Shown here in pieces: positions 1-64,000 of a stretch of 64,000 bases of DNA. The notes below the pieces were generated by a model. That model worked only from the letters and a program-made list of their open reading frames with translations. It did no database searches and was not told the DNA's origin. This DNA is from Paucidesulfovibrio gracilis DSM 16080 (GTDB lineage Bacteria > Desulfobacterota > Desulfovibrionia > Desulfovibrionales > Desulfovibrionaceae). The DNA is taken from positions 248,001-312,000 of the forward strand of contig NZ_FUYC01000001.1 of NCBI RefSeq assembly GCF_900167125.1, given 5' to 3'. The position numbers and the translations under genes are program-made. Numbering within the stretch: position 1 is the first letter of the stretch; every line of letters starts with the position of its first letter.

Positions 1-1
1 G

Positions 2-1747
2 GGCGGCCTAGCCGGTGAAATGTATAAACAATTTGCCGTGACCATCGCCGTGTCCGTGGTCATCTCCGGCGTCGTGGCCCTGACCCTGACCCCGGCCCTG
101 TGCGCGCTGCTGCTGCGCGAAAAGCACGGCAGCGCGATCCGGCCGCTGCAATGGTTCAACAAGTTCTTTGACCGCGTTACCAACGGGTACACCTCGGGCG
201 TACGCTTCATGCTCAAACGCGGCTTTTTGGCGCTGCTGCTCTTTGCCGCGCTCGTTGCCTGCACCTGGGGGCTGTTCAACAAGGTGCCGGGCGGCCTCGT
301 GCCCAATGAAGACAAGGGCTATGCTATGGCCGTGACCATGTTGCCGGACGGTGCGTCCATGGACCGCACCGAAGCCGCCATGGACCAACTGGACCAAAGC
401 CTGAAGGCCCAGCCCGAGGTGGATTCCTTCATCTCCCTCACCGGCCTGGACATACTCTCCGGCACCCGAAAGTCCAACTCCGGCACCACCTTCATCAAAC
501 TCAAGCCCTGGAGCGAACGCACAGGAGAAGGGCAAGACGCGGACAGCTTCGTGAAACGCGTTTTCGGTCTGGCCTATCCCATCACGGACGCCTTTGTGCT
601 CTGCTTTGGCATGCCTCCCATTCAGGGCATGAGCAACACCGGCGGCTTTGAAGGCTACATCCAGAGCCGGGCGGGCGGAAGCGCCACGGAATTGGCGGCA
701 GTGACGCAAAAGGTCATCGCCGCCGCAGGAAAACGCCCTGAACTGGGCCGCGTGTCCACCACCTACTCCGCCAACTGGCCACAACTGCGCGTGAACCTGG
801 ACCGGGAACGGGCCATGGCCATGGGGGTTCCCGTGGACCGTGTGTTCTCCACCATGCAGGCCACCTTCGGATCGTACTACATCAACGACTTCAACATGCT
901 GGGGCGCACGTTCCAGGTGAACATGCAATCCGAGGCCGAGTACCGCGACAATCCCGGTGATCTCTCCAATGTATACGTCCGCTCTGACGACGGCGACATG
1001 ATCCCGCTCACGGCGTTGGTGAATGTGGAGCAGACCACCGGACCGGTAACCGTGGAACGCTTCAACGTGTTCCCCGCGGCCAAGCTGGTGGGCGGTCCTG
1101 CTCCAGGCTACAGCTCGGGACAGGCGCTCCAGGCCATGCAGGAAATCGCCGACGAAGTGCTCGGCCATGAATACGCCCTGGCCTGGACAGGCTCCGCCTA
1201 CCAGGAAACCACCTCGGGCGACAGCGCGACCTTTGTATTCCTGCTCGGCCTGCTCATGGTCTTCCTGATCCTGGCGGCCCAGTATGAACAGTGGACCCTG
1301 CCACTGGCGGTCATCATGGTGGTTCCGTTCGCCCTGTTCGGTGCCATTGCCGCCACCTGGCTGCGCGGTCTGTCCAATGACGTCTATTTACAGATTGCGC
1401 TGCTGACGCTCATCGGACTGTCCGCCAAGAACTCCATTCTCATTGTGGAATTTGCTGTGCAGTTACGCCGGCAGGGGCTTTCTCTGCTCGAATCCGCAGC
1501 CCAGGCCGCCCATTTGCGCTTCCGGCCCATCATCATGACATCCATGGCCTTTGTGCTCGGCGTTGTCCCGCTGGCCATCAGCTCCGGCGCAGGTGCGGCC
1601 TCGCGCCACGCTATCGGAACAGGCGTTATCGGCGGCATGCTCGCCGCAACCTACATCGCCACGTTCTTCATTCCCACGTTCTACCGCATGATCATGGGAG
1701 CCACGGAATGGGTGCGCGGCAAGCGAGGCAAGGAGCAACAGGCATGA
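2..1747 (+). CDS. RND (AcrB/HAE1-type) multidrug efflux transporter, 3' part
   Basis: C-terminal 581 residues of an inner-membrane RND drug/proton antiporter. The window opens inside the gene: the frame is already open from base 2 and GGLAGEMYKQF precedes the first visible Met, a typical AcrB-family stretch. Visible parts are the helix ALTLTPALCALLL, another helix, then the second periplasmic porter/docking loop beginning NEDKGYAMAVTMLPDGAS, and a C-terminal block of about six helices (from FVFLLGLLMVFLILAAQYEQW). It would take drugs from the periplasm or outer leaflet and pass them to a membrane-fusion protein and TolC-like channel, presumably encoded upstream of the window. The next gene, a MarR regulator, overlaps its stop codon by 4 bases, so the two are co-transcribed. 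The family is clear; the substrate is not predictable. Confidence 0.95.
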   Translation, partial: GGLAGEMYKQFAVTIAVSVVISGVVALTLTPALCALLLREKHGSAIRPLQWFNKFFDRVTNGYTSGVRFMLKRGFLALLLFAALVACTWGLFNKVPGGLVPNEDKGYAMAVTMLPDGASMDRTEAAMDQLDQSLKAQPEVDSFISLTGLDILSGTRKSNSGTTFIKLKPWSERTGEGQDADSFVKRVFGLAYPITDAFVLCFGMPPIQGMSNTGGFEGYIQSRAGGSATELAAVTQKVIAAAGKRPELGRVSTTYSANWPQLRVNLDRERAMAMGVPVDRVFSTMQATFGSYYINDFNMLGRTFQVNMQSEAEYRDNPGDLSNVYVRSDDGDMIPLTALVNVEQTTGPVTVERFNVFPAAKLVGGPAPGYSSGQALQAMQEIADEVLGHEYALAWTGSAYQETTSGDSATFVFLLGLLMVFLILAAQYEQWTLPLAVIMVVPFALFGAIAATWLRGLSNDVYLQIALLTLIGLSAKNSILIVEFAVQLRRQGLSLLESAAQAAHLRFRPIIMTSMAFVLGVVPLAISSGAGAASRHAIGTGVIGGMLAATYIATFFIPTFYRMIMGATEWVRGKRGKEQQA

Positions 1748-2244
1748 GTACGCCCCAATACCCCCCTCAATTGGAGAACGAGTGCATCCAATGGGGGTTG
1801 CGGCAAGGCTCCAACCTGCTCGGATTGACCTTGTACGAAGTGTCCCGCGAATGGCGCTACGCCCTGGACCAGCGGCTCAAGCCGCTGGGTCTGAGCAACA
1901 GCCGCTGGATGGCCTTGAAAACCGTCCAGTTCCTGGGGTCGCCGGTTTCCCAGCGGGAAATCGCCGAGGCCATGGGGGTGGAAAGTCCCACCCTGGCGCG
2001 CGCCCTGGACCAATTGGAAAAAGGCGGCTGGGTGCGGCGCGAAGTTTCGGACCAGGACAGACGCGTCAAGTTCGTGGAGCTGCAACCCAAGGCCATTCGG
2101 CTTCTGGAGGAGATCACCAGGGTCTGTTTCACCTTGGAAAAAGAACTCCTCAACGGCTTTCCGCCCAGTGAACTGGAGCAGTGTCATGAGGTGCTGCTCA
2201 AAATGCGCACCAAACTCTACAGCATCAACGGTAAGGAAGCCTGA
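1744..2244 (+). CDS. MarR-family transcriptional regulator of the efflux operon
   Basis: Protein of 166 residues. The ATG at 1744 overlaps the efflux pump stop codon (ATGA), which decides the start and implies translational coupling. Residues about 50-115 carry the winged helix: LSNSRWMALKTVQFLG, then the recognition region REIAEAMGVESPTLARALDQLEK and the wing GGWVRREVSDQDRRVKFVEL. The DxRxxxxxL pattern of the wing is typical of MarR proteins. These usually repress drug-efflux operons and are released by phenolic or lipophilic ligands. Being last in the pump operon suggests local autoregulation, which is inference. A strong terminator follows. Confidence 0.92.
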   Translation: MSTPQYPPQLENECIQWGLRQGSNLLGLTLYEVSREWRYALDQRLKPLGLSNSRWMALKTVQFLGSPVSQREIAEAMGVESPTLARALDQLEKGGWVRREVSDQDRRVKFVELQPKAIRLLEEITRVCFTLEKELLNGFPPSELEQCHEVLLKMRTKLYSINGKEA

Positions 2245-2283
2245 TCGCACGATACACAAAGAGTACGCCTCAAACGTACCGTG

Positions 2284-2334
2284 AACGTTCCAGACCGGCC
2301 GCATCGTGCTTGCGTGTCGGCTGGAACGTTTTTT
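2284..2334 (+). terminator. Intrinsic terminator of the RND-marR operon
   Basis: Perfect 10-bp inverted repeat AACGTTCCAG (2284-2293) and CTGGAACGTT (2321-2330), running straight into a T6 tract (2329-2334). Confidence 0.9.
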
Positions 2335-2474
2335 CGCATCCGGCCCCGCGTATCCGGTTCCCGCGGCTTCATTTTCAACGCGCCAATGCTGGAAAAGCCC
2401 GTCAGGTTCGTGTACGGTGTCATCATATATAGATTCCGATTTCCGGGTCACGGGGCAATCGCAAGGGGAAGTAC

Positions 2475-2672
2475 ATGAATGAAGGCCTGTTCGTTCTGCT
2501 GATCATTGTGGCGCTGGTATGGTGGAGCATGCGCTCCAAAAAGCGCCGTCGCTCCAGGAACAACACCTACTACAACGACCAATATTACAATCGGGGAGCC
2601 GATACCGACCGGGACAATGACGGCATCCCGGACAGCCAGGATTCCGATTCCGGCGGATCGGACGACGATTAG
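2475..2672 (+). CDS. Small single-pass membrane protein with an acidic Ca2+-loop-like tail
   Basis: A 65-residue protein with an AGGGGAAGT ribosome site before the ATG. Residues 4-20 are one hydrophobic helix (GLFVLLIIVALVWW), followed by a very basic stretch (RSKKRRRSR), a Tyr/Asn-rich linker, then DTDRDNDGIPDSQDSDSGG ending in acidic residues. DxDxDGIPDxxD matches the calcium-binding thrombospondin type 3 loop. The basic stretch after the helix predicts an N-out, C-in orientation. I do not recognise a named family. It may share a promoter with the next gene, 21 bases downstream. Confidence 0.7.
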   Translation: MNEGLFVLLIIVALVWWSMRSKKRRRSRNNTYYNDQYYNRGADTDRDNDGIPDSQDSDSGGSDDD

Positions 2673-2693
2673 ACTCCGCTCGACCAAACGCTC

Positions 2694-3167
2694 ATGATTT
2701 TGGCCGTAGATGTGGGACTGCGCACCGGACTGGCCCTGTTCGGTACGGATGGACGTCTGCACTGGTGCCGCTCCCACAACCTCGGGCAGGCGTCTCGGCT
2801 GCGCCGGGCCGCAAACAATCTCCTGCACCGCCACTCTCCGGACTTGCTCATTTTGGAGGGCGGAGGCAGGCTGGCGGACATCTGGCTGGCCACGGCAAAA
2901 AAACAGGACATTGCCACCCTTCAAATCCAGGCTGAAGAATGGCGCAAGAAACTTCTGCCCCTCCGCCAACGCACCAGCGGCAAGCTGGCCAAACAGGAGG
3001 CGTACGCACTGGCCCGAAAAATAGTGGAATGGTCCGGGGCCAAGCGCCCCACGTCGCTGCGGCACGATGCGGCCGAAGCCGTGCTGGCCGGAGTATACGG
3101 TTTGCTCAAAACAGGTATCCTGCTGCACAATCCACTGGCTTCCGGCATACCCCCAACCCAACATTGA
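2694..3167 (+). CDS. Small RuvC/YqgF-like RNase H-fold protein
   Basis: 157 residues. It begins with MILAVDVGLRTGLALFGTDG, the DxGxxTGxA first strand of RuvC/YqgF-type nucleases. A mid-protein acidic strand end LLILEGGG (about residue 48-55) and a C-terminal RHDAAEAVLAG (about residue 124-134) supply the acidic and His positions expected for metal ligands. The central part is basic (EEWRKKLLPLRQRTSGK), compatible with nucleic-acid binding. Fold and metal-site pattern are visible; activity is inference. It is shorter than RuvC and lacks the known YqgF sequence signature, so a Holliday-junction or other structure-specific nuclease function is only a possibility. It sits between an unknown membrane protein and a sensor kinase, with no repair genes nearby. 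Confidence 0.65.
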   Translation: MILAVDVGLRTGLALFGTDGRLHWCRSHNLGQASRLRRAANNLLHRHSPDLLILEGGGRLADIWLATAKKQDIATLQIQAEEWRKKLLPLRQRTSGKLAKQEAYALARKIVEWSGAKRPTSLRHDAAEAVLAGVYGLLKTGILLHNPLASGIPPTQH

Positions 3168-3184
3168 ACCGGAGTTGACGACCT

Positions 3185-5653
3185 GTGCTCCCCCTTCCGC
3201 TCCCCCGCCTCGTGGCGCGCTTCTCCCTGGTCTTGCTCGGGTCCATTCTGGCTACGGCGGCACTGGTCTCCTTTATTTCTCTGGATCAGATCAATGCCCT
3301 GGGTGAATTTTCCGCGGAACAAAACGAACGCTCCATTCGCGCTCTGGCCCGAAGCAGCCTGGCCTCTGCCGTTCAGGAACGTGCTCTGCACTATCAATCC
3401 ATTTTTTATCAGGCAGAAAAAACCGTCAGGTATACGGCATCGAGCCTGGGACGCTTCCTAAGCCAGGAAGCGTTTTACGGGCAGCGCAATTTCAATCCCA
3501 AGGAACGGCTTATCCGGCGCAGCGCAAATGGCGTCTTTACCAACGATCTCGAGAGTCTGGCATCGGGAGCCTATTGGGATTTCGACACTCCGACTCCGAA
3601 AATCCGCCAACGCATCAACGCCCTTTCCCACGTCGATCCGCTCCTGCGGCATTGTCAGCAGGCCACAGCCGGTTCCGTAGCGGCCTGGGTCATCACCGCG
3701 GACGCCTTGTCGCGCTATTATCCCAACATTCACCACGCCCAGTTCATGCCCAGTCCTGAAGAACTGGACTACCGGGACGATGTCTGCTTTGCCAGCGTCA
3801 CGCCCGAGGCCAACCCCAAAGGCGGCCCGCTTTGGAATGAAATTTATCAGGACTCCATGGGGCAGGGTCTGGTGGTGACCCTGAGCATGCCCGTACATGA
3901 CGACCAAGGCAAATTTGTGGCGGCCACAGGCGTGGATATCTCGGTACAACGGCTGATACGACATGTGCTGGACGGCAATTCCCAGCAGGGGTTCAGTTTC
4001 TTGATCACGGATCAAGGCGGGCTGATCGCCTTTCCCACGGGGAAACTGCACCTTTTCGGCCTGAACGCGGCCGACCACCTGCGGCCGGGTGAGCTGCTCC
4101 GCATCGGCCTGACCGACTCCCAGGATCCGGCCATACGCACCGCCGCGCAAGCCATGCGTGACGAACCACAGGGCGTGCTCTCCCTTCGTCTGGAACAAAC
4201 CCCATACCTGCTCGCCTTCGAACGATTACCGTCCACCAACTGGCGATTGGGCTACGTCATTTCCGAATCCAATCTGCTTTCCTCGGTGCGCCGGACACGG
4301 GAAGCTCTGGACCAGGCCCGGGTGGACACCACCCGCAGCATTCTGCTGATCACCCTGCTGATCCTGCCGGTCTGCTTCATCACCACGCTGTACTTCTTCA
4401 TGCGCAACCTGTTCAGCCCGGTGCGGCGCATTCTCGATGTCATCCGCCGGGTGGCGGGCGGGGAGATGCAAGCCAGGGTTCACCTGCGGCAAAACGACGA
4501 GCTGGCCGAATTGGCCGAAGCCGTCAACGACATGACCGAACGGCTGGAAGAAAAACAAACCTTCCTTACCCAGGCGGAAACCAAATACCGGACCCTGTTT
4601 GAAAACGCCACGGTGGGCCTGTTCCGGTCCACCCCGGATGGACGGCTGCTCTCGGCCAACACGACCCTGGCCGCCATGCTCGGATATAACACGCCGGCCC
4701 AATGCGTGGCCGAACTTGAGGACATTGCCGAACAAACCTATGCAACGCCCTCGGTACGCAAAAAATTCCGTGAGCATGTGGAAGGACACCCCCGCCCGGA
4801 TCCCTTCATCTACCAGCTGCGCCGACGCAACGGAGAGCTTATCTGGGTAGAATGCACGGCCCGTGCGGTCCGCGGCTCGGGCAACACGGTTCTGTTTTAC
4901 GAAGGCTCGGTCATGGACATCACGGACCGCAAACGCGCCGAGGAGTACCGGAACATTTTGTCCCGGGAAATACTGCGTATCCAGGAATTTGAACGTCGCC
5001 GCGTGGCCCTTGACCTGCACGACAACGTGGCCCAGGATCTCTCCGCCTTGAAAATCGCCTTTGAAACCCTATTCGACGACGAGGCCGACCTGCCGCCCCA
5101 AACCCGTGAACGCGCTCTGCGGTGTGCGGAAATACTCGGCAAATCCATTGCCTCGGTCCGCGATATGGCCCATGATCTGCGCCCGTCGGGCCTGGATCAG
5201 ATCGGACTGGACAAGACCATTGCCGACTACTGCCGGAGCGTGGCCTCGGTCACCGGGCTACAGGTGGATTTTTCCTCGGCGGGCATGGATTATGTACGAC
5301 TGGACGGGGATGCGGGCATCCACGTTTTTCGCATCGTGCAGGAGGCGCTAAGCAACGTGCGCAAACATTCCGGCGCGGATACGGCCACGGTCCGGCTCGT
5401 GGCCTCGCACCCCAACGTCATTCTTCGTGTGGAGGACAATGGCGCGGGATTCGACTATCCTAGGCGTTCGCACGAAGCCATCCTGGAAAAACGCATGGGC
5501 CTGCCCGGACTCATGGAACGGGCCAACATGCTCGGCGGCAAACTGGATATCCAATCAAAGCCCGGCCGGGGTACACGGCTGCGGCTGGAATTTCCCATTG
5601 CTCCGGACAGCCGCAATCAACATTCACCCCCGTCCGGCTCCACGCACCGTTGA
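3185..5653 (+). CDS. Membrane sensor histidine kinase (Cache-HAMP-PAS-HisKA_3-HATPase)
   Basis: 822 residues with a GTG start. TM1 spans about residues 11-33 and TM2 about 382-405, enclosing a periplasmic Cache-type sensor of about 350 residues. HAMP follows (about 411-460, SPVRRILDVIRRVAGGEMQA), then PAS (about 467-585, ending MDITDRKRAEE), then the NarL-type dimerisation helix RRRVALDLHDNVAQDLSAL with the phospho-acceptor His at residue 612. The ATPase has N-box IVQEALSNVRKHS, G1 VEDNGAGFD and GLPGLMERANMLGG. The His-box class predicts a LuxR/NarL-type response regulator partner, but none lies next to it: the following gene is a minus-strand secreted protein. The kinase is therefore an orphan here. 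The ligand is unknown. Confidence 0.93.
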   Translation: MLPLPLPRLVARFSLVLLGSILATAALVSFISLDQINALGEFSAEQNERSIRALARSSLASAVQERALHYQSIFYQAEKTVRYTASSLGRFLSQEAFYGQRNFNPKERLIRRSANGVFTNDLESLASGAYWDFDTPTPKIRQRINALSHVDPLLRHCQQATAGSVAAWVITADALSRYYPNIHHAQFMPSPEELDYRDDVCFASVTPEANPKGGPLWNEIYQDSMGQGLVVTLSMPVHDDQGKFVAATGVDISVQRLIRHVLDGNSQQGFSFLITDQGGLIAFPTGKLHLFGLNAADHLRPGELLRIGLTDSQDPAIRTAAQAMRDEPQGVLSLRLEQTPYLLAFERLPSTNWRLGYVISESNLLSSVRRTREALDQARVDTTRSILLITLLILPVCFITTLYFFMRNLFSPVRRILDVIRRVAGGEMQARVHLRQNDELAELAEAVNDMTERLEEKQTFLTQAETKYRTLFENATVGLFRSTPDGRLLSANTTLAAMLGYNTPAQCVAELEDIAEQTYATPSVRKKFREHVEGHPRPDPFIYQLRRRNGELIWVECTARAVRGSGNTVLFYEGSVMDITDRKRAEEYRNILSREILRIQEFERRRVALDLHDNVAQDLSALKIAFETLFDDEADLPPQTRERALRCAEILGKSIASVRDMAHDLRPSGLDQIGLDKTIADYCRSVASVTGLQVDFSSAGMDYVRLDGDAGIHVFRIVQEALSNVRKHSGADTATVRLVASHPNVILRVEDNGAGFDYPRRSHEAILEKRMGLPGLMERANMLGGKLDIQSKPGRGTRLRLEFPIAPDSRNQHSPPSGSTHR

Positions 5654-5722
5654 CCCTGACTCCGCACCGGTCAAGGCCGATGCCTGAATCCCTCCTCTTC
5701 AGCGCGTCCCGGTCCGAAAACT

Positions 5723-6298
5723 TCACTCCGTGAAGGCATCTCCGAGCAGCAACACGGTCCGGTTCTGCTGCGGATCATAACGAATAGAAAACACCGCGCA
5801 ATTGTCCGTGGCGTGTTCACACAGCACCCAGCGCACGCCCGATCCTCGGCGAGACCAGTCTTCCTCGCAATACCGATCCCACTGGGAACCGTACAGCAGC
5901 ACCCGCCGATTCTCGGTTCCGTATTGCCGGGAATAATATTTGCGCAAAGAATGATACGCGGCCTCGCCTGCGGCTTCCCCACGGATGGAGCAGACGTATC
6001 CATCGCAAAAGCCGAATTCCAGACGATCCAGCACCACGCCGCCGATGGGGGCGGGCGGCTCCGACCGAACATAATATCGGATCAGGGAGTCTCCGGCCAC
6101 TTCGTCATGCAGGGTCATGTCCCGGGAAAAGGCCAACCCTTCAAGATCACTCAGGAACGCGCCCATGCGAATGCCGTCCACGCTGTCGGGGATGGTGTTG
6201 CCCGCTTCGGCCCATACCGGGAGAACTCCCAGAGCCAATGCGGTCATGAATGAAAAAACAATTTTGTACAGGATGGAACCAATGGAGATACTCGACAC
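5723..6298 (-). CDS. Secreted Cys-containing protein of unknown function
   Basis: 191 residues from a GTG at 6298, chosen because GAGGAGG lies 5 bases upstream and the start gives a clean signal peptide (ILYKIVFSFMTALALGVLPVWAEA). An in-frame GTG at 6358 is the alternative. The mature part has several cysteines (FCDGYVCSIRG, DRYCEED, VLCEHATDNC) that could form disulfides in the periplasm. No family recognised. It is the last of three minus-strand genes, 92 bases after the putative selenoprotein, and may be functionally linked to it through thiol chemistry; that link is inference. Confidence 0.7.
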   Translation of the reverse strand: MSSISIGSILYKIVFSFMTALALGVLPVWAEAGNTIPDSVDGIRMGAFLSDLEGLAFSRDMTLHDEVAGDSLIRYYVRSEPPAPIGGVVLDRLEFGFCDGYVCSIRGEAAGEAAYHSLRKYYSRQYGTENRRVLLYGSQWDRYCEEDWSRRGSGVRWVLCEHATDNCAVFSIRYDPQQNRTVLLLGDAFTE

Positions 6299-6389
6299 CC
6301 CGGCCTCCTCGGAAAATGCTCCGAGAAAAGCTGTATCACATATTCGATCCAACGGCACCCCTTGCCTTGTACATGGCCGCAGCGTTTAT

Positions 6390-6638
6390 TCAGCCGGTCT
6401 TCTCCTCCCCGGCGGAGCGCACCCGCAATTCAACGTGGCCGTTGTCGAGCAGGCATTCCTCCTCCACACGGGCACGCGCATGGCGCAGCAACCGTCCCAA
6501 ATTCTCCCGCTGGTCCGGTAAGATCTCCACACGGTACGGGGTGTCGGCCCCAGCGGCACGGAGCTTCAAACTAAGCTCCCGAAAGCCGCTTCAACAGTCG
6601 CGCCAGCAGTCCACGCGATCGGCGTCATGCCAGATCAT
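6390..6638 (-). CDS. Putative selenoprotein: 82 residues with UGA-encoded Sec at position 16
   Basis: The ATG at 6638 overlaps the stop of the upstream gene (ATGA), so translation is coupled. The frame reads MIWHDADRVDCWRDC, then an in-frame TGA (6593-6591), then continues open for 66 codons starting SGFRELSLKLRAAG and containing VEILPDQRENLGRLLRHA, to a TGA at 6392-6390. Immediately after the internal UGA is a two-tier hairpin with an apical loop containing GU, the layout of bacterial SECIS elements (separate entry). Reading UGA as selenocysteine gives Cys11-x3-Cys15-Sec16, a plausible redox centre. Codon use after the UGA is GC-rich at third positions like the neighbours, arguing against decay. 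Desulfovibrionaceae commonly carry Sec machinery, but selA/selB/selC are not in this window. I do not recognise the family. The alternative is a nonsense mutation or a 15-codon peptide. Confidence 0.7.
6552..6590 (-). promoter_or_regulatory. Candidate bacterial SECIS element
   Basis: Starts at the base after the in-frame UGA. Lower stem: AGCGGC (6590-6585) with GCCGCT (6557-6552), 6 bp. Internal loop: UUUCG opposite GU. Upper stem: GGAGCUU (6579-6573) with AAGCUCC (6566-6560), 7 bp. Apical loop AGUUUG contains the GU that SelB contacts in known SECIS RNAs. The upper stem begins 12 bases after the UGA, as in E. coli fdhF (compared from memory). The helix is coding sequence, as expected for bacterial SECIS. 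Confidence 0.7.
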
Positions 6639-6934
6639 TTTTGCTCCTTGCGTGCCTGGTCCAGTGTATGTTCCCGCAATGCTCCCAAAACATTGCGCAC
6701 GAGCAAACGCACGCATTGCACGCGGTGGCTGTCCTCATCCAAGGGCGGCCCCTCCGGAAACTGCTGCAAAACCAATGAAAGCGTGGTGATGCACTCCTCC
6801 ACGGGGTCGCCCCCGGTCCGCACCAGATCCTGCAGGGTCTGGGCATAGGCGTACATGTTGTTCCAGCGGCTGTCGGAATAAAACGGATTGGACTCGTCCA
6901 TCGGCATCTCCGGGATTTTGGGACCAAGATACAT
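6635..6934 (-). CDS. Conserved-looking small cytosolic protein, first gene of the selenoprotein operon
   Basis: 99 residues if the ATG at 6934 is used; an ATG at 6898 (MDESNPFYSD) has a better-spaced GGAG and is a good alternative. The sequence is mostly helical and soluble (NNMYAYAQTLQDLVRTGG, VRLLVRNVLGALREHTLDQA) with two cysteines, no membrane segment and no motif that I recognise. Its TGA stop overlaps the ATG of the UGA-containing gene, which is the main evidence that both are real. The opposite strand starts the HDOD gene, so 6935-7104 is a divergent promoter region. Confidence 0.65.
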   Translation of the reverse strand: MYLGPKIPEMPMDESNPFYSDSRWNNMYAYAQTLQDLVRTGGDPVEECITTLSLVLQQFPEGPPLDEDSHRVQCVRLLVRNVLGALREHTLDQARKEQK

Positions 6935-7104
6935 GCTCCAGCCCCGACGTTCTTGATAGGTCGCCCCGGCTTGAAGCGTCAAGACACCCTTTGCACACAG
7001 TCCAAGGGAAATCATACACCGGGTCTTGTCCCTGTTCCCACGACTGTGCTATGCGTCCAAAGTAGGTTTCCCCTCTCATCCGCAACAGGAGGCCCGGCCA
7101 GAAA

Positions 7105-8328
7105 ATGCAGACCATCAATGTGGACGAACTCGCCCCGGACATGATCCTGGCCAAGGACATCCACGGCCCGGACGGACGGTTGCTGCTCGCCGGGAACACC
7201 ATCCTTGAAACACATCATCTACGGGTACTGCGCATCTGGGGCATCACTGAAGCCGTCATCCTCGGCAATGGCACCGAACCAATCCGCCAGGAAGACGATT
7301 TCCCTCCGGAGATTCTACACCGCGCCGAACAGCGGGTCAGCGTGCTCTTTGACGCCTGCTCCGAGGATCACCCCGCGACCACGGAACTCCGCCGACAATG
7401 CTTACTCTTCCGTGCCAGAGCGCTGATGGAAAATCAGGAGCCTCACCGGGTACGTCATTGCCCCCTGGTCGATCCCCCCAAGTCTTCCCCGCCCTCCCTG
7501 GAGGAGATGCTCAAACAGGGCGACGTGTTCATTTCCTTTCCCGAAACATTTTTCCGCATCCTGGAAGTGATTGACGACCCCACGAGCACGGCCCGGCATC
7601 TCGCGGACGTGGTGGGAAAAGACCCGGGCATGACCGCCAAGCTGCTTCGCCTGGTGAACAGCCCTTTTTATGGCTTTTCACGGCCCGTGGAACAAATCGA
7701 ACGGGCCGTTACCCTGGTTGGGACGCGGGAGCTTTCCCAGCTGGCCCTGGGGGTTACCATCATCCAATCCTTTTCCGGCATTTCCACCCCCGCCCCCACC
7801 ACAAAAGCCATCTGGACGCACTCTCTGGCCTGCGGCGTTTTCGCCCGAGTACTTGCTTCTCATCTGCCAGAAATATCTGGTGAAGCACTTTTTGTCGCTG
7901 GTATCCTCCACGATACGGGCCGTCTTGTCATGCTCAGCCGCCTGCCGGAAATCGTGGCCCAGGCCATCATCATTTCCCACCAGGAGTGCCTTCCGCTCTA
8001 TCTGGCCGAGCAACGCCTGCTCGGATGGGACCACACGACCCTGGCCAGAGAACTCTTCCAGCGCTGGAACCTGCCACCCACGCTGTTGGAAACGGCGGCC
8101 GGACATCACGCCCCTACGCTCTGCGCCGAGCCGCGCGGCGCCTCCCTGCTGCACATGGCGGACATGATGACCATTGCCCTGGAATACGGATTCAACGGTA
8201 GTGCGCTCGTCCCGAATCCCGAACCAGGTGCCTGGGAATGCCTGGACGCCCCTCTGAGCATCATAGGACCGACCATCCGCACTGGAGCACGGCAGCTCGA
8301 AGATATTTTAACCCTTTTTCTCTCATGA
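7105..8328 (+). CDS. HDOD-domain signalling protein
   Basis: 407 residues. The N-terminal 70 residues (INVDELAPDMILAKDIHGPDG) resemble the small beta module often found before HD-type output domains. The HDOD domain covers about residues 135-345: FPETFFRILEVIDDP, DPGMTAKLLRLVNSPFYG, AVTLVGTRELSQLALG, then WTHSLACGVFARVLA and LFVAGILHDTGRLVM. HDOD proteins lack the full HD phosphohydrolase site and act as scaffolds in signalling, often tied to c-di-GMP or stress pathways. The stop overlaps the start of the next kinase gene by 4 bases, so the two are coupled and probably one signalling unit. Confidence 0.9.
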   Translation: MQTINVDELAPDMILAKDIHGPDGRLLLAGNTILETHHLRVLRIWGITEAVILGNGTEPIRQEDDFPPEILHRAEQRVSVLFDACSEDHPATTELRRQCLLFRARALMENQEPHRVRHCPLVDPPKSSPPSLEEMLKQGDVFISFPETFFRILEVIDDPTSTARHLADVVGKDPGMTAKLLRLVNSPFYGFSRPVEQIERAVTLVGTRELSQLALGVTIIQSFSGISTPAPTTKAIWTHSLACGVFARVLASHLPEISGEALFVAGILHDTGRLVMLSRLPEIVAQAIIISHQECLPLYLAEQRLLGWDHTTLARELFQRWNLPPTLLETAAGHHAPTLCAEPRGASLLHMADMMTIALEYGFNGSALVPNPEPGAWECLDAPLSIIGPTIRTGARQLEDILTLFLS

Positions 8329-10013
8329 CAAACAGCACAGAAAAACGCATTCAGCGGCTGGAGCAACGCGTCGAAAACCTTACCCGCGAAAAAAACGCCG
8401 CCATGGAAGCCCTGGGACTGGCCTCCTCTCTCGGAGCCTTTGATTCCGGACAAGGCTGCGCCGAATCCACTGAAATTTTTCGCGAACTCACCAGCCGCAT
8501 CCAGGATCTCATGAACGTTTCCCAGGCCGGAGTGTTTCTCATCAACGACGACACCAACGATATCGAACTCGTCTTTGCCCATCCCCAGGAGCAGGAAAAA
8601 AGTCTGGAGTGCGAAATAGAGCGACTCATTCAGGACAACTCCTTTTCCTGGGCCTTGCGGCAACACGGCCCGGTTTTTTTCCTCACCACGGACCGAAAGC
8701 AGGAAATCCTGCTGCATGTCATGGCGACGCGCACCCGCATCCAGGGGATGTTCGCCGCCCTGCTCGACGGAGACCGATCCGGCATACCCGATACCGCACT
8801 GGCCCTGCTCTCCGTGGTGCTCTCCTCCGCGGCCCACGCCCTGGACAATTGTCAGCTGCAGCAGCGGCTCTCCGAAATCAACCGGCACCTGGAACAACGC
8901 ATTGAGCAACGCACCCGCGACCTCCAGGAAGCCAACACCCAATTGAGCACCATTATCCAAGCTGTACCCGCGGGCATCGTGCTCGTCGACGCGGACAATC
9001 ACAGCATCGCCCAGGTCAATAAAACCGCTTTGGACATGCTCGGCGAATCGCTTGAAAATCTCATGGGACGCCCCTGCAAGGAGCGCTTTTGCGAGGAAAA
9101 GCAGCACTGTTGCCCCTGCCTGGACGGGACATGCTGCCCCAAAAAAACCGACAACAAATGTGAAGGAACGCTCCGCACCGCAGACGGAGACATCCGCCAC
9201 GTGATGCGCTCCACAGCGCCCATCAGCCTCGGAGGACACCGCTACCTGCTGGACAGCTTTGTGGACATCACCGAACAAAAAAAACTGATAAAACTTCGCG
9301 AGGACGTGGACCAGATCACCCGGCACGATCTCAAGACCCCGCTCAACGGCATCATTGCCCTGCCTGACATCATTCTCAGCCGAATGGACGGGGAGGACGA
9401 AGAAGTCCGGTCCACACTATACATGATCAAGGAAGCCGGCCTGAAGATGCTCCGCATGATCAACCTTTCGCTCGACATCTTCAAAATGGAGACCGGGAAA
9501 TACGAATACCACCCGGAAAACGTCAACATCGGTCCCATCCTGCGCTCCATTCTCACCGAGCTACAAGACTTGTCCCAGTCCAAATGGATCACGGTCCACA
9601 TCCTGGTCAACGGAGAGAAGCAGGAGAATGCCGACGCATTCATCCTTCGGGGGGAGGAACTGCTCGTCTATTCGCTCCTTTCCAACCTGATAAAAAACGC
9701 CCTGGAAGCCGCCCCGCGTGAAAGCACCGTGCAAATCAACCTGCACCAGAACGCGCATACGGATATCACCATCCACAACATGGGCGTGGTGCCGCAAAGC
9801 ATCCGCGATACGTTCTTTGAAAAATTTGCCACCCTGGGGAAAAAAGGCGGCAGCGGACTCGGCACCTATTCTGCCCTGCTCATCGCCAAAACCATGGGCG
9901 GCGACATTTCCTTCACTTCCTCTGAAGACCACGGAACCAGTATCCGGGTGCGTCTGCCGCTCCGACCGGAGACCCCCGGTTCATCGGCAACCAATCAACC
10001 TGTTGACCAATAG
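8325..10013 (+). CDS. Soluble sensor histidine kinase (coiled coil-GAF-PAS-HisKA-HATPase) with a Cys-rich PAS insert
   Basis: 562 residues; the ATG at 8325 overlaps the HDOD stop. An N-terminal coiled coil (about residues 5-25) leads to a GAF-like domain (about 40-180), a second coiled coil (LEQRIEQRTRDLQEAN), and a PAS domain (about 207-320, ending VDITEQKK). Inside the PAS, residues 251-279 hold eight cysteines, arranged C-x4-C-x5-CC-x-C-x4-CC-x7-C. The H-box TRHDLKTPLNGI carries the phospho-acceptor at His334. The ATPase has NLIKNALEAAP and GGSGLGTYSALLIAKTMGG. There are no membrane segments. The Cys cluster could bind Fe-S, zinc or sense redox state; that is inference. Together with the HDOD protein and the UspA-type gene it forms a stress-signalling group. 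Confidence 0.92.
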   Translation: MTNSTEKRIQRLEQRVENLTREKNAAMEALGLASSLGAFDSGQGCAESTEIFRELTSRIQDLMNVSQAGVFLINDDTNDIELVFAHPQEQEKSLECEIERLIQDNSFSWALRQHGPVFFLTTDRKQEILLHVMATRTRIQGMFAALLDGDRSGIPDTALALLSVVLSSAAHALDNCQLQQRLSEINRHLEQRIEQRTRDLQEANTQLSTIIQAVPAGIVLVDADNHSIAQVNKTALDMLGESLENLMGRPCKERFCEEKQHCCPCLDGTCCPKKTDNKCEGTLRTADGDIRHVMRSTAPISLGGHRYLLDSFVDITEQKKLIKLREDVDQITRHDLKTPLNGIIALPDIILSRMDGEDEEVRSTLYMIKEAGLKMLRMINLSLDIFKMETGKYEYHPENVNIGPILRSILTELQDLSQSKWITVHILVNGEKQENADAFILRGEELLVYSLLSNLIKNALEAAPRESTVQINLHQNAHTDITIHNMGVVPQSIRDTFFEKFATLGKKGGSGLGTYSALLIAKTMGGDISFTSSEDHGTSIRVRLPLRPETPGSSATNQPVDQ

Positions 10014-10092
10014 GCCACGAAATACTACCGATTCTGTACCAAGTACCGTTGGATACCTCTGCGCCCAACCGCAACAACAAGGGAGCTGACGC

Positions 10093-10521
10093 ATGATCAA
10101 CGTGAAAAAAATCCTTCTGCCCGTGGACGACTCCGAATACTCCACACGCGCCGCAGAAATGACGGCACGCGTGGCCCAAAACTTCGCGGCCCAGGTGGTG
10201 GTCCTCTCCTGCTACCGTATCTACAAGGTGCCGCAGTTCGACGACGACACCCTGGGACGCGCCATGGACGAACTCATTAAGGAACGCGCCGCCATTATCG
10301 AACGGCAAACCGCGCCCCTGCGTCAGTTTGAGGTGGAATATGAAACGCGCATCGAAGGCGGACGTCCCAGCAACATCGTCCCCCGATTCGCCCAGGAGGA
10401 AGGCGTGGACCTCGTGATTATGGGATCCAAAGGACGCGGCGACCTGGAGGGACTGCTGCTCGGCAGCGTGACCCACAAGGTCATGCAGAGCGTCCAATGC
10501 CCCGTGCTTGTGGTGAAATAA
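10093..10521 (+). CDS. Universal stress protein, UspA family
   Basis: 142 residues preceded by AGGGAGCTG. It begins KKILLPVDDSEYSTRAAEM with the ATP-site Asp and ends with MGSKGRGDLEGLLLGSVTHKVMQ and CPVLVVK, i.e. the G-2x-G-9x-G-S/T nucleotide-binding motif of ATP-binding Usp proteins. Single-domain length is normal. It lies 79 bases after the kinase gene in the same direction and probably belongs to the HDOD-kinase transcription unit. Confidence 0.93.
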   Translation: MINVKKILLPVDDSEYSTRAAEMTARVAQNFAAQVVVLSCYRIYKVPQFDDDTLGRAMDELIKERAAIIERQTAPLRQFEVEYETRIEGGRPSNIVPRFAQEEGVDLVIMGSKGRGDLEGLLLGSVTHKVMQSVQCPVLVVK

Positions 10522-10614
10522 CAAAAAGCATGCCTGCGCACCCCGCGAAAGACCGAAGGCAAAGTCCTTCCGCAGCGGGTGGACGCAGCTCTGAAAAATC
10601 AACTTCCATAAAAC

Positions 10615-10642
10615 AAAAGGAACGGCACGCGCCGTTCCTTTT
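10615..10642. terminator. Bidirectional terminator between uspA and paaK
   Basis: 12-bp perfect inverted repeat AAAAGGAACGGC (10615-10626) and GCCGTTCCTTTT (10631-10642) with a 4-base loop. The A/T ends give a T tract on either strand, so it can serve the convergent stress-protein gene (+) and CoA-ligase gene (-). Confidence 0.85.
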
Positions 10643-10741
10643 CTCTTGCATGGCAAAACCTGATACGCGGTCCCCGATCAACTCTTGTCTCCCGCTTGCT
10701 GCGGCGCACCGTGCGGATCGGACGTAACCGCGGTCTCGTGG

Positions 10742-12040
10742 TCAGTCCTCTCCCCGATCATCCTGCACGCGCTTGGTTTTGGCGAAGCTGCGTGGCAACG
10801 CTCCGGGCCGCTGCACTTCCACCTCGGTCCGTACCAAAATCTGTTTGCGGATTTCATCGGATACAGCTTTGGCAAGCCGAACGTCATCCACCTGCTGCCC
10901 GCCCTCCGGCAGACGTTCCACACGCACGAGCATATGGTCCAATCCTTCCCGCCGGGAAAGCATGATCTGGTATTCCGAAGCCAGTTCCGGGAACAGTTCC
11001 AACACCGAGGCAATCTGGCCGGGATAGATGTTCACACCCCGGAAGATAAACATATCGTCGGACCGGCCCATGATTTTGTCATGCCGGGGCATGCAGCAGC
11101 CGCATGCACAGGGTCCGGGCAATACGCGGGTCAGGTCGCGAGTGCGGTAGCGCACCAGAGGGGAGGCCTCCTTACACAGCGTGGTGACCACCAATTCGCC
11201 CACCTCGCCCGGCTCCACGGGCTGGAGTGTGGCCGGATCCAGAATTTCCACGATATAGATGTCGCCCCAGTAGTGAATGCCGTTGCGGGCCTCGCATTCC
11301 AAGCCCGCGCCTGGCCCGTAGAGTTCGGTCATGCCGGAAATGTCGAAACTGCTTTCCAGGCCGAGCGCCTGCTCGAACTGACGTCGCATCTTGGGCGTAT
11401 GCGCCTCGGAACCGAAAATTGCGGTCCGCAAGTTGATCTTGTCGGCCAGGCCGCGTTTCTGGACTTCCTCCCCCATGAGCAAAGCCATGGACGCGGTGGA
11501 GCACAGAGCCGTTGACCCAAGATCCTGTAACATTTGCAATTGGATGTCGATAAGCCCGGGTCCGACGGGCAAGGCCATTGCGCCGAAATGCTCACAACCG
11601 AGCTGAAACCCGGCCCCGGCGGTCCACAGGCCGTAGCCCACGCAAATTTGCACGCGGTCCATGGGCGTGAGTCCGGCCAGCTCGTAACAGCGGGCAAACA
11701 TATTCTTCCAAACGTCCACGTCTTTTTGCGTGTAGGAAAGCACCTTGCGCTTTCCCGTGGTGCCGCTGGAGGCATGCACGCGGACAATGTCCTGCTCGGG
11801 GACGGATAGCAGCGGAAGCGGATACCCTTCCTTGAGATCATCCGCCGTGGTCAGCGGCAAGGAGCGCAAATCATCCAGGCTGCGAATCCCCTCCGGGTCC
11901 ACGCCCGCCTCACGGATTCGCTCGCGGTAAAAAGGGCTGCCCTCACAGACATGTTTCACGGTCCATTGCAGCCCGCTGAGCTGGGTTGCGGCAATCTGTT
12001 CCTCGTCCATCTGCGGAATAAAGCGGTATTGGCCCGCCAT
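10742..12040 (-). CDS. paaK: Phenylacetate-CoA ligase (AMP-forming)
   Basis: 432 residues, the usual PaaK length. It activates aryl acetic acids (phenylacetate, indoleacetate) to CoA thioesters through an acyl-adenylate. Motifs: the P-loop-like VHASSGTTGKRK (about residue 89-100), YGPGAGLECEARNG, the adenylate-forming RTRDLTRVLPGPCACG, and MGRSDDMFIFRGVNIYPGQI before the mobile C-terminal subdomain. The insert CACGCC is typical of PaaK. In sulfate reducers such ligases often stand alone and probably serve ferredoxin-linked catabolism of aromatic amino acids; no iorAB partner is visible here. Divergently transcribed from the prepilin peptidase. Confidence 0.93.
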   Translation of the reverse strand: MAGQYRFIPQMDEEQIAATQLSGLQWTVKHVCEGSPFYRERIREAGVDPEGIRSLDDLRSLPLTTADDLKEGYPLPLLSVPEQDIVRVHASSGTTGKRKVLSYTQKDVDVWKNMFARCYELAGLTPMDRVQICVGYGLWTAGAGFQLGCEHFGAMALPVGPGLIDIQLQMLQDLGSTALCSTASMALLMGEEVQKRGLADKINLRTAIFGSEAHTPKMRRQFEQALGLESSFDISGMTELYGPGAGLECEARNGIHYWGDIYIVEILDPATLQPVEPGEVGELVVTTLCKEASPLVRYRTRDLTRVLPGPCACGCCMPRHDKIMGRSDDMFIFRGVNIYPGQIASVLELFPELASEYQIMLSRREGLDHMLVRVERLPEGGQQVDDVRLAKAVSDEIRKQILVRTEVEVQRPGALPRSFAKTKRVQDDRGED

Positions 12041-12155
12041 GCGCTTTCTCCTTCTGGGTCTCGGCTTGTGGCTCCCGGCGAAATCGGCTAGGCCGGGGGG
12101 TGCGATTAGTCATGCAGTAAATTACGCTTTTCTTCAAGTCAGGGAGCGACTCTCC

Positions 12156-12959
12156 ATGCCATTGAATCCTTTTGATTTCGCAGCGTTGGTCCTTGGTTTG
12201 ATCATGGGCAGCTTTTCCACAGCCTGCGTGCATCGCTGGCTGAACCGCATCTCCCTGGTGGATCCGGCCCGGTCCTTTTGTCCCCATTGCCAGACCACGC
12301 TCCCCTGGTGGCAAAACATCCCCCTGTTGAGCTTTGTCCTGCTACGGGGACGTTGCGCCCATTGCAAGGAACGCATCAGCTGGCGATACCCCGCCCTGGA
12401 GCTGCTTTCCGGTCTTTGGGGATTGGCCCTGGCCATGGTCTACGGTCCGGGCTGGCCCTTTGCCGCCCTGTTCGTGCTGGGAGGCATGCTGCTCACCGCA
12501 AGCTTCATCGACCTGGAATCCTTTCTGCTCCCGGATGTGATCACGCTCCCGGGCGCGGTTCTGGCCCTGCTCACCGCAACCTTTCTGCTCGGTCCCGGTT
12601 CCGGTCCCGACGCGTGGATCGCCAGCGGCACCACGGCGCTTTGGGGCGCAGGACTCGGCGGCGGCGGATTCTGGCTCCTGCGCCTGGGGTATCGCGCCTT
12701 GCGCGGCGGCGAGGGGCTGGGCCTTGGCGACGTGAAACTTATGCTGCTCATCGGCGCGCTCGTCGGTCCACAGGGACTGCCGTTGCTGCTGCTCCTGGCA
12801 GGCGTCACGGCGCTGCTGGCGGCCATCATTTATATGATCCGCACGGGGCAGGGAGGGCAAGCGCCCATCCCTTTCGGTCCCTTTCTTTCCCTTGCCTGCA
12901 TGGTCCACCTGCTTTGGGGACCGCAAATCCAACACTGGTGGCTGAACCTGCTGCGCTGA
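12156..12959 (+). CDS. pilD: Type IV prepilin peptidase / N-methyltransferase (A24A)
   Basis: 267 residues from the ATG at 12156, with AGGGAG about 10 bases upstream; the longer open frame would overlap the paaK promoter. An inner-membrane aspartic protease that cleaves and N-methylates type IV pilin-like proteins. Features: N-terminal helix LVLGLIMGSFSTACVHR, zinc-binding FCPHC (about residue 40-45) and RCAHC (about 66-70), followed by the first catalytic Asp in SFIDLESFLLPD and the second in GEGLGLGDVKLM (GxGD). About seven to eight membrane helices. No pilus genes adjoin it. Confidence 0.93.
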   Translation: MPLNPFDFAALVLGLIMGSFSTACVHRWLNRISLVDPARSFCPHCQTTLPWWQNIPLLSFVLLRGRCAHCKERISWRYPALELLSGLWGLALAMVYGPGWPFAALFVLGGMLLTASFIDLESFLLPDVITLPGAVLALLTATFLLGPGSGPDAWIASGTTALWGAGLGGGGFWLLRLGYRALRGGEGLGLGDVKLMLLIGALVGPQGLPLLLLLAGVTALLAAIIYMIRTGQGGQAPIPFGPFLSLACMVHLLWGPQIQHWWLNLLR

Positions 12960-12964
12960 TTTTG

Positions 12965-13000
12965 CCCGGCATGGTCCACTATCGGACCGGCCAGTTGCCG
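12965..13000 (-). terminator. Weak hairpin, possible end of the aro-trp operon
   Basis: GGTCC (12973-12977) pairs with GGACC (12984-12988) between the convergent trpA and pilD genes. There is no good U tract on either strand, so factor-dependent or no termination is equally possible. Confidence 0.3.
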
Positions 13001-13014
13001 CTGCCTGCCCCCCT

Positions 13015-13782
13015 TTATCTCCAGCGATCCATAAACTCGCCCACGGTGCCGCCATCGTCCAGGTGTTCAATGAGTGCGGAACCGAACACGGCCGCATCCA
13101 CCAACCCGGTAAGTTCCGCAAGCTGCTCGGGACGGCGAAGCCCGAAGCCAAGGGCCAGGGGAACATCAAAGGCCGCTTTGGCCAGTTCCAGCCGGGCGCG
13201 CACCTGGGCGGGCAGGCTCTCCCGCGCGCCCGTGGTGCCGAGTACGGATACGAAATACGCAAATCCGCGAGCATGCTTCGCATACAGCGCCATGCGTTCG
13301 GCATCGGTGTTCAGCCCCACCAGCGGAATCAAGGCCACGCCCTGCTCCTCCAAAACCGAACGCACCTCGTCAGCCTCCTCATAGGGCAAATCCGCCAGGA
13401 TCACGCCGCCCACGTCAGCCCGCGCCGCATCCCGCGCAAACCGTTCCAGGCCGTACTGCAATACGGGATTGAGGTATCCCATGAGCACCAGTCCGGCCCG
13501 GAATTCACGTTTTTGCAATTCGGATAAAATCCATTCCAAATTCACGCCATTTTCCAATGCCTTGAGCGAGGCCCGCTCCACAACCGGCCCATCCGCCACG
13601 GGGTCGGAAAACGGCATGCCGATCTCAATCACGGCCGCGCCCTTGGTATCCAGCCCCACCAGGGTCTGCCAAAAGGTTTCCCGGTGCGGATACCCGGCGG
13701 GCAAAAACGGTACCAGGGCGGGACGGCCCTTGGCTGTGGCCTCTTCAATGCGTTGCGTCAGTTTTTCGCTTGGCGCGCTCAT
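13015..13782 (-). CDS. trpA: Tryptophan synthase alpha subunit
   Basis: 255 residues. Cleaves indole-3-glycerol phosphate to indole, which is channelled to TrpB. The catalytic Glu and Asp lie in AAVIEIGMPFSDPVADGP, the TrpA signature. The phosphate-binding part is near SVLGTTGARESLP and GFGLRRPEQL. Last gene of the twelve-gene aromatic operon; its start overlaps the stop of trpB by 1 base. Normal length, no damage seen. Confidence 0.97.
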   Translation of the reverse strand: MSAPSEKLTQRIEEATAKGRPALVPFLPAGYPHRETFWQTLVGLDTKGAAVIEIGMPFSDPVADGPVVERASLKALENGVNLEWILSELQKREFRAGLVLMGYLNPVLQYGLERFARDAARADVGGVILADLPYEEADEVRSVLEEQGVALIPLVGLNTDAERMALYAKHARGFAYFVSVLGTTGARESLPAQVRARLELAKAAFDVPLALGFGLRRPEQLAELTGLVDAAVFGSALIEHLDDGGTVGEFMDRWR

Positions 13783-14942
13783 TACAAATACTCCTCCACG
13801 ATTCCCATATCCTTATCGCCCCGGCCCGAAAGGCAGACCAGCACCGATTGTCCCTGCAACTCCCCGGCGTGCTCCATGACCCAGCCCACGGCGTGGGAAC
13901 TTTCCAGCGCCGGAATAATCCCCTCGGTGCGCGAAAGGGTTTGAAACGCCTTCAACGCCTGGGCATCGTCGCATGTGCCGTACCGGACGCGCCCCGAGGC
14001 GTGGTACATGGCGTGCTCCGGTCCGACGCCAGGATAATCCAGCCCGGCGGAAACCGAGTGGGAAGGAAGAATCTGGCCTTCCCCGGTTTGCAACAGCTTG
14101 GTCTTCATGCCGTGCAACACCCCGTCCGTCCCCAGGTTCAGCGGCGCGGAATTGTAGCACCCGGGTTCCCCGGTGCCTGCGGCCTCCACGCCCACCAGTT
14201 GCACGGACTCGTCCGGCACAAAATGATGGAACATGCCGATGGCGTTGGATCCGCCGCCCACGCAGGCGGAAACCACGTCCGGCAGGACGCCGTTCTTCTC
14301 CAGAAACTGCTTTCGCGCCTCATGCGAAATCACGGCCTGGAAATCACGCACCAGCAGAGGAAACGGATGCGGCCCGGCCGCCGTGCCGAAACAATAGTGC
14401 GTGTCGGCCTGATCCGCGATCCAACGGCGCAAGGCCTCGTTGATGGCGTCCTTAAGCGTTCTGGTGCCGGATTGCACGGCCACCACCTCGGCCCCGAGCA
14501 ATTCCATGCGGCGCACGTTCACGTTTTGCCGTTCCACGTCCACTGCGCCCATGTAGACCACGCAGTTCAACCCCAGCAACGCCGCGGCCGTGGCCGTGGC
14601 CACACCGTGCATGCCCGCCCCGGTCTCGGCCAGCAGGGTGGTCTTGCCCATGCGTTTGGTCAGCAGCGCCTGGCCAATGGTATTGTTCACCTTGTGCGCG
14701 CCCGTATGATTCAAATCCTCCCGCTTGAGCCAGAGATCCAGGCCCAGTTGCGCGGAAAGATTGCGGCAGTGGGTGATGGGCGAGGGGCGGCCCACATACT
14801 CCTGAAGATACCCCATCAGCTCATCCTGAAACGCCGGAGTCTGCACAATGCTCTCCAGGGCTTCCTCCAGTTCCAGCAAAGGCGGCATCAACAATTCCGG
14901 TACGAATTGGCCGCCAAATGATCCAAAATAGCCTTTTTTCAT
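13782..14942 (-). CDS. trpB: Tryptophan synthase beta subunit
   Basis: 386 residues from the ATG at 14942 (MKKGYFGSFGGQFVPE), with AGGAG 10 bases upstream; an in-frame GTG at 14960 overlapping trpF is the alternative. PLP enzyme that joins indole and serine. The PLP lysine lies in NHTGAHKVNN and the phosphate-binding loop is VGGGSNAIGMFH. TrpB1-type length and partner spacing, next to trpA, consistent with an alpha2-beta2 complex. Confidence 0.97.
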   Translation of the reverse strand: MKKGYFGSFGGQFVPELLMPPLLELEEALESIVQTPAFQDELMGYLQEYVGRPSPITHCRNLSAQLGLDLWLKREDLNHTGAHKVNNTIGQALLTKRMGKTTLLAETGAGMHGVATATAAALLGLNCVVYMGAVDVERQNVNVRRMELLGAEVVAVQSGTRTLKDAINEALRRWIADQADTHYCFGTAAGPHPFPLLVRDFQAVISHEARKQFLEKNGVLPDVVSACVGGGSNAIGMFHHFVPDESVQLVGVEAAGTGEPGCYNSAPLNLGTDGVLHGMKTKLLQTGEGQILPSHSVSAGLDYPGVGPEHAMYHASGRVRYGTCDDAQALKAFQTLSRTEGIIPALESSHAVGWVMEHAGELQGQSVLVCLSGRGDKDMGIVEEYL

Positions 14943-14949
14943 CTCCGCT

Positions 14950-15654
14950 TCACTCCTCACGTTCCACGACGCTCCGCTCCGGTGCGCCGCTGTATATGAT
15001 CCGCATGACCTGTTTTACTTCTTCCAGATTCTTTTTTCCCGGCGCGGTTTCCACGCCCGAACTCATGTCCACTCCGTGCGGCCGCGGCAGGCCCGGTTCT
15101 TCCAAGGCCGTCAGAACAGCGGGCAGCGTGGTCGGTCCCAGCCCCCCGGCAAGCAGCCAGGGACGCGGAGACCGCACCCCGGACAGCAAGCCGGGATCAA
15201 ATCCTCGTCCATGCCCGCCGCCGCCCTTTCCCGCATCCAGCAGCATCCATCCGCACACCGGAGCAAAGCGCTCCAGATCATCCTGCAATGCCCGGGAAGA
15301 GGCGTATCGTTCCGGCCAGAACACCTTGATGATCCGTTCCCGGCCCAAGGCGCTGACCAGCTGGCCGCACACTTCAAATCCATGGTTTCCGTCGCGCCCA
15401 TGCCCGCCGTGCAGCTGGACCATGTCCAGACCACAACGGTGCGTCAGGGCAACGACATCGGACACGCCCTGCTTGACGAACACTCCGACCTTGCGCGCCC
15501 CGCCGGATCGAACCAGCGACACCATGGCCGGATCCGCACAACGGCGGCTTGATGCATGGAAAATGAACCCGAGCAGGTCCGCGCCAAGCTCCATGCAAGC
15601 CCGGGCCTCCTGCTCCGAGGTCAGACCGCAAATCTTCACCAGGGGCCGCCTCAT
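14950..15654 (-). CDS. trpF: Phosphoribosylanthranilate isomerase
   Basis: 234 residues. The N-terminal VKICGLTSEQEA contains the general-base Cys, and WMLLDAGKGGGGHGRGFD contains the general-acid Asp. (beta/alpha)8 enzyme converting PRA to CdRP. The ATG overlaps the trpC stop (ATGA), so the two are coupled but unfused. The active-site loop is Gly-rich (GKGGGGHGRG) in place of the common GGTG form, a family variation. Confidence 0.95.
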   Translation of the reverse strand: MRRPLVKICGLTSEQEARACMELGADLLGFIFHASSRRCADPAMVSLVRSGGARKVGVFVKQGVSDVVALTHRCGLDMVQLHGGHGRDGNHGFEVCGQLVSALGRERIIKVFWPERYASSRALQDDLERFAPVCGWMLLDAGKGGGGHGRGFDPGLLSGVRSPRPWLLAGGLGPTTLPAVLTALEEPGLPRPHGVDMSSGVETAPGKKNLEEVKQVMRIIYSGAPERSVVEREE

Positions 15655-16436
15655 GAGACCTCCGGTCCCCCGGCCCGGGCCAGGGATCGGACCACGGACC
15701 CGGGATCAGGATCCGCCATGATGGCGGTCCCCACCAGCACGGCATCGTACCCCATGGCCGCAGCGGACCGGACCTGGGATGGCTCGGAAACACCGCTCGC
15801 CGCGATCCAGACCTCCCCGGCCCCCCGCCGGGCCGCAAGCCGTTCAATATTTCCCCGGTCCACTTCCAACGTGTCCAGATCCCGAGCATTCACCTGAATG
15901 ATCCCGGCCCCGGCCAGGCGTGCTGATGCAAGATCCTGTTCATCAAAGATCTCCACCACGGCCTCCAATTCCAACGCCGTGGCACGCTGGATCATTGCAG
16001 CCAGGGCATCCACGTCCGGAAACATACGCACGATCAACAGCAGGGCCGAAGCCGGGCTGGAGGCCGTGGCATCCACCTGGAGCGGATCAAACAGGAAATC
16101 CTTGCGCAGCAGGGGCAATCCATGCCCGGCACAGGCACCCAGGAACGCGAAATCTCCTTTGAAAAATGTCTCCTCCGTGAGCACACTCATGGCAGCGGCT
16201 CCATTTTCCTCAAACAACGACGCGGCATCGCGGGGCAGCAATGTGCCGTTGATATGCCCCATGCTGGGCGAGGCTCGCTTATATTCCGCGATAAGCGCCC
16301 CTGGACCGCGACCGCGCAACCGCGCTGAAAAGGACGGACGATGCCCGTACCAGGGCCGCGGCATGGCGCCGCGTTCCGCCAGTTCCCGAAGTTGCGCGAT
16401 TTCCATCGCCTTGGCCTCGCGAAAACGATTCAGCAT
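15651..16436 (-). CDS. trpC: Indole-3-glycerol phosphate synthase
   Basis: 261 residues from the ATG at 16436, which lies inside the end of trpD and has GGGGAGG 4 bases upstream. Motifs: catalytic Lys in IAEYKRASPSMGHI, LRKDFLFDPLQV with the second Lys, EIFDEQDL, IIQVNARDLDTLEVD, and AASGVSEPSQV. Converts CdRP to indole-3-glycerol phosphate. Overlaps trpD by 7 bases and trpF by 4. Confidence 0.96.
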   Translation of the reverse strand: MLNRFREAKAMEIAQLRELAERGAMPRPWYGHRPSFSARLRGRGPGALIAEYKRASPSMGHINGTLLPRDAASLFEENGAAAMSVLTEETFFKGDFAFLGACAGHGLPLLRKDFLFDPLQVDATASSPASALLLIVRMFPDVDALAAMIQRATALELEAVVEIFDEQDLASARLAGAGIIQVNARDLDTLEVDRGNIERLAARRGAGEVWIAASGVSEPSQVRSAAAMGYDAVLVGTAIMADPDPGSVVRSLARAGGPEVS

Positions 16437-17443
16437 GCCACCTCCCCGCGTCGCAAGCCGCCCTTGACGTAATCCCGGGCCACCTCGGAACACGATTCCA
16501 TGTCCCCCTCACCCAGAATATGCAGGCAAGCCGCCAGATTCAGGGCCACCATCTGCATCATGGGTTCCGGTCCCCGGCCCTTGAGGATATCCCGCAGCAC
16601 GGCCACGGCGTGTTCCTTGCCTTCCACTTCCACAGCCTCGGGCGAAAAACGCCGGAATCCGAGCCGCACAGGATCCACCACCGTCTTGTCCATACGGCCT
16701 TTTTCAATGTAATACCCACGGGCCGGGCCAAAGGTGGTCAGCTCGTCGTAGCCGCCTGCACCGTGGATGAGCAGTGCCCGCTCCACGCCCGTAAGCAGCA
16801 GAGTCTCGCCCATGAGGTTGAGCATGTCCGGATCGCTGACGCCCAGCAGCTGGTGCGTTGGCCGCGCCGGATTGAGCAGCGGTCCCATGAAGTTGAACAG
16901 CGTGCGGATGCCCATACCCTGGCGTACCGGAGCGATATGCTTGAAGGCGGGGTGGTAGGCCGGAGCAAAAAGGAAGACGAAATGATTCCGGTCCAGTTCG
17001 GCGGCCACCTGCTCCGGTTCGGTATTCAACTCGCAGCCCAGCGCCTCCAGTGCGTCCGCACTGCCGCAGGAGGAGGACACAGCGCGATTGCCGTGCTTGA
17101 CCACCTGGTGTCCCATGTCGGCCAGAAACAACGCTGTGGCCGTGGAGCAATTGAAGCTGTTCTTGCCGTCCCCACCTGTGCCGCAGGTGTCGATGCGCGG
17201 CCCGGAAAGACCGGTGATCTGCCGGGCATGTTTGAGTCCGGCGCGCACCCCGGCGGCCAGGTCCGTGGAATCCTCGCCCTTGGCCCGCAAGCCCATGAGG
17301 AACGCCCCGGCAGCGGCCTGCCCCAAATTCCCGGAAAGCAATTCTTCAAACATACCATCCGCTTGGTCGTCACTGAGTGCCTTGCCTTCCAACAACAACT
17401 CCAACACCTGGGCTGAATTCACGGCAGTGGTCATCGTGGTCAT
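16430..17443 (-). CDS. trpD: Anthranilate phosphoribosyltransferase
   Basis: 337 residues. PRPP-dependent transfer of phosphoribose to anthranilate. Motifs: DTCGTGGDGKNSFNCSTA (PRPP pyrophosphate loop), KHGNRAVSSSCGSADALEALG, and NFMGPLLNPARPTHQLLGV. AGGAGAGAAGG lies just upstream of the ATG. Separate from trpG rather than fused. Usual length. Confidence 0.97.
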   Translation of the reverse strand: MTTMTTAVNSAQVLELLLEGKALSDDQADGMFEELLSGNLGQAAAGAFLMGLRAKGEDSTDLAAGVRAGLKHARQITGLSGPRIDTCGTGGDGKNSFNCSTATALFLADMGHQVVKHGNRAVSSSCGSADALEALGCELNTEPEQVAAELDRNHFVFLFAPAYHPAFKHIAPVRQGMGIRTLFNFMGPLLNPARPTHQLLGVSDPDMLNLMGETLLLTGVERALLIHGAGGYDELTTFGPARGYYIEKGRMDKTVVDPVRLGFRRFSPEAVEVEGKEHAVAVLRDILKGRGPEPMMQMVALNLAACLHILGEGDMESCSEVARDYVKGGLRRGEVAC

Positions 17444-17455
17444 GATCCTTCTCTC

Positions 17456-18028
17456 CTATCTTTCCTGAATATTTAAAAAATTATGCAACAGTTTCGGTCC
17501 GTCCGGCGTTAATATGGATTCGGGATGGAACTGCACCCCATGCCAGGGCCGATCCCCATACTCCAACCCCATGACTTCGCCGCGCTCGGTCCGCGCTGTG
17601 ATCCGCAGCAGCTCCGCTCCTTCCGGCCGCACCACCAGGGAGTGATACCGGCAAACTTCCAGGGGCTGGGGCAGGCCAGCGAACACGCCCTGGCCCTCAT
17701 GCCGCACCGCCGAAGTCTTGCCGTGCATGATGCGTTCGTTGCGGTTCACTTCCGCACCTGCGAACCGTCCCAGGATCTGATGTCCCAGACAGACGCCCAA
17801 CAGCGGCACCTCATGGGGCAACAGCGACAAAAACCGCAGGCAATGTCCGGCATTGTCCGGGTGGCTTGGTCCGGGCGAAAGGCAGACCCGCCGCACCCCG
17901 GCCACGAACTCCCGGTCCAGCAACTCTTCCCGGTTATTGCGCAGCACCACGGGATCAGCTCCCAGTTGCTGGAAGGCCTGCACCAGGTTGAAGGTGAAGG
18001 AATCAAAATTATCGATCAGCAAAAACAT
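17456..18028 (-). CDS. trpG: Anthranilate synthase glutamine amidotransferase subunit
   Basis: 190 residues from the ATG at 18028 (MFLLIDNFDSFTFNLVQ), preceded by GGGAGG at 6 bases. The start lies inside the end of trpE, a 20-base overlap. Triad class I glutaminase: nucleophile Cys in LLGVCLGHQ and the His-Glu pair in GVQFHPESI. Supplies ammonia to TrpE. Such subunits can also serve PabA function; none of the other pab genes is visible here. Confidence 0.96.
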   Translation of the reverse strand: MFLLIDNFDSFTFNLVQAFQQLGADPVVLRNNREELLDREFVAGVRRVCLSPGPSHPDNAGHCLRFLSLLPHEVPLLGVCLGHQILGRFAGAEVNRNERIMHGKTSAVRHEGQGVFAGLPQPLEVCRYHSLVVRPEGAELLRITARTERGEVMGLEYGDRPWHGVQFHPESILTPDGPKLLHNFLNIQER

Positions 18029-19487
18029 CGCCGTCCTCCCTGCCGCGCACCACTTCCCGCAGCACCCGCGCCTTGTTGTTGCATTCCTGCCATTCCTTTT
18101 CCGGATCGGAATCGAACACAATGCCCGCCCCGGCCTGCCAGTGGATCTGCTCCCCGCGAATCCACAACGAACGGATGGTGATGCCCGTGTCCAGGCTCAC
18201 CGGTCCGGCTCCCAGCCCCAGCCAGCCGATGCAGCCCGCATACGGCCCGCGCGGTCGGGATTCCCCGTGCTCCGCTTCCAAATCCGCAATAATCTCCATG
18301 GCCCGGATCTTGGGTGCGCCCGAGACCGTCCCGGCCGGAAACGTGGCCGCCAGCACGTCCAGGGCATCCAGCCCGTCCCGCAGTTGCGCATCCACGTAGG
18401 ACGTCAGGTGCATGACGTGGGAAAAACGCTCCACCTGCATGAACCGCCGCACGTTCACGCTGCCGGGCGCGGCAATACGGCCCAGGTCGTTGCGGCCCAA
18501 ATCCACCAGCATGACGTGCTCGGCCCGTTCCTTGGGATCCGCCAACAACTCTTCGGCAAGAGACTGGTCCTCGGCCTCGTCCGCGCCCCGGGGCCGCGTT
18601 CCCGCAATGGGACGCACTTCCAAATGTCCCCGGTCGCACCGCACCAGCATTTCCGGGGATGATCCCAGCAGGGTCATGTCCTCGCCGGAACCGTCGGGCA
18701 GGTGCATGTAAAACATGAACGGCGAAGGGTTGGCCTGACGAAGCCGCCGGTAGATGCGGAACGGCGCATCCGTGAGCGGGGCGGTAAACCGTGTGGAAAG
18801 CACCACCTGGATGCATTCCCCGTCACGAATCAATTCCTTGGCCCGTTCTACCGCGGCCTTGTATCCCGCCCGCTCGGGAGTGGATTCCGGCTCTGCCTCG
18901 GCAGCGCGTGGCGCTGCAATATCCTGAAAACTCGGCACAGGTTTGGGCAGAGGCTTGTCGTCCCGATCCAAACTCAGGAAGCAGCAACGATGCCGGAGGT
19001 GGTCAAAAAGCACCATGCGTCCGGGCAGGGCCAGGGCCAGGTCGGCGTCTTCCGCCGGTAAAGCCGTTTCCAGCTCCGGTTCCAGCAATCCGGCTACCCC
19101 GTATCCGAGATACCCGATCAGACTCCGTGTAATGGGCGGCAAATCCTCCCGATCCGATGCCGGGGATCCGTCCTGCTTAGGAAGGGACTGACGGACGTCG
19201 ATCATGGCCAAGGCCCGCCGCAGCCCCTCCACACAGGGCATGCCGTTCAATTCCGCCAACGGTCGCAAGCGCTGATCCAACACATCCACGGCCAAACGGC
19301 CCTGCCGCTGGGTGAACAAACACCGAAAATCCCAGGCCATCAGACTATAGCGACCCAATCGGCCGTCCACTTCCGCGCTTTCAAGCAGAATACCCGGCGC
19401 ATCGCCCACGAGTCCCAGATAGAGACTGATGGGGGTCTGCACGTCCGCAGGCAACCATTGTCCAAATTGCGTCAACGTCAGTCGCAT
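18009..19487 (-). CDS. trpE: Anthranilate synthase component I
   Basis: 492 residues. Makes anthranilate from chorismate with TrpG. The feedback site motif LLESAEVDGRLGRYS (about residue 35-49) is intact, so allosteric inhibition by tryptophan is expected. The catalytic C-terminal half holds ECIQVVLSTRF, PIAGTRPRG and TFPAGTVSGAPKIRAME. GGGGAGG lies 7 bases before the ATG. It follows tyrA after the only sizeable gap of the operon (214 bases), which holds a hairpin and a short upstream reading frame. Confidence 0.97.
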   Translation of the reverse strand: MRLTLTQFGQWLPADVQTPISLYLGLVGDAPGILLESAEVDGRLGRYSLMAWDFRCLFTQRQGRLAVDVLDQRLRPLAELNGMPCVEGLRRALAMIDVRQSLPKQDGSPASDREDLPPITRSLIGYLGYGVAGLLEPELETALPAEDADLALALPGRMVLFDHLRHRCCFLSLDRDDKPLPKPVPSFQDIAAPRAAEAEPESTPERAGYKAAVERAKELIRDGECIQVVLSTRFTAPLTDAPFRIYRRLRQANPSPFMFYMHLPDGSGEDMTLLGSSPEMLVRCDRGHLEVRPIAGTRPRGADEAEDQSLAEELLADPKERAEHVMLVDLGRNDLGRIAAPGSVNVRRFMQVERFSHVMHLTSYVDAQLRDGLDALDVLAATFPAGTVSGAPKIRAMEIIADLEAEHGESRPRGPYAGCIGWLGLGAGPVSLDTGITIRSLWIRGEQIHWQAGAGIVFDSDPEKEWQECNNKARVLREVVRGREDGDVFADR

Positions 19488-19543
19488 GCTGCGTCCTCCC
19501 CGGTACCGTTCGTCATGTCGTCGTTGTAAACAGTGTTCACCAT
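19478..19543 (-). CDS. Possible 21-residue upstream ORF overlapping the trpE start
   Basis: ATG at 19543 with AAGGAGG 11 bases upstream. It encodes MVNTVYNDDMTNGTGEDAACD and stops at TGA 19480-19478, just inside trpE, so terminating ribosomes would lie on the trpE start. It has no Trp codon, so it is not a classical trp leader peptide. It could couple or tune trpE translation, or be chance. Confidence 0.35.
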   Translation of the reverse strand: MVNTVYNDDMTNGTGEDAACD

Positions 19544-19665
19544 GTTGTTCAAAGCCTCCTTGCGCCTGGCGCGTGGCTGTCCGGTTATCGGACCCAGCTA
19601 CCGCTTCGCTTGGTTTTCGCTGCCCCCTGACCGGCGAGGCGGCGCAATATGGGATGGTTCGGAGA

Positions 19666-19693
19666 GGGGGCTGCCGCAGGACGGCGAGCCCCC
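19666..19693 (-). other. Strong intercistronic hairpin between tyrA and trpE
   Basis: GGGGGCT (19693-19687 on the minus strand) pairs with AGCCCCC (19672-19666), and inside it GCCG pairs with CGGC around TCCTG, with one bulged C. It begins about 8 bases after the tyrA stop. No U tract follows, so it is more likely an mRNA-stability or pausing structure than a terminator. Confidence 0.5.
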
Positions 19694-19701
19694 GGCGTGA
19701 A

Positions 19702-20490
19702 TCAGGACTCGGAACGCCACCACCATCGGGCGTGCTCGGACAAGAGGTCCAGGTCGCCGCCCGCGGCGATGTTCAGAAAGCCCGTGAACTGACGCACGGT
19801 TTCCTGGAGGTGTGGATTGGATTCGGAAATGGTCTCAAACAGGTCGGTATCTTCGGTGAGCATCTTGCGCGCCGAGTCCAGCCGACGTTGAAAGGAAGGC
19901 GTCAAATATTTTTCAATGCCCGACACCTGCCGCATGGCCGCAAGGTGGGCCACCGTGGAGATAAAGTTCAGCCCCTGCACGTAGGCCACGGCGCGGTCAT
20001 GTTCTTCGGGGGTGGACAGGAAGGGTTCAAACCCCATGTCCGTAAACAGTGCGTTCACCAACGCCGGGTCCGCGCCCGGTCCCGGGGTTACGGCCACACG
20101 GGGAGCGAATCCCTCCGGGATGACCGGCCCGAACAAAGGATGCGTGCCCACCACGGAACCCTTCCAGGCCCGGCGCATGCGGCGCATGGGCAAGACCTTC
20201 ACGGAGCAGATGTCCGCCAGGATCGCGTCTTCGGCCAGATGCGGCACAACATCCGCGAGCACCGTGTCCAGCGCGGGTACGGGAACACAGAGCAGGACCA
20301 CGCCGCAGTCCCGAAGCCGGGGCAGTTCTTCCGGGGCGAGCCGGTCGCTGCCCGAAGCCAGATCCAGGCCCACGACCCGCCGGCCGGCCGCCACAGCGCG
20401 GCCCGCCAGCAGCGTTCCCATACGCCCCCGCGCCCCCACAAGCCCGAGGCAGGCCGACGCGTTGATCTCGTTTTCTTCCTGCGTGGTCAT
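19702..20490 (-). CDS. tyrA: Prephenate dehydrogenase
   Basis: 262 residues; the ATG at 20490 overlaps the aroA stop (ATGA). The Rossmann loop is CLGLVGARGRMGTLLAGRA (about residue 14-32), with ADICSVK and the substrate-site motif VVGTHPLFGP. The C-terminal helical dimerisation domain follows (HDRAVAYVQGLNF). Oxidatively decarboxylates prephenate to 4-hydroxyphenylpyruvate for tyrosine. No chorismate mutase or ACT domain is attached: in this operon the mutase is on PheA. The NAD/NADP preference cannot be told. Confidence 0.92.
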   Translation of the reverse strand: MTTQEENEINASACLGLVGARGRMGTLLAGRAVAAGRRVVGLDLASGSDRLAPEELPRLRDCGVVLLCVPVPALDTVLADVVPHLAEDAILADICSVKVLPMRRMRRAWKGSVVGTHPLFGPVIPEGFAPRVAVTPGPGADPALVNALFTDMGFEPFLSTPEEHDRAVAYVQGLNFISTVAHLAAMRQVSGIEKYLTPSFQRRLDSARKMLTEDTDLFETISESNPHLQETVRQFTGFLNIAAGGDLDLLSEHARWWWRSES

Positions 20491-21872
20491 GACCGTTGTA
20501 ACTCCAGATTCGCAGGTGACACCTTGGCCCAATCCTCCCAAAAGCCGGGATAGGACTTGGACACGCACAGCACATCGTCCAGCACGGGACGCACCCCGGC
20601 AAAGGCCAGCAAGGAAAGGCTCATGGCAATGCGGTGATCCCCGAAGCATTGCAGTTCCACGGATTCTCCGTCCCGCAAGCCTTCGGGTCCGCGACCATGC
20701 ACAAGCAGCCCGTCCGACGTCTCCTCCACGGGACATCCGGCCCGGGCCAGCTGCGTCTGCATGGCCGCCAGCCGGTCGCACTCCTTCAGGCGCAGATGCG
20801 GCACGCCGCGGATCACGGTCTCGCCTCGGGCAAACGCCGCGGTCACGGCCACCGTGGGTACGAGGTCCGGGCAGCGGCCCATGTCCACATCCACGCCCCG
20901 CAGGGAGGACGGGTATGCGGTCACCCCGGTGTAGTCCGTGGCAAACCGTGCGCCCATTTGGGCTAAAATTTCCAGCACGGCCCGATCGCCCTGAAGCGAA
21001 TCCGCGTGCAGGCCTTCCACCCGCACGGGGCGGGAACCCACGATACCGGCCGCCAGCAGATATGAGCCGTTGCTCCAATCCCCTTCCACCCGGTAATCAG
21101 CGCCTTCATATTCTCCGGGCTGGATTTCGAACCGGGTCCGGCCGGGTTCGGCACGTTTCAGAGAGCGCCACGGCACGGAGTTCCATTCTCCGCTGTCGTC
21201 CCTGGTCTGCACGGAAAATTCAATACCGAAATCCTGCATCACACGAAGTGTCAGCGCCACATAAGGCCAGGAAAGGCTTTTGGAGCCAGTCAAAACAATG
21301 CTCATGGGCTTACGGGCCAGGGGCGCGGCCAGAAGCAGGCCGGAAAGATACTGGCTGGATTCCTCCAGGCTGATTTCCACCCGCCCGCCGGACAGCCCCT
21401 CGGCGTGCAGCACAAAAGGTGGGCAGCCCTCATTGCCGAGCCAGTCAAATTTCGCGCCCAACCGTTCCAGAGCCGTGGTCAGTTCCCCAATGGGCCGTTC
21501 GTGCATGCGGTCCGCCCCATGCACCTTGAACGCGCCGTGACCGGCAGCCAGCACAGCGGTAAGCAATCGACAGCTCGTTCCCGATTCATTCACAAAGATG
21601 TCAACGGGTTTTCCCAGGCCCGAGGGATCCGCGCCCTGGCCTCCGCCCAGCGGCCCTTCCTTGAATCCGTCCACACGCAGCAAGGCGTCCTGTTGCGCCA
21701 TGACTGCGCCGGCCGCTTCCAGGCATTGGCGGGTCACGTCCAGGTCCACGCTTTGCAGGACATTTTCCAGGTCGCACCTTCTGGCTGCCAGACTGGCCGC
21801 GATCAGGGCGCGGTGGGAAAGAGACTTGGACGCCGGAGCCGTGATGGTCACCATTTCAGCACTCGTGGACAT
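20487..21872 (-). CDS. aroA: 5-enolpyruvylshikimate-3-phosphate synthase
   Basis: 461 residues. Motifs: APASKSLSHRALIAA at the N terminus, VNESGTSCRLLTA, HERPIGELTTALERLGA, RLKECDRLAAM and FGDHRIAMSLSLLA. Transfers enolpyruvate from PEP to shikimate-3-phosphate. The substrate-loop reads NESGTS rather than the NAGTA found in glyphosate-sensitive class I enzymes. The start codon is 1 base after the pheA stop. The intermediate shikimate genes (aroD/E/K) are not in the window. Confidence 0.95.
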   Translation of the reverse strand: MSTSAEMVTITAPASKSLSHRALIAASLAARRCDLENVLQSVDLDVTRQCLEAAGAVMAQQDALLRVDGFKEGPLGGGQGADPSGLGKPVDIFVNESGTSCRLLTAVLAAGHGAFKVHGADRMHERPIGELTTALERLGAKFDWLGNEGCPPFVLHAEGLSGGRVEISLEESSQYLSGLLLAAPLARKPMSIVLTGSKSLSWPYVALTLRVMQDFGIEFSVQTRDDSGEWNSVPWRSLKRAEPGRTRFEIQPGEYEGADYRVEGDWSNGSYLLAAGIVGSRPVRVEGLHADSLQGDRAVLEILAQMGARFATDYTGVTAYPSSLRGVDVDMGRCPDLVPTVAVTAAFARGETVIRGVPHLRLKECDRLAAMQTQLARAGCPVEETSDGLLVHGRGPEGLRDGESVELQCFGDHRIAMSLSLLAFAGVRPVLDDVLCVSKSYPGFWEDWAKVSPANLELQRS

Positions 21873-21873
21873 A

Positions 21874-22992
21874 TCAGCAATTCTCCAGATGCGGTCCGGC
21901 CGGGTAGGAACCCAGGAACCGCAGGGTATGGCAATGGTCTCGCAATTCGTCGGTCAACGGCTTGAACGCGGGGTCGGCAAGGTCGCATTCCAAATCCGCG
22001 AAGAACACGTATTTCCACCGTTCCCCGCGGGAAGGACGCGATTCCAGCTTGCTCAAGTTCACGCCCCGACGGGAAAAAATCTCCAGCACCGTCCCCAGTG
22101 CGCCGGGCCTGTCCGGCGTGGTGAAAAGGATGGAGCTTTTGTCCCGTTCCTTTTCCTGGCCCGGAGCCGGAGCAATGACCAGAAAACGGGTCCAGTTGTC
22201 GGGCAGATCCTCCAGATGTTCGGCCAGGACGTTGAGTCCGAAAAGTTCGGCCAGACGCACATGCCCCACCACAGCGGAGCCGTCCCCGGCATCCCGGGCC
22301 AGCCGTGCGGCAGCGGCCGTGCTGGACATGGGCAGTCGCGGCGCCTCGGGCAGGTTCGCCTCCAACCATTCCCCACACTGGCCCAGGGCTTTGGAATGGG
22401 AATACACGCGGGTGACGTGGCCCAGGCCGGGTACCGCGGCCAACAGCGCATGGCTGATGCGCGAATAGAGTTCCGCCTGCACGAACACGGGATAGCGCAT
22501 GAACAGGTCCACGGTCTGGCCCACGGTACCCTGGAGCGAATTTTCCAGAGGAACGATGCCCAGCTCGGCACCGCCTTCGGCCACAGCGCGGAAGACCTCC
22601 CCCAGGTTCGACTTGGGGGTCAGCTCGGCCATGTGTCCCATGAACTCGATGCCCGCAAAATAGGAGAACGTGCCTTCCGGACCAAGATAGACCACGCGCT
22701 CGGGCCGTTGCAGACGGCGGGACGAGGACATGATCTCGCGATAGATGGAATAGAGGTGGCGATCCGGCAGAGGACCGGGGTTGAGCACCTGCAACCGGGT
22801 AATGACTTCCTTTTCCCGGCGTGGCTTGAAGATGGGTTCAGCTGATCCGGCCTTGTGCCGCCCCACTTCCAGGCTCACTTCCGCCCGCTGGTTGAGCAGG
22901 TCCAAAATGGCTTCGTCCAGGGCGTCGATGCGTTCGCGCATTCCGGTCAGCCCGGTATCGTCGGGCAGCGTGTCCTTCCTGTTCCCGTGCAT
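21874..22992 (-). CDS. pheA: Bifunctional chorismate mutase / prephenate dehydratase (P-protein)
   Basis: 372 residues from the ATG at 22992, just after the aroB' stop. Chorismate mutase (AroQ type) covers about residues 18-95 (RERIDALDEAILDLLNQRAE). Prephenate dehydratase covers about 100-280, with YLGPEGTFSYFA, PLENSLQGTVGQT and the catalytic NWTRFLVIA (Thr-Arg-Phe). The C-terminal ACT domain has GALGTVLEIFSRRGVNLSKLESRPSRG, including the ESRP motif that binds phenylalanine, so Phe feedback inhibition is expected. It supplies prephenate for both Phe and Tyr arms. Confidence 0.96.
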   Translation of the reverse strand: MHGNRKDTLPDDTGLTGMRERIDALDEAILDLLNQRAEVSLEVGRHKAGSAEPIFKPRREKEVITRLQVLNPGPLPDRHLYSIYREIMSSSRRLQRPERVVYLGPEGTFSYFAGIEFMGHMAELTPKSNLGEVFRAVAEGGAELGIVPLENSLQGTVGQTVDLFMRYPVFVQAELYSRISHALLAAVPGLGHVTRVYSHSKALGQCGEWLEANLPEAPRLPMSSTAAAARLARDAGDGSAVVGHVRLAELFGLNVLAEHLEDLPDNWTRFLVIAPAPGQEKERDKSSILFTTPDRPGALGTVLEIFSRRGVNLSKLESRPSRGERWKYVFFADLECDLADPAFKPLTDELRDHCHTLRFLGSYPAGPHLENC

Positions 22993-22996
22993 GGGC

Positions 22997-23980
22997 CTAG
23001 CCTTCCTTGATGTCCTCTTGAATGCGCATTCCGAAATGGCGGCCCGCCTCGTCCGTCCGGCAGAGAATTTCATCCCCTTCCCGCAGGGAGACCACGCTCA
23101 CGGGTTCGCCGTCCGGACGCACCACGCGGATGGTTTCGGCGTTCTGCAAAAACACCTGCCCCTGTTTCGGTCCGTCCGGCGTGTCCACCCGGGCCTCGAT
23201 GAGCAGCATGGGCCGCACCTCCACCTTGACCCGGCCGACCGTGCTCAGATTGGTGTTGCCCTGGGCGTCCACCACCAGCACCTGTGATCCGGCGCAAAGC
23301 TCTTCCAGATACGAAGTACGGTCCCCGGGCATCTGGGCGTAGGCGTGGACGGCACCAGCATTGATCCGGAACGGACGCGCCGCCACATAGGGATTGGATT
23401 CGGTTTCGGCATGCACCAGAAACGTAAAGGCCGAAGAATTGCCCACCAGCATGCCCTGGCCCCGACGCAACATGGAGATGGTGTCCACGCAGACGCGATG
23501 CCCCAGCCCGGCGGGACGAATGGCGGTGACCACCGCAGTGGAAAGATCCATGACACCCTGCGAAAGTTTGAGTTCGGAAACAATGGCCTTCAGTTCCGCG
23601 GCGGCCTCGGGCAGCACCACCACCCCGGCGACGCCCCGCTCCAAAACACCGGCGGCCAGGCGCGCCCGCTCCAGGGAGCCGACCTCCACCACCACGTCGT
23701 CCTGCTGCGCCAGGATGTTTTCCAGGGGGATGATTTCCCACCCCTCGGCCAGGACCACGGCTTCCCCGCCGCGCATCCGGTCCACGGCCTCCTCTTCAGC
23801 GGTTTTATCCGTGATGGAGACCACCGGCATGGCCGACTCGGACACGACTTCCACCCGGCCCAGGGACAACACGTCGTCCACGCGCTCCGGTTCGGTAAGG
23901 ACCGCGTCCACGCCCGATTCGAGCGCCAGGGTCACCAGGTGTTTGTCAAACGGCACAGCCTTGAAAATGATACGTTTCAT
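22997..23980 (-). CDS. aroB': 3-dehydroquinate synthase II (archaeal type)
   Basis: 327 residues. Converts the ADH intermediate made by the upstream gene to 3-dehydroquinate by oxidative deamination and cyclisation, as in Methanocaldococcus. Recognised by overall sequence: MRGGEAVVLAEGWEIIPLENIL, VGNSSAFTFLVHAETESNPYV, RPFRINAGAVHAYAQMPG and YLEELCAGSQVLVVDA. It replaces the DAHP-based AroB. The archaeal-type aro pair is known from Desulfovibrio; here it heads the operon. Confidence 0.95.
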   Translation of the reverse strand: MKRIIFKAVPFDKHLVTLALESGVDAVLTEPERVDDVLSLGRVEVVSESAMPVVSITDKTAEEEAVDRMRGGEAVVLAEGWEIIPLENILAQQDDVVVEVGSLERARLAAGVLERGVAGVVVLPEAAAELKAIVSELKLSQGVMDLSTAVVTAIRPAGLGHRVCVDTISMLRRGQGMLVGNSSAFTFLVHAETESNPYVAARPFRINAGAVHAYAQMPGDRTSYLEELCAGSQVLVVDAQGNTNLSTVGRVKVEVRPMLLIEARVDTPDGPKQGQVFLQNAETIRVVRPDGEPVSVVSLREGDEILCRTDEAGRHFGMRIQEDIKEG

Positions 23981-23994
23981 GAATCCCGCTCGCT

Positions 23995-24795
23995 TTACTT
24001 TCCGTCCACCAAGGCCACGGCCTCGTCCACCTGCATGTCCTCATGTACCACCATGGACAACGCCTGCACCAGCTTGGTCACCCGGGGGTGCTGGAACACG
24101 TTGCGCCCCACGGAAAGACCAGCTCCGCCGGCCATCAGAGAATCACGAACCATCTGTAAGAATTCTCCGGTGCTGTCCATTTTCGGACCGCCCGCAATAA
24201 CCACGGGGATGCAGCATGCGCCCGTCACCCGGGAGAAGCTGTCGGGATCCCCGGTGTAATTCACTTTGACCACATCCGCGCCCAGTTCCGTTCCCACGCG
24301 TGCGCAATGCGCCACAACGGCTGGATCGTACTCGTCCTTCACCTTGGGTCCGCGGGCGTAGACCATGGCCAGAAGCGGCATGCCCCAGCGGGCCGCGTCC
24401 GTGGCCACCCGGCCCACATCGCGAAGCATGTCGGTTTCGTTGTCGTCCCCCAGGTTCAGATGCACGCTTACGGCATCCGCCCCCAGGCAGACCGCATCCT
24501 CCACCGAGGCCACCAGTCCCTTGTAGTTGGGCCGGGGGGAAAGACAGGTGGAGGCGGACAAGTGGACGATCAGTCCCACATCACGCCCTTCGGCACGGTG
24601 GCCGCAGCGCACGTTGCCCTTGTGCTCCAGCACGGCATTGGCTCCGCCTTCCACCACGCGGCTCACGGCCTCGCGCATGTCCTCAATGCCCTCAATGGGT
24701 CCCACCGTGACGCCATGGTCCATGGGAACCACGATGGTTCGGTGGGTGTTGCGGTTGAAGATCCGCTCCAGCCGGATGGCTTTTCCAATATGCAT
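23995..24795 (-). CDS. aroA': 2-amino-3,7-dideoxy-D-threo-hept-6-ulosonate synthase (archaeal-type first aro enzyme)
   Basis: 266 residues from the ATG at 24795 (GGAG 7 bases upstream). Class I aldolase of the FBA-like (DhnA) family: [44 protein letters not shown], the Schiff-base Lys in [13 protein letters not shown], and [18 protein letters not shown]. It condenses aspartate semialdehyde with a 6-deoxy-5-ketofructose-1-phosphate-derived unit to start aromatic synthesis without DAHP. First gene of the operon; its mRNA leader carries the aromatic attenuator. Confidence 0.94.
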
Positions 24796-24839
24796 AATCC
24801 TGCTCCGTAGTGTTGCGGACCGAGGCACCGGGACCATGA

Positions 24840-24879
24840 AACAAACAAAGGGCCACCGGCATTTTGCCAGCGGCCCTTT
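24840..24879 (-). terminator. Attenuator terminator hairpin of the aro-trp operon
   Basis: Outer stem AAAGGGCC (24879-24872 on the minus strand) with GGCCCTTT (24854-24847), extended inward by seven more pairs (two G-U) to a tri-A loop, then a U-rich tail GTTTGTTT (24846-24839). It lies 28 bases after the leader-peptide stop codon and 45 bases before aroA'. The 5' arm includes CCGCTGGC (24873-24866), which can instead pair with GTCAGCGG (24937-24930) inside the leader-peptide frame, giving a candidate antiterminator. Confidence 0.8.
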
Positions 24880-24907
24880 GAAGAGATTCACCTGATGATA
24901 CTGTACG

Positions 24908-25000
24908 TTAGGCTACAACTCTCCCGTGACCGCTGACGCGGGTAAACCAATACCAAAAATAAAAGGAGGCGAACACGCCGAGGTCTTTGTGAGAGTTCAT
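24908..25000 (-). CDS. Aromatic leader peptide (Phe/Tyr/Trp) controlling the aro-trp operon
   Basis: 30 residues, ATG at 25000, TAA at 24910-24908. Residues 13-19 are seven consecutive aromatic amino acids, FYFWYWF, with another Phe at residue 10: four Phe, two Tyr and two Trp codons in ten positions. This is the composition expected of an attenuation leader that senses all three charged aromatic tRNAs, placed in front of genes for the shared pathway and all three branches. The terminator follows downstream. A TTGACA at 25035-25030 with a poor -10 would put the transcript start close to the ATG (leaderless translation). An AAGGAG 18 bases upstream is rather far for a normal ribosome site. The peptide itself is read directly; its role is inferred. 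Confidence 0.85.
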
Positions 25001-25053
25001 GCTTTTTGGCTACTGAAGCTCCTTAAAGCTGTCAACCATTTTTTTTCGTTCAT

Positions 25054-25068
25054 CACATACAGTATGTG
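25054..25068. promoter_or_regulatory. 15-bp palindrome upstream of the aro-trp promoter
   Basis: CACATAC-A-GTATGTG, perfect 7-bp arms, 19 bases upstream of the candidate -35 of the aro-trp leader. The position suits an activator or repressor site. The cognate regulator is unknown; it does not match the E. coli TrpR or TyrR box as I know them. Confidence 0.4.
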
Positions 25069-25430
25069 TGGGAACATTTTTTTCTTCGGCGGACTGGAGC
25101 ACCGTGCGCCCATTCCGACATATTCAGAACACGTCCTTCAAGATCCCACGGGTCCGTGGGAACGTAAACCACCCCACGCGCACCCCACACCCCACGTTTT
25201 GTCATCGGTTCTTTTTTGAGGGCAAAAAAAAGGACGATACCGCCTACTTTTGTATCCACCTTCCATGCACCTACCCCGATTGTCACGCTGGGAGGAAAAT
25301 AGTTCAAATTAACTTTTTTGTAAATTTACAAGTTTTATAGACTAAATTTCTACGTAAATTTGACAATTTTGAAATATTTTGTCTTGACGTAAAACCTGTT
25401 TCTTCAATAATTCCAGAGAGGTGCCAACTT

Positions 25431-25446
25431 TGGCACGGTCACTGCT
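25431..25446 (+). promoter_or_regulatory. Sigma-54 promoter of amtB-glnK
   Basis: TGGCACGGTCACTGCT matches the -24/-12 consensus TGGCACG-N4-TTGCW, with GG and GC exactly 12 bases apart and one mismatch. It lies 47 bases before the amtB start, as expected for a nitrogen-controlled gene activated by an NtrC-type enhancer-binding protein. Confidence 0.8.
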
Positions 25447-25492
25447 TATCTCGATCCGTCTACAACGCAATTTTCAACAGAAGGAGCTTTTC

Positions 25493-26854
25493 ATGTCAAC
25501 CGAGTATCCCGATTCCCGCAAGCGCCGCATCACCGCGCTCCCGGGCATGCTGGCCCTGGCGCTGACCCTCGTCCCCGGCCTCGCCCTGGCACAGGACGCG
25601 CCTGAGCTGCTCACCCAGGACAATGCCAACATCCTCTGGACCCTCATCGCGGCCATCCTGGTCATGTTCATGCAGGCCGGGTTCGCCTGCGTGGAATGCG
25701 GCTTCACGCGCGCCAAAAGCGCCGGCAACATCATCATGAAAAACTTTTTGGACTTCGGTGCCGGACAGATCGTCTTCTACTTTCTCGGATTCGGTCTCAT
25801 GTTCGGCACCGGCTCCAGCCTGCTCGGACTCTCCAATTTCGGACTGAGCGGCGTGGCCGATGCGGACCTGCCCTGGTCATACACTTTCTGGTTCTTCCAG
25901 TCCGTGTTTGCGGCCACTGCGGCCACCATCGTTTCCGGCGGCATTGCCGAGCGCACCAAGTTCGGAACCTACGTACTGGTCTCCCTGGTGGTTACGGGCG
26001 TGATCTACCCCATTTCCGGACACTGGGCCTGGGGCAGCCTTTACGGTGACGCGGGCTGGCTCGAATCCACCTTCTCCGTGGCCTTCTGCGACTTTGCCGG
26101 TTCCTCCGTGGTTCACTCCGTAGGCGGCTGGCTCGCCCTGGCCGGCGCCCTGGTCGTGGGACCGCGCATCGGTAAGTACGACAACGACGGCAAGGCCCGC
26201 GCCATCCCCGGCCACAACATCCCCCTGGCCGCCCTTGGCGTGTTCATCCTCTGGTTCGGCTGGTTCGGCTTCAACCCCGGCTCCACCACCACGGCGGATT
26301 CGAGCATCGGTCTCATCGCCATGAACACATCCCTGGCCGCTGCGGCCGGATCCCTGGCTGCCCTGGCTGTGTCCTGGCTGCGCTTCGGCAAGCCCGACAT
26401 GTCCATGACCATGAACGGCTCCCTGGCGGGTCTGGTGGGCATTACCGCTCCCTGCGCCACGGTGCTTCCCGGTTCCGCGATCCTCATCGGTCTGGTGGCC
26501 GGCGCCCTGGTGGTGCTCTCCATCGAATTCATCGACAAAGTGCTGCGGATCGACGATCCGGTCGGCGCGGTTTCCGTGCACGGCGTGTGCGGTGCCTGGG
26601 GAACCCTGGCCTGTGGGTTGTTCAACACGGACGGCGGCCTCTTCTTCGGCGGCGGTCTGGCCCAGCTCGGCGTCCAGGTCGTGGGTGTGGCAGTGTTCTT
26701 TGTCTGGGCCTTTGGAACCGGTCTGATCACCTTCACCGTACTCAAGAAGCTCATGGGCCTGCGCGTGAGCGAGGAAGAGGAACGCAAGGGGCTGGACATC
26801 TCCGAACACGGCTCCGAAGCCTACAGCGGCTTCCAGATCTTCACCGTGGAATAG
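25493..26854 (+). CDS. amtB: Ammonium transporter
   Basis: 453 residues from the ATG at 25493, preceded by AGAAGGAG; the open frame runs back to 25421 but that stretch contains the sigma-54 promoter. A cleavable signal peptide (LALALTLVPGLALAQ) is followed by about 11 helices. Motifs: CVECGFTRAKSAGNIIMKN, the first pore His in FAGSSVVHSVGG, and the second in AVSVHGVCGAWGTLACG. Conducts ammonia/ammonium under nitrogen limitation. Paired with a PII protein 49 bases downstream that would plug the pore when nitrogen is plentiful. Confidence 0.96.
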   Translation: MSTEYPDSRKRRITALPGMLALALTLVPGLALAQDAPELLTQDNANILWTLIAAILVMFMQAGFACVECGFTRAKSAGNIIMKNFLDFGAGQIVFYFLGFGLMFGTGSSLLGLSNFGLSGVADADLPWSYTFWFFQSVFAATAATIVSGGIAERTKFGTYVLVSLVVTGVIYPISGHWAWGSLYGDAGWLESTFSVAFCDFAGSSVVHSVGGWLALAGALVVGPRIGKYDNDGKARAIPGHNIPLAALGVFILWFGWFGFNPGSTTTADSSIGLIAMNTSLAAAAGSLAALAVSWLRFGKPDMSMTMNGSLAGLVGITAPCATVLPGSAILIGLVAGALVVLSIEFIDKVLRIDDPVGAVSVHGVCGAWGTLACGLFNTDGGLFFGGGLAQLGVQVVGVAVFFVWAFGTGLITFTVLKKLMGLRVSEEEERKGLDISEHGSEAYSGFQIFTVE

Positions 26855-26903
26855 CCCGCTCCAGAAAAGACAACCCGTCCAACCAGCAAGGAGGACACAG
26901 CTC

Positions 26904-27239
26904 ATGAAACTCGTGATCGCTTATATCCGCCCAGAGCAGCTCACCCAGGTGAAGCAGGCGCTCTACGCCGAAGGATTCTATTCCATCTCCGTGACCAACA
27001 TCCTCGGGTCCGGTCGGCAAAAGGGCTTCACCGAAACCTATCGCGGCGTGCCCATGGAAGTGAACCTGCTCAAAAAGGTACGAATCGAACTTGGACTGCC
27101 CGCGGATCGCGCCGACGTAGCCCTGGCCCTGATTCGCGAATCCGCCCAGACCGGCAAAGAGGGCGACGGCGTCCTCTTCGTCCTCGATGTAGCCAAGGCC
27201 GTGCGCATCCGCACCGGCGAACAGGACATCCTGGCCTGA
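26904..27239 (+). CDS. glnK: PII nitrogen regulatory protein with Met at the uridylylation position
   Basis: 111 residues, co-linear with E. coli GlnB without gaps over the first 60. The T-loop reads GSGRQKGFTETYRGVPMEV. Tyr46 is kept but position 51, the uridylylated Tyr in E. coli, is Met. B- and C-loops (ESAQTGKEGDGVLFV, IRTGEQD) look intact, so ATP/ADP and 2-oxoglutarate binding should remain. Expected partner: AmtB. Control probably works by ligand binding alone, without UMP modification. CAAGGAGGACA ribosome site. Confidence 0.95.
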   Translation: MKLVIAYIRPEQLTQVKQALYAEGFYSISVTNILGSGRQKGFTETYRGVPMEVNLLKKVRIELGLPADRADVALALIRESAQTGKEGDGVLFVLDVAKAVRIRTGEQDILA

Positions 27240-27261
27240 GCCAACGACCAGTAAGGGAGGT

Positions 27262-27290
27262 CGGGGGATTCCCCCGGCCCCCTTCCATCC
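27262..27290 (+). other. GC-rich hairpin after glnK
   Basis: GGGGG-ATT-CCCCC in the 65-base gap between glnK and the EAL gene. The run after it is C-rich rather than U-rich, so it may reduce read-through or stabilise the amtB-glnK mRNA rather than terminate cleanly. Confidence 0.4.
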
Positions 27291-27304
27291 ACGGAGCCTC
27301 TCCC

Positions 27305-28552
27305 ATGCCCCACTCCATCCTGGCCCACCGCCCACGTTCCGCCCACATCCCGCCCCTGGAAATCCACTTCCAGCCTCTGGTTTCCCTGCGGCGTGGAACG
27401 GTCCTCGGCGTGGAGGCGCTGGCCCGGGGGAAAGACCCCGAAACAGGCGCCCTGATCACGCCGGATCACCTCTTCGGCAAAACCCGCAGCCAGGAAGCGC
27501 GCCTGGAGCTGGACCGACGCTGCCGTCAGGCCGCGCTGGAAGCGTTCCGCCCCCTGCACAAGGCCGATCCGAATCTGTTGCTCTCCATCAATGTGGACGC
27601 CTCCATCATTGATGCGTCCAGCGTCCATTCCAAGGTACTGGAAGAACAGGTGGCGGCCTCGGGCATTCCCCCGGAAAACATCATTGTGGAAATTGTGGAG
27701 TCCAAGGCGGGCGGCACGCTCGCACTCATGGAATTCGTTGCCGAATACAAACGGCTCGGGTTTGTGCTGGCCCTGGACGACTTTGGGGCGGGCCATTCCA
27801 ATCTGGACCGCATCCACCTGCTCAAGCCGGACCTGGTCAAGCTTGACCGCTGCCTGATCAGCCGTATTCATCGGCATTTTCACAAGCAGGAGGTGGTCAA
27901 GAGTTTTGTCCGGCTGGCCGGACGCACCGGCTGCCTTGTGCTGGGGGAAGGCGTGGAACGCCTGGACGAAGCCTTGACGTTGCTGGAATGCGGTGTGGAT
28001 GTTTTTCAGGGATTTTATTTCGGCCGCCCGGTTCCCGGATTCCCGGACTGGGCCGCTTCCGAGGTATCGGTCGCTCAGGTGGCCGAAGCGCACAAGACCT
28101 CGAGCATTCGGCACTACAATTCTGAGAAAATCCGTTTTTCAGGATACAACGCCTTGGTGGACCGCATCAGCGCGACCCTTGGCGCGACCACGGCCCAGGG
28201 CAACGCCCCCACAAACACGCAGCTCGAAGAACGACTGCGGCAGTGCCTGGATGCCGACGCACGCATTGAGTGCCTCTATCTGCTGGATTCCCAGGGCATA
28301 CAGTCAACGGATACAGTCCGGCGTCCCGAATGGGTGCGCAAAAGCCGCCGCCTGCTCTATGAACCGGCGCGGCGCGGCGCGGACCACTCCTGCAAGGAAT
28401 ACTTTCTGCCCCTACGTTCCGGTCTGACCCGGTTCACCACGGAACCATACATCTCGCAGGCCTCGGGTCGCCGCTGCCTAACCATCTCCAGCATGTTTCT
28501 GGATCCGGACGGCACGGCACGCATCCTCTGCATTGACCTGAACGAGGAATAG
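27305..28552 (+). CDS. EAL-domain cyclic-di-GMP phosphodiesterase with C-terminal sensory module
   Basis: 415 residues. EAL domain about 20-250: VLGVEALARG (catalytic E), LLSINVDAS, IIVEIVESK, LALDDFGAGHSN (both Asp), PDLVKLDR (Lys), VLGEGVERLDEA and VFQGFYFGRP. All metal and catalytic positions look filled, so hydrolysis of c-di-GMP is likely. The C-terminal 120 residues (CLYLLDSQGIQSTDT ... EYFLPLRSGLTRFTTEPYISQASG) look like a Cache/PAS-type sensor. This order, EAL first and sensor last, is unusual. No membrane helix. It follows amtB-glnK by 65 bases on the same strand; a functional link to nitrogen status is inference. Confidence 0.9.
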   Translation: MPHSILAHRPRSAHIPPLEIHFQPLVSLRRGTVLGVEALARGKDPETGALITPDHLFGKTRSQEARLELDRRCRQAALEAFRPLHKADPNLLLSINVDASIIDASSVHSKVLEEQVAASGIPPENIIVEIVESKAGGTLALMEFVAEYKRLGFVLALDDFGAGHSNLDRIHLLKPDLVKLDRCLISRIHRHFHKQEVVKSFVRLAGRTGCLVLGEGVERLDEALTLLECGVDVFQGFYFGRPVPGFPDWAASEVSVAQVAEAHKTSSIRHYNSEKIRFSGYNALVDRISATLGATTAQGNAPTNTQLEERLRQCLDADARIECLYLLDSQGIQSTDTVRRPEWVRKSRRLLYEPARRGADHSCKEYFLPLRSGLTRFTTEPYISQASGRRCLTISSMFLDPDGTARILCIDLNEE

Positions 28553-28561
28553 CCCCTGGGA

Positions 28562-30469
28562 TCAAGCGTTCCGCAGGGTGCCGTACTGAGCATAATACGC
28601 GCACTGGCCCGCCATATCTCCCTCATGCGGGCCGATCAGGACGTTGATTCCCCGTCCGCACTTCATCCAGCCGCCCCGCCGCAGAAACACGGCTTCGGGG
28701 TGCAGTCCCGTCAACAACTCGAGTCGCACGGGCATGCGGCCAAACTCGGTAACCAGCTCCAAAGGGGCTGTCCGGTCCAGCCGCGCCAGCTCCGGACAGT
28801 CAGGCGAAAGATACACGGTGCTTGGCCCGCGCCGTTGCTCGGCCTCGGGTATCTGCGAGAGCAGGTGCGCCTTGTCCACCAGACTGAGGATGCGGAGCGG
28901 AAACTCGGGACCGGGAGCAGGTTCCGGATGCAACTCCACGGGCAAACGGGCCTTGCCGTCCGCATGATGAAACCGCCCATGGACAAACGGCGGCTCCCGC
29001 CGTGGGGACGGCAGATAGGTACACCGCCGCAATTCCTCCAATGACGTGGTTGCGTTGGGCGCTTGCAAGGCCTCCTGCAACACGGTTTCGGCATCCGGGA
29101 AGGGAACCGGCGGATCCAGCCGGGCCGCCACCTCTTGGGAAATCGTAAAGTTGGACAAGCAGCCCTCGGGCGGCTCCAGCACCTTGGCGGAATGATGTAT
29201 CCACCCATGGGACGAGCAACGGGTCACATCCTCCCACTCCCACATCAATGCCGGAGGAAGCACCAGATCGGCCACCTCCGCCGTATCATTGGGAAACGCC
29301 TCCACCGCAATGACAAACGGCTTACGCATGGCATTGGCCAGGCGCTCACTGTCCGGGCTTTGTGTGACAACGTTGGTGCCTTCCACCCAGATCAGTTCCA
29401 CAGGATCGCCGTCCTTGTCCGCCTGCTCCAGGGCCGCGCCCAGGTCATGCGTGGGCAGGCTGCGCGGCGCAGGTTCAGGCCGCCGAAACCAGGAATAATC
29501 GATATGCCCCCGCTCACCGGAAGCAAAATACGTCCCGCCGCCACGCACCCCCATGTTGCCGGACAGCAGGGCCAGGGCGTCGATGAACCGCACGTTCTCA
29601 CCACCGTAGCGATAGCGTTGTACCCCCCGTCCCAGAATGGAGGCGCAAGGGCGCGACGCATAGGCCCGGACCAATGCCCGGGCATCCTCCGGAGACACGT
29701 CACAGGCCGCCAAAAGATCGGCCACAGAGGATTCCCGAAGCAGGCGCTTGAATTCGGTCCAACCATGAGCCGCACGGCAGCTGTCCGGACACAACCCGCC
29801 CTGCTCGTCCAGCATACGCAACACTGCCAAGGCCAGGAACCGGTCCGTGCCGGGACGAATGGTGATGACCCGATGCGCCGAGGATGTGTACCCCGGATCT
29901 CCGGGCGTGACCGCCAACACCTCGACGCCGCGACGCATGGCCGCACGCACGTGCCGACCGGGCAGCATGCCCTCGGCATCCAGATTGCGGCCCCAGTTGA
30001 CGATGGCATGGCTGGCGGAAAGATCATCCAGTTCCGGCTCCAGACACTCCCCAAAATCCCGGGTCTGGGCCTCTATGCCGCCGTCCAGACAGTAATCCCC
30101 GGACATGGCCGAAGCCCCGAGCCTGCCGAAAAGGTAGGGGGAAGCCCGGAACAAAACACCGTATGAACCGACATAAAAAATATGGAGCATCCGGCGCGGG
30201 TCGTGGCGTACGGCCTGGATACGCCGGGCCGCTTCATTCAATGCGGTTTCCCAGGAGCATTCCCGAAGCTCGCCGTTCTGCCGCAGCAGAGGGCGGGTTA
30301 TCCGGTCCGGGGCATGCAGACGCTCGCCGAACCGCACGGTTTTGGCGCAGCTCAAGCCCTGCGTGGCCGGATGATCGGGATCTCCCCGTACGTGCAGACG
30401 CTCACCGTCATAGCGCACAAGCAGGGCGCAGCCATTGCCGCAATGCCGGGTACAGGTGGTGCGGATCAT
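28562..30469 (-). CDS. Molybdopterin (bis-MGD) oxidoreductase with N-terminal [4Fe-4S] site
   Basis: 635 residues from the ATG at 30469 (GAAGG 7 bases upstream); ATGs at 30475 and 30493 are alternatives. It starts IRTTCTRHCGNGCALLV ... GLSCAKT, the C-x3-C-x3-C-x26-C cluster motif of the DMSO-reductase superfamily. It is followed by the Mo-cofactor domains (NWGRNLDAEGMLPG, SGNMGVRGGG, VADLVLPPALMWEWEDVT) and a C-terminal aspartate-decarboxylase-like fold (RILSLVDKAHLLSQIP). There is no Tat signal, so it is cytoplasmic. No FeS or membrane partner subunit is adjacent. The substrate is not predictable: it lacks the Sec/Cys landmark of formate dehydrogenase that I could recognise. Confidence 0.85.
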   Translation of the reverse strand: MIRTTCTRHCGNGCALLVRYDGERLHVRGDPDHPATQGLSCAKTVRFGERLHAPDRITRPLLRQNGELRECSWETALNEAARRIQAVRHDPRRMLHIFYVGSYGVLFRASPYLFGRLGASAMSGDYCLDGGIEAQTRDFGECLEPELDDLSASHAIVNWGRNLDAEGMLPGRHVRAAMRRGVEVLAVTPGDPGYTSSAHRVITIRPGTDRFLALAVLRMLDEQGGLCPDSCRAAHGWTEFKRLLRESSVADLLAACDVSPEDARALVRAYASRPCASILGRGVQRYRYGGENVRFIDALALLSGNMGVRGGGTYFASGERGHIDYSWFRRPEPAPRSLPTHDLGAALEQADKDGDPVELIWVEGTNVVTQSPDSERLANAMRKPFVIAVEAFPNDTAEVADLVLPPALMWEWEDVTRCSSHGWIHHSAKVLEPPEGCLSNFTISQEVAARLDPPVPFPDAETVLQEALQAPNATTSLEELRRCTYLPSPRREPPFVHGRFHHADGKARLPVELHPEPAPGPEFPLRILSLVDKAHLLSQIPEAEQRRGPSTVYLSPDCPELARLDRTAPLELVTEFGRMPVRLELLTGLHPEAVFLRRGGWMKCGRGINVLIGPHEGDMAGQCAYYAQYGTLRNA

Positions 30470-30571
30470 TTTCATGCCTTCGGGTGTGACCATGGAGAGG
30501 AGAGAAGGTCAAGAGCAAACGCGGAACAAAACTTTCGGCCCGCCCATCCCGCTTTCAACACAACCGCGCCT

Positions 30572-30610
30572 GCGTTGCTGCATCCAACCGTTCGGGTTTG
30601 TACGCAACGC
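30572..30610. repeat. Structured intergenic element, possible dispersed repeat
   Basis: GCGTTGC (30572-30578) and GCAACGC (30604-30610) are perfect inverted arms, with an inner AACC-GTTCG-GGTT hairpin at about 30585-30597. The flanks repeat the word GCCTGCG on both sides. It lies in the 221-base gap between the convergent-leaving oxidoreductase and lrp genes. It could be a REP-like element; only one copy is in this window. Confidence 0.3.
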
Positions 30611-30690
30611 CTGCGCATTGCCAGGAAGCTTTTCGCGTCCCTGTCGCCTGCTTATACGCCGCCTTTGATGCTTCCCTTCTCGACGGCCGT

Positions 30691-31170
30691 CTATCCCTTG
30701 AAGGATCCGGAGTGTTCCTTGTGTTCCACCCATTTATTGATGGCCTCAAGATAGAGATAGGTTTCCGTGGAAACCACCCCGCCCAGCGCCTGAAGGTCGT
30801 CCACCAAAAACCGTTTCAGCTTGGAGCGCGACGAAACCGACAATTCCACCATCAGATCGTAGCGGCCGGTCACATTGATCACGGACTGCACCCCGCTACA
30901 CCGCGAGACCCACTCCATGATCTGTTGATCCACCTTTTTTTCCAGGTTGATGCCGATCACCGCGGTGAGCGTGTTTTCAAAATATAACGGGTTGACGGAA
31001 GCGGATATACGCAGGTACCCGCAGTCCATCATCCGTTCGGTGCGCAGCCGCACCGTACCATCCGAAACACCGAGCTTGCGGGCGATGCTTTTATAGGATG
31101 CGCGGCCATCACGCTGGAGTTCCTCGATAATGGCCCGGTCGATATGATCAAGGTTCAACGGCTTTTCCAT
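30691..31170 (-). CDS. Lrp/AsnC-family transcriptional regulator
   Basis: 159 residues. Winged HTH: LDHIDRAIIEELQRDGRASYKSIARKLGVSDGTVRLRTERM. RAM/ACT-like effector domain: LTAVIGINLEKK, VINVTGRYDLMVELSVSS, TYLYLEAINKWV. Binds DNA as an oligomer and senses an amino acid. It is transcribed away from kbl-tdh across a 141-base AT-rich gap, so it is the natural candidate regulator of threonine breakdown. That link and the ligand (Leu, Thr or Gly) are inference. Confidence 0.92.
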   Translation of the reverse strand: MEKPLNLDHIDRAIIEELQRDGRASYKSIARKLGVSDGTVRLRTERMMDCGYLRISASVNPLYFENTLTAVIGINLEKKVDQQIMEWVSRCSGVQSVINVTGRYDLMVELSVSSRSKLKRFLVDDLQALGGVVSTETYLYLEAINKWVEHKEHSGSFKG

Positions 31171-31311
31171 ACTCTTCCCCGGTCGTTCTGCTGAGCTGGT
31201 GATTTCATCTGCGATACGATACGAGCAATTTAACTACTGTATTTTTACTTGACAAGAAAAATAATGTCGGTTTCCCTCTCAAACGAGCACACCCTACCCA
31301 AGGAGACAGAC

Positions 31312-32502
31312 ATGCGCGCATCGCTGACCGAACGCCTGGCCGAAGAAACCGCCGCACTGCAAGCCCAGGGACTATACAAGGCCGAACGGGTCATCGACTC
31401 GCCCCAGCAGGCCCGCATCACCCTGGCCGACGGAAGCGAAGTGCTCAACTTTTGCGCCAACAACTATCTCGGGCTGGCCAACCACCCGCGCCTGATCAAC
31501 GCGGCCAAACACGCCCTGGATCACTACGGCTATGGCATGGCTTCGGTACGATTCATCTGCGGCACCCAATCCGTGCACAAACGGCTGGAAGAGCGCCTGA
31601 CCTCCTTTCTCGGCACCGAGGACACCATTCTCTATGGTTCCTGCTTTGACGCCAACGGCGGACTATTCGAAACCCTGCTCGGTCCCGAGGACGCCATCAT
31701 TTCCGACGAATTGAACCACGCCTCCATCATCGACGGTGTACGGCTCTGCAAGGCCCGCCGCCTGCGGTACAAAAATAACGACATGGCGGACCTGGAAGCC
31801 AAACTCCGCGAAGCCGCCGATTGCCGCCACGTGCTCGTGGTCACGGACGGCGTGTTCTCCATGGACGGCATTGTGGCTGATCTCGGCACACTCTGTGACC
31901 TGGCCGAACAATACGGCGCCCTGACCATGGTGGACGACTCCCACGCCACCGGATTTATGGGGGACCACGGACGCGGCAGCCACGAGCATCGCGGCGTCAT
32001 GGGACGCATCGACATCCTTACCGGCACCCTTGGCAAGGCACTGGGTGGCGCATCCGGCGGCTACACCTCGGGACGCAAGGAAATCATCGAATGGCTGCGG
32101 CAGCGCTCCCGGCCCTATCTGTTTTCCAACACGCTCTGCCCGTCCATTGCGGCCGCATCCCTGGAAGCCCTGGACATGATCGAAGGACTGGACGAATTGC
32201 GCGATAATCTGCGGAAAAACAGCCGCATCTTTCGCCAGGGCATGACCGAAGCCGGGTTCGATCTGGTTCCGGGCGAGCACCCCATCATCCCCGTGATGCT
32301 TGGCGATGCGCGTGTGGCCCGGGACATGGCTGCCAGCCTGCTCAAGAAGGGCGTCTACGTCATCGGATTCAGCTATCCCGTAGTCCCGCAGGGCAAGGCC
32401 CGCATCCGCACGCAAATGAGCGCGGCGCACACGCCGGAACAGGTCCGGCAGGCCGTGGACGCCTTCATCGCCACGGGCCGTGAAATGAACCTTATTGCCT
32501 GA
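31312..32502 (+). CDS. kbl: Glycine C-acetyltransferase (2-amino-3-ketobutyrate CoA ligase)
   Basis: 396 residues from the ATG at 31312 (AAGGAGACAGAC ahead). PLP alpha-oxoamine synthase: [54 protein letters not shown], and the PLP lysine in [16 protein letters not shown]. Splits 2-amino-3-oxobutyrate with CoA into glycine and acetyl-CoA. First gene of kbl-tdh, 13 bases before tdh. The upstream gap has TTGACA at about 31250 but no convincing -10. Confidence 0.96.
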
Positions 32503-32515
32503 TCCAGGGGGAAAC

Positions 32516-33580
32516 ATGAGCCGCACCTCGGACGTTCCCCGCACCATGCGGGCGCTGGTAAAACACGAAGCCAAACAAGGCATCCGGCTCCAGGAAGCGC
32601 CGGTACCGGAATTCGGACACAACGATGTGCTCGTGCAGGTGGACAAAACCGCCATCTGCGGAACGGACGTGCATATTTTCAACTGGGACGAATGGGCCGC
32701 CGCCACCATCCCCGTTCCCATGACCGTGGGCCACGAATTTTCCGGCCGCGTAGTGGCTGTGGGCAGTGAAGTCCGCGGCCTGCAACCCGGGGATCGCGTT
32801 TCCGCCGAAGGACACGTCACCTGCGGACATTGTCGCAACTGCCGAGCCGGAAAACGGCATCTGTGCCGCAACACCGTGGGCATCGGCGTGAACCGGCCCG
32901 GCTGCTTTGCCGACTATCTCAGCGTTCCGGCCTCCAACGTGTTCCATCTGCCGGACGCGGTGTCCGATGAGATGGGCGCGGTGCTCGATCCGTTGGGCAA
33001 TGCCGTGCACACGGCCCTTTCCTTTGATCTCGTGGGCGAGGACGTGCTCATCACCGGAGCCGGTCCCATCGGCATGATGGCCGTGGCCGTGGCCCGGTTC
33101 GTGGGAGCGCGGCACATTGTCATCACCGACGTCAACGACTACCGCCTGGACCTGGCCGCCAAGCTCGGCGCCTCCCACACCGTCAACGTGACCCGCGAAA
33201 ACCTGGCAGACACAATGGCCGGGCTGGGCATGGTGGAAGGGTTTGACGTGGGACTGGAAATGTCCGGCAATCCCTCCGCCTTCCGCCAGCTTTTGGCAAA
33301 CATGAACCACGGCGGCAGCGTGGCCTTACTGGGCATCCTCCCGGAAAGCACGGCCATCGACTGGAACGAGGTGGTCTTCAAGGGGTTGCGGCTCAAAGGC
33401 ATCTACGGTCGGGAAATGTTCGAAACTTGGTACAAAATGGCCTCCATGATCCAAAGCGGCCTGAACATCGCTCCGGCCATCACCCACCGCCTGGACGTGG
33501 ATGACTACGCCAACGGATTCGATGTCATGCGCTCCGGCAACAGCGGCAAGGTGGTGCTGGACTGGACCAAGGGCCGCTGA
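32516..33580 (+). CDS. tdh: L-threonine 3-dehydrogenase
   Basis: 354 residues; the ATG at 32516 follows GGGGGAAAC. Zinc medium-chain dehydrogenase: catalytic zinc site [17 protein letters not shown] and VGHEFSGRV, structural zinc [15 protein letters not shown], and NAD loop [17 protein letters not shown] with the discriminating Asp in VITDVNDYR. Oxidises threonine to 2-amino-3-oxobutyrate, which Kbl cleaves. Together they give glycine, acetyl-CoA and NADH. Ends 105 bases before a strong terminator. Confidence 0.97.
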
Positions 33581-33685
33581 CAAAACATTTTCAATAGTTC
33601 AGGTAGATGGAAGAAAACCGCGCAACGGACTTCGACCATCACTCCTCCTGACACGGGCGAGTGAACGACGCCCAGACACGGACCT

Positions 33686-33712
33686 GGCCCGCACATGGTG
33701 TGCGGGCCTTTT
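33686..33712 (+). terminator. Terminator of kbl-tdh
   Basis: GGCCCGCACA (33686-33695), loop TGG, TGTGCGGGCC (33699-33708), followed by TTTTCT. Confidence 0.92.
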
Positions 33713-33983
33713 CTATGGTTTGTAAAACTGTTTCCGAGGGGCAACCCTGTTTCTTGCAGAAAGAACTTTCCCCTCGGACTCCCCTTCCCAAAGACCGTTC
33801 ATTACTCACGCCTGACGCCGTTCGGAATTTCCGCAAATCCAGCCAGGATCCCCTGTATGCACAAGTCCGAAAAAGCGCCCCGTCGCGCAAGGCGCTGTGT
33901 GGGTAAGTGGACATGCTCGGAACAGTTCGCTTTCGTGACTGCCCCCGTTTTTGGTGTAGACCCATTTTCTCTGCCTAAAAACC

Positions 33984-34016
33984 AAAAAAAGGCCTGCAGC
34001 GGCGCTGCAAGCCTTT
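33984..34016 (-). terminator. Terminator of the tRNA-Arg gene
   Basis: On the minus strand AAGGCTTGCAGC pairs with GCTGCAGGCCTT around GCC (one mismatched pair), followed by a T7 tract (33990-33984). It begins 9 bases after the tRNA 3' end. Confidence 0.85.
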
Positions 34017-34024
34017 GGAATTCA

Positions 34025-34101
34025 TGGTGCCCCCGGCGCGATTCGAACACGCGGCCTACTGCTTAGGAGGCAGTTGCTCTATCCAACTGAGCTACGGGGG
34101 C
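34025..34101 (-). tRNA. tRNA-Arg, anticodon CCT
   Basis: 77 bases with encoded CCA. Acceptor GCCCCCG pairs with CGGGGGC. The anticodon stem ACTGC/GCAGT closes the loop CTCCTAA, giving anticodon CCT (reads AGG). The T-arm contains GTTCGAATC. It is followed on the minus strand by its own terminator. Confidence 0.96.
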
Positions 34102-34331
34102 GGTGAAATCGGGAGACGCACCCTACTGCATTCCAGGTCCGTATTCAAGGGGCCGGTTCAATGGTTTCCCGGCGCAGCCAGTTACCGTCGTTTCCGAACC
34201 GTCCCGATTGTTGCGGATCGCGCCTTTTTCCCGTCCCCGCTATTTACATCCACTGAAAACGTTTTATACTCTGGGTCATTGTTCCGCCACGCTTCGTCAA
34301 CATCATGCACGCGGAAACACAAGGAGTCATC

Positions 34332-35789
34332 ATGCACCCCAAACATCCCCTCAAACAATCCCTTTCCCTGCTTGCCCTGCTGCTGGTCCTGGCTCTCCCC
34401 GGTCAGTCCTCGGCAGGTTTCAAGCTGTTTTCGGATCAGGACCAGGTTGCCAGTCTGCCCGACTTCGCTACCCTGGCCGAACAAGCAGGCAAGGCCGTGG
34501 TGAACATCTCCATCACCAAAACCGTTCAGGGCGGCCAAGCCTTTCGTTTTGGCCCTGGCCGGGGCAATTCGCCGCTGGACGAATTTTTCGACCAGTTTTT
34601 CAATGATCCGCGACTGCCTGCCCCGTTTCGCCAGCAACCTCGGGAACAAAGCTCCCTGGGTTCCGGTTTTGTGATCACTCCGGACGGTTTCATCGTGACC
34701 AACAACCATGTGGTCCAGGGCGCGGACACCATTTCCGTCCGCCTGCAAAACGGGGACGAATACGACGCCGAGGTGGTGGGAACCGACCCGGAAACCGACC
34801 TCGCCTTAGTGAAAATCGAGGCCGAGAGCCTGGACGTGCTCGAATTTGCGGATTCCGACAAGGCCCGCGTGGGTGAATGGGTACTGGCCATCGGCAACCC
34901 CTTCGGCCTGAGCAACACGGTCACGGCTGGAATCATCTCGGCCACGGGCCGCATCATCGGTGCCGGTCCCTTTGACAACTTCATCCAGACCGACGCGAGC
35001 ATCAACCCCGGCAACTCCGGCGGTCCGCTCATCGACCTGCACGGTCGCGTCGTGGGCATCAACACGGCCATTATTCCTTCGGGCCAGGGACTGGGGTTTG
35101 CCATTCCCAGCAACATGGCCCAACGGGTTATCGAACAGCTCAAGCTCGGGGAGACCGTGCACCGGGGCTGGCTCGGCATTCAGATGCAGGACATTGACGA
35201 GGACATGGCCCAGGCGCTCGGCCTGGACACGCCCGAAGGCGTACTCGTGGCCGACGTGTTCGCGGGCAACCCCGCGGACAAAGCCGGTATCCGCGCCGGG
35301 GACGTGATTGTTTCCGTGAACGACGAACCGGTCAAGGACATGCATGCCCTGGCCCGGCTCATCGGCGGCATGATGCCCGGTGATGAGGCGGAAATCGGCT
35401 TGCTGCGCAAGGGCGAACGCACCGAAGTCACGGTCACGCTGGAAGAGCGCTCCCGCAACATGGCCCAGGCCCAGCCGCAGGAACGGGAAGGCAAGGTGGA
35501 ACCTGCCTCGCAGTTCGGCATCTTCCTGCGTCCCCTGAAAAAAGGCGAGGCCGAACGCATGGGACTGACCGAAACCAGAGGGCTGCTGGTCACCAATGTC
35601 CAGCCCGGATCCGCTGCCTCGGGTCAGGGACTCTCCCGAGGGGACGTCATCCTGGAAGTGAACCAGACCCGTGTGGACACGGTGAAGGACTTTGTGGAGT
35701 CCGCCGAGGACTCGGGCAACCGCCCGGCCCTGCTGCTGGTACGCCGTGGAACCCGAAACTTCTTCGTGACCCTTCCGGTCATGAAATAA
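34332..35789 (+). CDS. degP: Do/DegP-type periplasmic serine protease-chaperone
   Basis: 485 residues from the ATG at 34332, with AAGGAG 5 bases before it. Signal peptide LLALLLVLALPGQSSAG. Trypsin-like domain with triad His126 (VTNNHVV), Asp156 (PETDLALVK) and Ser229 (NPGNSGGPL), then PDZ1 (about 275-365, RGWLGIQMQDIDEDMA) and PDZ2 (about 385-480, GLLVTNVQPGSAASGQG). Degrades or refolds misfolded envelope proteins. Two PDZ domains fit DegP/DegQ; the N-terminal loop is short, closer to DegQ. The 230 bases upstream lie between the divergent tRNA-Arg and this gene. Confidence 0.95.
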   Translation: MHPKHPLKQSLSLLALLLVLALPGQSSAGFKLFSDQDQVASLPDFATLAEQAGKAVVNISITKTVQGGQAFRFGPGRGNSPLDEFFDQFFNDPRLPAPFRQQPREQSSLGSGFVITPDGFIVTNNHVVQGADTISVRLQNGDEYDAEVVGTDPETDLALVKIEAESLDVLEFADSDKARVGEWVLAIGNPFGLSNTVTAGIISATGRIIGAGPFDNFIQTDASINPGNSGGPLIDLHGRVVGINTAIIPSGQGLGFAIPSNMAQRVIEQLKLGETVHRGWLGIQMQDIDEDMAQALGLDTPEGVLVADVFAGNPADKAGIRAGDVIVSVNDEPVKDMHALARLIGGMMPGDEAEIGLLRKGERTEVTVTLEERSRNMAQAQPQEREGKVEPASQFGIFLRPLKKGEAERMGLTETRGLLVTNVQPGSAASGQGLSRGDVILEVNQTRVDTVKDFVESAEDSGNRPALLLVRRGTRNFFVTLPVMK

Positions 35790-35801
35790 CAACAATTCAT
35801 C

Positions 35802-35830
35802 GACCGGGGGGCTGCGGCCTCCCGGTCTTT
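35802..35830 (+). terminator. Terminator of the Do protease gene
   Basis: GACCGGGGGG (35802-35811) pairs with CCTCCCGGTC (35818-35827) with one G-U pair and loop CTGCGG, then TTTC. Confidence 0.75.
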
Positions 35831-35837
35831 CAACACC

Positions 35838-36713
35838 ATGCCCGCACATGAAATCCAACGCACGGCCCCGGCCAAGATCAATCTGAACCTGTTCATCACC
35901 GGGGTGCGCGAGGACGGGTTTCATGAACTGGACACCCTTTTTCTCAAGCTCCGCGCTCCCGCGGACACCATTCACATAGTCCCGGCCAATCCAGGTCAGG
36001 GGCTGGTGTTGGACTGCCCCATTCCCGGACTGGTCCCGGAAAATAACATCATTTATAAAGCCTGGGAAAAACTGGGCAGTCTCACGGGATTTCGCCCGGA
36101 CCTGCACATCCGCGTAACCAAACGCATCCCCCAGGGCATGGGACTGGGCGGCGGGAGCGCGGACGCGGGCGTGGTCCTGCGCGAGTTGAACCGCCTCGCC
36201 GGGGACCGTGGACTGGAGCAATCCCGGCTCATTGCCCTGGGCGCCTCCCTGGGGGCGGATGTTCCGCTCTTTCTGCTGGACGCACCTGCGGCCCACGCCA
36301 CAGGCATTGGCGAAAAACTTTGTCCGGCCAGCCCGGATCTATCCGGATTCACATTGGTTCTGGCCTGCCCGCCCGTCCACGTCAACACGGCCTGGGCATA
36401 TTCGGAATGGGATCGTAAAAACCCTGCCCCCACAGTCTTGACAAGTGTTCCATTGGGTACTAAAAAGTCCGCTCCCGAATCGGGTTTGTTGTTGCACAAC
36501 GACTTTGAACAGGTCGTGTTCGCAGCATTTCCCCGACTGCGGGAAATCAAGGAATGTCTGCTCTCCGCCGGTGCCTCGGGCGCGGCCATGAGCGGGAGCG
36601 GAGCCGGTATTTTCGCTCTGTTTCGGGATCATACGCAGGCCCGGAACGCGGCCGCACGGCTTCGCCGAAAGGATGTTCCCTGCCATACGCAGTCTTTTGA
36701 TGCTGGGGTGTAG
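35838..36713 (+). CDS. ispE: 4-diphosphocytidyl-2-C-methyl-D-erythritol kinase
   Basis: 291 residues, GHMP kinase of the MEP isoprenoid pathway. N-terminal APAKINLNLFITGVREDGFHEL, ATP loop IPQGMGLGGGSADAGVVLREL, and C-terminal SGASGAAMSGSGAGIFALF-like region (ASGAAMSGSGAGIFALF). No clear ribosome site precedes the ATG, which is 8 bases after the upstream terminator tail. The last codons (Ala-Gly-Val-stop) lie within the 5' end of tRNA-Gln, so the coding sequence and tRNA overlap by 10 bases. Confidence 0.95.
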   Translation: MPAHEIQRTAPAKINLNLFITGVREDGFHELDTLFLKLRAPADTIHIVPANPGQGLVLDCPIPGLVPENNIIYKAWEKLGSLTGFRPDLHIRVTKRIPQGMGLGGGSADAGVVLRELNRLAGDRGLEQSRLIALGASLGADVPLFLLDAPAAHATGIGEKLCPASPDLSGFTLVLACPPVHVNTAWAYSEWDRKNPAPTVLTSVPLGTKKSAPESGLLLHNDFEQVVFAAFPRLREIKECLLSAGASGAAMSGSGAGIFALFRDHTQARNAAARLRRKDVPCHTQSFDAGV

Positions 36714-36779
36714 CCAAGTTGGTAAGGCAGCGGGTTTTGGTCCCGTCACTCGTGGGTTCAAGTCCTACCACCCCAGCCA
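36704..36779 (+). tRNA. tRNA-Gln, anticodon TTG, overlapping the end of ispE
   Basis: 76 bases with encoded CCA. Acceptor TGGGGTG pairs with CACCCCA. Anticodon arm GCGGG-TTTTGGT-CCCGT gives anticodon TTG. T-arm GGGTTCAAGTCC. It begins 10 bases before the end of ispE: the ispE stop TAG is at tRNA positions 8-10. The tRNA is therefore probably processed from a transcript reading out of ispE, possibly continuing to prs. Confidence 0.96.
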
Positions 36780-36848
36780 TTCTTCTTTCATCCGACCGAA
36801 CGCGTACAACGCGCCAGGTCACCCACACTATCCACAGGGGTGGAAGTC

Positions 36849-37796
36849 ATGTCCCCGATGCAGGGCGAACTCAAGATCATTTCCGGCTCGGCAAACACCA
36901 AGCTGGCCGAAGACATTTGTGAACATCTCGGCACCCGCCTTTGTCCCATGCTGCGCGAGCAGTTCAGCGACGGCGAAATCCGGATTGAAATCGGCGACAA
37001 CGTACGGGGCGATGACGTGTTCATTATTCAGCCCACTTGTACGCCCGTCAACTTCCACCTCATGGAACTGTGCATCATGCTTGATGCGCTCAAACGGGCC
37101 AGCGCCAACCGCGTCACCGCTGTCGTGCCCTACTACGGCTATGCCAGGCAGGACCGCAAAGTGGCTCCACGCGCGCCCATCACAGCCAAGCTCGTGGCCG
37201 ACTGCCTGACCACTGCGGGCATGAACCGCATCGTCACCATCGACCTGCACGCCGGACAGATTCAGGGCTTCTTCAACTGTCCCGTGGACAACCTTTACGC
37301 CGCTCCCGCGCTGCTCGACCACCTCAAGAAATACGAGGAGGACTTGGTCATCATTTCCCCGGATGCTGGCGGCGTGGAACGCGCCCGAGCCTTTGCCAAG
37401 CACCTGGGAGCCGGGCTGGCCATCATTGACAAACGCCGCGACAAGCCCAACCAGGCCCAGGCCATGCATGTCATTGGCGACGTCAAGGACAAGGTCGCCA
37501 TCATCATCGACGACATGATCGACACCGCAGGCACCATGTGCGCCGGAGCGAATGTGCTGCTGGAAAACGGAGCCAAGGAAGTCATGGCCTGCGCCACGCA
37601 CCCCGTGCTTTCCGGCCCGGCCATCCAGCGTCTGGAAGAATCCGTGTTCACCAAGGTATTTGTCACGGACACCATTCCCCTGCGCGAGGAGGCCCGCTCC
37701 TGCTCCAAGATCCAGGTGGTCTCCGTGGCCAGCCTCCTGGCCAAGGCCATCAACAACGTACATACGGAAAGTTCCGTCAGCGTCCTTTTCGTCTAA
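36849..37796 (+). CDS. prs: Ribose-phosphate pyrophosphokinase (PRPP synthetase)
   Basis: 315 residues, the standard length, from the ATG at 36849 (AGGGG 9 bases upstream; a GTG at 36840 is the alternative). Motifs: [25 protein letters not shown], flexible loop [23 protein letters not shown], and the PRPP signature [16 protein letters not shown]. Supplies PRPP for nucleotides, His and the trpD step. Lies 69 bases after tRNA-Gln. Confidence 0.97.
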
Positions 37797-37953
37797 TACT
37801 TCTCACGGGCGCAAAACCCCGCCCGGGCCTCCCGCCACGCAGTGTCGGCGGAGGCTGCGCCGCCAGGCGAAACGGATTGCCGAACAATCCGTGCATATCA
37901 ACTCGGTCCGTCCGTCAATGGGTGGCGGCCGGGACCACGAAAGGAGAAACCAC
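37797..37953 (+). other. Structured leader of rplY
   Basis: 157 bases between prs and rplY with CGGATTG-CCGAA-CAATCCG (37873-37891, perfect 7-bp stem) preceded by GC-rich pairing segments. It could be a ribosomal-protein leader structure; no known class recognised. Confidence 0.35.
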
Positions 37954-38592
37954 ATGGCTAAAAAAGCAGTTTCCACTCTCACCGTTGCTGAACGCACCGC
38001 CACGGGCAAAGGCCCGAACCGCCGTCTGCGCGCCCAGGGCATCGTTCCCGGCGTCTACTACGATCAGCACGGCACCAACATCATGGTGCAGGTGGCCGAG
38101 GTGCCGCTGCGCAAAGTGTATGAGAAGGTCGGCGGAACCCAGGTCTTCCACCTGGAAATCGACCGCAACGGCAATAAAGAGACCTTCCCCTCCCTGGTCT
38201 GGCGCCTGAAGCACGACCCGGTCCGCCCGGTGCTCACCCATGTGGACTTTTTCGGCGTTGACCTGGATAAGGATCTCAAGGTCTTCGTCAACGTGGTTAC
38301 CACCGGTACCCCCAAGGGTCTCAAGCAGGGCGGCAAGCTCGACATCTTCCGCGACCAGCTGGAGATCATCTGCAAACCCCTGGACATCCCCGAACACATC
38401 GAGATCGAAGTCAGCGAACTGGATGTGAACGACAACGTCCACATCGAGGACATCACCCTGCCCGACGGCGTGACCGCCCTGTACGAAGAAAACTTCGCAG
38501 TGGTGGGTGTGACCCCGATCACTGAAACGTCCCTGGACGACGAAGAAGAAGAGGACATCGAGGAAGCCGGCGAAGAAGAGGCTGCCGAGTAG
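37954..38592 (+). CDS. rplY: 50S ribosomal protein L25 (CTC family)
   Basis: 212 residues, from the ATG at 37954 with AAAGGAGAAACCAC ahead. The N-terminal L25 domain binds 5S rRNA (GPNRRLRAQGIVPGVYYD). The CTC-type C-terminal domain follows (KVFVNVVTTGTPKGLKQGG, HIEIEVSELDVNDNVHIED), ending in a strongly acidic tail. The longer CTC form is usual outside enteric bacteria. Followed by its own terminator. Confidence 0.95.
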   Translation: MAKKAVSTLTVAERTATGKGPNRRLRAQGIVPGVYYDQHGTNIMVQVAEVPLRKVYEKVGGTQVFHLEIDRNGNKETFPSLVWRLKHDPVRPVLTHVDFFGVDLDKDLKVFVNVVTTGTPKGLKQGGKLDIFRDQLEIICKPLDIPEHIEIEVSELDVNDNVHIEDITLPDGVTALYEENFAVVGVTPITETSLDDEEEEDIEEAGEEEAAE

Positions 38593-38616
38593 CGTCCACT
38601 GCATCGCGTTTTCCGG

Positions 38617-38647
38617 CCCCGGACGGAATCTCCGTCCGGGGTCTTTT
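38617..38647 (+). terminator. Terminator of rplY
   Basis: CCCCGGACGG (38617-38626), loop AATCT, CCGTCCGGGG (38632-38641), then TCTTTT. Confidence 0.92.
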
Positions 38648-38852
38648 GCCGTATTGTCCCTCGCCGACGCGGGCCGTGGTCCCACACTTTGCCGTCAGCC
38701 GAAAAAATAGGTATCATGCCCAGAACAGGATTGGGGAATTCCCTCCCGTCCGCCTGCGGCAACGGCCCGGCCTCCATGCACAGAGCACAGAACGGCCCAC
38801 GCTCCAGTCAAAGCACCGCCAACCAACCATCGAGAAGAAGGAAACAGCCGGA

Positions 38853-39539
38853 ATGGACTACAAAGCCCTTATCGCCTGCCTGGGCAACCCCGGGCCGGAA
38901 TATGCGGCCAACCGCCACAACTTCGGCTTCATGGTGGCGGATCACCTGCTGCAACTGGGCAATGAGCGCAAAAGCATGCGTTTGCAACAGCTCGAAAACA
39001 CCCCGGAAATGCAGCTTTGGTCCCTGCACCTGGCGGGCGCTCCCCATCTGTTGCTCAAGCCGCTGGCCTACATGAACCGAAGCGGCCGCGCCGTGAGCAA
39101 GGTGGCCGGTCGCCACGCTCTGACCCAGGACCAGATCATCGTGCTGCATGACGAGCTGGATCTGCCCCTGGGCCGGATCAAATTGCGCCAGGGGGGGAGC
39201 ACCAACGGGCATCGGGGGCTGGAATCCATTGTCGAACACCTGGGGGGAGCGGGCTATTGGCGCGTGCGCCTGGGTATCGGCCGTCCCGCGGAATCCTGGC
39301 AGGTCCGCGACTGGGTTCTGGAGGACTTCTCCACGGCGGACATGGAAGTCGTGGACACCGTGGTGGGCCATGTGGCCAAGGGGTTGGATCTTTTTTCACG
39401 CAAAGGTTCTCGATTTGCCGTGCAATACCTGCATTCCCTCGCCACGGCAGCGCCGAACCCCGCGGTTTCGGACAATGCCACCGACGCGGACAGCTCTCCG
39501 GAGAAGGAAGAAACCGCATTGCCGCGTTCCCACGGATGA
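38853..39539 (+). CDS. pth: Peptidyl-tRNA hydrolase
   Basis: 228 residues from the ATG at 38853 (AAGGA 10 bases upstream). Catalytic His in GPEYAANRHNFGFM, HDELDLPLGRIKL with the Asp, and GGSTNGHRGLESI. Recycles peptidyl-tRNAs dropped by ribosomes. The C-terminal 30 residues after YLHSLATA are an acidic, low-complexity extension (DNATDADSSPEKEE) beyond the usual 190-200 residues. Follows rplY as in many bacteria. Confidence 0.95.
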   Translation: MDYKALIACLGNPGPEYAANRHNFGFMVADHLLQLGNERKSMRLQQLENTPEMQLWSLHLAGAPHLLLKPLAYMNRSGRAVSKVAGRHALTQDQIIVLHDELDLPLGRIKLRQGGSTNGHRGLESIVEHLGGAGYWRVRLGIGRPAESWQVRDWVLEDFSTADMEVVDTVVGHVAKGLDLFSRKGSRFAVQYLHSLATAAPNPAVSDNATDADSSPEKEETALPRSHG

Positions 39540-39649
39540 ACCAACCAATATGCATCCGGGATACGGCAAACGCGCCACCACGGCAGGGCCGATTACGGCA
39601 CAACACATATTTCAGGTCCGGTCAGAGGCATGGACTCCACGTCCATTTT

Positions 39650-39666
39650 AGCGTATATTAAACGCT
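39650..39666 (+). promoter_or_regulatory. Inverted repeat with -10-like core upstream of the CarD gene
   Basis: AGCGT-ATATTAA-ACGCT, 5-bp arms, 40 bases before the GTG start. The centre TATATT could be a -10 hexamer, so the repeat may be an operator overlapping the promoter. Inference only. Confidence 0.3.
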
Positions 39667-39705
39667 GTCGCTACGTTTCTGCACGGTTCCAAGGAGTCGA
39701 ATCTC

Positions 39706-40230
39706 GTGTTCCACATTAACGAACTGGTTGTCTACCCTTCCCAGGGCGTGGGCAGGGTGGAGCGGATTGAAAGTCAGGAAATCGGCGGTGCCACCGCTGA
39801 ATTCTACATTGTCCGTATCCTCAGCAACAACGTCACGCTCATGGTCCCGGTCACCAACGCCACCAATGTCGGACTGCGATCGGTCTGCAACATGAAAACC
39901 GGCATGGAAATTTTCGAATCCCTCAAGGATCGTTCCGACTTCACCGGCTATACCGGTCAGAACTGGAACCGACGATATCGCGAGTATTCCGAAAAGCTCA
40001 AATCCGGCGACCTGGGTGATGTGGCCTATGTTCTCAAAGAACTTTTCCTCATCGGCAATGACAAGGAACTTTCCTTTGGTGAACGGCGGCTGCTGGAGCA
40101 AGCCATGAGCCTCGTATCCATGGAGCTGGCCTTTGCCCTCAGCCGCGACCAGGAGGAAATCCGCGAGGAAATCGAAGAAATGTTCGCGGACGTCATCGCT
40201 GATACGGAAAATGTCGAGAAAAGCGAGTAG
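39706..40230 (+). CDS. CarD-family RNA polymerase-binding regulator
   Basis: 174 residues, GTG start with AAGGAG 9 bases upstream. The N-terminal Tudor-like RNAP-interaction domain reads FHINELVVYPSQGVGRVERIES and AEFYIVRILSNNVTLMVPV. The C-terminal helical DNA-binding part reads NWNRRYREYSEKLKSGD and FGERRLLEQAMSLVSMELA. CarD proteins stabilise open complexes at promoters, notably rRNA. Next in line with rho, another transcription factor. Confidence 0.93.
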   Translation: MFHINELVVYPSQGVGRVERIESQEIGGATAEFYIVRILSNNVTLMVPVTNATNVGLRSVCNMKTGMEIFESLKDRSDFTGYTGQNWNRRYREYSEKLKSGDLGDVAYVLKELFLIGNDKELSFGERRLLEQAMSLVSMELAFALSRDQEEIREEIEEMFADVIADTENVEKSE

Positions 40231-40543
40231 TGGGTCTTGTCAACGGACAGCCTTTCGGGTAGTTCGTTTGGAACGCTTCAATCGACATTCCGACCCCATG
40301 CGGGGAAAACCAGTAACCTAGCCATCCATCCGATGTAAATGATGCCGAACGACATCGTCGCCGTGCCTGCGACGCGTACCGTTCGAAATTGCCCCTATGC
40401 AGACGCAGCCCGTCAACGCATGTCTCCCCTTGGCGGGGATACTACATAAACGCGCCCCAGGGCGTTGCCCGATCCGTTCGTCCCTTTACCAGGGCTGAAC
40501 CCCCGGCAACTCCGCTCAGGCAAACCCTAACCCCACCAAACCT
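40231..40543 (+). other. Long C-rich leader of rho, candidate Rho-dependent attenuation region
   Basis: 313 bases without a gene. The final 60 bases are rich in C and poor in G with little structure (AAACCCTAACCCCACCAAACC, just before the ATG), resembling a rut site. CTCCCC-TTGG-CGGGGA-type pairing occurs at about 40422-40440. E. coli rho is autogenously attenuated through its leader, so the same is plausible here. Confidence 0.45.
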
Positions 40544-41824
40544 ATGGGCCGAGAAAAAAATCACCAACCCGAAAAAATCAATCTAACGGACCTCAAGCAG
40601 AAAAGCATGAAGGAACTGATGGATATCGCCATCAGCTTCCAGGTGGAAAATCCCTCCGGCATGCGCAAGCAAGAGCTGATCTTCGGTATTCTGCAACAAT
40701 GCGCCGCGCGCAACGGGCAGATCTTCGGCGAAGGCGTTCTTGAGGTTCTGCCGGACGGCTTCGGCTTTCTGCGTTCCCCCATGTACAGCTACATGCCGGG
40801 TCCGGACGACATCTACATTTCCCCCTCCCAGATCCGTCGCTTCGGCCTTCGTAAAGGTGACGTGGTCTCAGGGCAAATCCGGCCACCAAAAGAAGGTGAG
40901 CGCTATTTCGCTCTGCTCCGCGTCAGCGAAATCGGCATGCATCCGCCGGAGAAATCGAAGAACCTCGTGCTCTTCGACAACCTTACCCCGCTCTATCCGC
41001 AGGAAATGCTGCGCATGGAAAACGGGAACAAAAACTTCACCTCGCGCATCATTGATCTGCTCTCGCCCATCGGCAAGGGGCAACGCGGCCTGATCGTGGC
41101 CCCGCCCCGCACGGGCAAAACCATGATGCTCCAGTCCATTGCCAACTCCATCAACGCCAACAACCCCGACGTCTACCTCATTGTACTGCTTATCGACGAG
41201 CGGCCCGAGGAAGTCACGGACATGGAGCGTACGGTAAACGCCGAGGTGGTCAGCTCCACCTTTGACGAGCCGCCCCAGCGCCATGTGCAGGTTGCCGAAA
41301 TGGTGATCGAAAAAGCCAAACGTCTGGTGGAGCGCAAGCGGGACGTGGTCATTTTGCTGGATTCCATCACTCGCCTGGGCCGGGCCTATAATGCTGTGAC
41401 GCCCTCCTCCGGGCGCGTGCTTTCGGGCGGCCTGGACGCCAACGCCATGCAGCGGCCCAAACGCTTCTTCGGCGCGGCGCGCAACGTGGAGGAAGGCGGT
41501 AGCCTGACCATCATCGCCACCGCCCTCATCGACACCGGCTCCCGCATGGACGAGGTCATTTTCGAAGAATTCAAGGGAACCGGCAACCTGGACCTGTATC
41601 TGGATCGCCACCTGGCGGAAAAACGCGTGTTCCCGGCCATTGACCTGAACCGCTCCGGCACGCGCAAGGAAGAGTTGCTCCTGGCTGACGACGTGCTCAA
41701 CCGTGTCTGGATCCTGCGTAAGCTTCTGGCGCCCATGAACTCCATTGACTCCATGGAATTCATCGTGGACCGCATGAAAGGCACCAAGGACAACCGGGAA
41801 TTTTTGGACATGATGAACAAATAA
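40544..41824 (+). CDS. rho: Transcription termination factor Rho
   Basis: 426 residues. N-terminal helical [16 protein letters not shown], then the RNA-binding cold-shock-like domain ([20 protein letters not shown]). Walker [18 protein letters not shown], Walker [17 protein letters not shown]-loop [16 protein letters not shown] and R-loop [12 protein letters not shown]. No strong ribosome site before the ATG, fitting a regulated leader. Hexameric RNA helicase; the usual length without the large insertions of actinobacterial Rho. Confidence 0.97.
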
Positions 41825-41857
41825 GCGCGGACGTTCCACGCTCCACGACTTTTATCC

Positions 41858-41886
41858 GGGAACGCCGCGTGCGTTCCCTTTTTTTT
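41858..41886 (+). terminator. Terminator of rho
   Basis: GGGAACGC (41858-41865), loop CGCGT, GCGTTCCC (41871-41878), then T8. Confidence 0.95.
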
Positions 41887-41964
41887 GGTCTTCACCATGT
41901 TTCGTTCCCTGCATTGACCTCGGCCCGTTCAAGCACTACCTTCCTAAGCAAGGAGAGCTATCGG

Positions 41965-43392
41965 ATGCACAGTCCCATGACCAGACACCTGACCCTGACC
42001 GCAGCCTTCCTGGCACTCGTACTCGGCCTGGCCACTCCGGCCATGGCTCTTTTCACGGAGGTGACCGTTGCGGACGAAGCGGAAATGGGCCGGGAGTTTC
42101 ACCAACAAATCGTCAAATCCATGCCTTTGGTCGAAGATCCCATGATCACAGGCTATGTGGAAGACGTGGTGCAACGGGTCGTGGATGCCATGCCGCCCCA
42201 GCCCTACCGCGTGACCTCCACCGTGATCCGCAACGGCTCCATGAACGCCTTTGCCGTTCCGGGTGGCTATGTCTATGTGCTCACGGGCCTGATGCTGAAC
42301 CTCAAGACCGAGGACCAGCTCGCTGCGGTTATCTGCCACGAAATGGGCCATGTTTCGCAGCGGCACGTGGCCAAGCGCATGGAAGACATGGAACTTGCCA
42401 GCATCGGATCCTATGTCGGGCTTATTGCCGGGGCGTTCCTCGGTGCCACGGGCGGGGAGAACAACCGCAACCTGGGTCAGGCGCTGATGATGACCTCCCA
42501 GGCAGGCGCGGCCACAGCGTTTCTGGTCTATACCAAGGCCAACGAGGTGGAGGCCGACCACGTGGGCCTGACCTACCTGGTAGACGCGGGCTACCGGCCA
42601 CAGGCTTTGGCCGAAACATTTCAAATCATGCTGGACAAACGATGGGGCATGACCGGAAACAAATCCCTGCCTTCGTATCTCTCCACTCACCCGGCCATGT
42701 CCGAACGCATGGCGTATCTGCGGTTGCGCACCAAGGAACTGCCCCCCAAGGCCTTGGCCCAGCGTGCGGACAACTCGCGTTTTTTGCGGGTGCAGGCCGT
42801 AATCCGCGGCAATCTCTCGGACCCCACGGCCAGTCTCGCCCATTTCAACAGCATGGCGCCGGGGGATTTCACCTGCCTGGATTACATGTCCCACGGCATG
42901 GTCCTGGCCCGCGTAAACAAACAGGCCGAGGCAACACACGCCTTTGAACGCGCCCTGGAGTGCGGCGGCAACGATCCGCTCGTACTGCGGGAGGCCGGCG
43001 GGTTCTTTTTCCGCTCCGGCCAGTTCGACAAGGCCGAGCCATTGCTGAAAAAAGCGCTTGTGCGCGACCCCACGGACGCCCTGACCCTGTTCTACAACGC
43101 CCGCCTGCTGGGTGAAAAGAAACAATTTCCCCAGGCCATCAAGACCATGCGCCTTGTGCTCAAGGAAGTCCCACGCGATGCCGAGGTACACTATCACCTC
43201 GGTCGGCTGCTCGGTGAATCGGGCGACCTCTTTGCCGCACATCTGCATCTGGCCTATTCCGCCCTGTACGGCCACGACATTGGGCAGGCAAAATTTCACG
43301 GCAAACGAGCCGAAGGCCTGGCACGCACGCCCGACCAAAAAGAACGTATGGAAGAGCTGAAGGAAGAGATGAAGCTCTATGCCGACGCCTGA
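41965..43392 (+). CDS. M48-family metalloprotease with TPR repeats (BepA/YfgC-like)
   Basis: 475 residues from the ATG at 41965 (AAGGAG 9 bases upstream). Signal peptide LTAAFLALVLGLATPAMA. Zinc site AAVICHEMGHVSQRHVAKRM (HExxH) with the third ligand in ANEVEADHVGLTYL. The C-terminal half has TPR units (TCLDYMSHGMVLARVNKQAEA, GGFFFRSGQFDKAEPLL, LFYNARLLGEKKQFPQAI, VHYHLGRLLGESGDLFA). The E. coli homologue BepA assists LptD assembly and degrades misfolded outer-membrane proteins; the same periplasmic quality-control role is likely. Confidence 0.93.
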   Translation: MHSPMTRHLTLTAAFLALVLGLATPAMALFTEVTVADEAEMGREFHQQIVKSMPLVEDPMITGYVEDVVQRVVDAMPPQPYRVTSTVIRNGSMNAFAVPGGYVYVLTGLMLNLKTEDQLAAVICHEMGHVSQRHVAKRMEDMELASIGSYVGLIAGAFLGATGGENNRNLGQALMMTSQAGAATAFLVYTKANEVEADHVGLTYLVDAGYRPQALAETFQIMLDKRWGMTGNKSLPSYLSTHPAMSERMAYLRLRTKELPPKALAQRADNSRFLRVQAVIRGNLSDPTASLAHFNSMAPGDFTCLDYMSHGMVLARVNKQAEATHAFERALECGGNDPLVLREAGGFFFRSGQFDKAEPLLKKALVRDPTDALTLFYNARLLGEKKQFPQAIKTMRLVLKEVPRDAEVHYHLGRLLGESGDLFAAHLHLAYSALYGHDIGQAKFHGKRAEGLARTPDQKERMEELKEEMKLYADA

Positions 43393-43480
43393 GCCTTTTG
43401 GCCCGGCACTTGCGAGTCCCACTATTTTGGTGTACTCATTCCGGCTTTGAAAAAACATCCCCGAATCACGGAACAAGGCG

Positions 43481-44488
43481 ATGATCGTCGCAACATCCAT
43501 CCATGAACTCCGGGACGCGATTGCCGAATCCGTGGTGACCATCGGCAACTTTGACGGCGTCCATCTCGGCCACCAAAAACTCATCGGCATGACCTGCGCC
43601 AAGGCCAAAACCCGTGGTGCATCCAGCGTCGTGGTCACCTTTGACCCGCACCCCCTGCGTGTGTTGGTCGGGCCGCAAACGCCCCCCTTCATCACGCTCA
43701 CGGATCAAAAGTTGGAACTCATCCGACAGCATGGCGCCGAAGCCGCGTTGGTGATTCCCTTCACCCGCGAACTGGCTGCACTCAGCCCCGAGGAATTCGT
43801 CAAGACCTACCTTGTGGACGCACTCCATGTGCGTGAACTGGTCATCGGTTACGACTACCACATGGGCAAGGGGCGCACCGGGGACTACAAAACGCTGCAA
43901 GGCCTGGGCGAAAAATTTGATTTTCAGGTCTTTCGGCTGGATCCGGTCACCCATGACGGCGCCGTGGTCAGTTCCACCCGCATTCGCGACATGGTCCAGG
44001 CCGGACGCGTATGGGAGGCCAGACCGCTTCTCTCCCGCTTTTACCAGGTTTCCGGCGAGGTGGTGCACGGTATGAAACGGGGCGGCGATCTGCTGGGCTT
44101 TCCCACCGCCAACCTCAAGCTGGTGGACGAGCTCGTGCCCAAGCGGGGCGTATACGCAGTCTGGGTGGAGCTGGACGGGCATTGCCTGCCCGGGGTGGCC
44201 AACATCGGCACCAACCCCACCTTCGGCAACGATGCCGTGTCCGTGGAGCCGCACATCCTCGACTATTCCGGCGACCTCTACGGCCGCAGAATCCGTGTCC
44301 ACTTTGTGCAGCGTCTGCGTGACGAAAAGAAATTTTCCGGGCTGGACGAACTCAAGGCACGCATTGCCGAGGATGTCCGCCTGGGGCGAACCATTCTTCG
44401 CTCCCCCGAGGCCCAGCCCGAGCGTCCCTGCACCTGCCCCGGTCCGGCCACGGCCGCTTCGCCCGACGGTCCGGAGGTACGGGCGTGA
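43481..44488 (+). CDS. ribF: Bifunctional riboflavin kinase / FAD synthetase
   Basis: 335 residues. N-terminal nucleotidyltransferase VVTIGNFDGVHLGHQKLI and STRIRDMVQAGRVWEA. C-terminal riboflavin kinase VVHGMKRGGDLLGFPTANLKL and GVANIGTNPTFG. Makes FMN then FAD. The last 30 residues (ending GPATAASPDGPEVRA) are a low-complexity tail. Its stop overlaps the GTG start of the chloride channel gene by 4 bases. Confidence 0.96.
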   Translation: MIVATSIHELRDAIAESVVTIGNFDGVHLGHQKLIGMTCAKAKTRGASSVVVTFDPHPLRVLVGPQTPPFITLTDQKLELIRQHGAEAALVIPFTRELAALSPEEFVKTYLVDALHVRELVIGYDYHMGKGRTGDYKTLQGLGEKFDFQVFRLDPVTHDGAVVSSTRIRDMVQAGRVWEARPLLSRFYQVSGEVVHGMKRGGDLLGFPTANLKLVDELVPKRGVYAVWVELDGHCLPGVANIGTNPTFGNDAVSVEPHILDYSGDLYGRRIRVHFVQRLRDEKKFSGLDELKARIAEDVRLGRTILRSPEAQPERPCTCPGPATAASPDGPEVRA

Positions 44489-46302
44489 ACCTGCTGCTTC
44501 AACTGCTGCACCCCTGGCGGGAGTTTCTGCGCACCTATCGGCACGTCAGCTCGGTTCGCTGGCTTTTGCTCGGTGTGGTGGTGGGCATTTTGTCCGGTTT
44601 TGCCGCCGTTCTTTTCTTTGGTGCCGTGGAACTGGGTAAATTTCTCATCCTGCACAAACTCGCGGGACTATCCCTTCCTGCCCCGGCAGGTGAGGAAATC
44701 TTTCACGGCCCGGCCGGAGAACTTCGGCCCTGGGTCATCCCCATCGGCACCACCCTTGTCGGCCTGATCACGGGCTGGCTGGTGACCCGTTTCATCCCAG
44801 ACAGCGTCAACAGCGGCACCGACGGCACCGACGCCATGATCAAGGCCTTTCACAACCAGGGCGGCGTACTCCGCGCCCGGGCCTGGCTGATCAAAGGTCT
44901 GACGGCAGTGGGAACCATTGCCACGGGAGGCAGCGCGGGCCGCGAGGGTCCGATCTCCCAGATCGGTGCTGGCGTGGGCTGCTGGCTTTCCCAACGCCTC
45001 AAACTCACGGTCAAAGAACGGCGTATTTTACTGCTTTCCGGAGCAGCGGGCGGTCTGGGGGCCATTTTCCGCGCCCCTCTGGGCGGCGCGCTCACTGCCA
45101 TTGAGGTCATCTACCGCGAAGATTTCGAGGCCGAAGCCGTGCTCCCGGCCGTGCTCTCCTCGGTGGTGTCCTACAGCCTGTTCACGCTGTTTTACGGCAC
45201 GGAACCCATTTTCGGCATTCCGCATTTTTCCTTCCATGATGCTCGGGAACTCATTTTTTACGCCCTGCTTGCCGTTGCCTGCGCCGCTTCGGGCTGGTTT
45301 TACGTTCGTACCTTTTATTTCGTCAAATATTCCATCTTCGGCCGATTGCAGGAAAAAGTAGGTCTCATGTGGGCCACGGCCGTGGGCGGGCTGCTCATGG
45401 GTCTCATGGGCATGCAGTTTCCCGAGCTGCTGTCGGGCGGCTACGGCTGGCTCGAAGGCGCCATCATGGGCCAAATGACCATCGGCATGATGTTGGCCAT
45501 TATTCTGGGCAAAACCCTGGCTACCTCCATGACCATCGGCTCGGGCATGAGCGGCGGCATGTTTGCCCCGGCCTTGTTCGTCGGCGGCATGACCGGCGGT
45601 CTCGTGGGACAAGTGGCCCACCGCTTTTATCCCGGCATCGCCCAGGAACCCGGCGGATACGTGCTCGTGGGCATGGCCGCGTTTTTTGCGGGCGTGGCCA
45701 ATGCACCCATTGGTCCGCTGGTCATGGTCACGGAACTGACTCAGGGGTATGGCCTGCTGGCACCGCTCATGCTGGCCTCGGCCCTCTGCATCGTGCTGGG
45801 CCACCGGTTTTCCCTCTACGAAAACCAGGTGGACAACAAATTCGACTCCCCGGCCCATGTGGTGGACGCCACCATCAATATCCTTGAGGAACTCAAAGTC
45901 CAGGACCACTACCGCCCGCGTCTGGTCATCACCCTGGAAGAATGCACCACCCTCAAGGCGCTTACGGACGTCATCGCCAACTCGAACCAGCTCGTCTTCC
46001 CGGTGCGCAACGTGGAGGGGGAATTCACCTCCATGCTCTCCCTGTCCAGCGCGCGCAAGGTCATCTTCGAACGCACCCTGTTCGACCTGCTCGTGGTGCG
46101 GGATCTGGCCGGCAAGCCCGCGTATCTGCGACCGGACTACGACCTCTATACCGCCCTGCTCAAATTCGTGGACACGGATTACGACCAGATTCCCGTGGTT
46201 GCCGAGAACGACACCAACACCATCCTCGGGCTGATCGACCGCGAATCCGTCTTCAAGGCCTATGCTGACGCCATCCGCGAAGTGCGCGGCATGGAAGCCT
46301 GA
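44485..46302 (+). CDS. CLC-family chloride channel/transporter with CBS pair, channel-like proton position
   Basis: 605 residues, GTG start coupled to ribF. Ion-selectivity motifs: NSGTDGTDAM, GGSAGREGPISQIG with gating Glu154 (E148 in E. coli CLC), and MTIGSGMSGGMFAPALF. About 18 helices to residue 450, then two CBS domains (about 470-590). Aligned on APLGGALTAIEVI, the internal proton glutamate of exchangers (E203 in E. coli) is Val208, as in animal CLC channels. This predicts uncoupled chloride (or fluoride/other anion) flow rather than 2Cl-/H+ exchange. Nucleotide binding to the CBS pair may regulate it. Confidence 0.93.
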   Translation: MNLLLQLLHPWREFLRTYRHVSSVRWLLLGVVVGILSGFAAVLFFGAVELGKFLILHKLAGLSLPAPAGEEIFHGPAGELRPWVIPIGTTLVGLITGWLVTRFIPDSVNSGTDGTDAMIKAFHNQGGVLRARAWLIKGLTAVGTIATGGSAGREGPISQIGAGVGCWLSQRLKLTVKERRILLLSGAAGGLGAIFRAPLGGALTAIEVIYREDFEAEAVLPAVLSSVVSYSLFTLFYGTEPIFGIPHFSFHDARELIFYALLAVACAASGWFYVRTFYFVKYSIFGRLQEKVGLMWATAVGGLLMGLMGMQFPELLSGGYGWLEGAIMGQMTIGMMLAIILGKTLATSMTIGSGMSGGMFAPALFVGGMTGGLVGQVAHRFYPGIAQEPGGYVLVGMAAFFAGVANAPIGPLVMVTELTQGYGLLAPLMLASALCIVLGHRFSLYENQVDNKFDSPAHVVDATINILEELKVQDHYRPRLVITLEECTTLKALTDVIANSNQLVFPVRNVEGEFTSMLSLSSARKVIFERTLFDLLVVRDLAGKPAYLRPDYDLYTALLKFVDTDYDQIPVVAENDTNTILGLIDRESVFKAYADAIREVRGMEA

Positions 46303-46389
46303 TCCCGCTTTTTTCGCGCTCTTGCATTTCCCGGTTTCGGGGGGTAATCAGAAGTATTCGGAATTTGATGCCAACCAGGAGCCATGTCC

Positions 46390-46953
46390 ATGACGCGCAT
46401 CCTGCTTTACTTGGGACTGTCCCTTTTTCTCCTGACCACGCTTAGCCCGCAGGCCAGCCACGCCGAGCAGCAACTCCGCCTGGACACGGGCAACGGACTT
46501 GGGTTGCGGGATGCCTTTGACGGAGAACCCATTCCCGGCACCCTGCCACCTGGATCCCCGGCCACTTCCCCGGACCACCCGGCCCTGGAAGGTTCCGAAA
46601 CAATGTCCGCCGCCCCGGGTTCCGACTCGTTTCTGGACACCTCCTTGGAAGACATGATCGGCGATTTTAGTGTGCAAAGCCAGATGATCTACATCCTTTC
46701 CGATCAATCCGAAGCAGCGCTCCAATCGCCCGCTTCCCTGCTCAACGCCACTTCCAGCGTTGCCAACGTGTTTCTCGGCCTACGCCTCCTGCACCTGGAC
46801 CCTGAGACCGAGCAACCCAGCCCCTGGAACGCCTACATGGGGTTCAGCTACGGACTGAACGGCTCCGATGCCGACCTTTCCCCCTTTCATCAGGATCCCT
46901 CCCGGCCGGACAGCGGCCTGACCACACGCTTTGGAGTGAACATCACATTCTGA
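46390..46953 (+). CDS. Secreted protein of unknown function, possible outer-membrane end signal
   Basis: 187 residues from the ATG at 46390, with AGGAG 8 bases upstream; the ATG at 46384 is too close to it. Signal peptide ILLYLGLSLFLLTTLSPQASHA. The first half is Pro/Ser/Gly-rich and disordered-looking (EPIPGTLPPGSPATSPDHPA). The second half has alternating hydrophobic strands (SSVANVFLGLRLLHLD, WNAYMGFSYGLN) and ends in Phe (TRFGVNITF), as outer-membrane beta proteins do. No family recognised. Confidence 0.7.
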   Translation: MTRILLYLGLSLFLLTTLSPQASHAEQQLRLDTGNGLGLRDAFDGEPIPGTLPPGSPATSPDHPALEGSETMSAAPGSDSFLDTSLEDMIGDFSVQSQMIYILSDQSEAALQSPASLLNATSSVANVFLGLRLLHLDPETEQPSPWNAYMGFSYGLNGSDADLSPFHQDPSRPDSGLTTRFGVNITF

Positions 46954-47055
46954 CCTCCGCGCAAGTCCCGGCACCGAGCATATCCGCCCCCGTTTGCCGG
47001 GTTTCTCATCCGCGCCCCCTTGCCAAGCCGTGATTCGGCATTACACTCATTGCCC

Positions 47056-47598
47056 ATGCAAACCTGGACATTTTCCGGCAACTCCCTGCACATTCTGGAA
47101 GGCGACATCACCCGCGCCGACACCCGGGCCATCGTGAATGCGGCCAATCCTCGCCTGGCCGGAGGCGGCGGCGTGGACGGCGCCATCCAGCGTGCGGCCG
47201 GACCAAAGCTTCTGCTTACAGGACAAGATCTTGTGCGGGTTCACGGCATGGTCAGCCCGGGCGATGCGGTCATCACCCCCGCCTTTGACCTGCCGCACGA
47301 CTACGTCATCCATGCCGTCGGTCCCATTTGGAACGGCGGAGAGAACAACGAAGCGCGGCTTCTGGAATCCGCCTACACCGTGAGTCTGCTCCTGGCACGC
47401 GCCCATAACATTCCATCGCTGGCCTTCCCCGCCATTTCCTGCGGGGCGTACGGCTATCCCGTGGAACAGGCCGCGCCCATTGCCCTGCGCACCCTGGCCG
47501 AAGGGCTGGAAGAGGGACTCGTCCAGTCCGTCCAACTGATTCTTCACGGGGCGGACGCCTGTCACCACTGGCAGGAACAGGCCAGAAAACTTTTGTAA
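47056..47598 (+). CDS. Macrodomain protein (ADP-ribose hydrolase/deacetylase type)
   Basis: 180 residues from the ATG at 47056. ADP-ribose pocket: LEGDITRADTRAIVNAANPRLAGGGGVDGAI, that is GDIT, the AAN adenine/ribose contact and GGGGVDGAI; later PAISCGAYGYPVEQAAPIAL (the phosphate loop). Single-domain MacroD-type length. Likely removes O-acetyl or mono-ADP-ribose marks. It precedes hslVU by 72 bases. Confidence 0.93.
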   Translation: MQTWTFSGNSLHILEGDITRADTRAIVNAANPRLAGGGGVDGAIQRAAGPKLLLTGQDLVRVHGMVSPGDAVITPAFDLPHDYVIHAVGPIWNGGENNEARLLESAYTVSLLLARAHNIPSLAFPAISCGAYGYPVEQAAPIALRTLAEGLEEGLVQSVQLILHGADACHHWQEQARKLL

Positions 47599-47670
47599 AC
47601 GATGCATCCCGCTTCGGTCGGCAATCAGTGCCCGACCGGAACGCAAACCACCGCCCCCAAAGGAGCGCCC

Positions 47671-48216
47671 ATGGAACTGAGAGGAACCACCATCCTGGCG
47701 GTCAAGGACGAAAACGGCACCGCCGTGGCCGGAGACGGCCAGGTCACCTTCGGGCAGGCCATGGTCATGAAGCACGGCGCCCGTAAAGTGCGGACCATCT
47801 ATAAGGACAAGGTCACCGTCGGGTTCGCCGGTGCCACGGCCGACGCCTTTACGCTGTTTGAACGCTTTGAAAAAAAGCTGGAATCCTTTTCCGGCAACCT
47901 TATCCGCGCCGCCGTGGAACTGGCCAAGGACTGGCGCACCGACAAGTACCTCCGCAAACTCGAGGCCATGCTTCTGGCTGCGGATGCGGAAAACATCCTG
48001 ATCATCACCGGCAACGGCGACGTGATCGAACCGGATGACGATGTGGCCGCCATCGGATCGGGCGGCTCCTTCGCCCTGGCCGCGGCCCGGGCCATGAAAA
48101 GCGAGACCGACCTCCCCGCACGGGAAATCGCGGAAAAGGCCATGCGCATCGCCTCGGACATCTGCGTCTACACCAACGACCACATCCTCATCCAGACCCA
48201 AGAGAAAACATCATGA
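47671..48216 (+). CDS. hslV: ATP-dependent protease peptidase subunit HslV
   Basis: 181 residues from the ATG at 47671 (AAAGGAG, 5-base spacing). N-terminal threonine protease: the catalytic Thr aligns with Thr6 in [11 protein letters not shown], so a five-residue propeptide must be removed, unlike E. coli where only Met is. [21 protein letters not shown] and [14 protein letters not shown] are typical. Forms the two-ring core of HslUV; overlaps hslU by 4 bases. Confidence 0.96.
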
Positions 48217-49592
48217 GCAATCTGACGCCCCGTGAAATCGTCTCGGAACTGGACCGCTACATCATCGGCCAGGAAGCCGCCAAACGCATCGTGGCCATTG
48301 CCATGCGCAACCGTTGGCGCCGCCAGCAGATCGACCCGGAACTGCGCGACGAGATCGCGCCCAAAAACATCATCCTCATGGGACCGACGGGCGTGGGAAA
48401 AACCGAAGTCGCCCGACGCCTGGCCAATCTCGCGGGCTGCCCCTTCTTCAAGGTGGAGGCCACCAAATTCACGGAAGTGGGCTACGTGGGCCGCGACGTG
48501 GAATCCATGATCCGCGACCTGATGGAAATCGGCGTGGGCATGGTGCGCAACGAGGAAATCGAGCGTGTGCGCATCAAAGCGGAGAAATCCGCGGAGGACC
48601 GGCTCCTGGATCTGCTGTTGCCCGGATCCCGCGAAAAGCAGTCCAAAAGCCCGGGCTTTTTCATGTCCGGCGGGGAGGAATCCAAAGAACCCACCCCTGC
48701 GAAACCCGATGACGGCACCCGCGAAAAATTCCGCGCCATGTGGCGCAAGGGGCAGCTCGACGAGAAGGAAGTGGAGCTGGAAGTGTCCAGCCAGGCGGAT
48801 CCGTCCGTGAGCATTATGGCCATTCCCGGCATGGAGGACATGGGCATGCAGATGCAGGACGCCCTGGGCCGCTTCTTCCCGAACAAGAAAAAGCGCCGGA
48901 AAATGAAGGTCAAGGACGCGTACGAGGTGCTCATTCAGGAAGAGTCCGACAAACTCATCGACATGGACAAGGTCATGGAGCTGGCCCGCGAACGCGTGGA
49001 GCAGACCGGTATTCTGTTCATCGACGAGTTGGACAAAGTGGCCGCCCGCCAGGACCAGGGCAGCGGGACCGACGTATCCCGCGAAGGCGTACAGCGGGAT
49101 CTGCTCCCCGTGGTGGAAGGGTGCGTGGTGAACACCAAGTACGGCATGATCAAAACCGACCACATTCTTTTCATTGCGGCGGGTGCCTTCCATTATGCCA
49201 AGCCTTCGGACCTGATCCCCGAACTCCAGGGCCGCTTCCCCCTGCGCGAGGAGTTGCAGGCTCTGGGCAAGGACGAATTCTACCGCATCCTCACGGAACC
49301 GCAGAACGCCCTTACGGTCCAGTACAAAGCCCTGCTGGAAACCGAAGGCATCACCCTGGACTTCACCCGGGAAGCCCTGGAGGAAATGGCCGCTACTGCG
49401 GAAAAAATCAACGAGGATACCGAGAACATCGGAGCGCGGCGGCTTTATACGATCATGGAAAAACTTCTGGCCGAGCTTTCCTTTGAAGCGCCGGACAAGT
49501 CCGGCTCCACCGTGGTGGTGGACCGCGAGTATGTGCGCGGACAGCTGGCCGAGGTAGTGGAAGACCGGGACATGTCCCGCTACATTCTCTAG
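48213..49592 (+). CDS. hslU: HslU, ATPase and unfoldase of the HslUV protease
   Basis: 459 residues. [22 protein letters not shown] start, Walker [15 protein letters not shown], pore motif [12 protein letters not shown], intermediate I-domain (about 110-250, with an acidic Met-rich segment [12 protein letters not shown]), Walker [12 protein letters not shown], sensor regions, and C-terminal [11 protein letters not shown] tail that docks into HslV. Normal AAA+ length. Ends in a strong terminator. Confidence 0.97.
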
Positions 49593-49637
49593 TTGGAATC
49601 GTTTTGAACAATCGGCAGCGCCGCGGCGCTGTTTCCG

Positions 49638-49684
49638 CCGGGGGAAGAGCCTTTTTCACGAGGCTCCTCCCCCGGACTTTTTTC
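49638..49684 (+). terminator. Terminator of hslVU
   Basis: CCGGGGGAAGAGCC (49638-49651) pairs with GGCTCCTCCCCCGG (49662-49675) with one mismatch, then CTTTTTTC. Confidence 0.9.
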
Positions 49685-49749
49685 AAGGGCGATGTGCAGA
49701 ACCGGTTCCAAGGCCGATAACGACGCCGAACCGGAAGCAAAGGCGTTGC

Positions 49750-50106
49750 TCAGGCACCAATGGTTTCCTGAACAAGGGTGATGATCTGATCATGATCAAG
49801 GGGCTTGCTCACAGTGGCGAGCGCGTTTCGAATGGCCAGATGAATGCCGGGCAACCGGCTCATGACGATGACGGGCGTATCCGCCAGCTCAGGATCCTGG
49901 TTGAACTTGCGGTAAAACCGCGGTCCCCATTCATCGGGCATTTCCAGATTCAGCACCACCAGATCCGGCAGCGTGTCCTTCATGACGGCCAGGGCTTCCA
50001 CGCCATCCCGCGCCGTGCAGGTGACGTATCCGTGGTCTTCAAACTCCCTGGCCAGGGCAACCACTTGGTTGAGGTCGTCATCAACGACCATGACTTGCTT
50101 GCTCAT
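49750..50106 (-). CDS. Stand-alone receiver domain lacking the phospho-acceptor aspartate
   Basis: 118 residues from the ATG at 50106 (GGAG 7 bases upstream). CheY-like fold: KQVMVVDDDLNQ (acidic pair), DLVVLNLEMPDEWG, VIVMSR, VSKPLD (Lys). The phospho-acceptor position, normally Asp in VLDLEMP, is Asn53 (codon AAT). The acidic pocket, Ser switch and Lys are retained. No output domain. It is therefore a pseudo-receiver, or is activated by deamidation or binding rather than phosphorylation. No kinase nearby. Confidence 0.9.
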   Translation of the reverse strand: MSKQVMVVDDDLNQVVALAREFEDHGYVTCTARDGVEALAVMKDTLPDLVVLNLEMPDEWGPRFYRKFNQDPELADTPVIVMSRLPGIHLAIRNALATVSKPLDHDQIITLVQETIGA

Positions 50107-50541
50107 GCAATGACTCCAAATACGGTGTGGGCTGAGGACCGACGACGCATTTGCCGTGATCCCTTTCGTTGCGGGGAAATCGATGCTCCGGGCTGAGCGG
50201 CGCGGAGATCGTATCCAAACGGGACGGCGACAATGACGCAACCGGACCGATCCGTCCAGTGGACAGCAGGGGAGCAAGGCGGAACGACGTGGATGATGAT
50301 TGCTTCCGCTTTTCTGAAAAGGTGTCCCGGCTCAAGACGCGACAGGCTTCGATTCCGGCAGGTTCATTGCGCTGAAACATAGTTTAGCAAAGCCGTTGCC
50401 GATACAAAAGTGTTTTTTTACCCCCTTTTTGGGAGGATATCAGCGTTCAAAGTCTTTCCTTTGTGATCTGATTTTGCTATGCGACCACGGGGGATTGATT
50501 GGGATACGCGGCATGGCGGCCCGCGAAGCAGGAGGAGAGGA
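50107..50541. other. Divergent gap between the pseudo-receiver and Rrf2 genes
   Basis: 435 bases. I see no convincing gene. The right end has a T7 and C5T5 tract (50411-50430) of unknown meaning. Promoters for both flanking genes must lie here but no clear boxes stand out. Confidence 0.4.
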
Positions 50542-50988
50542 ATGAAGCTGACCACGAGAAGCCGCTACGGAACGCGCATGGTTTTGGACATCGCCCAACA
50601 CGCGGGCGACGGGCCGGTGCGCATCGGCGACATTGCCAAACGGCAAAAGGTTTCCGTCAAGTACCTGGAAAAACTCATCCGGGAACTGCGTGATGCCGGT
50701 TTGATCAACAGCCGCCGCGGTCCCAAGGGCGGCCATATGCTCGGCAAGCCCGCCGAGGATATTTCCGTGGGCGAGGTCGTGCGCGTGCTGGAAGGGCACC
50801 GGCACCTCGTATTTTGCGTTCGCGGCAAGGATCAATGCGAACGCAGCGCCGAATGCCTCACACGGCACCTTTGGCGCATTGCCAGCGAAGCCATGTTTGA
50901 AAAGCTGGACTCCATCAGTTTTGCCGACCTGGTACACGATCAGGCCAAATGTCTTGGTCGGGAGGAAGAGGACCAGGACATGGAGTGA
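50542..50988 (+). CDS. Rrf2-family regulator with IscR-type Fe-S ligands
   Basis: 148 residues from the ATG at 50542 (AGGAGGAGAGGA). Winged HTH: LTTRSRYGTRMVLDIAQHA, RIGDIAKRQKVSVKYLEKLIREL, SRRGPKGGHMLGKPAEDI. Cys92, Cys99 and Cys105 with His109 (FCVRGKDQC, ECLTRH) match the [2Fe-2S] ligand set of IscR/RsrR-like proteins. So it probably senses Fe-S status, oxygen or NO. No isc/suf genes adjoin, so the targets are unknown. A terminator follows. Confidence 0.93.
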   Translation: MKLTTRSRYGTRMVLDIAQHAGDGPVRIGDIAKRQKVSVKYLEKLIRELRDAGLINSRRGPKGGHMLGKPAEDISVGEVVRVLEGHRHLVFCVRGKDQCERSAECLTRHLWRIASEAMFEKLDSISFADLVHDQAKCLGREEEDQDME

Positions 50989-51324
50989 TGTTTATCCGTC
51001 CGCATGCACCGCATGAAGACGGCGACGCGGCATGGCTTTCTTTGAGGGCCATGCCGTTTGCCTTTCCTTGGCCGCCCCGCGTCTCCGACATCTGCCGCAT
51101 GCTACCTCGCCAGGACCGGATGGCCGGACCGGGAAAATGCCCCTGCCCTACGTTCCCTTTTCCTGGCCCGCTTGATCTGACCAAAGCGCCCACGTCACGC
51201 ATCTTTTTGCCCACAGTCCGCCTCTTGGCTTTTTTCCCTGTATTCCGGTAAGGTTGCCTCCCGATCACACAGCCGGACAGCCTTCGGCTTGATTTCCTTA
51301 TTGCGCGGAGGGTATGAAGCATCC
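50989..51324. other. Gap between the Rrf2 gene and the lipoprotein gene
   Basis: 336 bases. Apart from the Rrf2 terminator at its left end, no gene or RNA recognised. Confidence 0.4.
51028..51066 (+). terminator. Terminator of the Rrf2-family gene
   Basis: CGGCATGGC (51028-51036) pairs with GCCATGCCG (51048-51056), followed by GTTTGCCTTT. Confidence 0.7.
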
Positions 51325-52359
51325 ATGAAATCCACTTCCCGGCTGCACATCCCCTGTTTTTTGTTGTTGATCCTTTTTCTTTTTTCGGGCTGCGGACCCT
51401 CCACACGCATGCACGCCCTCCGGCCCGCCGAGGTGGCTCTGCCCGGCATCCGAAAACTGGCGGTCCCTGCATTCCGTGGCGCTCCCGCGTACCGGGCCAG
51501 AGATTGCTTTTTGCGCACGCTCAACGAGTCGGACCGTTTTACTTTGGTTCCAATGGATCAGGCCCAGGCCGTTGTCCTGGTGACCGTTCACGGCTCCGCC
51601 TTCAATGACCGCGGCGTGGACCTGCGCACCATCAAAGACACCCGGACCCGAACGGTTACCGTTCGCGACGGGGACGACAACGTGGTCCGTTCCTACACGG
51701 AGGAAGTGCCGGTAAAGCGACTCAAGCGCTACCCCTATGTGGATCGGCGTCTGGACATGCAATTGGACATGCGCGTTTGCTCCGGGAGCCGGACGCTGGC
51801 CGAGGACCATGTCCAACAGCGCTTTGCATGCAGGTATGGCGGCCGGGCCTGCCCCCGGGCGGATTCGGATTGCGAGGAAGGGCATGAACCGTTACAGGAC
51901 ATGCCCCCACTGGACAGGGCCATGGACGATCTGGCATGCGAGGCAGCCCGGGACTTGGCGCATCGACTGATTCCAGCGGCCTATGAAATGACCGTGGCCC
52001 TGGCCGAGGGCAGCGACCCACGGGTAAAACGGGGAGCCGAGCTGGCGGATCAGGATCAGTGGGGCGCGGCCATGCAACTGTGGAAAGCCGTGCTGGCTGG
52101 CAATCCCTCAGATGCGGCCTCGCTGTATAACCTTGGCGTCGCCCTGGAACGGCGGGGTCGTCTGCTGGATTTGGAACAGGCCAAAACGTATTATACGCGG
52201 GCCGCGGACCTCGCTCCAACAGATCTTTTTCTCACGGCCCGGCAGCGCATTGAACAACGGCTGCGCGACGCCTTGGAGCTGCAACGGCGCATGCAAATTG
52301 GCGATCACGCGTTGCAGGGGGAACCTGGGGACAAACAAACAACAATTAACCAACAATGA
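51325..52359 (+). CDS. TPR-containing lipoprotein of unknown function
   Basis: 344 residues from the ATG at 51325. Signal peptide with lipobox CFLLLILFLFSGC, Cys about residue 23. The middle domain opens with IRKLAVPAFRGAPAYRARDCFLRTLNE, a pattern seen in envelope proteins that bind a conserved surface, then has strands RTRTVTVRDGDDNVVRSYTEEV. The C-terminal part has one to two TPR-like helices pairs (DQWGAAMQLWKAVLAGNPSDAASLYNLGVALERRG) and a coiled end. No recognised family name. No ribosome site at ideal spacing (GGAGGG 12 bases upstream). Confidence 0.75.
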   Translation: MKSTSRLHIPCFLLLILFLFSGCGPSTRMHALRPAEVALPGIRKLAVPAFRGAPAYRARDCFLRTLNESDRFTLVPMDQAQAVVLVTVHGSAFNDRGVDLRTIKDTRTRTVTVRDGDDNVVRSYTEEVPVKRLKRYPYVDRRLDMQLDMRVCSGSRTLAEDHVQQRFACRYGGRACPRADSDCEEGHEPLQDMPPLDRAMDDLACEAARDLAHRLIPAAYEMTVALAEGSDPRVKRGAELADQDQWGAAMQLWKAVLAGNPSDAASLYNLGVALERRGRLLDLEQAKTYYTRAADLAPTDLFLTARQRIEQRLRDALELQRRMQIGDHALQGEPGDKQTTINQQ

Positions 52360-52472
52360 ACAACAACCTATAAGACCCCGTTTCCGGCCGCCGCCCCGCC
52401 GGATGACCGGGTTCATTGTTCTCACCGCCCCGCTTGACGAGGCATCAAGGTACGGCATTGCCGGGAGACACT

Positions 52473-54638
52473 GTGGCTGAAAACCAAACCGGACCGCACA
52501 TGGATCTGCGTCACTTTTTTCACCCCCACTCCGTAGCCGTGGTGGGAGCCTCGGCCACGCCGGGCAAAGTGGGCCACACCGTGCTCCGCAATATGCTGGA
52601 TGCCGGGTTTACCGGCCAACTCCTGCCAGTGAACCCCAAAGGCGGAGAAATCCTGGGCCTGCCGGTGGTTCCGTCCGTGGAGGAATTGCCGCAGGGGGTG
52701 GATTTGGCCGTGGTAGCCCTGCCCCGCCGCCGGGTGCCGGATACTTTGCGCGAACTGGGCCGCCGAAAGGCCCGCGCCGTCATCGTGATCACCGCCGGGT
52801 TCAAGGAAGTGGGCGGCGACGGCTGGTTTCTGGAACGCGAAATTACGGAAATCTGCCGGGATGCCGGGATGCAGCTCCTTGGTCCCAACTGTCTGGGGTT
52901 GATCAACGCCGCAGCCGGGGTGAACGCCTCCTTTGCCGCGGACCTTCCCCGCCCGGGGCGTATCGGATTTTTCTCCCAGTCCGGAGCGCTCTGCGTGGCC
53001 ATTCTCGATTGGGCCGTGGGCGAACGCATGGGCTTTTCCAAGTTCGTGAGCCTGGGCAACAAGGCCATGCTCGACGAAGCTGACATGCTCGACTACCTGG
53101 GCGAAGACCCGGAAACCGACGTGATCCTCGGCTACGTGGAAAACGTGGAACGCGGAGAGCGCTTTTTGCGCAGTGCCAAGGCCGTATGCGCCCATAAGCC
53201 CGTGTTGATGATCAAATCCGGCACCACACCCACCGGCGCCAAGGCCGCCAGCTCCCACACCGGAGCCATCGCCGGGTCGGATCAGGCTTATGAAGCCGCG
53301 TTCCGTCAGTCCGGCATTATACGTGTAGCGGATGTGGAAAGCCTGTTCCAACTGGCCCGGGCGTTTTCCGAACAGCCCCTGCCGCGTGGGCCGAATCTGG
53401 CCGTGGTCACCAATTCCGGTGGACCGGGCATCCTCGCGGCGGACGCGTGCGGACGCTTCGGCCTGACAGTGGCCCGGCCCGGACAACGCACCGTGGAACG
53501 ACTCCAGGCGTTTTTGCCCCCGCATTCGGATTTTTACAATCCGTTCGACATCCTGGGAGACGCGGATCCGCGCCGCTACCGAAAAACCATGGAAATCGTG
53601 CTGGGCGACCCCATGACTCACGCCCTATTGGTCATGCTCACGCCCACGGCCCAGGCCCAGGCCGAAAGCACGGCCCGGGAAGTGGCGGACCTCGCACGAC
53701 GCATGCCGGAAAAGCCAATCTTCGCCTGCTTTATGGGGATGGAGGGCGTGCGGGCCGGAAAAGAAATTTTGGACAAGGCCGGGGTTCCCTGTTTTGCTTT
53801 TCCTGAACCGGCAGTGCAGGGCGTGCGGGCCATGTTTGATCACTATCTGCGCCGCCAACGCCCGCACGAACCCGCTGCCCGTGTGCAACGGGATCTGGAT
53901 CGCGCCCGCGGCCTGATTCTCCAGGCAACACAGCGGGGCGACACGGAAATCGTGGAATTTCAGGCCCAGGAAATGTTGGAAGCCTACGGCCTGGACCGAC
54001 CGGAAACCCGGTTGGCGCGCAGTTCCGAGCAGGCTGTGGAGCAGGCCGAAGCCATTGGCTATCCCGTGGTGCTCAAAATCGCATCGCCCGACATTTCCCA
54101 CAAATCCGACGTGGACGGAGTGCGCGTCAACATCCACAATGCCGAAGAGGTACGCCGTCAATTCTGGGACATCACGGCCCGGGCCACACACCTGCGGCCC
54201 GATGCCTACGTGGTGGGCTGTGTGGTGCAGCGTATGGCCCCGCCCGGGTGCAAGGAGGTCATTGTCGGTTTTCAGCGGGACGAACAGTTCGGCCCGTTGA
54301 TCATGTTCGGTCTGGGGGGCGTGTATGTGGAAATCATGGGGGATGTGGCCTTTCGGCTGGCTCCCCTCACCAAACGGGACGCCTCGGAAATCGTGCGCGA
54401 AATCCGATCCTACATGGTACTCAAGGGCGTCCGCGGGGAACAGCCCATTCATTTTGAAGCCCTGGAACAGGTCATCCTAACCCTGGGACAACTCGCCCTG
54501 GACATTCCTGAAATCGTAGAGGCCGAGTTCAACCCCGTACTAGTGGACCGCGAACGCGCTCTGGTGGGGGATGTCCGCATGACCTTGCGCTCGCCGCATC
54601 CCGAGGATACCTTGAGCGACCCCAAAAGGAGGAACTGA
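52473..54638 (+). CDS. ADP-forming acyl-CoA (acetyl-CoA) synthetase, fused alpha-beta
   Basis: 721 residues from a GTG at 52473 (GGGAG 6 bases upstream); ATG at 52500 is the alternative. N-terminal CoA-binding domain (SVAVVGASATPGKVGHTVLRN), succinyl-CoA-synthetase-like domains with the phospho-His segment ASSHTGAIAGSDQAY (about residue 250-264) and VTNSGGPGILAADA, then an ATP-grasp domain (VEQAEAIGYPVVLKIASPDISHKSDVDGV ends about 545). Catalyses acyl-CoA + ADP + Pi to acid + CoA + ATP, conserving energy from acetyl-CoA or from 2-oxoacid oxidation products. Overlaps the next gene by 1 base. Confidence 0.92.
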   Translation: MAENQTGPHMDLRHFFHPHSVAVVGASATPGKVGHTVLRNMLDAGFTGQLLPVNPKGGEILGLPVVPSVEELPQGVDLAVVALPRRRVPDTLRELGRRKARAVIVITAGFKEVGGDGWFLEREITEICRDAGMQLLGPNCLGLINAAAGVNASFAADLPRPGRIGFFSQSGALCVAILDWAVGERMGFSKFVSLGNKAMLDEADMLDYLGEDPETDVILGYVENVERGERFLRSAKAVCAHKPVLMIKSGTTPTGAKAASSHTGAIAGSDQAYEAAFRQSGIIRVADVESLFQLARAFSEQPLPRGPNLAVVTNSGGPGILAADACGRFGLTVARPGQRTVERLQAFLPPHSDFYNPFDILGDADPRRYRKTMEIVLGDPMTHALLVMLTPTAQAQAESTAREVADLARRMPEKPIFACFMGMEGVRAGKEILDKAGVPCFAFPEPAVQGVRAMFDHYLRRQRPHEPAARVQRDLDRARGLILQATQRGDTEIVEFQAQEMLEAYGLDRPETRLARSSEQAVEQAEAIGYPVVLKIASPDISHKSDVDGVRVNIHNAEEVRRQFWDITARATHLRPDAYVVGCVVQRMAPPGCKEVIVGFQRDEQFGPLIMFGLGGVYVEIMGDVAFRLAPLTKRDASEIVREIRSYMVLKGVRGEQPIHFEALEQVILTLGQLALDIPEIVEAEFNPVLVDRERALVGDVRMTLRSPHPEDTLSDPKRRN

Positions 54639-55702
54639 TGGTCGGTATATATATAGGATCCACTGCCGGATATTCCGGGAAAAATCTGATTGCCGCGGCG
54701 CTCGGCCTGCATCTGCAAAAGCAGGGCGTCAAGGTCGGCTACATGAAGCCCGTAGGCGCCATGCCCCGCCGGGAAGGTGAGGCCGTGGGCGATGAGGACG
54801 CGTTTTTCATGCTTGAAGTACTGGGACTGGACGCGGACCCGGCCCTGGTCACGCCCGTGCTCGTTACCCGCGACTTCAAGGTGCAGGCCTTTACCGACGG
54901 TGTGGGCGACCTCATGCAGGGCATCAGGGACGCGTATGCGGAACTGTCCCGCGACGTGGACGTGATGATCGTGGCCGGATCCGGAGCCTATCTTGATTCC
55001 GGTGCCTATTGCGGCGTTGAAGGCGCGCGCGTGGCCCGCGAGCTGGGCTGCAAAACCCTGCTCATTGACCGCCATTTCGGAGAACTGCGCTATGACACGC
55101 TGCTGCGCGCCCGGCGCGAGCTGGGCGACGACCTCGCAGGCGTGATCCTCAACGATGTTCCCGAGGACCACCGCCGGGAAGTGGACGAACTGCTCTGCCC
55201 GTTTCTAGAACGCAACGGGCTGGACATCCTGGGCGTGATCCCCTCGGATCCGGTCATGGGGGCCATCCGCGTGGGCGATCTGGCCGAACGGTTGTCCGGA
55301 AAAATCGTTTCCGCGCACCAGCGGGCCGACCGCGTGGTGGAAAATTTCCTCATCGGCACCATGCAGGTGGAAAATTTCATGACCCATTTCCGGCGGCACA
55401 AAAATTCCGCCATCATCGTGGGAGGCGACCGTTCGGACGTGCAGCTGGTGGCCCTGGAGGGCGCATGCCCCTGCCTCATCCTCACCGGCAACCTCTATCC
55501 CAACGACATTATCCTGACCCGATCCGAGGTGCTGGAGACCCCGATCCTGATGGTGCGCGACGATACCTACACCGTGGCGAAGAAAATGGAGACCATTCTT
55601 TCCAGCCACAAACTCCGCGACACCATCAAGGTCACGCATGGGGCACGGCTGGTGACCACGTCCGTGGATTTCGACAAACTGGGCAGGATTCTGGAGAGCT
55701 AG
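54638..55702 (+). CDS. BioD-like P-loop / DRTGG-domain protein (Pta N-terminal-like)
   Basis: 354 residues. N-terminal P-loop YIGSTAGYSGKNLIAAALGLH and VGYMKPVGA resemble dethiobiotin synthetase-type AAA_26 domains. The C-terminal half (MTHFRRHKNSAIIVGGDRSD, CLILTGNLYPNDIILTRSEV, ETPILMVRDDTYTVA) is a DRTGG domain, as in the regulatory N-terminal region of long phosphotransacetylases. No Pta catalytic domain is present. Translationally coupled (TGATG) to the ADP-forming synthetase, so it may regulate or assist acetate-level energy metabolism; that is inference. Confidence 0.88.
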   Translation: MVGIYIGSTAGYSGKNLIAAALGLHLQKQGVKVGYMKPVGAMPRREGEAVGDEDAFFMLEVLGLDADPALVTPVLVTRDFKVQAFTDGVGDLMQGIRDAYAELSRDVDVMIVAGSGAYLDSGAYCGVEGARVARELGCKTLLIDRHFGELRYDTLLRARRELGDDLAGVILNDVPEDHRREVDELLCPFLERNGLDILGVIPSDPVMGAIRVGDLAERLSGKIVSAHQRADRVVENFLIGTMQVENFMTHFRRHKNSAIIVGGDRSDVQLVALEGACPCLILTGNLYPNDIILTRSEVLETPILMVRDDTYTVAKKMETILSSHKLRDTIKVTHGARLVTTSVDFDKLGRILES

Positions 55703-55859
55703 CACGGCAGCAATTTTCTGCCCGGGGCTGTTTTCACAGCATCCGGCCATGCGGCATGGGGAAAAGTTTTGTCTTTGTCCGCGATTTGCCGTATGCCGGG
55801 AACCCAGTAAAACGGCGTGAGGCCGTATGGTCGGGGAAGACCGGGCAATAGAGCAAACA

Positions 55860-55900
55860 ATGCCTACCTGTTTACTAATCTGGACATTTTAGGTAGGCAT
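55860..55900. promoter_or_regulatory. Perfect 10-bp inverted repeat upstream of tmc
   Basis: ATGCCTACCT (55860-55869) and AGGTAGGCAT (55891-55900) with 21 bases between. No U tract follows, so it is better read as a looping operator or an mRNA structure than as a terminator. Confidence 0.45.
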
Positions 55901-55956
55901 CGGGAAATTTCCTCGGAAAAACTGGTTTCCTCATCGGGCTTTTTCGTGTAAGTCTC

Positions 55957-55974
55957 GTGTGAATTTTAGCACAA
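55957..55974. promoter_or_regulatory. CRP/FNR-family (HcpR-like) binding site
   Basis: GTGTGA-ATTTTA-GCACAA fits the dyad TTGTGA-N6-TCACAA with two mismatches. It lies 102 bases before the tmcD start. CRP/FNR-type regulators control energy metabolism in Desulfovibrio, so it could place tmc under such control. Confidence 0.5.
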
Positions 55975-56075
55975 TATTCCCGGGTGCTACTCCCCGGGAT
56001 TATGCTGAGAGAGAGAAGGGCGGCAGTCCGGGTCGCCCGCGTCGGATCAACGGCACATGTATCTGGAGGCATCAC

Positions 56076-57329
56076 ATGCAGGACAGAAGCAACTGGGATT
56101 GGGATCCTGGGAAACGGGTCGTACTTGACACGGCCAAGTGTTCCGAAGGGGTCCAATGGATGGAGGAACTGCACGTCAGTCCCGACGGCGAAACCGCTGC
56201 GGCAATCTGCTGCACGGACGAAGCCGAATTCGGGCTTTGCGTGAACGGCGAATTCGGTGAGGACCGGTTCGAAAAGGCGATCTGTCCGAAGTTCACTCCC
56301 GACGGCAAGTACGTGACCCTGGTTTCGCAGGACATGGAATGGTACGTTTCCGTGGACGGCGAAGTCTGGCCCGAGGGGTACGGCTTTCTTTGGAACATCA
56401 TGACCAAGGGCGGCGGTGTCGCCGTGGCCGTACAGCAGGACATGAAGTACGGGATGTGCGTGAACGGGACCGCCTGGGAAGACCTGTTCGACAACGCCAA
56501 CAACTTCACCATGGGGGCGGACGGCAAAAGCGTGGCCTGCGCCGTGCAGACCGAGCCTATGGGACAGGCTGAAATCTTCAAATTCCAATCCGGCATTTTT
56601 TCCGTGGCCGTAAACGGCGTGGCCTGGAAGGAAAATTTCGTCAACGTCTACACCCCGGTGTTCAGCGACGACTGCGCCAGCGTGGCCTGCCAGGTGCGCC
56701 GCAGCCTCTACGACTACACCATCGCCGTAGACGGCAAGGTCTGGAACAAGAATTACAACTGTGTGTGGGAGCCGGTCTTCAAGCCCGGCGGCAAAGACGT
56801 GTTCGCTCCGGTGCGCATCGCCGGCAAGTGGGGCATGGCCGCCAACGGCGAGCTTGTCTGGGACAACAAATGGACCCAGCTCTGGCATCCCCAGTTCGCC
56901 CAGGACGGCAAAAACCTCTTCGCCATTGGTGCCAGCGGCTTCGGCAAGTTCACCGTGGTCAAGAACAACGCCCCCTGGAGCGTGACCTTCCCCGTGGTCA
57001 CCAACCTGGTCGTCAGCCCTGACGGCGAAAAGGCCGCTGCCATCGCCAAAAAGCCCAACGACCAGTACACCATGGTCGTGGACGGAACGGCCTGGGCCGG
57101 CGATTACGACATGATCTTCCCGGCCGTGTTCAGCCCCGACGGTTCCAAGGTGGGTTGCGTGGCCGAGAAGGACGGCAAGTTCAACATCCTGGTGAACGGC
57201 AAGCCCTGTGGCGAATCCTTTGACCGGGCCTTCACGCCCGCGTTCAGCCCGGATTCGACCAAGGTGTTGGTCAAGGGTGTTTCCGGAACAGAGTACAGCC
57301 GTAGCGTGCTTGACGCCACCGGCTTTTAA
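56076..57329 (+). CDS. tmcD: TmcD, cytoplasmic Trp-rich beta-propeller-like subunit of the Tmc complex
   Basis: 417 residues from the ATG at 56076 (GGAGG 6 bases upstream). No signal peptide. About eight to nine repeats of a roughly 45-residue WD40-like unit: each has a strand with SPDG/TPDG (HVSPDGETAAAIC, VVSPDGEKAAAIA, VFSPDGSKVGCVA) and a Val-Asn/Asp-Gly turn followed by Trp (VDGEVWPEG, VNGVAWKEN, VDGTAWAGD). Identified as TmcD by its place before tmcC-B-A. Its exact job in the complex is unknown; a scaffold for TmcB is plausible. Confidence 0.9.
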   Translation: MQDRSNWDWDPGKRVVLDTAKCSEGVQWMEELHVSPDGETAAAICCTDEAEFGLCVNGEFGEDRFEKAICPKFTPDGKYVTLVSQDMEWYVSVDGEVWPEGYGFLWNIMTKGGGVAVAVQQDMKYGMCVNGTAWEDLFDNANNFTMGADGKSVACAVQTEPMGQAEIFKFQSGIFSVAVNGVAWKENFVNVYTPVFSDDCASVACQVRRSLYDYTIAVDGKVWNKNYNCVWEPVFKPGGKDVFAPVRIAGKWGMAANGELVWDNKWTQLWHPQFAQDGKNLFAIGASGFGKFTVVKNNAPWSVTFPVVTNLVVSPDGEKAAAIAKKPNDQYTMVVDGTAWAGDYDMIFPAVFSPDGSKVGCVAEKDGKFNILVNGKPCGESFDRAFTPAFSPDSTKVLVKGVSGTEYSRSVLDATGF

Positions 57330-57344
57330 CCCGCGGGGGAAACC

Positions 57345-58007
57345 ATGCACGATATCTATAATTTCGTCGTCGGCCCCCTGGCTTGGTTCGGCTGGGGCGT
57401 ATTCATCCTCGGCGCGATCTACAAGCTTGTTTACGCCTACAACAAATTCATCACCAAAGACGCCACCTCGGCCCATTACATGAGCTGGAAATTCGGCCTG
57501 CGCTCCATCGGCGCCTGGCTGATTCCCTTCTTCACCACGGGCTGGAAGAACAACCCGCTGGTCACCGCCGTGACCTTCGTGTTCCACATCTGCCTCGTGC
57601 TGGTGCCCATCTTCCTGAGCGCCCACGCCATTCTTTGGCAGCAGTACTTCGGCATCGAGTTCTTCTGGACCCTGCCGGACAACGTGGCCGACATCATGAC
57701 CCTGCTCGTCATCGCCGCCTGCGTGTTCTTCGCGGTGCGCCGCCTGGCCTACCCCAGGGTCAAGTTCATTACCGAGGCCAAAGACTGGTGGGTGCTTCTG
57801 CTGGTGGTCAGCCCGTTCATCACCGGGTATCTGGCCTACCATCAGATCTTTGACTACCAGTTCATGATCGTGCTCCATGTGATCACCGGCCTGGCCTGGC
57901 TGGCGCTCATCCCGTTCTCCCGCCTTTCGCACATGCTTTTCGCCCTCTTTACCCGGGCCTACATCGGTTCCGAGTTCGGCGGCGTGCGCAAGGTCAAGGA
58001 CTGGTAA
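57345..58007 (+). CDS. tmcC: TmcC, membrane cytochrome b subunit
   Basis: 220 residues, about five to six helices (PLAWFGWGVFILGAIYKLVYA, VTFVFHICLVLVPIFLSAHAI, IMTLLVIAACVFFAVRRLAYP, MIVLHVITGLAWLALIPF). Paired His in the helices (FHICLV, SAHAIL, LHVITG, RLSHML) suit two b hemes, as in NarI/DsrM/HmeC. It would carry electrons across the cytoplasmic membrane between periplasmic TmcA and cytoplasmic TmcB. 15 bases after tmcD. Confidence 0.93.
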   Translation: MHDIYNFVVGPLAWFGWGVFILGAIYKLVYAYNKFITKDATSAHYMSWKFGLRSIGAWLIPFFTTGWKNNPLVTAVTFVFHICLVLVPIFLSAHAILWQQYFGIEFFWTLPDNVADIMTLLVIAACVFFAVRRLAYPRVKFITEAKDWWVLLLVVSPFITGYLAYHQIFDYQFMIVLHVITGLAWLALIPFSRLSHMLFALFTRAYIGSEFGGVRKVKDW

Positions 58008-58031
58008 ACCGGCCGAAGGAGGGTTTTCCCA

Positions 58032-59369
58032 GTGAAAGAAGCCAAGTTTGATAGAAAAATCGACGATATCGGGTTGAAGGACGGCATCGCCAAGCTCACC
58101 CCGGAAAAGATACAGGAAACATTCCTGAAATTCATGGACACCGAGGCCGGAGCCAAGCTCCGTGTCTACCAGGAAACCTGCGTACGTTGCGGCATGTGCT
58201 CCGAAGCCTGCCACTACTTCGTTTCCCACGACGGCGACCCCAGCTACTCGCCCGTGGGCAAGGTCACGCAGACCATGAACGTCCTGATCAAGAAAAAAGG
58301 ACGGGTGGATCCTGAATTCATCTACAAGTGTGCGCAAATCGCCTACACCGAGTGCAACCTCTGCCGACGCTGCATGCATTACTGCCCGCTGGGTATCGAC
58401 ACCGGGTACATCATGTCCATGGTCCGCCGGTTCTGCCACCTTTTGGGCGTAACACCGCAGTACATCCAGGACACCGCGCATTCTCACTCCGCCACATTCA
58501 ACCAGATGTGGGTCAAGGACGACGAGTGGCCCGACGCGCTGCTCTGGCAGGAAGAAGAAGCCCGTGACGAGTTCCCGAACCTGCGCATCCCGCTGGATGT
58601 GGAAGGCGCGGACATCATGTACTCGGTCATCGGACCGGAACCCAAGTTCCGCACCCAGCTCATCTACCAGGCTGCCGCCATCTTGCACGAGGCCGGAGTG
58701 AACTGGACCATGCCCAGCCTGCCGGGTTGGGACAACTCCGATATGGCCATGTACACCGGTGACTTCGAAATGATGGGCCGGCTCAAACGCGCTCACTTCG
58801 AATGCGCCCAGGATCTCAAGGTCAAAAAAATCGTCATGGGCGAATGCGGTCACGCGTTCCGCTCCGTGTACGACATGGGCAACCGCTGGTGCGGCTGGGA
58901 CAACTATCCCATCGAGGTGGTCCACTCCATCGAGTTCTTCGCCTACCTGCTGCGCACCGGCATGATCAAAATGAAGACCAAATTCCCCGGACCGGTCACT
59001 ATCCACGATCCGTGCAACATCATCCGTGGCCGCGGACTGATGAACGAACTGCGCTATGTGGCCCATGAGATCGCCGAGGAAGTCATTGAGATGACCCCCA
59101 ACCGCGAGTACAACTACTGCTGTTGCGCCGGCGGCGGTGTCATCAACTGCGGCCCGCCGTTCAAGAACGTGCGCGTCAAGGGCAACAAGGCCAAGGCCGA
59201 CCAGCTCCAAGGCGTCAAGGACAAGGGCGTGGCCACCGTCATCTCGCCGTGCCATAACTGTCACGGCGGCCTGGAAGACATCATCCATGGCTACGAGCTG
59301 GGCATGGACCTGAAATTCCTGGGCGACATCATCTATGAGCACATGGAAAAGACCAAGGCCGTGGAGTAA
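58032..59369 (+). CDS. tmcB: TmcB, HdrD-like iron-sulfur subunit
   Basis: 445 residues, GTG start with GAAGGAGGG ahead. Two ferredoxin-type [4Fe-4S] motifs: CVRCGMCSEACHYF (about residue 46-59) and CNLCRRCMHYCPLG (about 112-125). The C-terminal half has the CCG-type cysteine sets of heterodisulfide reductase subunit D: FECAQD, GECGHAF, HDPCNIIRGRG, NYCCCAGGG and SPCHNCHGG. So it probably binds a further cluster on the cytoplasmic side. It passes electrons from the membrane subunit toward cytoplasmic acceptors in sulfate respiration; the final acceptor is not established. Confidence 0.94.
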   Translation: MKEAKFDRKIDDIGLKDGIAKLTPEKIQETFLKFMDTEAGAKLRVYQETCVRCGMCSEACHYFVSHDGDPSYSPVGKVTQTMNVLIKKKGRVDPEFIYKCAQIAYTECNLCRRCMHYCPLGIDTGYIMSMVRRFCHLLGVTPQYIQDTAHSHSATFNQMWVKDDEWPDALLWQEEEARDEFPNLRIPLDVEGADIMYSVIGPEPKFRTQLIYQAAAILHEAGVNWTMPSLPGWDNSDMAMYTGDFEMMGRLKRAHFECAQDLKVKKIVMGECGHAFRSVYDMGNRWCGWDNYPIEVVHSIEFFAYLLRTGMIKMKTKFPGPVTIHDPCNIIRGRGLMNELRYVAHEIAEEVIEMTPNREYNYCCCAGGGVINCGPPFKNVRVKGNKAKADQLQGVKDKGVATVISPCHNCHGGLEDIIHGYELGMDLKFLGDIIYEHMEKTKAVE

Positions 59370-59381
59370 GGAGGAAGCACC

Positions 59382-59828
59382 ATGAATAAATTGTATATCT
59401 GCATCGCCTGTGCGGCCATGGCCACGCTGCTCTGCTTCCTGCCCGCCATCTCTCAGGAAGACGTCATGACCATCGGCGGGGAAGACGCCTACTACGGGTT
59501 CGTCAACCCCCAACGCCCGGCCGTGACCTTCACGCATACCCAGCATATGGATCTGGAGATGATCGACGGCTCCTGCCTGCCTTGCCACCATGACGGCGTG
59601 GACGAGGACGGCAACTTCACCGAGGGCGACATGATCCCCTGCAAGGACTGCCACGACGAGTCCGCAACGGGTGATATGTCCTTGCTGAATGCCTACCACA
59701 AGCAGTGCATCGAATGTCACGAGGAAGCCAAGGCCGGTCCCATCACTTGCGGCGAATGCCACATCCAGACCGACTTCTATGGCGTCCCCCTGGGCAATAC
59801 CGACAACCAAAGCGAAGGCCAGGAGTAG
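59382..59828 (+). CDS. tmcA: TmcA, tetraheme (type II) cytochrome c3
   Basis: 148 residues with a signal peptide ([20 protein letters not shown]). Four CxxCH heme sites: CLPCH, CKDCH, CIECH and CGECH, with further His for axial ligation (FTHTQHM, CHHDG, YHKQ). The acidic composition fits type II cytochrome c3, which takes electrons from the periplasmic hydrogenase/type I cytochrome c3 pool and hands them to TmcC/B. Last gene of tmcDCBA; a terminator follows. Confidence 0.95.
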
Positions 59829-60155
59829 CGCCGAACCCGGTTCGGGCAAGGCTCCGGTCCCAGCAATACCGCTCTACAAGGCCGTCCTTTCGTACCAAAC
59901 GAGAGGACGGCCTCTTTGCATCCCTGTTCTTCCCACGGTCCCCTCTCCGCTCCGCTCTGTTATATTGTCCCGGCCGCCTTCGCTTCTTCGTTGACCTCCT
60001 CATTCGTATGGGTAGTATCGAATAGTGTAATTTCAGTGTCGAATCGAACAACGTACCGGAAACGGTTCGGAGGGACACTTGATCACGCGGCCTGCACCAA
60101 CCGCGTACAACGAATATTTCGGGACCGGCCATGGTCCCGTAACAGGAGGTGAACG
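59829..60155 (+). other. Gap between tmcA and the methyltransferase gene
   Basis: 327 bases: the tmc terminator at 59879-59918, then a leader with hairpin CGGGACC-GGCCAT-GGTCCCG (60119-60138) directly before the AGGAGGTGA ribosome site of the next gene. I could not match the leader to a known S-adenosylmethionine or SAH riboswitch. Confidence 0.4.
59879..59918 (+). terminator. Terminator of tmcDCBA
   Basis: AGGCCGTCCT (59879-59888) pairs with AGGACGGCCT (59904-59913), then CTTTG. Confidence 0.8.
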
Positions 60156-61205
60156 ATGAAGCGGTCCTTGCATGAGCGGCTTGCCCAAGGCGGCGTTCTC
60201 TGCGCGGAAGGATATCTTTTTGAGATGGAACGGCGTGGATATTTGCAGGCAGGATCCTTCGTCCCTGAAGTCGCATTGGATCATCCCGATGTACTGGCCA
60301 ATCTGCACCGGGAATTCGTCCATGCCGGATCCGACGTCATCGTGGCCTTCACCTACAACGCACACCGGGAAAAGATGCGCATCATGGAAAAGGAACACCT
60401 TTTGGAACCGCTGAACACGGCGGCTCTGCGCATTGCCAAGGATGTGGCCGCCGAAGAATGGCCGGAAACGCCACTTGTTGCGGGAAACATCTCCAACACC
60501 AACGTCTTCAACCCCGACGACCCCGCAAGCCGTGATGATGTGCGCACCATGTTTGAAGAAATGGTGGGTTGGGCCGTGGATGCGGAAGTGGACTACATGG
60601 TCTGCGAAACCTTCTACTATCATGAGGAAGCGGTCATTGCGCTGGAGGAAGTCCGCAAGTCGGGCCTGCCCTGCGTGGTGACCCTCGGCCTGTTCGCAGA
60701 AGGCGTGCTTCGGGACGGCTTGACTGTGGAGGAATCCTGCCGCCGACTGGAGGACAAGGGCGCCGACGTGGTGGGAATGAACTGCTTTCGTGGCCCGGAG
60801 ACCATGCTCCCGCATCTCCGCCGCATCCGTAGTGAAATCAACGGCCACATGGCGGCATTGCCCGTGCCGTTCCGTACGACCAAACGGCATCCCACGTTCT
60901 TTAACCTGCCTGACCCCAACAGCTCCGCGGATCAACCATTTTTGACCACCTTTCCCACGGCTCTGGATCCCATGGCCTGCAACCGCTACGAAATGGCCCG
61001 GTTCGCCCAAAACGCTTACGATATGGGAATCCGCTATCTCGGCGTCTGCTGCGGCTGCTCGGCCGTTCATATCCGTGAAATGGCGCATGCCCTGGGCCGG
61101 AACACACCGGCCTCCTCCTATACCCCGGACATGAGCAAACAGTTCTTGTTCGGTGATGACGACCGCCTCAAGCAACACATCACAACCCTGCGCGACAAGG
61201 CCTGA
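60156..61205 (+). CDS. Homocysteine S-methyltransferase family protein (BHMT/MmuM/MetH-N type)
   Basis: 349 residues, AGGAGGTGAACG ribosome site. Zinc ligands: Cys in VVGMNCFRGPETM and the Cys pair in YLGVCCGCSAVHIREM. Other landmarks: FVHAGSDVIVAFTYNAHREKM, LVAGNISNTNVFNP and MVCETFYYHEEAVIAL, all typical of the barrel. Transfers a methyl group to homocysteine from betaine, S-methylmethionine or another donor; the closest pattern to me is BHMT-like. The donor is not determinable and no partner methyltransferase gene is adjacent. Confidence 0.9.
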   Translation: MKRSLHERLAQGGVLCAEGYLFEMERRGYLQAGSFVPEVALDHPDVLANLHREFVHAGSDVIVAFTYNAHREKMRIMEKEHLLEPLNTAALRIAKDVAAEEWPETPLVAGNISNTNVFNPDDPASRDDVRTMFEEMVGWAVDAEVDYMVCETFYYHEEAVIALEEVRKSGLPCVVTLGLFAEGVLRDGLTVEESCRRLEDKGADVVGMNCFRGPETMLPHLRRIRSEINGHMAALPVPFRTTKRHPTFFNLPDPNSSADQPFLTTFPTALDPMACNRYEMARFAQNAYDMGIRYLGVCCGCSAVHIREMAHALGRNTPASSYTPDMSKQFLFGDDDRLKQHITTLRDKA

Positions 61206-61216
61206 CTTGTTTAACG

Positions 61217-61243
61217 CGGCTCCCGTTCACGATTCGGGAGCCG
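61217..61243 (+). terminator. Hairpin after the methyltransferase gene
   Basis: CGGCTCCCG (61217-61225) pairs with CGGGAGCCG (61235-61243), loop TTCACGATT. Only a short U-poor tail follows, so termination strength is uncertain. Confidence 0.5.
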
Positions 61244-61452
61244 TCAGTCAAACATCCATTAGCGAAACGCCACAACCCAATGGCCCGGTGGCCGAGGACG
61301 TCCCAGGGCATGGAGGAACTTTGAGGATTGGTATCTCAAACGTGCTACGCGTTGAAGTCCCTCCGGAGTTGCGCTAGTATCGCGCTTACATTGAGAAGTC
61401 GTCTCAATTATTGAAACTACGTTCACGCTTACAATGGGGAAAAGGGGGATAC

Positions 61453-62529
61453 GTGCCTAGTTTCCGACTTCTTTTTCGGATGCTTGTATTGCTGCTCCTG
61501 ACCCTTGCGGGCTGTTCGGAGGGGGAGTCCAACTCTGAAAAACTCCCCCAGGAAGAAAGCAACGTCCTGCATTTCTACAACTGGGAAGAGTACGTTCTTC
61601 CCGAATTACTCCAGGAATTTGAAGAGCGCGAAGGAATCAAGGTCATCCTGCATTCGTACCTTGATGAAGATGACATCCTCGCTGCCCTGCAATCCGGCCT
61701 CACGAACGCGGACCTCGTGGTGGTCAGCGACAATATCGTTGAGGAATTATACCGCGGCCGCCTGCTGCATCCGCTCAATCGGGAACGCATTCCCAATCTT
61801 CGTTTTGTGGCGCCGCACCCCTTTTACTACCGCTTGCCCGGTGATGTGCTCGTCACGGTTCCCTACCTGATGGGAACCGTGGGCGTGCTGGTCAATCGCA
61901 ACCACGTGCCGGACAGCGCCGACAGCTGGCAGGTGCTCTGGGACCATCAATACAGTGGACGGATGGCCATGCTCGACAACAGCCTGGACGTACTTGACGC
62001 GGGCTGCAACGTGCTGGGGTATAGCATCAACACAGAATCTCCACGCGAGCTTGAGCATGTACGTGAGAAACTCATGGCCCAGCGGTCCCTGCTCACAGGA
62101 TATTTCGACACGGTGACCCTCATGGACCAAATGGTCGAAGGGCGACTTTACGCCGCACAGATGTATAATGGCGACGCCGTTGTCGCCATGCAGGATAACC
62201 CTGACCTTCGTTTCTTCATTCCCCGCGAAGGGACTTCGGTTTGGGTGGACTGTCTTGTGGTGCCCCTGCGGGCGGCTCATGCCGAAGCCGCCATGCGCTT
62301 CATCAATTTTTTGCACGAGCCGGAAGTCATGGCCCGAAACGCCGCGTACCTCGGATACCAGCCCGTGAACACCGCAGCTATTGAACTCATGCCTCTGGAA
62401 TTGCAGAACTCCCCGATTTTGTTCCCCCCCCGCAGCGTTATGCAGCGTTGTGAATCCTTTCAGCCCATCAAGGCCGAGGCCATGCACCAACGGCTGAGCA
62501 TCTGGGCGCAACTTCGTTCCTCGGACTGA
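61453..62529 (+). CDS. PotD-like solute-binding lipoprotein
   Basis: 358 residues from a GTG at 61453 (GGGGG 4 bases upstream). Signal with lipobox MLVLLLLTLAGC. The mature part begins with NVLHFYNWEEYVLPELLQEFEE, the hallmark of PotD/PotF-type polyamine-binding proteins, followed by DLVVVSDNIVEELYRGRLLHP and AAQMYNGDAVVAMQ. No ABC permease or ATPase follows. Instead a Cache sensor kinase starts 2 bases after its stop, so it probably acts as a periplasmic ligand sensor for that kinase (as LuxP or TorT do) rather than in transport. That is inference. Confidence 0.9.
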   Translation: MPSFRLLFRMLVLLLLTLAGCSEGESNSEKLPQEESNVLHFYNWEEYVLPELLQEFEEREGIKVILHSYLDEDDILAALQSGLTNADLVVVSDNIVEELYRGRLLHPLNRERIPNLRFVAPHPFYYRLPGDVLVTVPYLMGTVGVLVNRNHVPDSADSWQVLWDHQYSGRMAMLDNSLDVLDAGCNVLGYSINTESPRELEHVREKLMAQRSLLTGYFDTVTLMDQMVEGRLYAAQMYNGDAVVAMQDNPDLRFFIPREGTSVWVDCLVVPLRAAHAEAAMRFINFLHEPEVMARNAAYLGYQPVNTAAIELMPLELQNSPILFPPRSVMQRCESFQPIKAEAMHQRLSIWAQLRSSD

Positions 62530-62531
62530 CC

Positions 62532-64000
62532 ATGCGCCTGCACCTCAAAGCCGGTCTTATTTTGCTCATGATGGGACTTGTCCCCCTCTTGACCATGTGG
62601 GTGCATGTGTTGCTGCACCTGGACGATGCCGTACGGGAAAGCGCGAACCGTTCTCTGTCGGCCCTAAGCCTCCAGGTAAGCAAGGATATTCAGCGGGTCG
62701 TGAACGAAGGCATGCGCAGCCTGCAATTGCTTGCCAGGCAAGAAGAACTCGGCCGCCCCTCAACGGATCCCAAAATCCTGCAACGGGAACTTTACAACGC
62801 CCTGCACTACCATCCGCACATAAAAAACATCACAGTGCTTGATACGCGTGGTCGGATGCGTGTCACCCTGGCACATACCTTTCGCGGAGACTGGGCCGAA
62901 ACCATCTGGTTCCAACGTGCCCTTAAGGGCCGAAGCGGCTTTTACGGCGCCCATGCCCAGCTCTATCCTTTCGACGTGGTCATGACGGCTTCGGCTCCGC
63001 TTATTGATCCGGACCAACATTTTGTTTCCGGCGTGGTCGTAGCGCATCTGGACATGGAGGCTGTCTGGGACGTGGTCACAGGGGTGGATCTCGGTCCGGG
63101 GGGTCGCGCCATGATCGTCAACGACCAAGGTATTGTCGTGGCTTCAAGCGATCCATCGCAAAACCTGCTTAGCATGCAAAACCGATCGCTCCGGGAGCAG
63201 CTGCACTCCGCGCCGCGCGGCATGGTCCACTCGGAGTTCATGGGCGTACCGCAGGTGGGCGCATTCGCCATTGTGGACAGCAACCAGCGCGACGACATCC
63301 CCACGGGCTGGCGCGTTCTGCTCTTGCAGCCACGAGAACGGGCCTATGCAGGGTTGTTCGGCATGCAACGCAGTCTGCTGCTTGCCGGAGCCTTGTCGCT
63401 GATCGCGGTGGGCGTCCTGAGCTTCTTTTTCAGCCGCTTGCTCCAACGCTGGCTGGAGATATTCACGGAAGTGCTCCAACGCCTGGGCAATGGGGATTTC
63501 AAGGCCCGCATTCCAGTGCGTGGCAGGGACGAGATTGCGGAGCTGGGCAACGCTGTCAACCGTACAGCATTGGAACTACAAAAAACCGATCAACAACTGC
63601 GGCACTACCAGCAAGGTCTGGAGCAACAGGTACGCGACCGCACGGCGGATCTGGAACACGCCAAAAACGAAGCGGAACAAGCCAACCGAGCCAAAGATGA
63701 ATTCCTGGCCTCCATGAGCCATGAAATCCGTACGCCGCTCAACGCCATCACCGGGCTAACCGAAATCGTCCTTCAGGGCCAGCTCAGCCATGGACAGCGC
63801 GACGCTCTCGGCACAGTATTGGATTCCTCGGAGCACCTGCTCAACGTCATCGACGATATTCTGGACTTTTCCCTTGTGGAAGCCAACCGACTACAGCTCG
63901 ACATTTCCGATTTTAACTTACACGGCCTGCTGCGTTCCGTAATCAGCACGCTGCGCCTCCAGGCCGAAACAAAACAGCTGCGCCTTGAACTGGAAATCGA
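62532..64000 (+). CDS. Sensor histidine kinase (dCache-HAMP-HisKA), cut by the window end
   Basis: At least 489 residues, ATG at 62532, open to the last base. TM1 about residues 8-29 (LILLMMGLVPLLTMWVHVLL), periplasmic double-Cache region to about 270 (TVLDTRGRMRVTLAHTFRGDW, GFYGAHAQLYPFDVVM, GGRAMIVNDQGIVVASSDPS). TM2 is LLLAGALSLIAVGVLSFFF. HAMP (RWLEIFTEVLQRLGNGDFKA), coiled coil, then HisKA with ASMSHEIRTPLNAITGLTEI and phospho-acceptor His397. ATPase and any receiver domains lie beyond the window. Paired with the PotD-like lipoprotein upstream. Confidence 0.93.
   Translation, partial: MRLHLKAGLILLMMGLVPLLTMWVHVLLHLDDAVRESANRSLSALSLQVSKDIQRVVNEGMRSLQLLARQEELGRPSTDPKILQRELYNALHYHPHIKNITVLDTRGRMRVTLAHTFRGDWAETIWFQRALKGRSGFYGAHAQLYPFDVVMTASAPLIDPDQHFVSGVVVAHLDMEAVWDVVTGVDLGPGGRAMIVNDQGIVVASSDPSQNLLSMQNRSLREQLHSAPRGMVHSEFMGVPQVGAFAIVDSNQRDDIPTGWRVLLLQPRERAYAGLFGMQRSLLLAGALSLIAVGVLSFFFSRLLQRWLEIFTEVLQRLGNGDFKARIPVRGRDEIAELGNAVNRTALELQKTDQQLRHYQQGLEQQVRDRTADLEHAKNEAEQANRAKDEFLASMSHEIRTPLNAITGLTEIVLQGQLSHGQRDALGTVLDSSEHLLNVIDDILDFSLVEANRLQLDISDFNLHGLLRSVISTLRLQAETKQLRLELEI

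Follow-up and report, generated by a model that had tools for sequence, protein, structure and literature searches.

The aro-trp operon of the window (the whole stretch of DNA that was analysed, 64 kb) is preceded by a short leader reading frame that combines codons for Phe, Tyr and Trp in a single run. We put at roughly nine in ten the probability that this leader belongs to a ribosome-mediated transcription attenuator that senses the three amino acids at once. Comparison across the bacterial order indicates that stalling of a ribosome on the leader would turn the operon on when any of the three is short. The evidence consists of the sequence elements and their conservation, the covariation between segments 2 and 3, the co-adaptation of segments 1 and 2, the spacing of the aromatic run and control codons that match the content of the operon. 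The leader, the operon and its neighbour are positioned as follows.

25000-24908, minus strand: leader peptide ORF, an ATG frame of 30 codons, read from the sequence.
24964-24944, minus strand: control codons F13-Y14-F15-W16-Y17-W18-F19 (FYFWYWF), read from the sequence; the run is kept in all orthologous operons read.
23995-24795, minus strand: aroA', 2-amino-3,7-dideoxy-D-threo-hept-6-ulosonate synthase (ADH synthase), first gene of the operon (TIGR01949, E 1e-115).
22997-23980, minus strand: aroB', 3-dehydroquinate synthase II (DHQ synthase II; NF002628).
21874-23073, minus strand: pheA, chorismate mutase/prephenate dehydratase (CM-PDT; family model).
20487-21872, minus strand: aroA, EPSP synthase (TIGR01356).
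19702-20490, minus strand: tyrA, prephenate dehydrogenase (PF02153; frame).
18009-19487, minus strand: trpE (family model).
13782-18121, minus strand: trpG, trpD, trpC, trpF and trpB (family models).
25421-26854, plus strand: ammonium transporter, the divergent upstream neighbour.

Behind trpB a trpA-like frame follows, which was assigned by position and sequence only. The identities given by the family models imply that the operon spans the alternative entry into the shikimate pathway as well as the Phe, Tyr and Trp branches. The initial annotation had described a frame of 30 codons containing seven consecutive aromatic codons and one more Phe, and this was borne out to the base (ORF 25000-24908, run 24964-24944); the additional Phe is codon 10 (F10), outside the run. 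When the 450 nt upstream of aroA' were shuffled with their dinucleotides preserved, a short ORF with at least six aromatic codons in a row was found in 0/1500 shuffles; the maximum was five, which occurred once. Within the 64-kb window the leader is the sole short ORF with an aromatic run of at least five.

Orthologous operons were gathered from the order by a whole-genome search, a scan of contigs with a single protein having given only five relatives. Across the order, aromatic leaders were read ahead of this operon in 178 genomes (138 + 15 + 25), with the incomplete locus L256 and the locus L266, which contains no aroA', left out of the count. In each of the 178 the control run contains Phe and Tyr codons, at least one of each kind, and conservation of the run extends over more than 30 genera. 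The order and the number of the control codons vary (Trp 0-3, Tyr 1-5, Phe 1-6). The alignment of the regions upstream of aroA' orthologues that had been proposed as a check thus revealed aromatic-codon runs throughout the order, together with a covarying pairing, and among the 178 leaders read there was none that lacked aromatic codons. In 395 genomes of the phylum, a search with the terminator pattern gave attenuator matches only within the order; the remaining matches look like chance matches in GC-rich sequence, many of them palindromic. Four loci (L080, L103, L107 and L133) carry a second aroA' in tandem, the leader being placed before the first of the two, and tandem copies behind one leader were observed in genomes G076, G093, G143 and G170. 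In G083/G122/G133 and G129/G131/G145/G159/G174 (genera g10, g6) the leader lies 100-200 nt farther from aroA' than usual.

The RNA elements of the leader region are given below.

24997-24982, minus strand: segment 1 (protector), AACTCTC (24997-24991) and GACC (24985-24982), from fold and co-adaptation.
24937-24928, minus strand: segment 2, GTCAGCGGTC, 5' strand of the antiterminator, within the leader ORF; pairing and covariation.
24875-24866, minus strand: segment 3, GGCCGCTGGC, 3' strand of the antiterminator and also 5' arm of the terminator; pairing and covariation.
24880-24846, minus strand: intrinsic terminator hairpin (3:4), 16-bp stem with a loop of 3; fold, -29.6 kcal/mol.
24849-24839, minus strand: U-rich tail TTTGTTTGTTT, overlapping the last stem bases, read from the sequence.

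The hairpin of 15 bp with a U-rich tail that had been proposed in front of aroA' was found as described, and one further closing C-G pair extends it to 16 bp. Since the upstream neighbour is divergent, this terminator is not the end of an upstream gene. A terminator was present at the equivalent place in 138/138 leaders examined. The U-tract of the window (TTTGTTTGTTT) is weaker than those of its relatives, which counts against the attenuator reading. The antiterminator that had been suggested, GTCAGCGG (24937-24930) with CCGCTGGC (24873-24866), proved exact and is supported by covariation. It extends to 10 bp (24937-24928 with 24875-24866), the duplex having an energy of -17.2 kcal/mol.

In almost every genome the run is directly followed by GCC[T/C/A]G[C/T]GG[T/C]C, which pairs with GGCCGC[A/G/T]GGC, the terminator's 5' arm. 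The central pair (n = 134) is U-A in 78 leaders, C-G in 42, U-G in 7 and A-U in 6, the last being the state of the window, and it is broken in one, that of G190, seemingly by a small indel; switches of this pair were seen inside the genera g1, g3, g8 and g15. Of all antiterminator cells 97.9% were paired, against 94.6 +/- 0.5% in shuffles (0/500 shuffles reached the observed value) and 34-44% when the strands were slid. Double-change cells numbered 16 against 5.1 +/- 1.9 in shuffles; they come from a single column, in which the evidence of covariation is thus concentrated. In 116/134 leaders the central base is mispaired in the terminator (A.G, G.G or A.A), which implies that it is the antiterminator that conserves this base. 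This mispairing is more discriminating evidence than the formal covariation count.

The same pairing bears on the peptide itself. A motif at its C-terminus, A-[CRS]-G, is conserved, as would be expected if the leader encoded a small peptide that functions in the membrane or in signalling and not a sensor. We regard this as very improbable, since the RNA pairing that is conserved accounts for the motif: A-C-G, A-R-G and A-S-G appear to be a by-product, and the changes between Cys, Arg and Ser follow the terminator base that is their pairing partner. G139 and G105 keep the RNA sequence of segment 2 although it is read there in another frame (QPVV), and the Phe leaders of an aroA' paralogue share the layout but have other control codons. 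Terminator/antiterminator architectures are also used by T-boxes and riboswitches, and the operon might be under the control of a different kind of leader RNA (T-box, TRAP-like site or riboswitch), the short ORF being incidental. This seems to us hardly credible. No relevant Rfam family matched at the gathering or the relaxed threshold, so that the Rfam search gave no family motif that would place the leader among the T-box, TRAP or riboswitch leaders; moreover, one antiterminator strand lies inside the ORF, directly behind an aromatic run that is conserved in more than 30 genera.

The partners of segment 1 are segment 2 and its flank: AACTCTC pairs with GAGAGTT (24923-24917) and GACC with GGTC (24931-24928). 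This pairing is stronger within a genus than across genera, with a z of -6.4 compared with -2.0 for a control region. In the equilibrium fold of the ribosome-free window RNA, 2:3 is favoured over 1:2, which counts against the attenuator reading and implies that low basal expression would have to come from the order of co-transcriptional folding or from ribosomes masking segment 2. Stalled ribosomes were modelled by masking 15 nt behind and 12 nt ahead of the start of the A-site codon, which are assumed footprint values, and by folding the remainder. Stalls at codons 13-18 left about 10 of the 2:3 pairs, a stall at F19 left 6.9, at T20 4.1 and at R21 0.3; 14 other genomes behaved alike. The distance from the last aromatic codon to segment 2 is 6 nt in 104 leaders and 9 nt in 23 (127/134 leaders). 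Together, the stall model and this spacing suggest that the aromatic run ends where stalling would cease to work.

The start of transcription, the stalling, the termination and the readthrough can be predicted from these elements. RNA polymerase would start on the leader AUG or no more than a few bases away from it, and this 5'-terminal AUG would be where a ribosome loads. If any of the Phe-, Tyr- and Trp-tRNAs ran short, the ribosome would stall in the FYFWYWF run with segment 1 behind or under it and segment 2 free, so that the 2:3 antiterminator could form and the polymerase could read through into the aro-trp operon. When all three are plentiful, the ribosome would reach the stop codon and cover segment 2, which would leave the 3:4 terminator to form. 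If the leader is not translated, 1:2 would form first and termination would again be favoured.

The proposed start is based on the spacing of two presumed promoter elements.

25030-25035, minus strand: presumed -35 element TTGACA, 35 nt upstream of the leader ATG, with a similar spacing in the majority of the orthologous leaders.
25012-25007, minus strand: presumed -10 element TAGCCA, which is weak, was not listed by a generic promoter scan and counts against the attenuator reading.

The hexamer TTGAC[A/T] occurs 35-40 nt before the leader ATG in 89/138 leaders from 18 genera, the window included (35 nt), and a Shine-Dalgarno-like motif is present in only 2 of these 89. For 44 other leaders the hexamer is 48-81 nt from the ATG, and 34/44 have such a motif. 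Given the spacing of sigma-70 promoters, a hexamer at 35-40 nt would put the transcription start on the ATG or no more than a few bases from it. In most genera, and in the window, the mRNA of the leader is probably leaderless. Two distinct states of the leader probably exist, a leaderless one (89/138, 18 genera) versus a remainder that is mostly Shine-Dalgarno-led, and the leader peptide would thus represent a probable case of leaderless translation in relatives of the sulfate reducers.

The initial annotation had stated that the composition of the leader matches an operon with three products. To relate leaders to trp genes, linkage was taken from coordinates where these were listed and from the genus for the remainder; the trpE hits of G149, G192 and G052, being weak and short, were taken as related chorismate-using enzymes. 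The statement held, composition following gene content: all leaders of operons that include the trp genes have Trp codons (107/107), two or three in about half of them. Where the trp genes are transcribed separately, 12/55 leaders have no Trp codon and none of the 55 has more than one. In the genomes from which trpE is missing (G052, G039, G105, G120, G149 and G192) Trp codons are absent in 6/6. All 18 Trp-less leaders therefore occur where the trp genes are lost (6/6) or separate (12/55). The Fisher test gave p 5e-9, a naive value that ignores kinship. On the aroA' tree the separation of the trp genes changed only 4 times and Trp codons were lost 7 times, each of these 7 losses in genomes with trp outside the operon; a sign test on independent pairs gave 4 supported pairs and has low power. 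With only about four departures of the trp genes from the operon, the correlation is phylogenetically underpowered, and the pattern would appear to represent consistent natural cases, not proof.

The Desulfovibrio-like genus g3 mostly retains one Trp codon in its aro leader after the trp genes moved out. Most of the separated trp operons are preceded by a leader of their own, such as GWWWRINMRGGDVRA, which contains one to three Trp codons and is accompanied by a terminator in those that were inspected. At the split-off trp operon loci L179-L191, L221-L224 and L285-L304 mostly own Trp leaders were seen, with WW or WWW in many. In G052 (L172) and G039 (L173), which are without trpE/trpD, pheA (G052) and aroA (G039) match the window genes only partly, and this suggests decay of the aromatic pathway.

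It is possible, if rather unlikely, that the attenuator is real and in practice senses one or two of the amino acids, for instance because one charged tRNA becomes limiting first, the other codons being kept for chorismate supply or by history. The variable order and number of the codons and the Trp codon that g3 keeps despite having its trp genes elsewhere would fit such a limited response. However, all three kinds of codon are kept in 107/107 operons with three branches, the modelled stalls at codons 13-18 free segment 2 equally, and Trp codons are absent only where the trp genes were lost or separated. These observations argue for the joint sensing of Phe, Tyr and Trp.

In Escherichia coli, trpL and pheL each sense one amino acid and are Shine-Dalgarno-led leaders. 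The window leader shares with them the control-codon ORF, the mutually exclusive antiterminator and terminator and the biosynthetic operon downstream; unlike them it mixes three aromatic codons in one run, has segment 2 inside the ORF and is probably leaderless. The features of leader-peptide attenuators that can be examined in a sequence were all found: a run of end-product codons in a short ORF ahead of a biosynthetic operon, an intrinsic terminator between this ORF and the first structural gene, an antiterminator mutually exclusive with the terminator (covariation), control codons at positions where stalling would leave segment 2 free (footprint model), and a 1:2 protector pairing that competes with 2:3, although at positions that differ between genera. 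As in multi-amino-acid leaders of the ilv type, codons for several end products track the gene content, with low phylogenetic power. It is very likely that the leader works by the mechanism of these attenuators.

The view in the initial annotation that classical leaders sense one amino acid was too strong, since leaders for the three branched-chain amino acids are established (Corynebacterium glutamicum ilvBNC, PMC11857589). IlvL of this operon, MTIIRLVVVTARRLP, is a leaderless three-amino-acid leader of which transcription starts one base from the start codon (PMC11857589). In ilvGMEDA and ilvBNC, as here, one leader carries codons for three related amino acids from one pathway; they differ in being branched-chain rather than aromatic, unrelated in sequence and from another phylum. 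The trpL transcript of Sinorhizobium meliloti begins at the AUG of a leaderless Trp leader (PMC7298713). Transcription attenuation is predicted for the window as well, and its transcript would probably likewise begin at the AUG, but trpL reads Trp only and belongs to a trpE(G) unit. For the Desulfovibrio vulgaris supraoperon aroA'-aroB'-pheA-aroF-tyrA-[trp], which is of the same type and from the same bacterial order, a table published in 2005 lists a putative attenuator that was predicted from structure and taken from Merino's database (PMC1173090, Table 7). The word 'leader' does not occur in that text, which accordingly names neither a leader peptide nor control codons and describes no covariation or relation to gene content. 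In the literature that was searched, no leader is described that reads Phe, Tyr and Trp jointly; reviews of trp attenuation available by subscription lay outside this search, and an earlier description may be present there. The leader described here reads all three before an operon that makes all three, is conserved order-wide and has natural cases without both Trp genes and Trp codons. With it, a long-standing question becomes testable: in what way an attenuator for several amino acids weighs the different tRNAs against one another, and how its control codons keep pace with gene content.

We consider it reasonably likely that the order controls aromatic synthesis by related attenuators and not by amino-acid-specific repressors: a leaderless tri-aromatic one at the aro-trp supraoperon, a homologous Phe-only one at a second ADH synthase and Trp-only ones at split-off trp operons. 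Control codons would be gained and lost as genes move, and leader composition would be a record of the products of the operon. The genome of the window contains three aroA' copies. The paralogue L003 (G000:C7:5331-6122) has a Phe-only leader, MTTRIRTNFFFVFFFFTAFRGLGVTL, with the same antiterminator/terminator scheme and thus a homologous attenuator, and the leaders of its orthologues in related genera (L192-L219) read RFFFFFSFYFRNACGLGV and similar. In 25/29 cases the -35 hexamer of this Phe leader has a spacing of 36-37 nt. The third copy, L002 (G000:C8:61161-61952), is without a leader. With one copy Phe-only, one tri-aromatic and one free of a leader ORF, it seems to be attenuators that distinguish the isozymes of the first step (ADH synthase), and this would be an alternative to allosteric isozymes.
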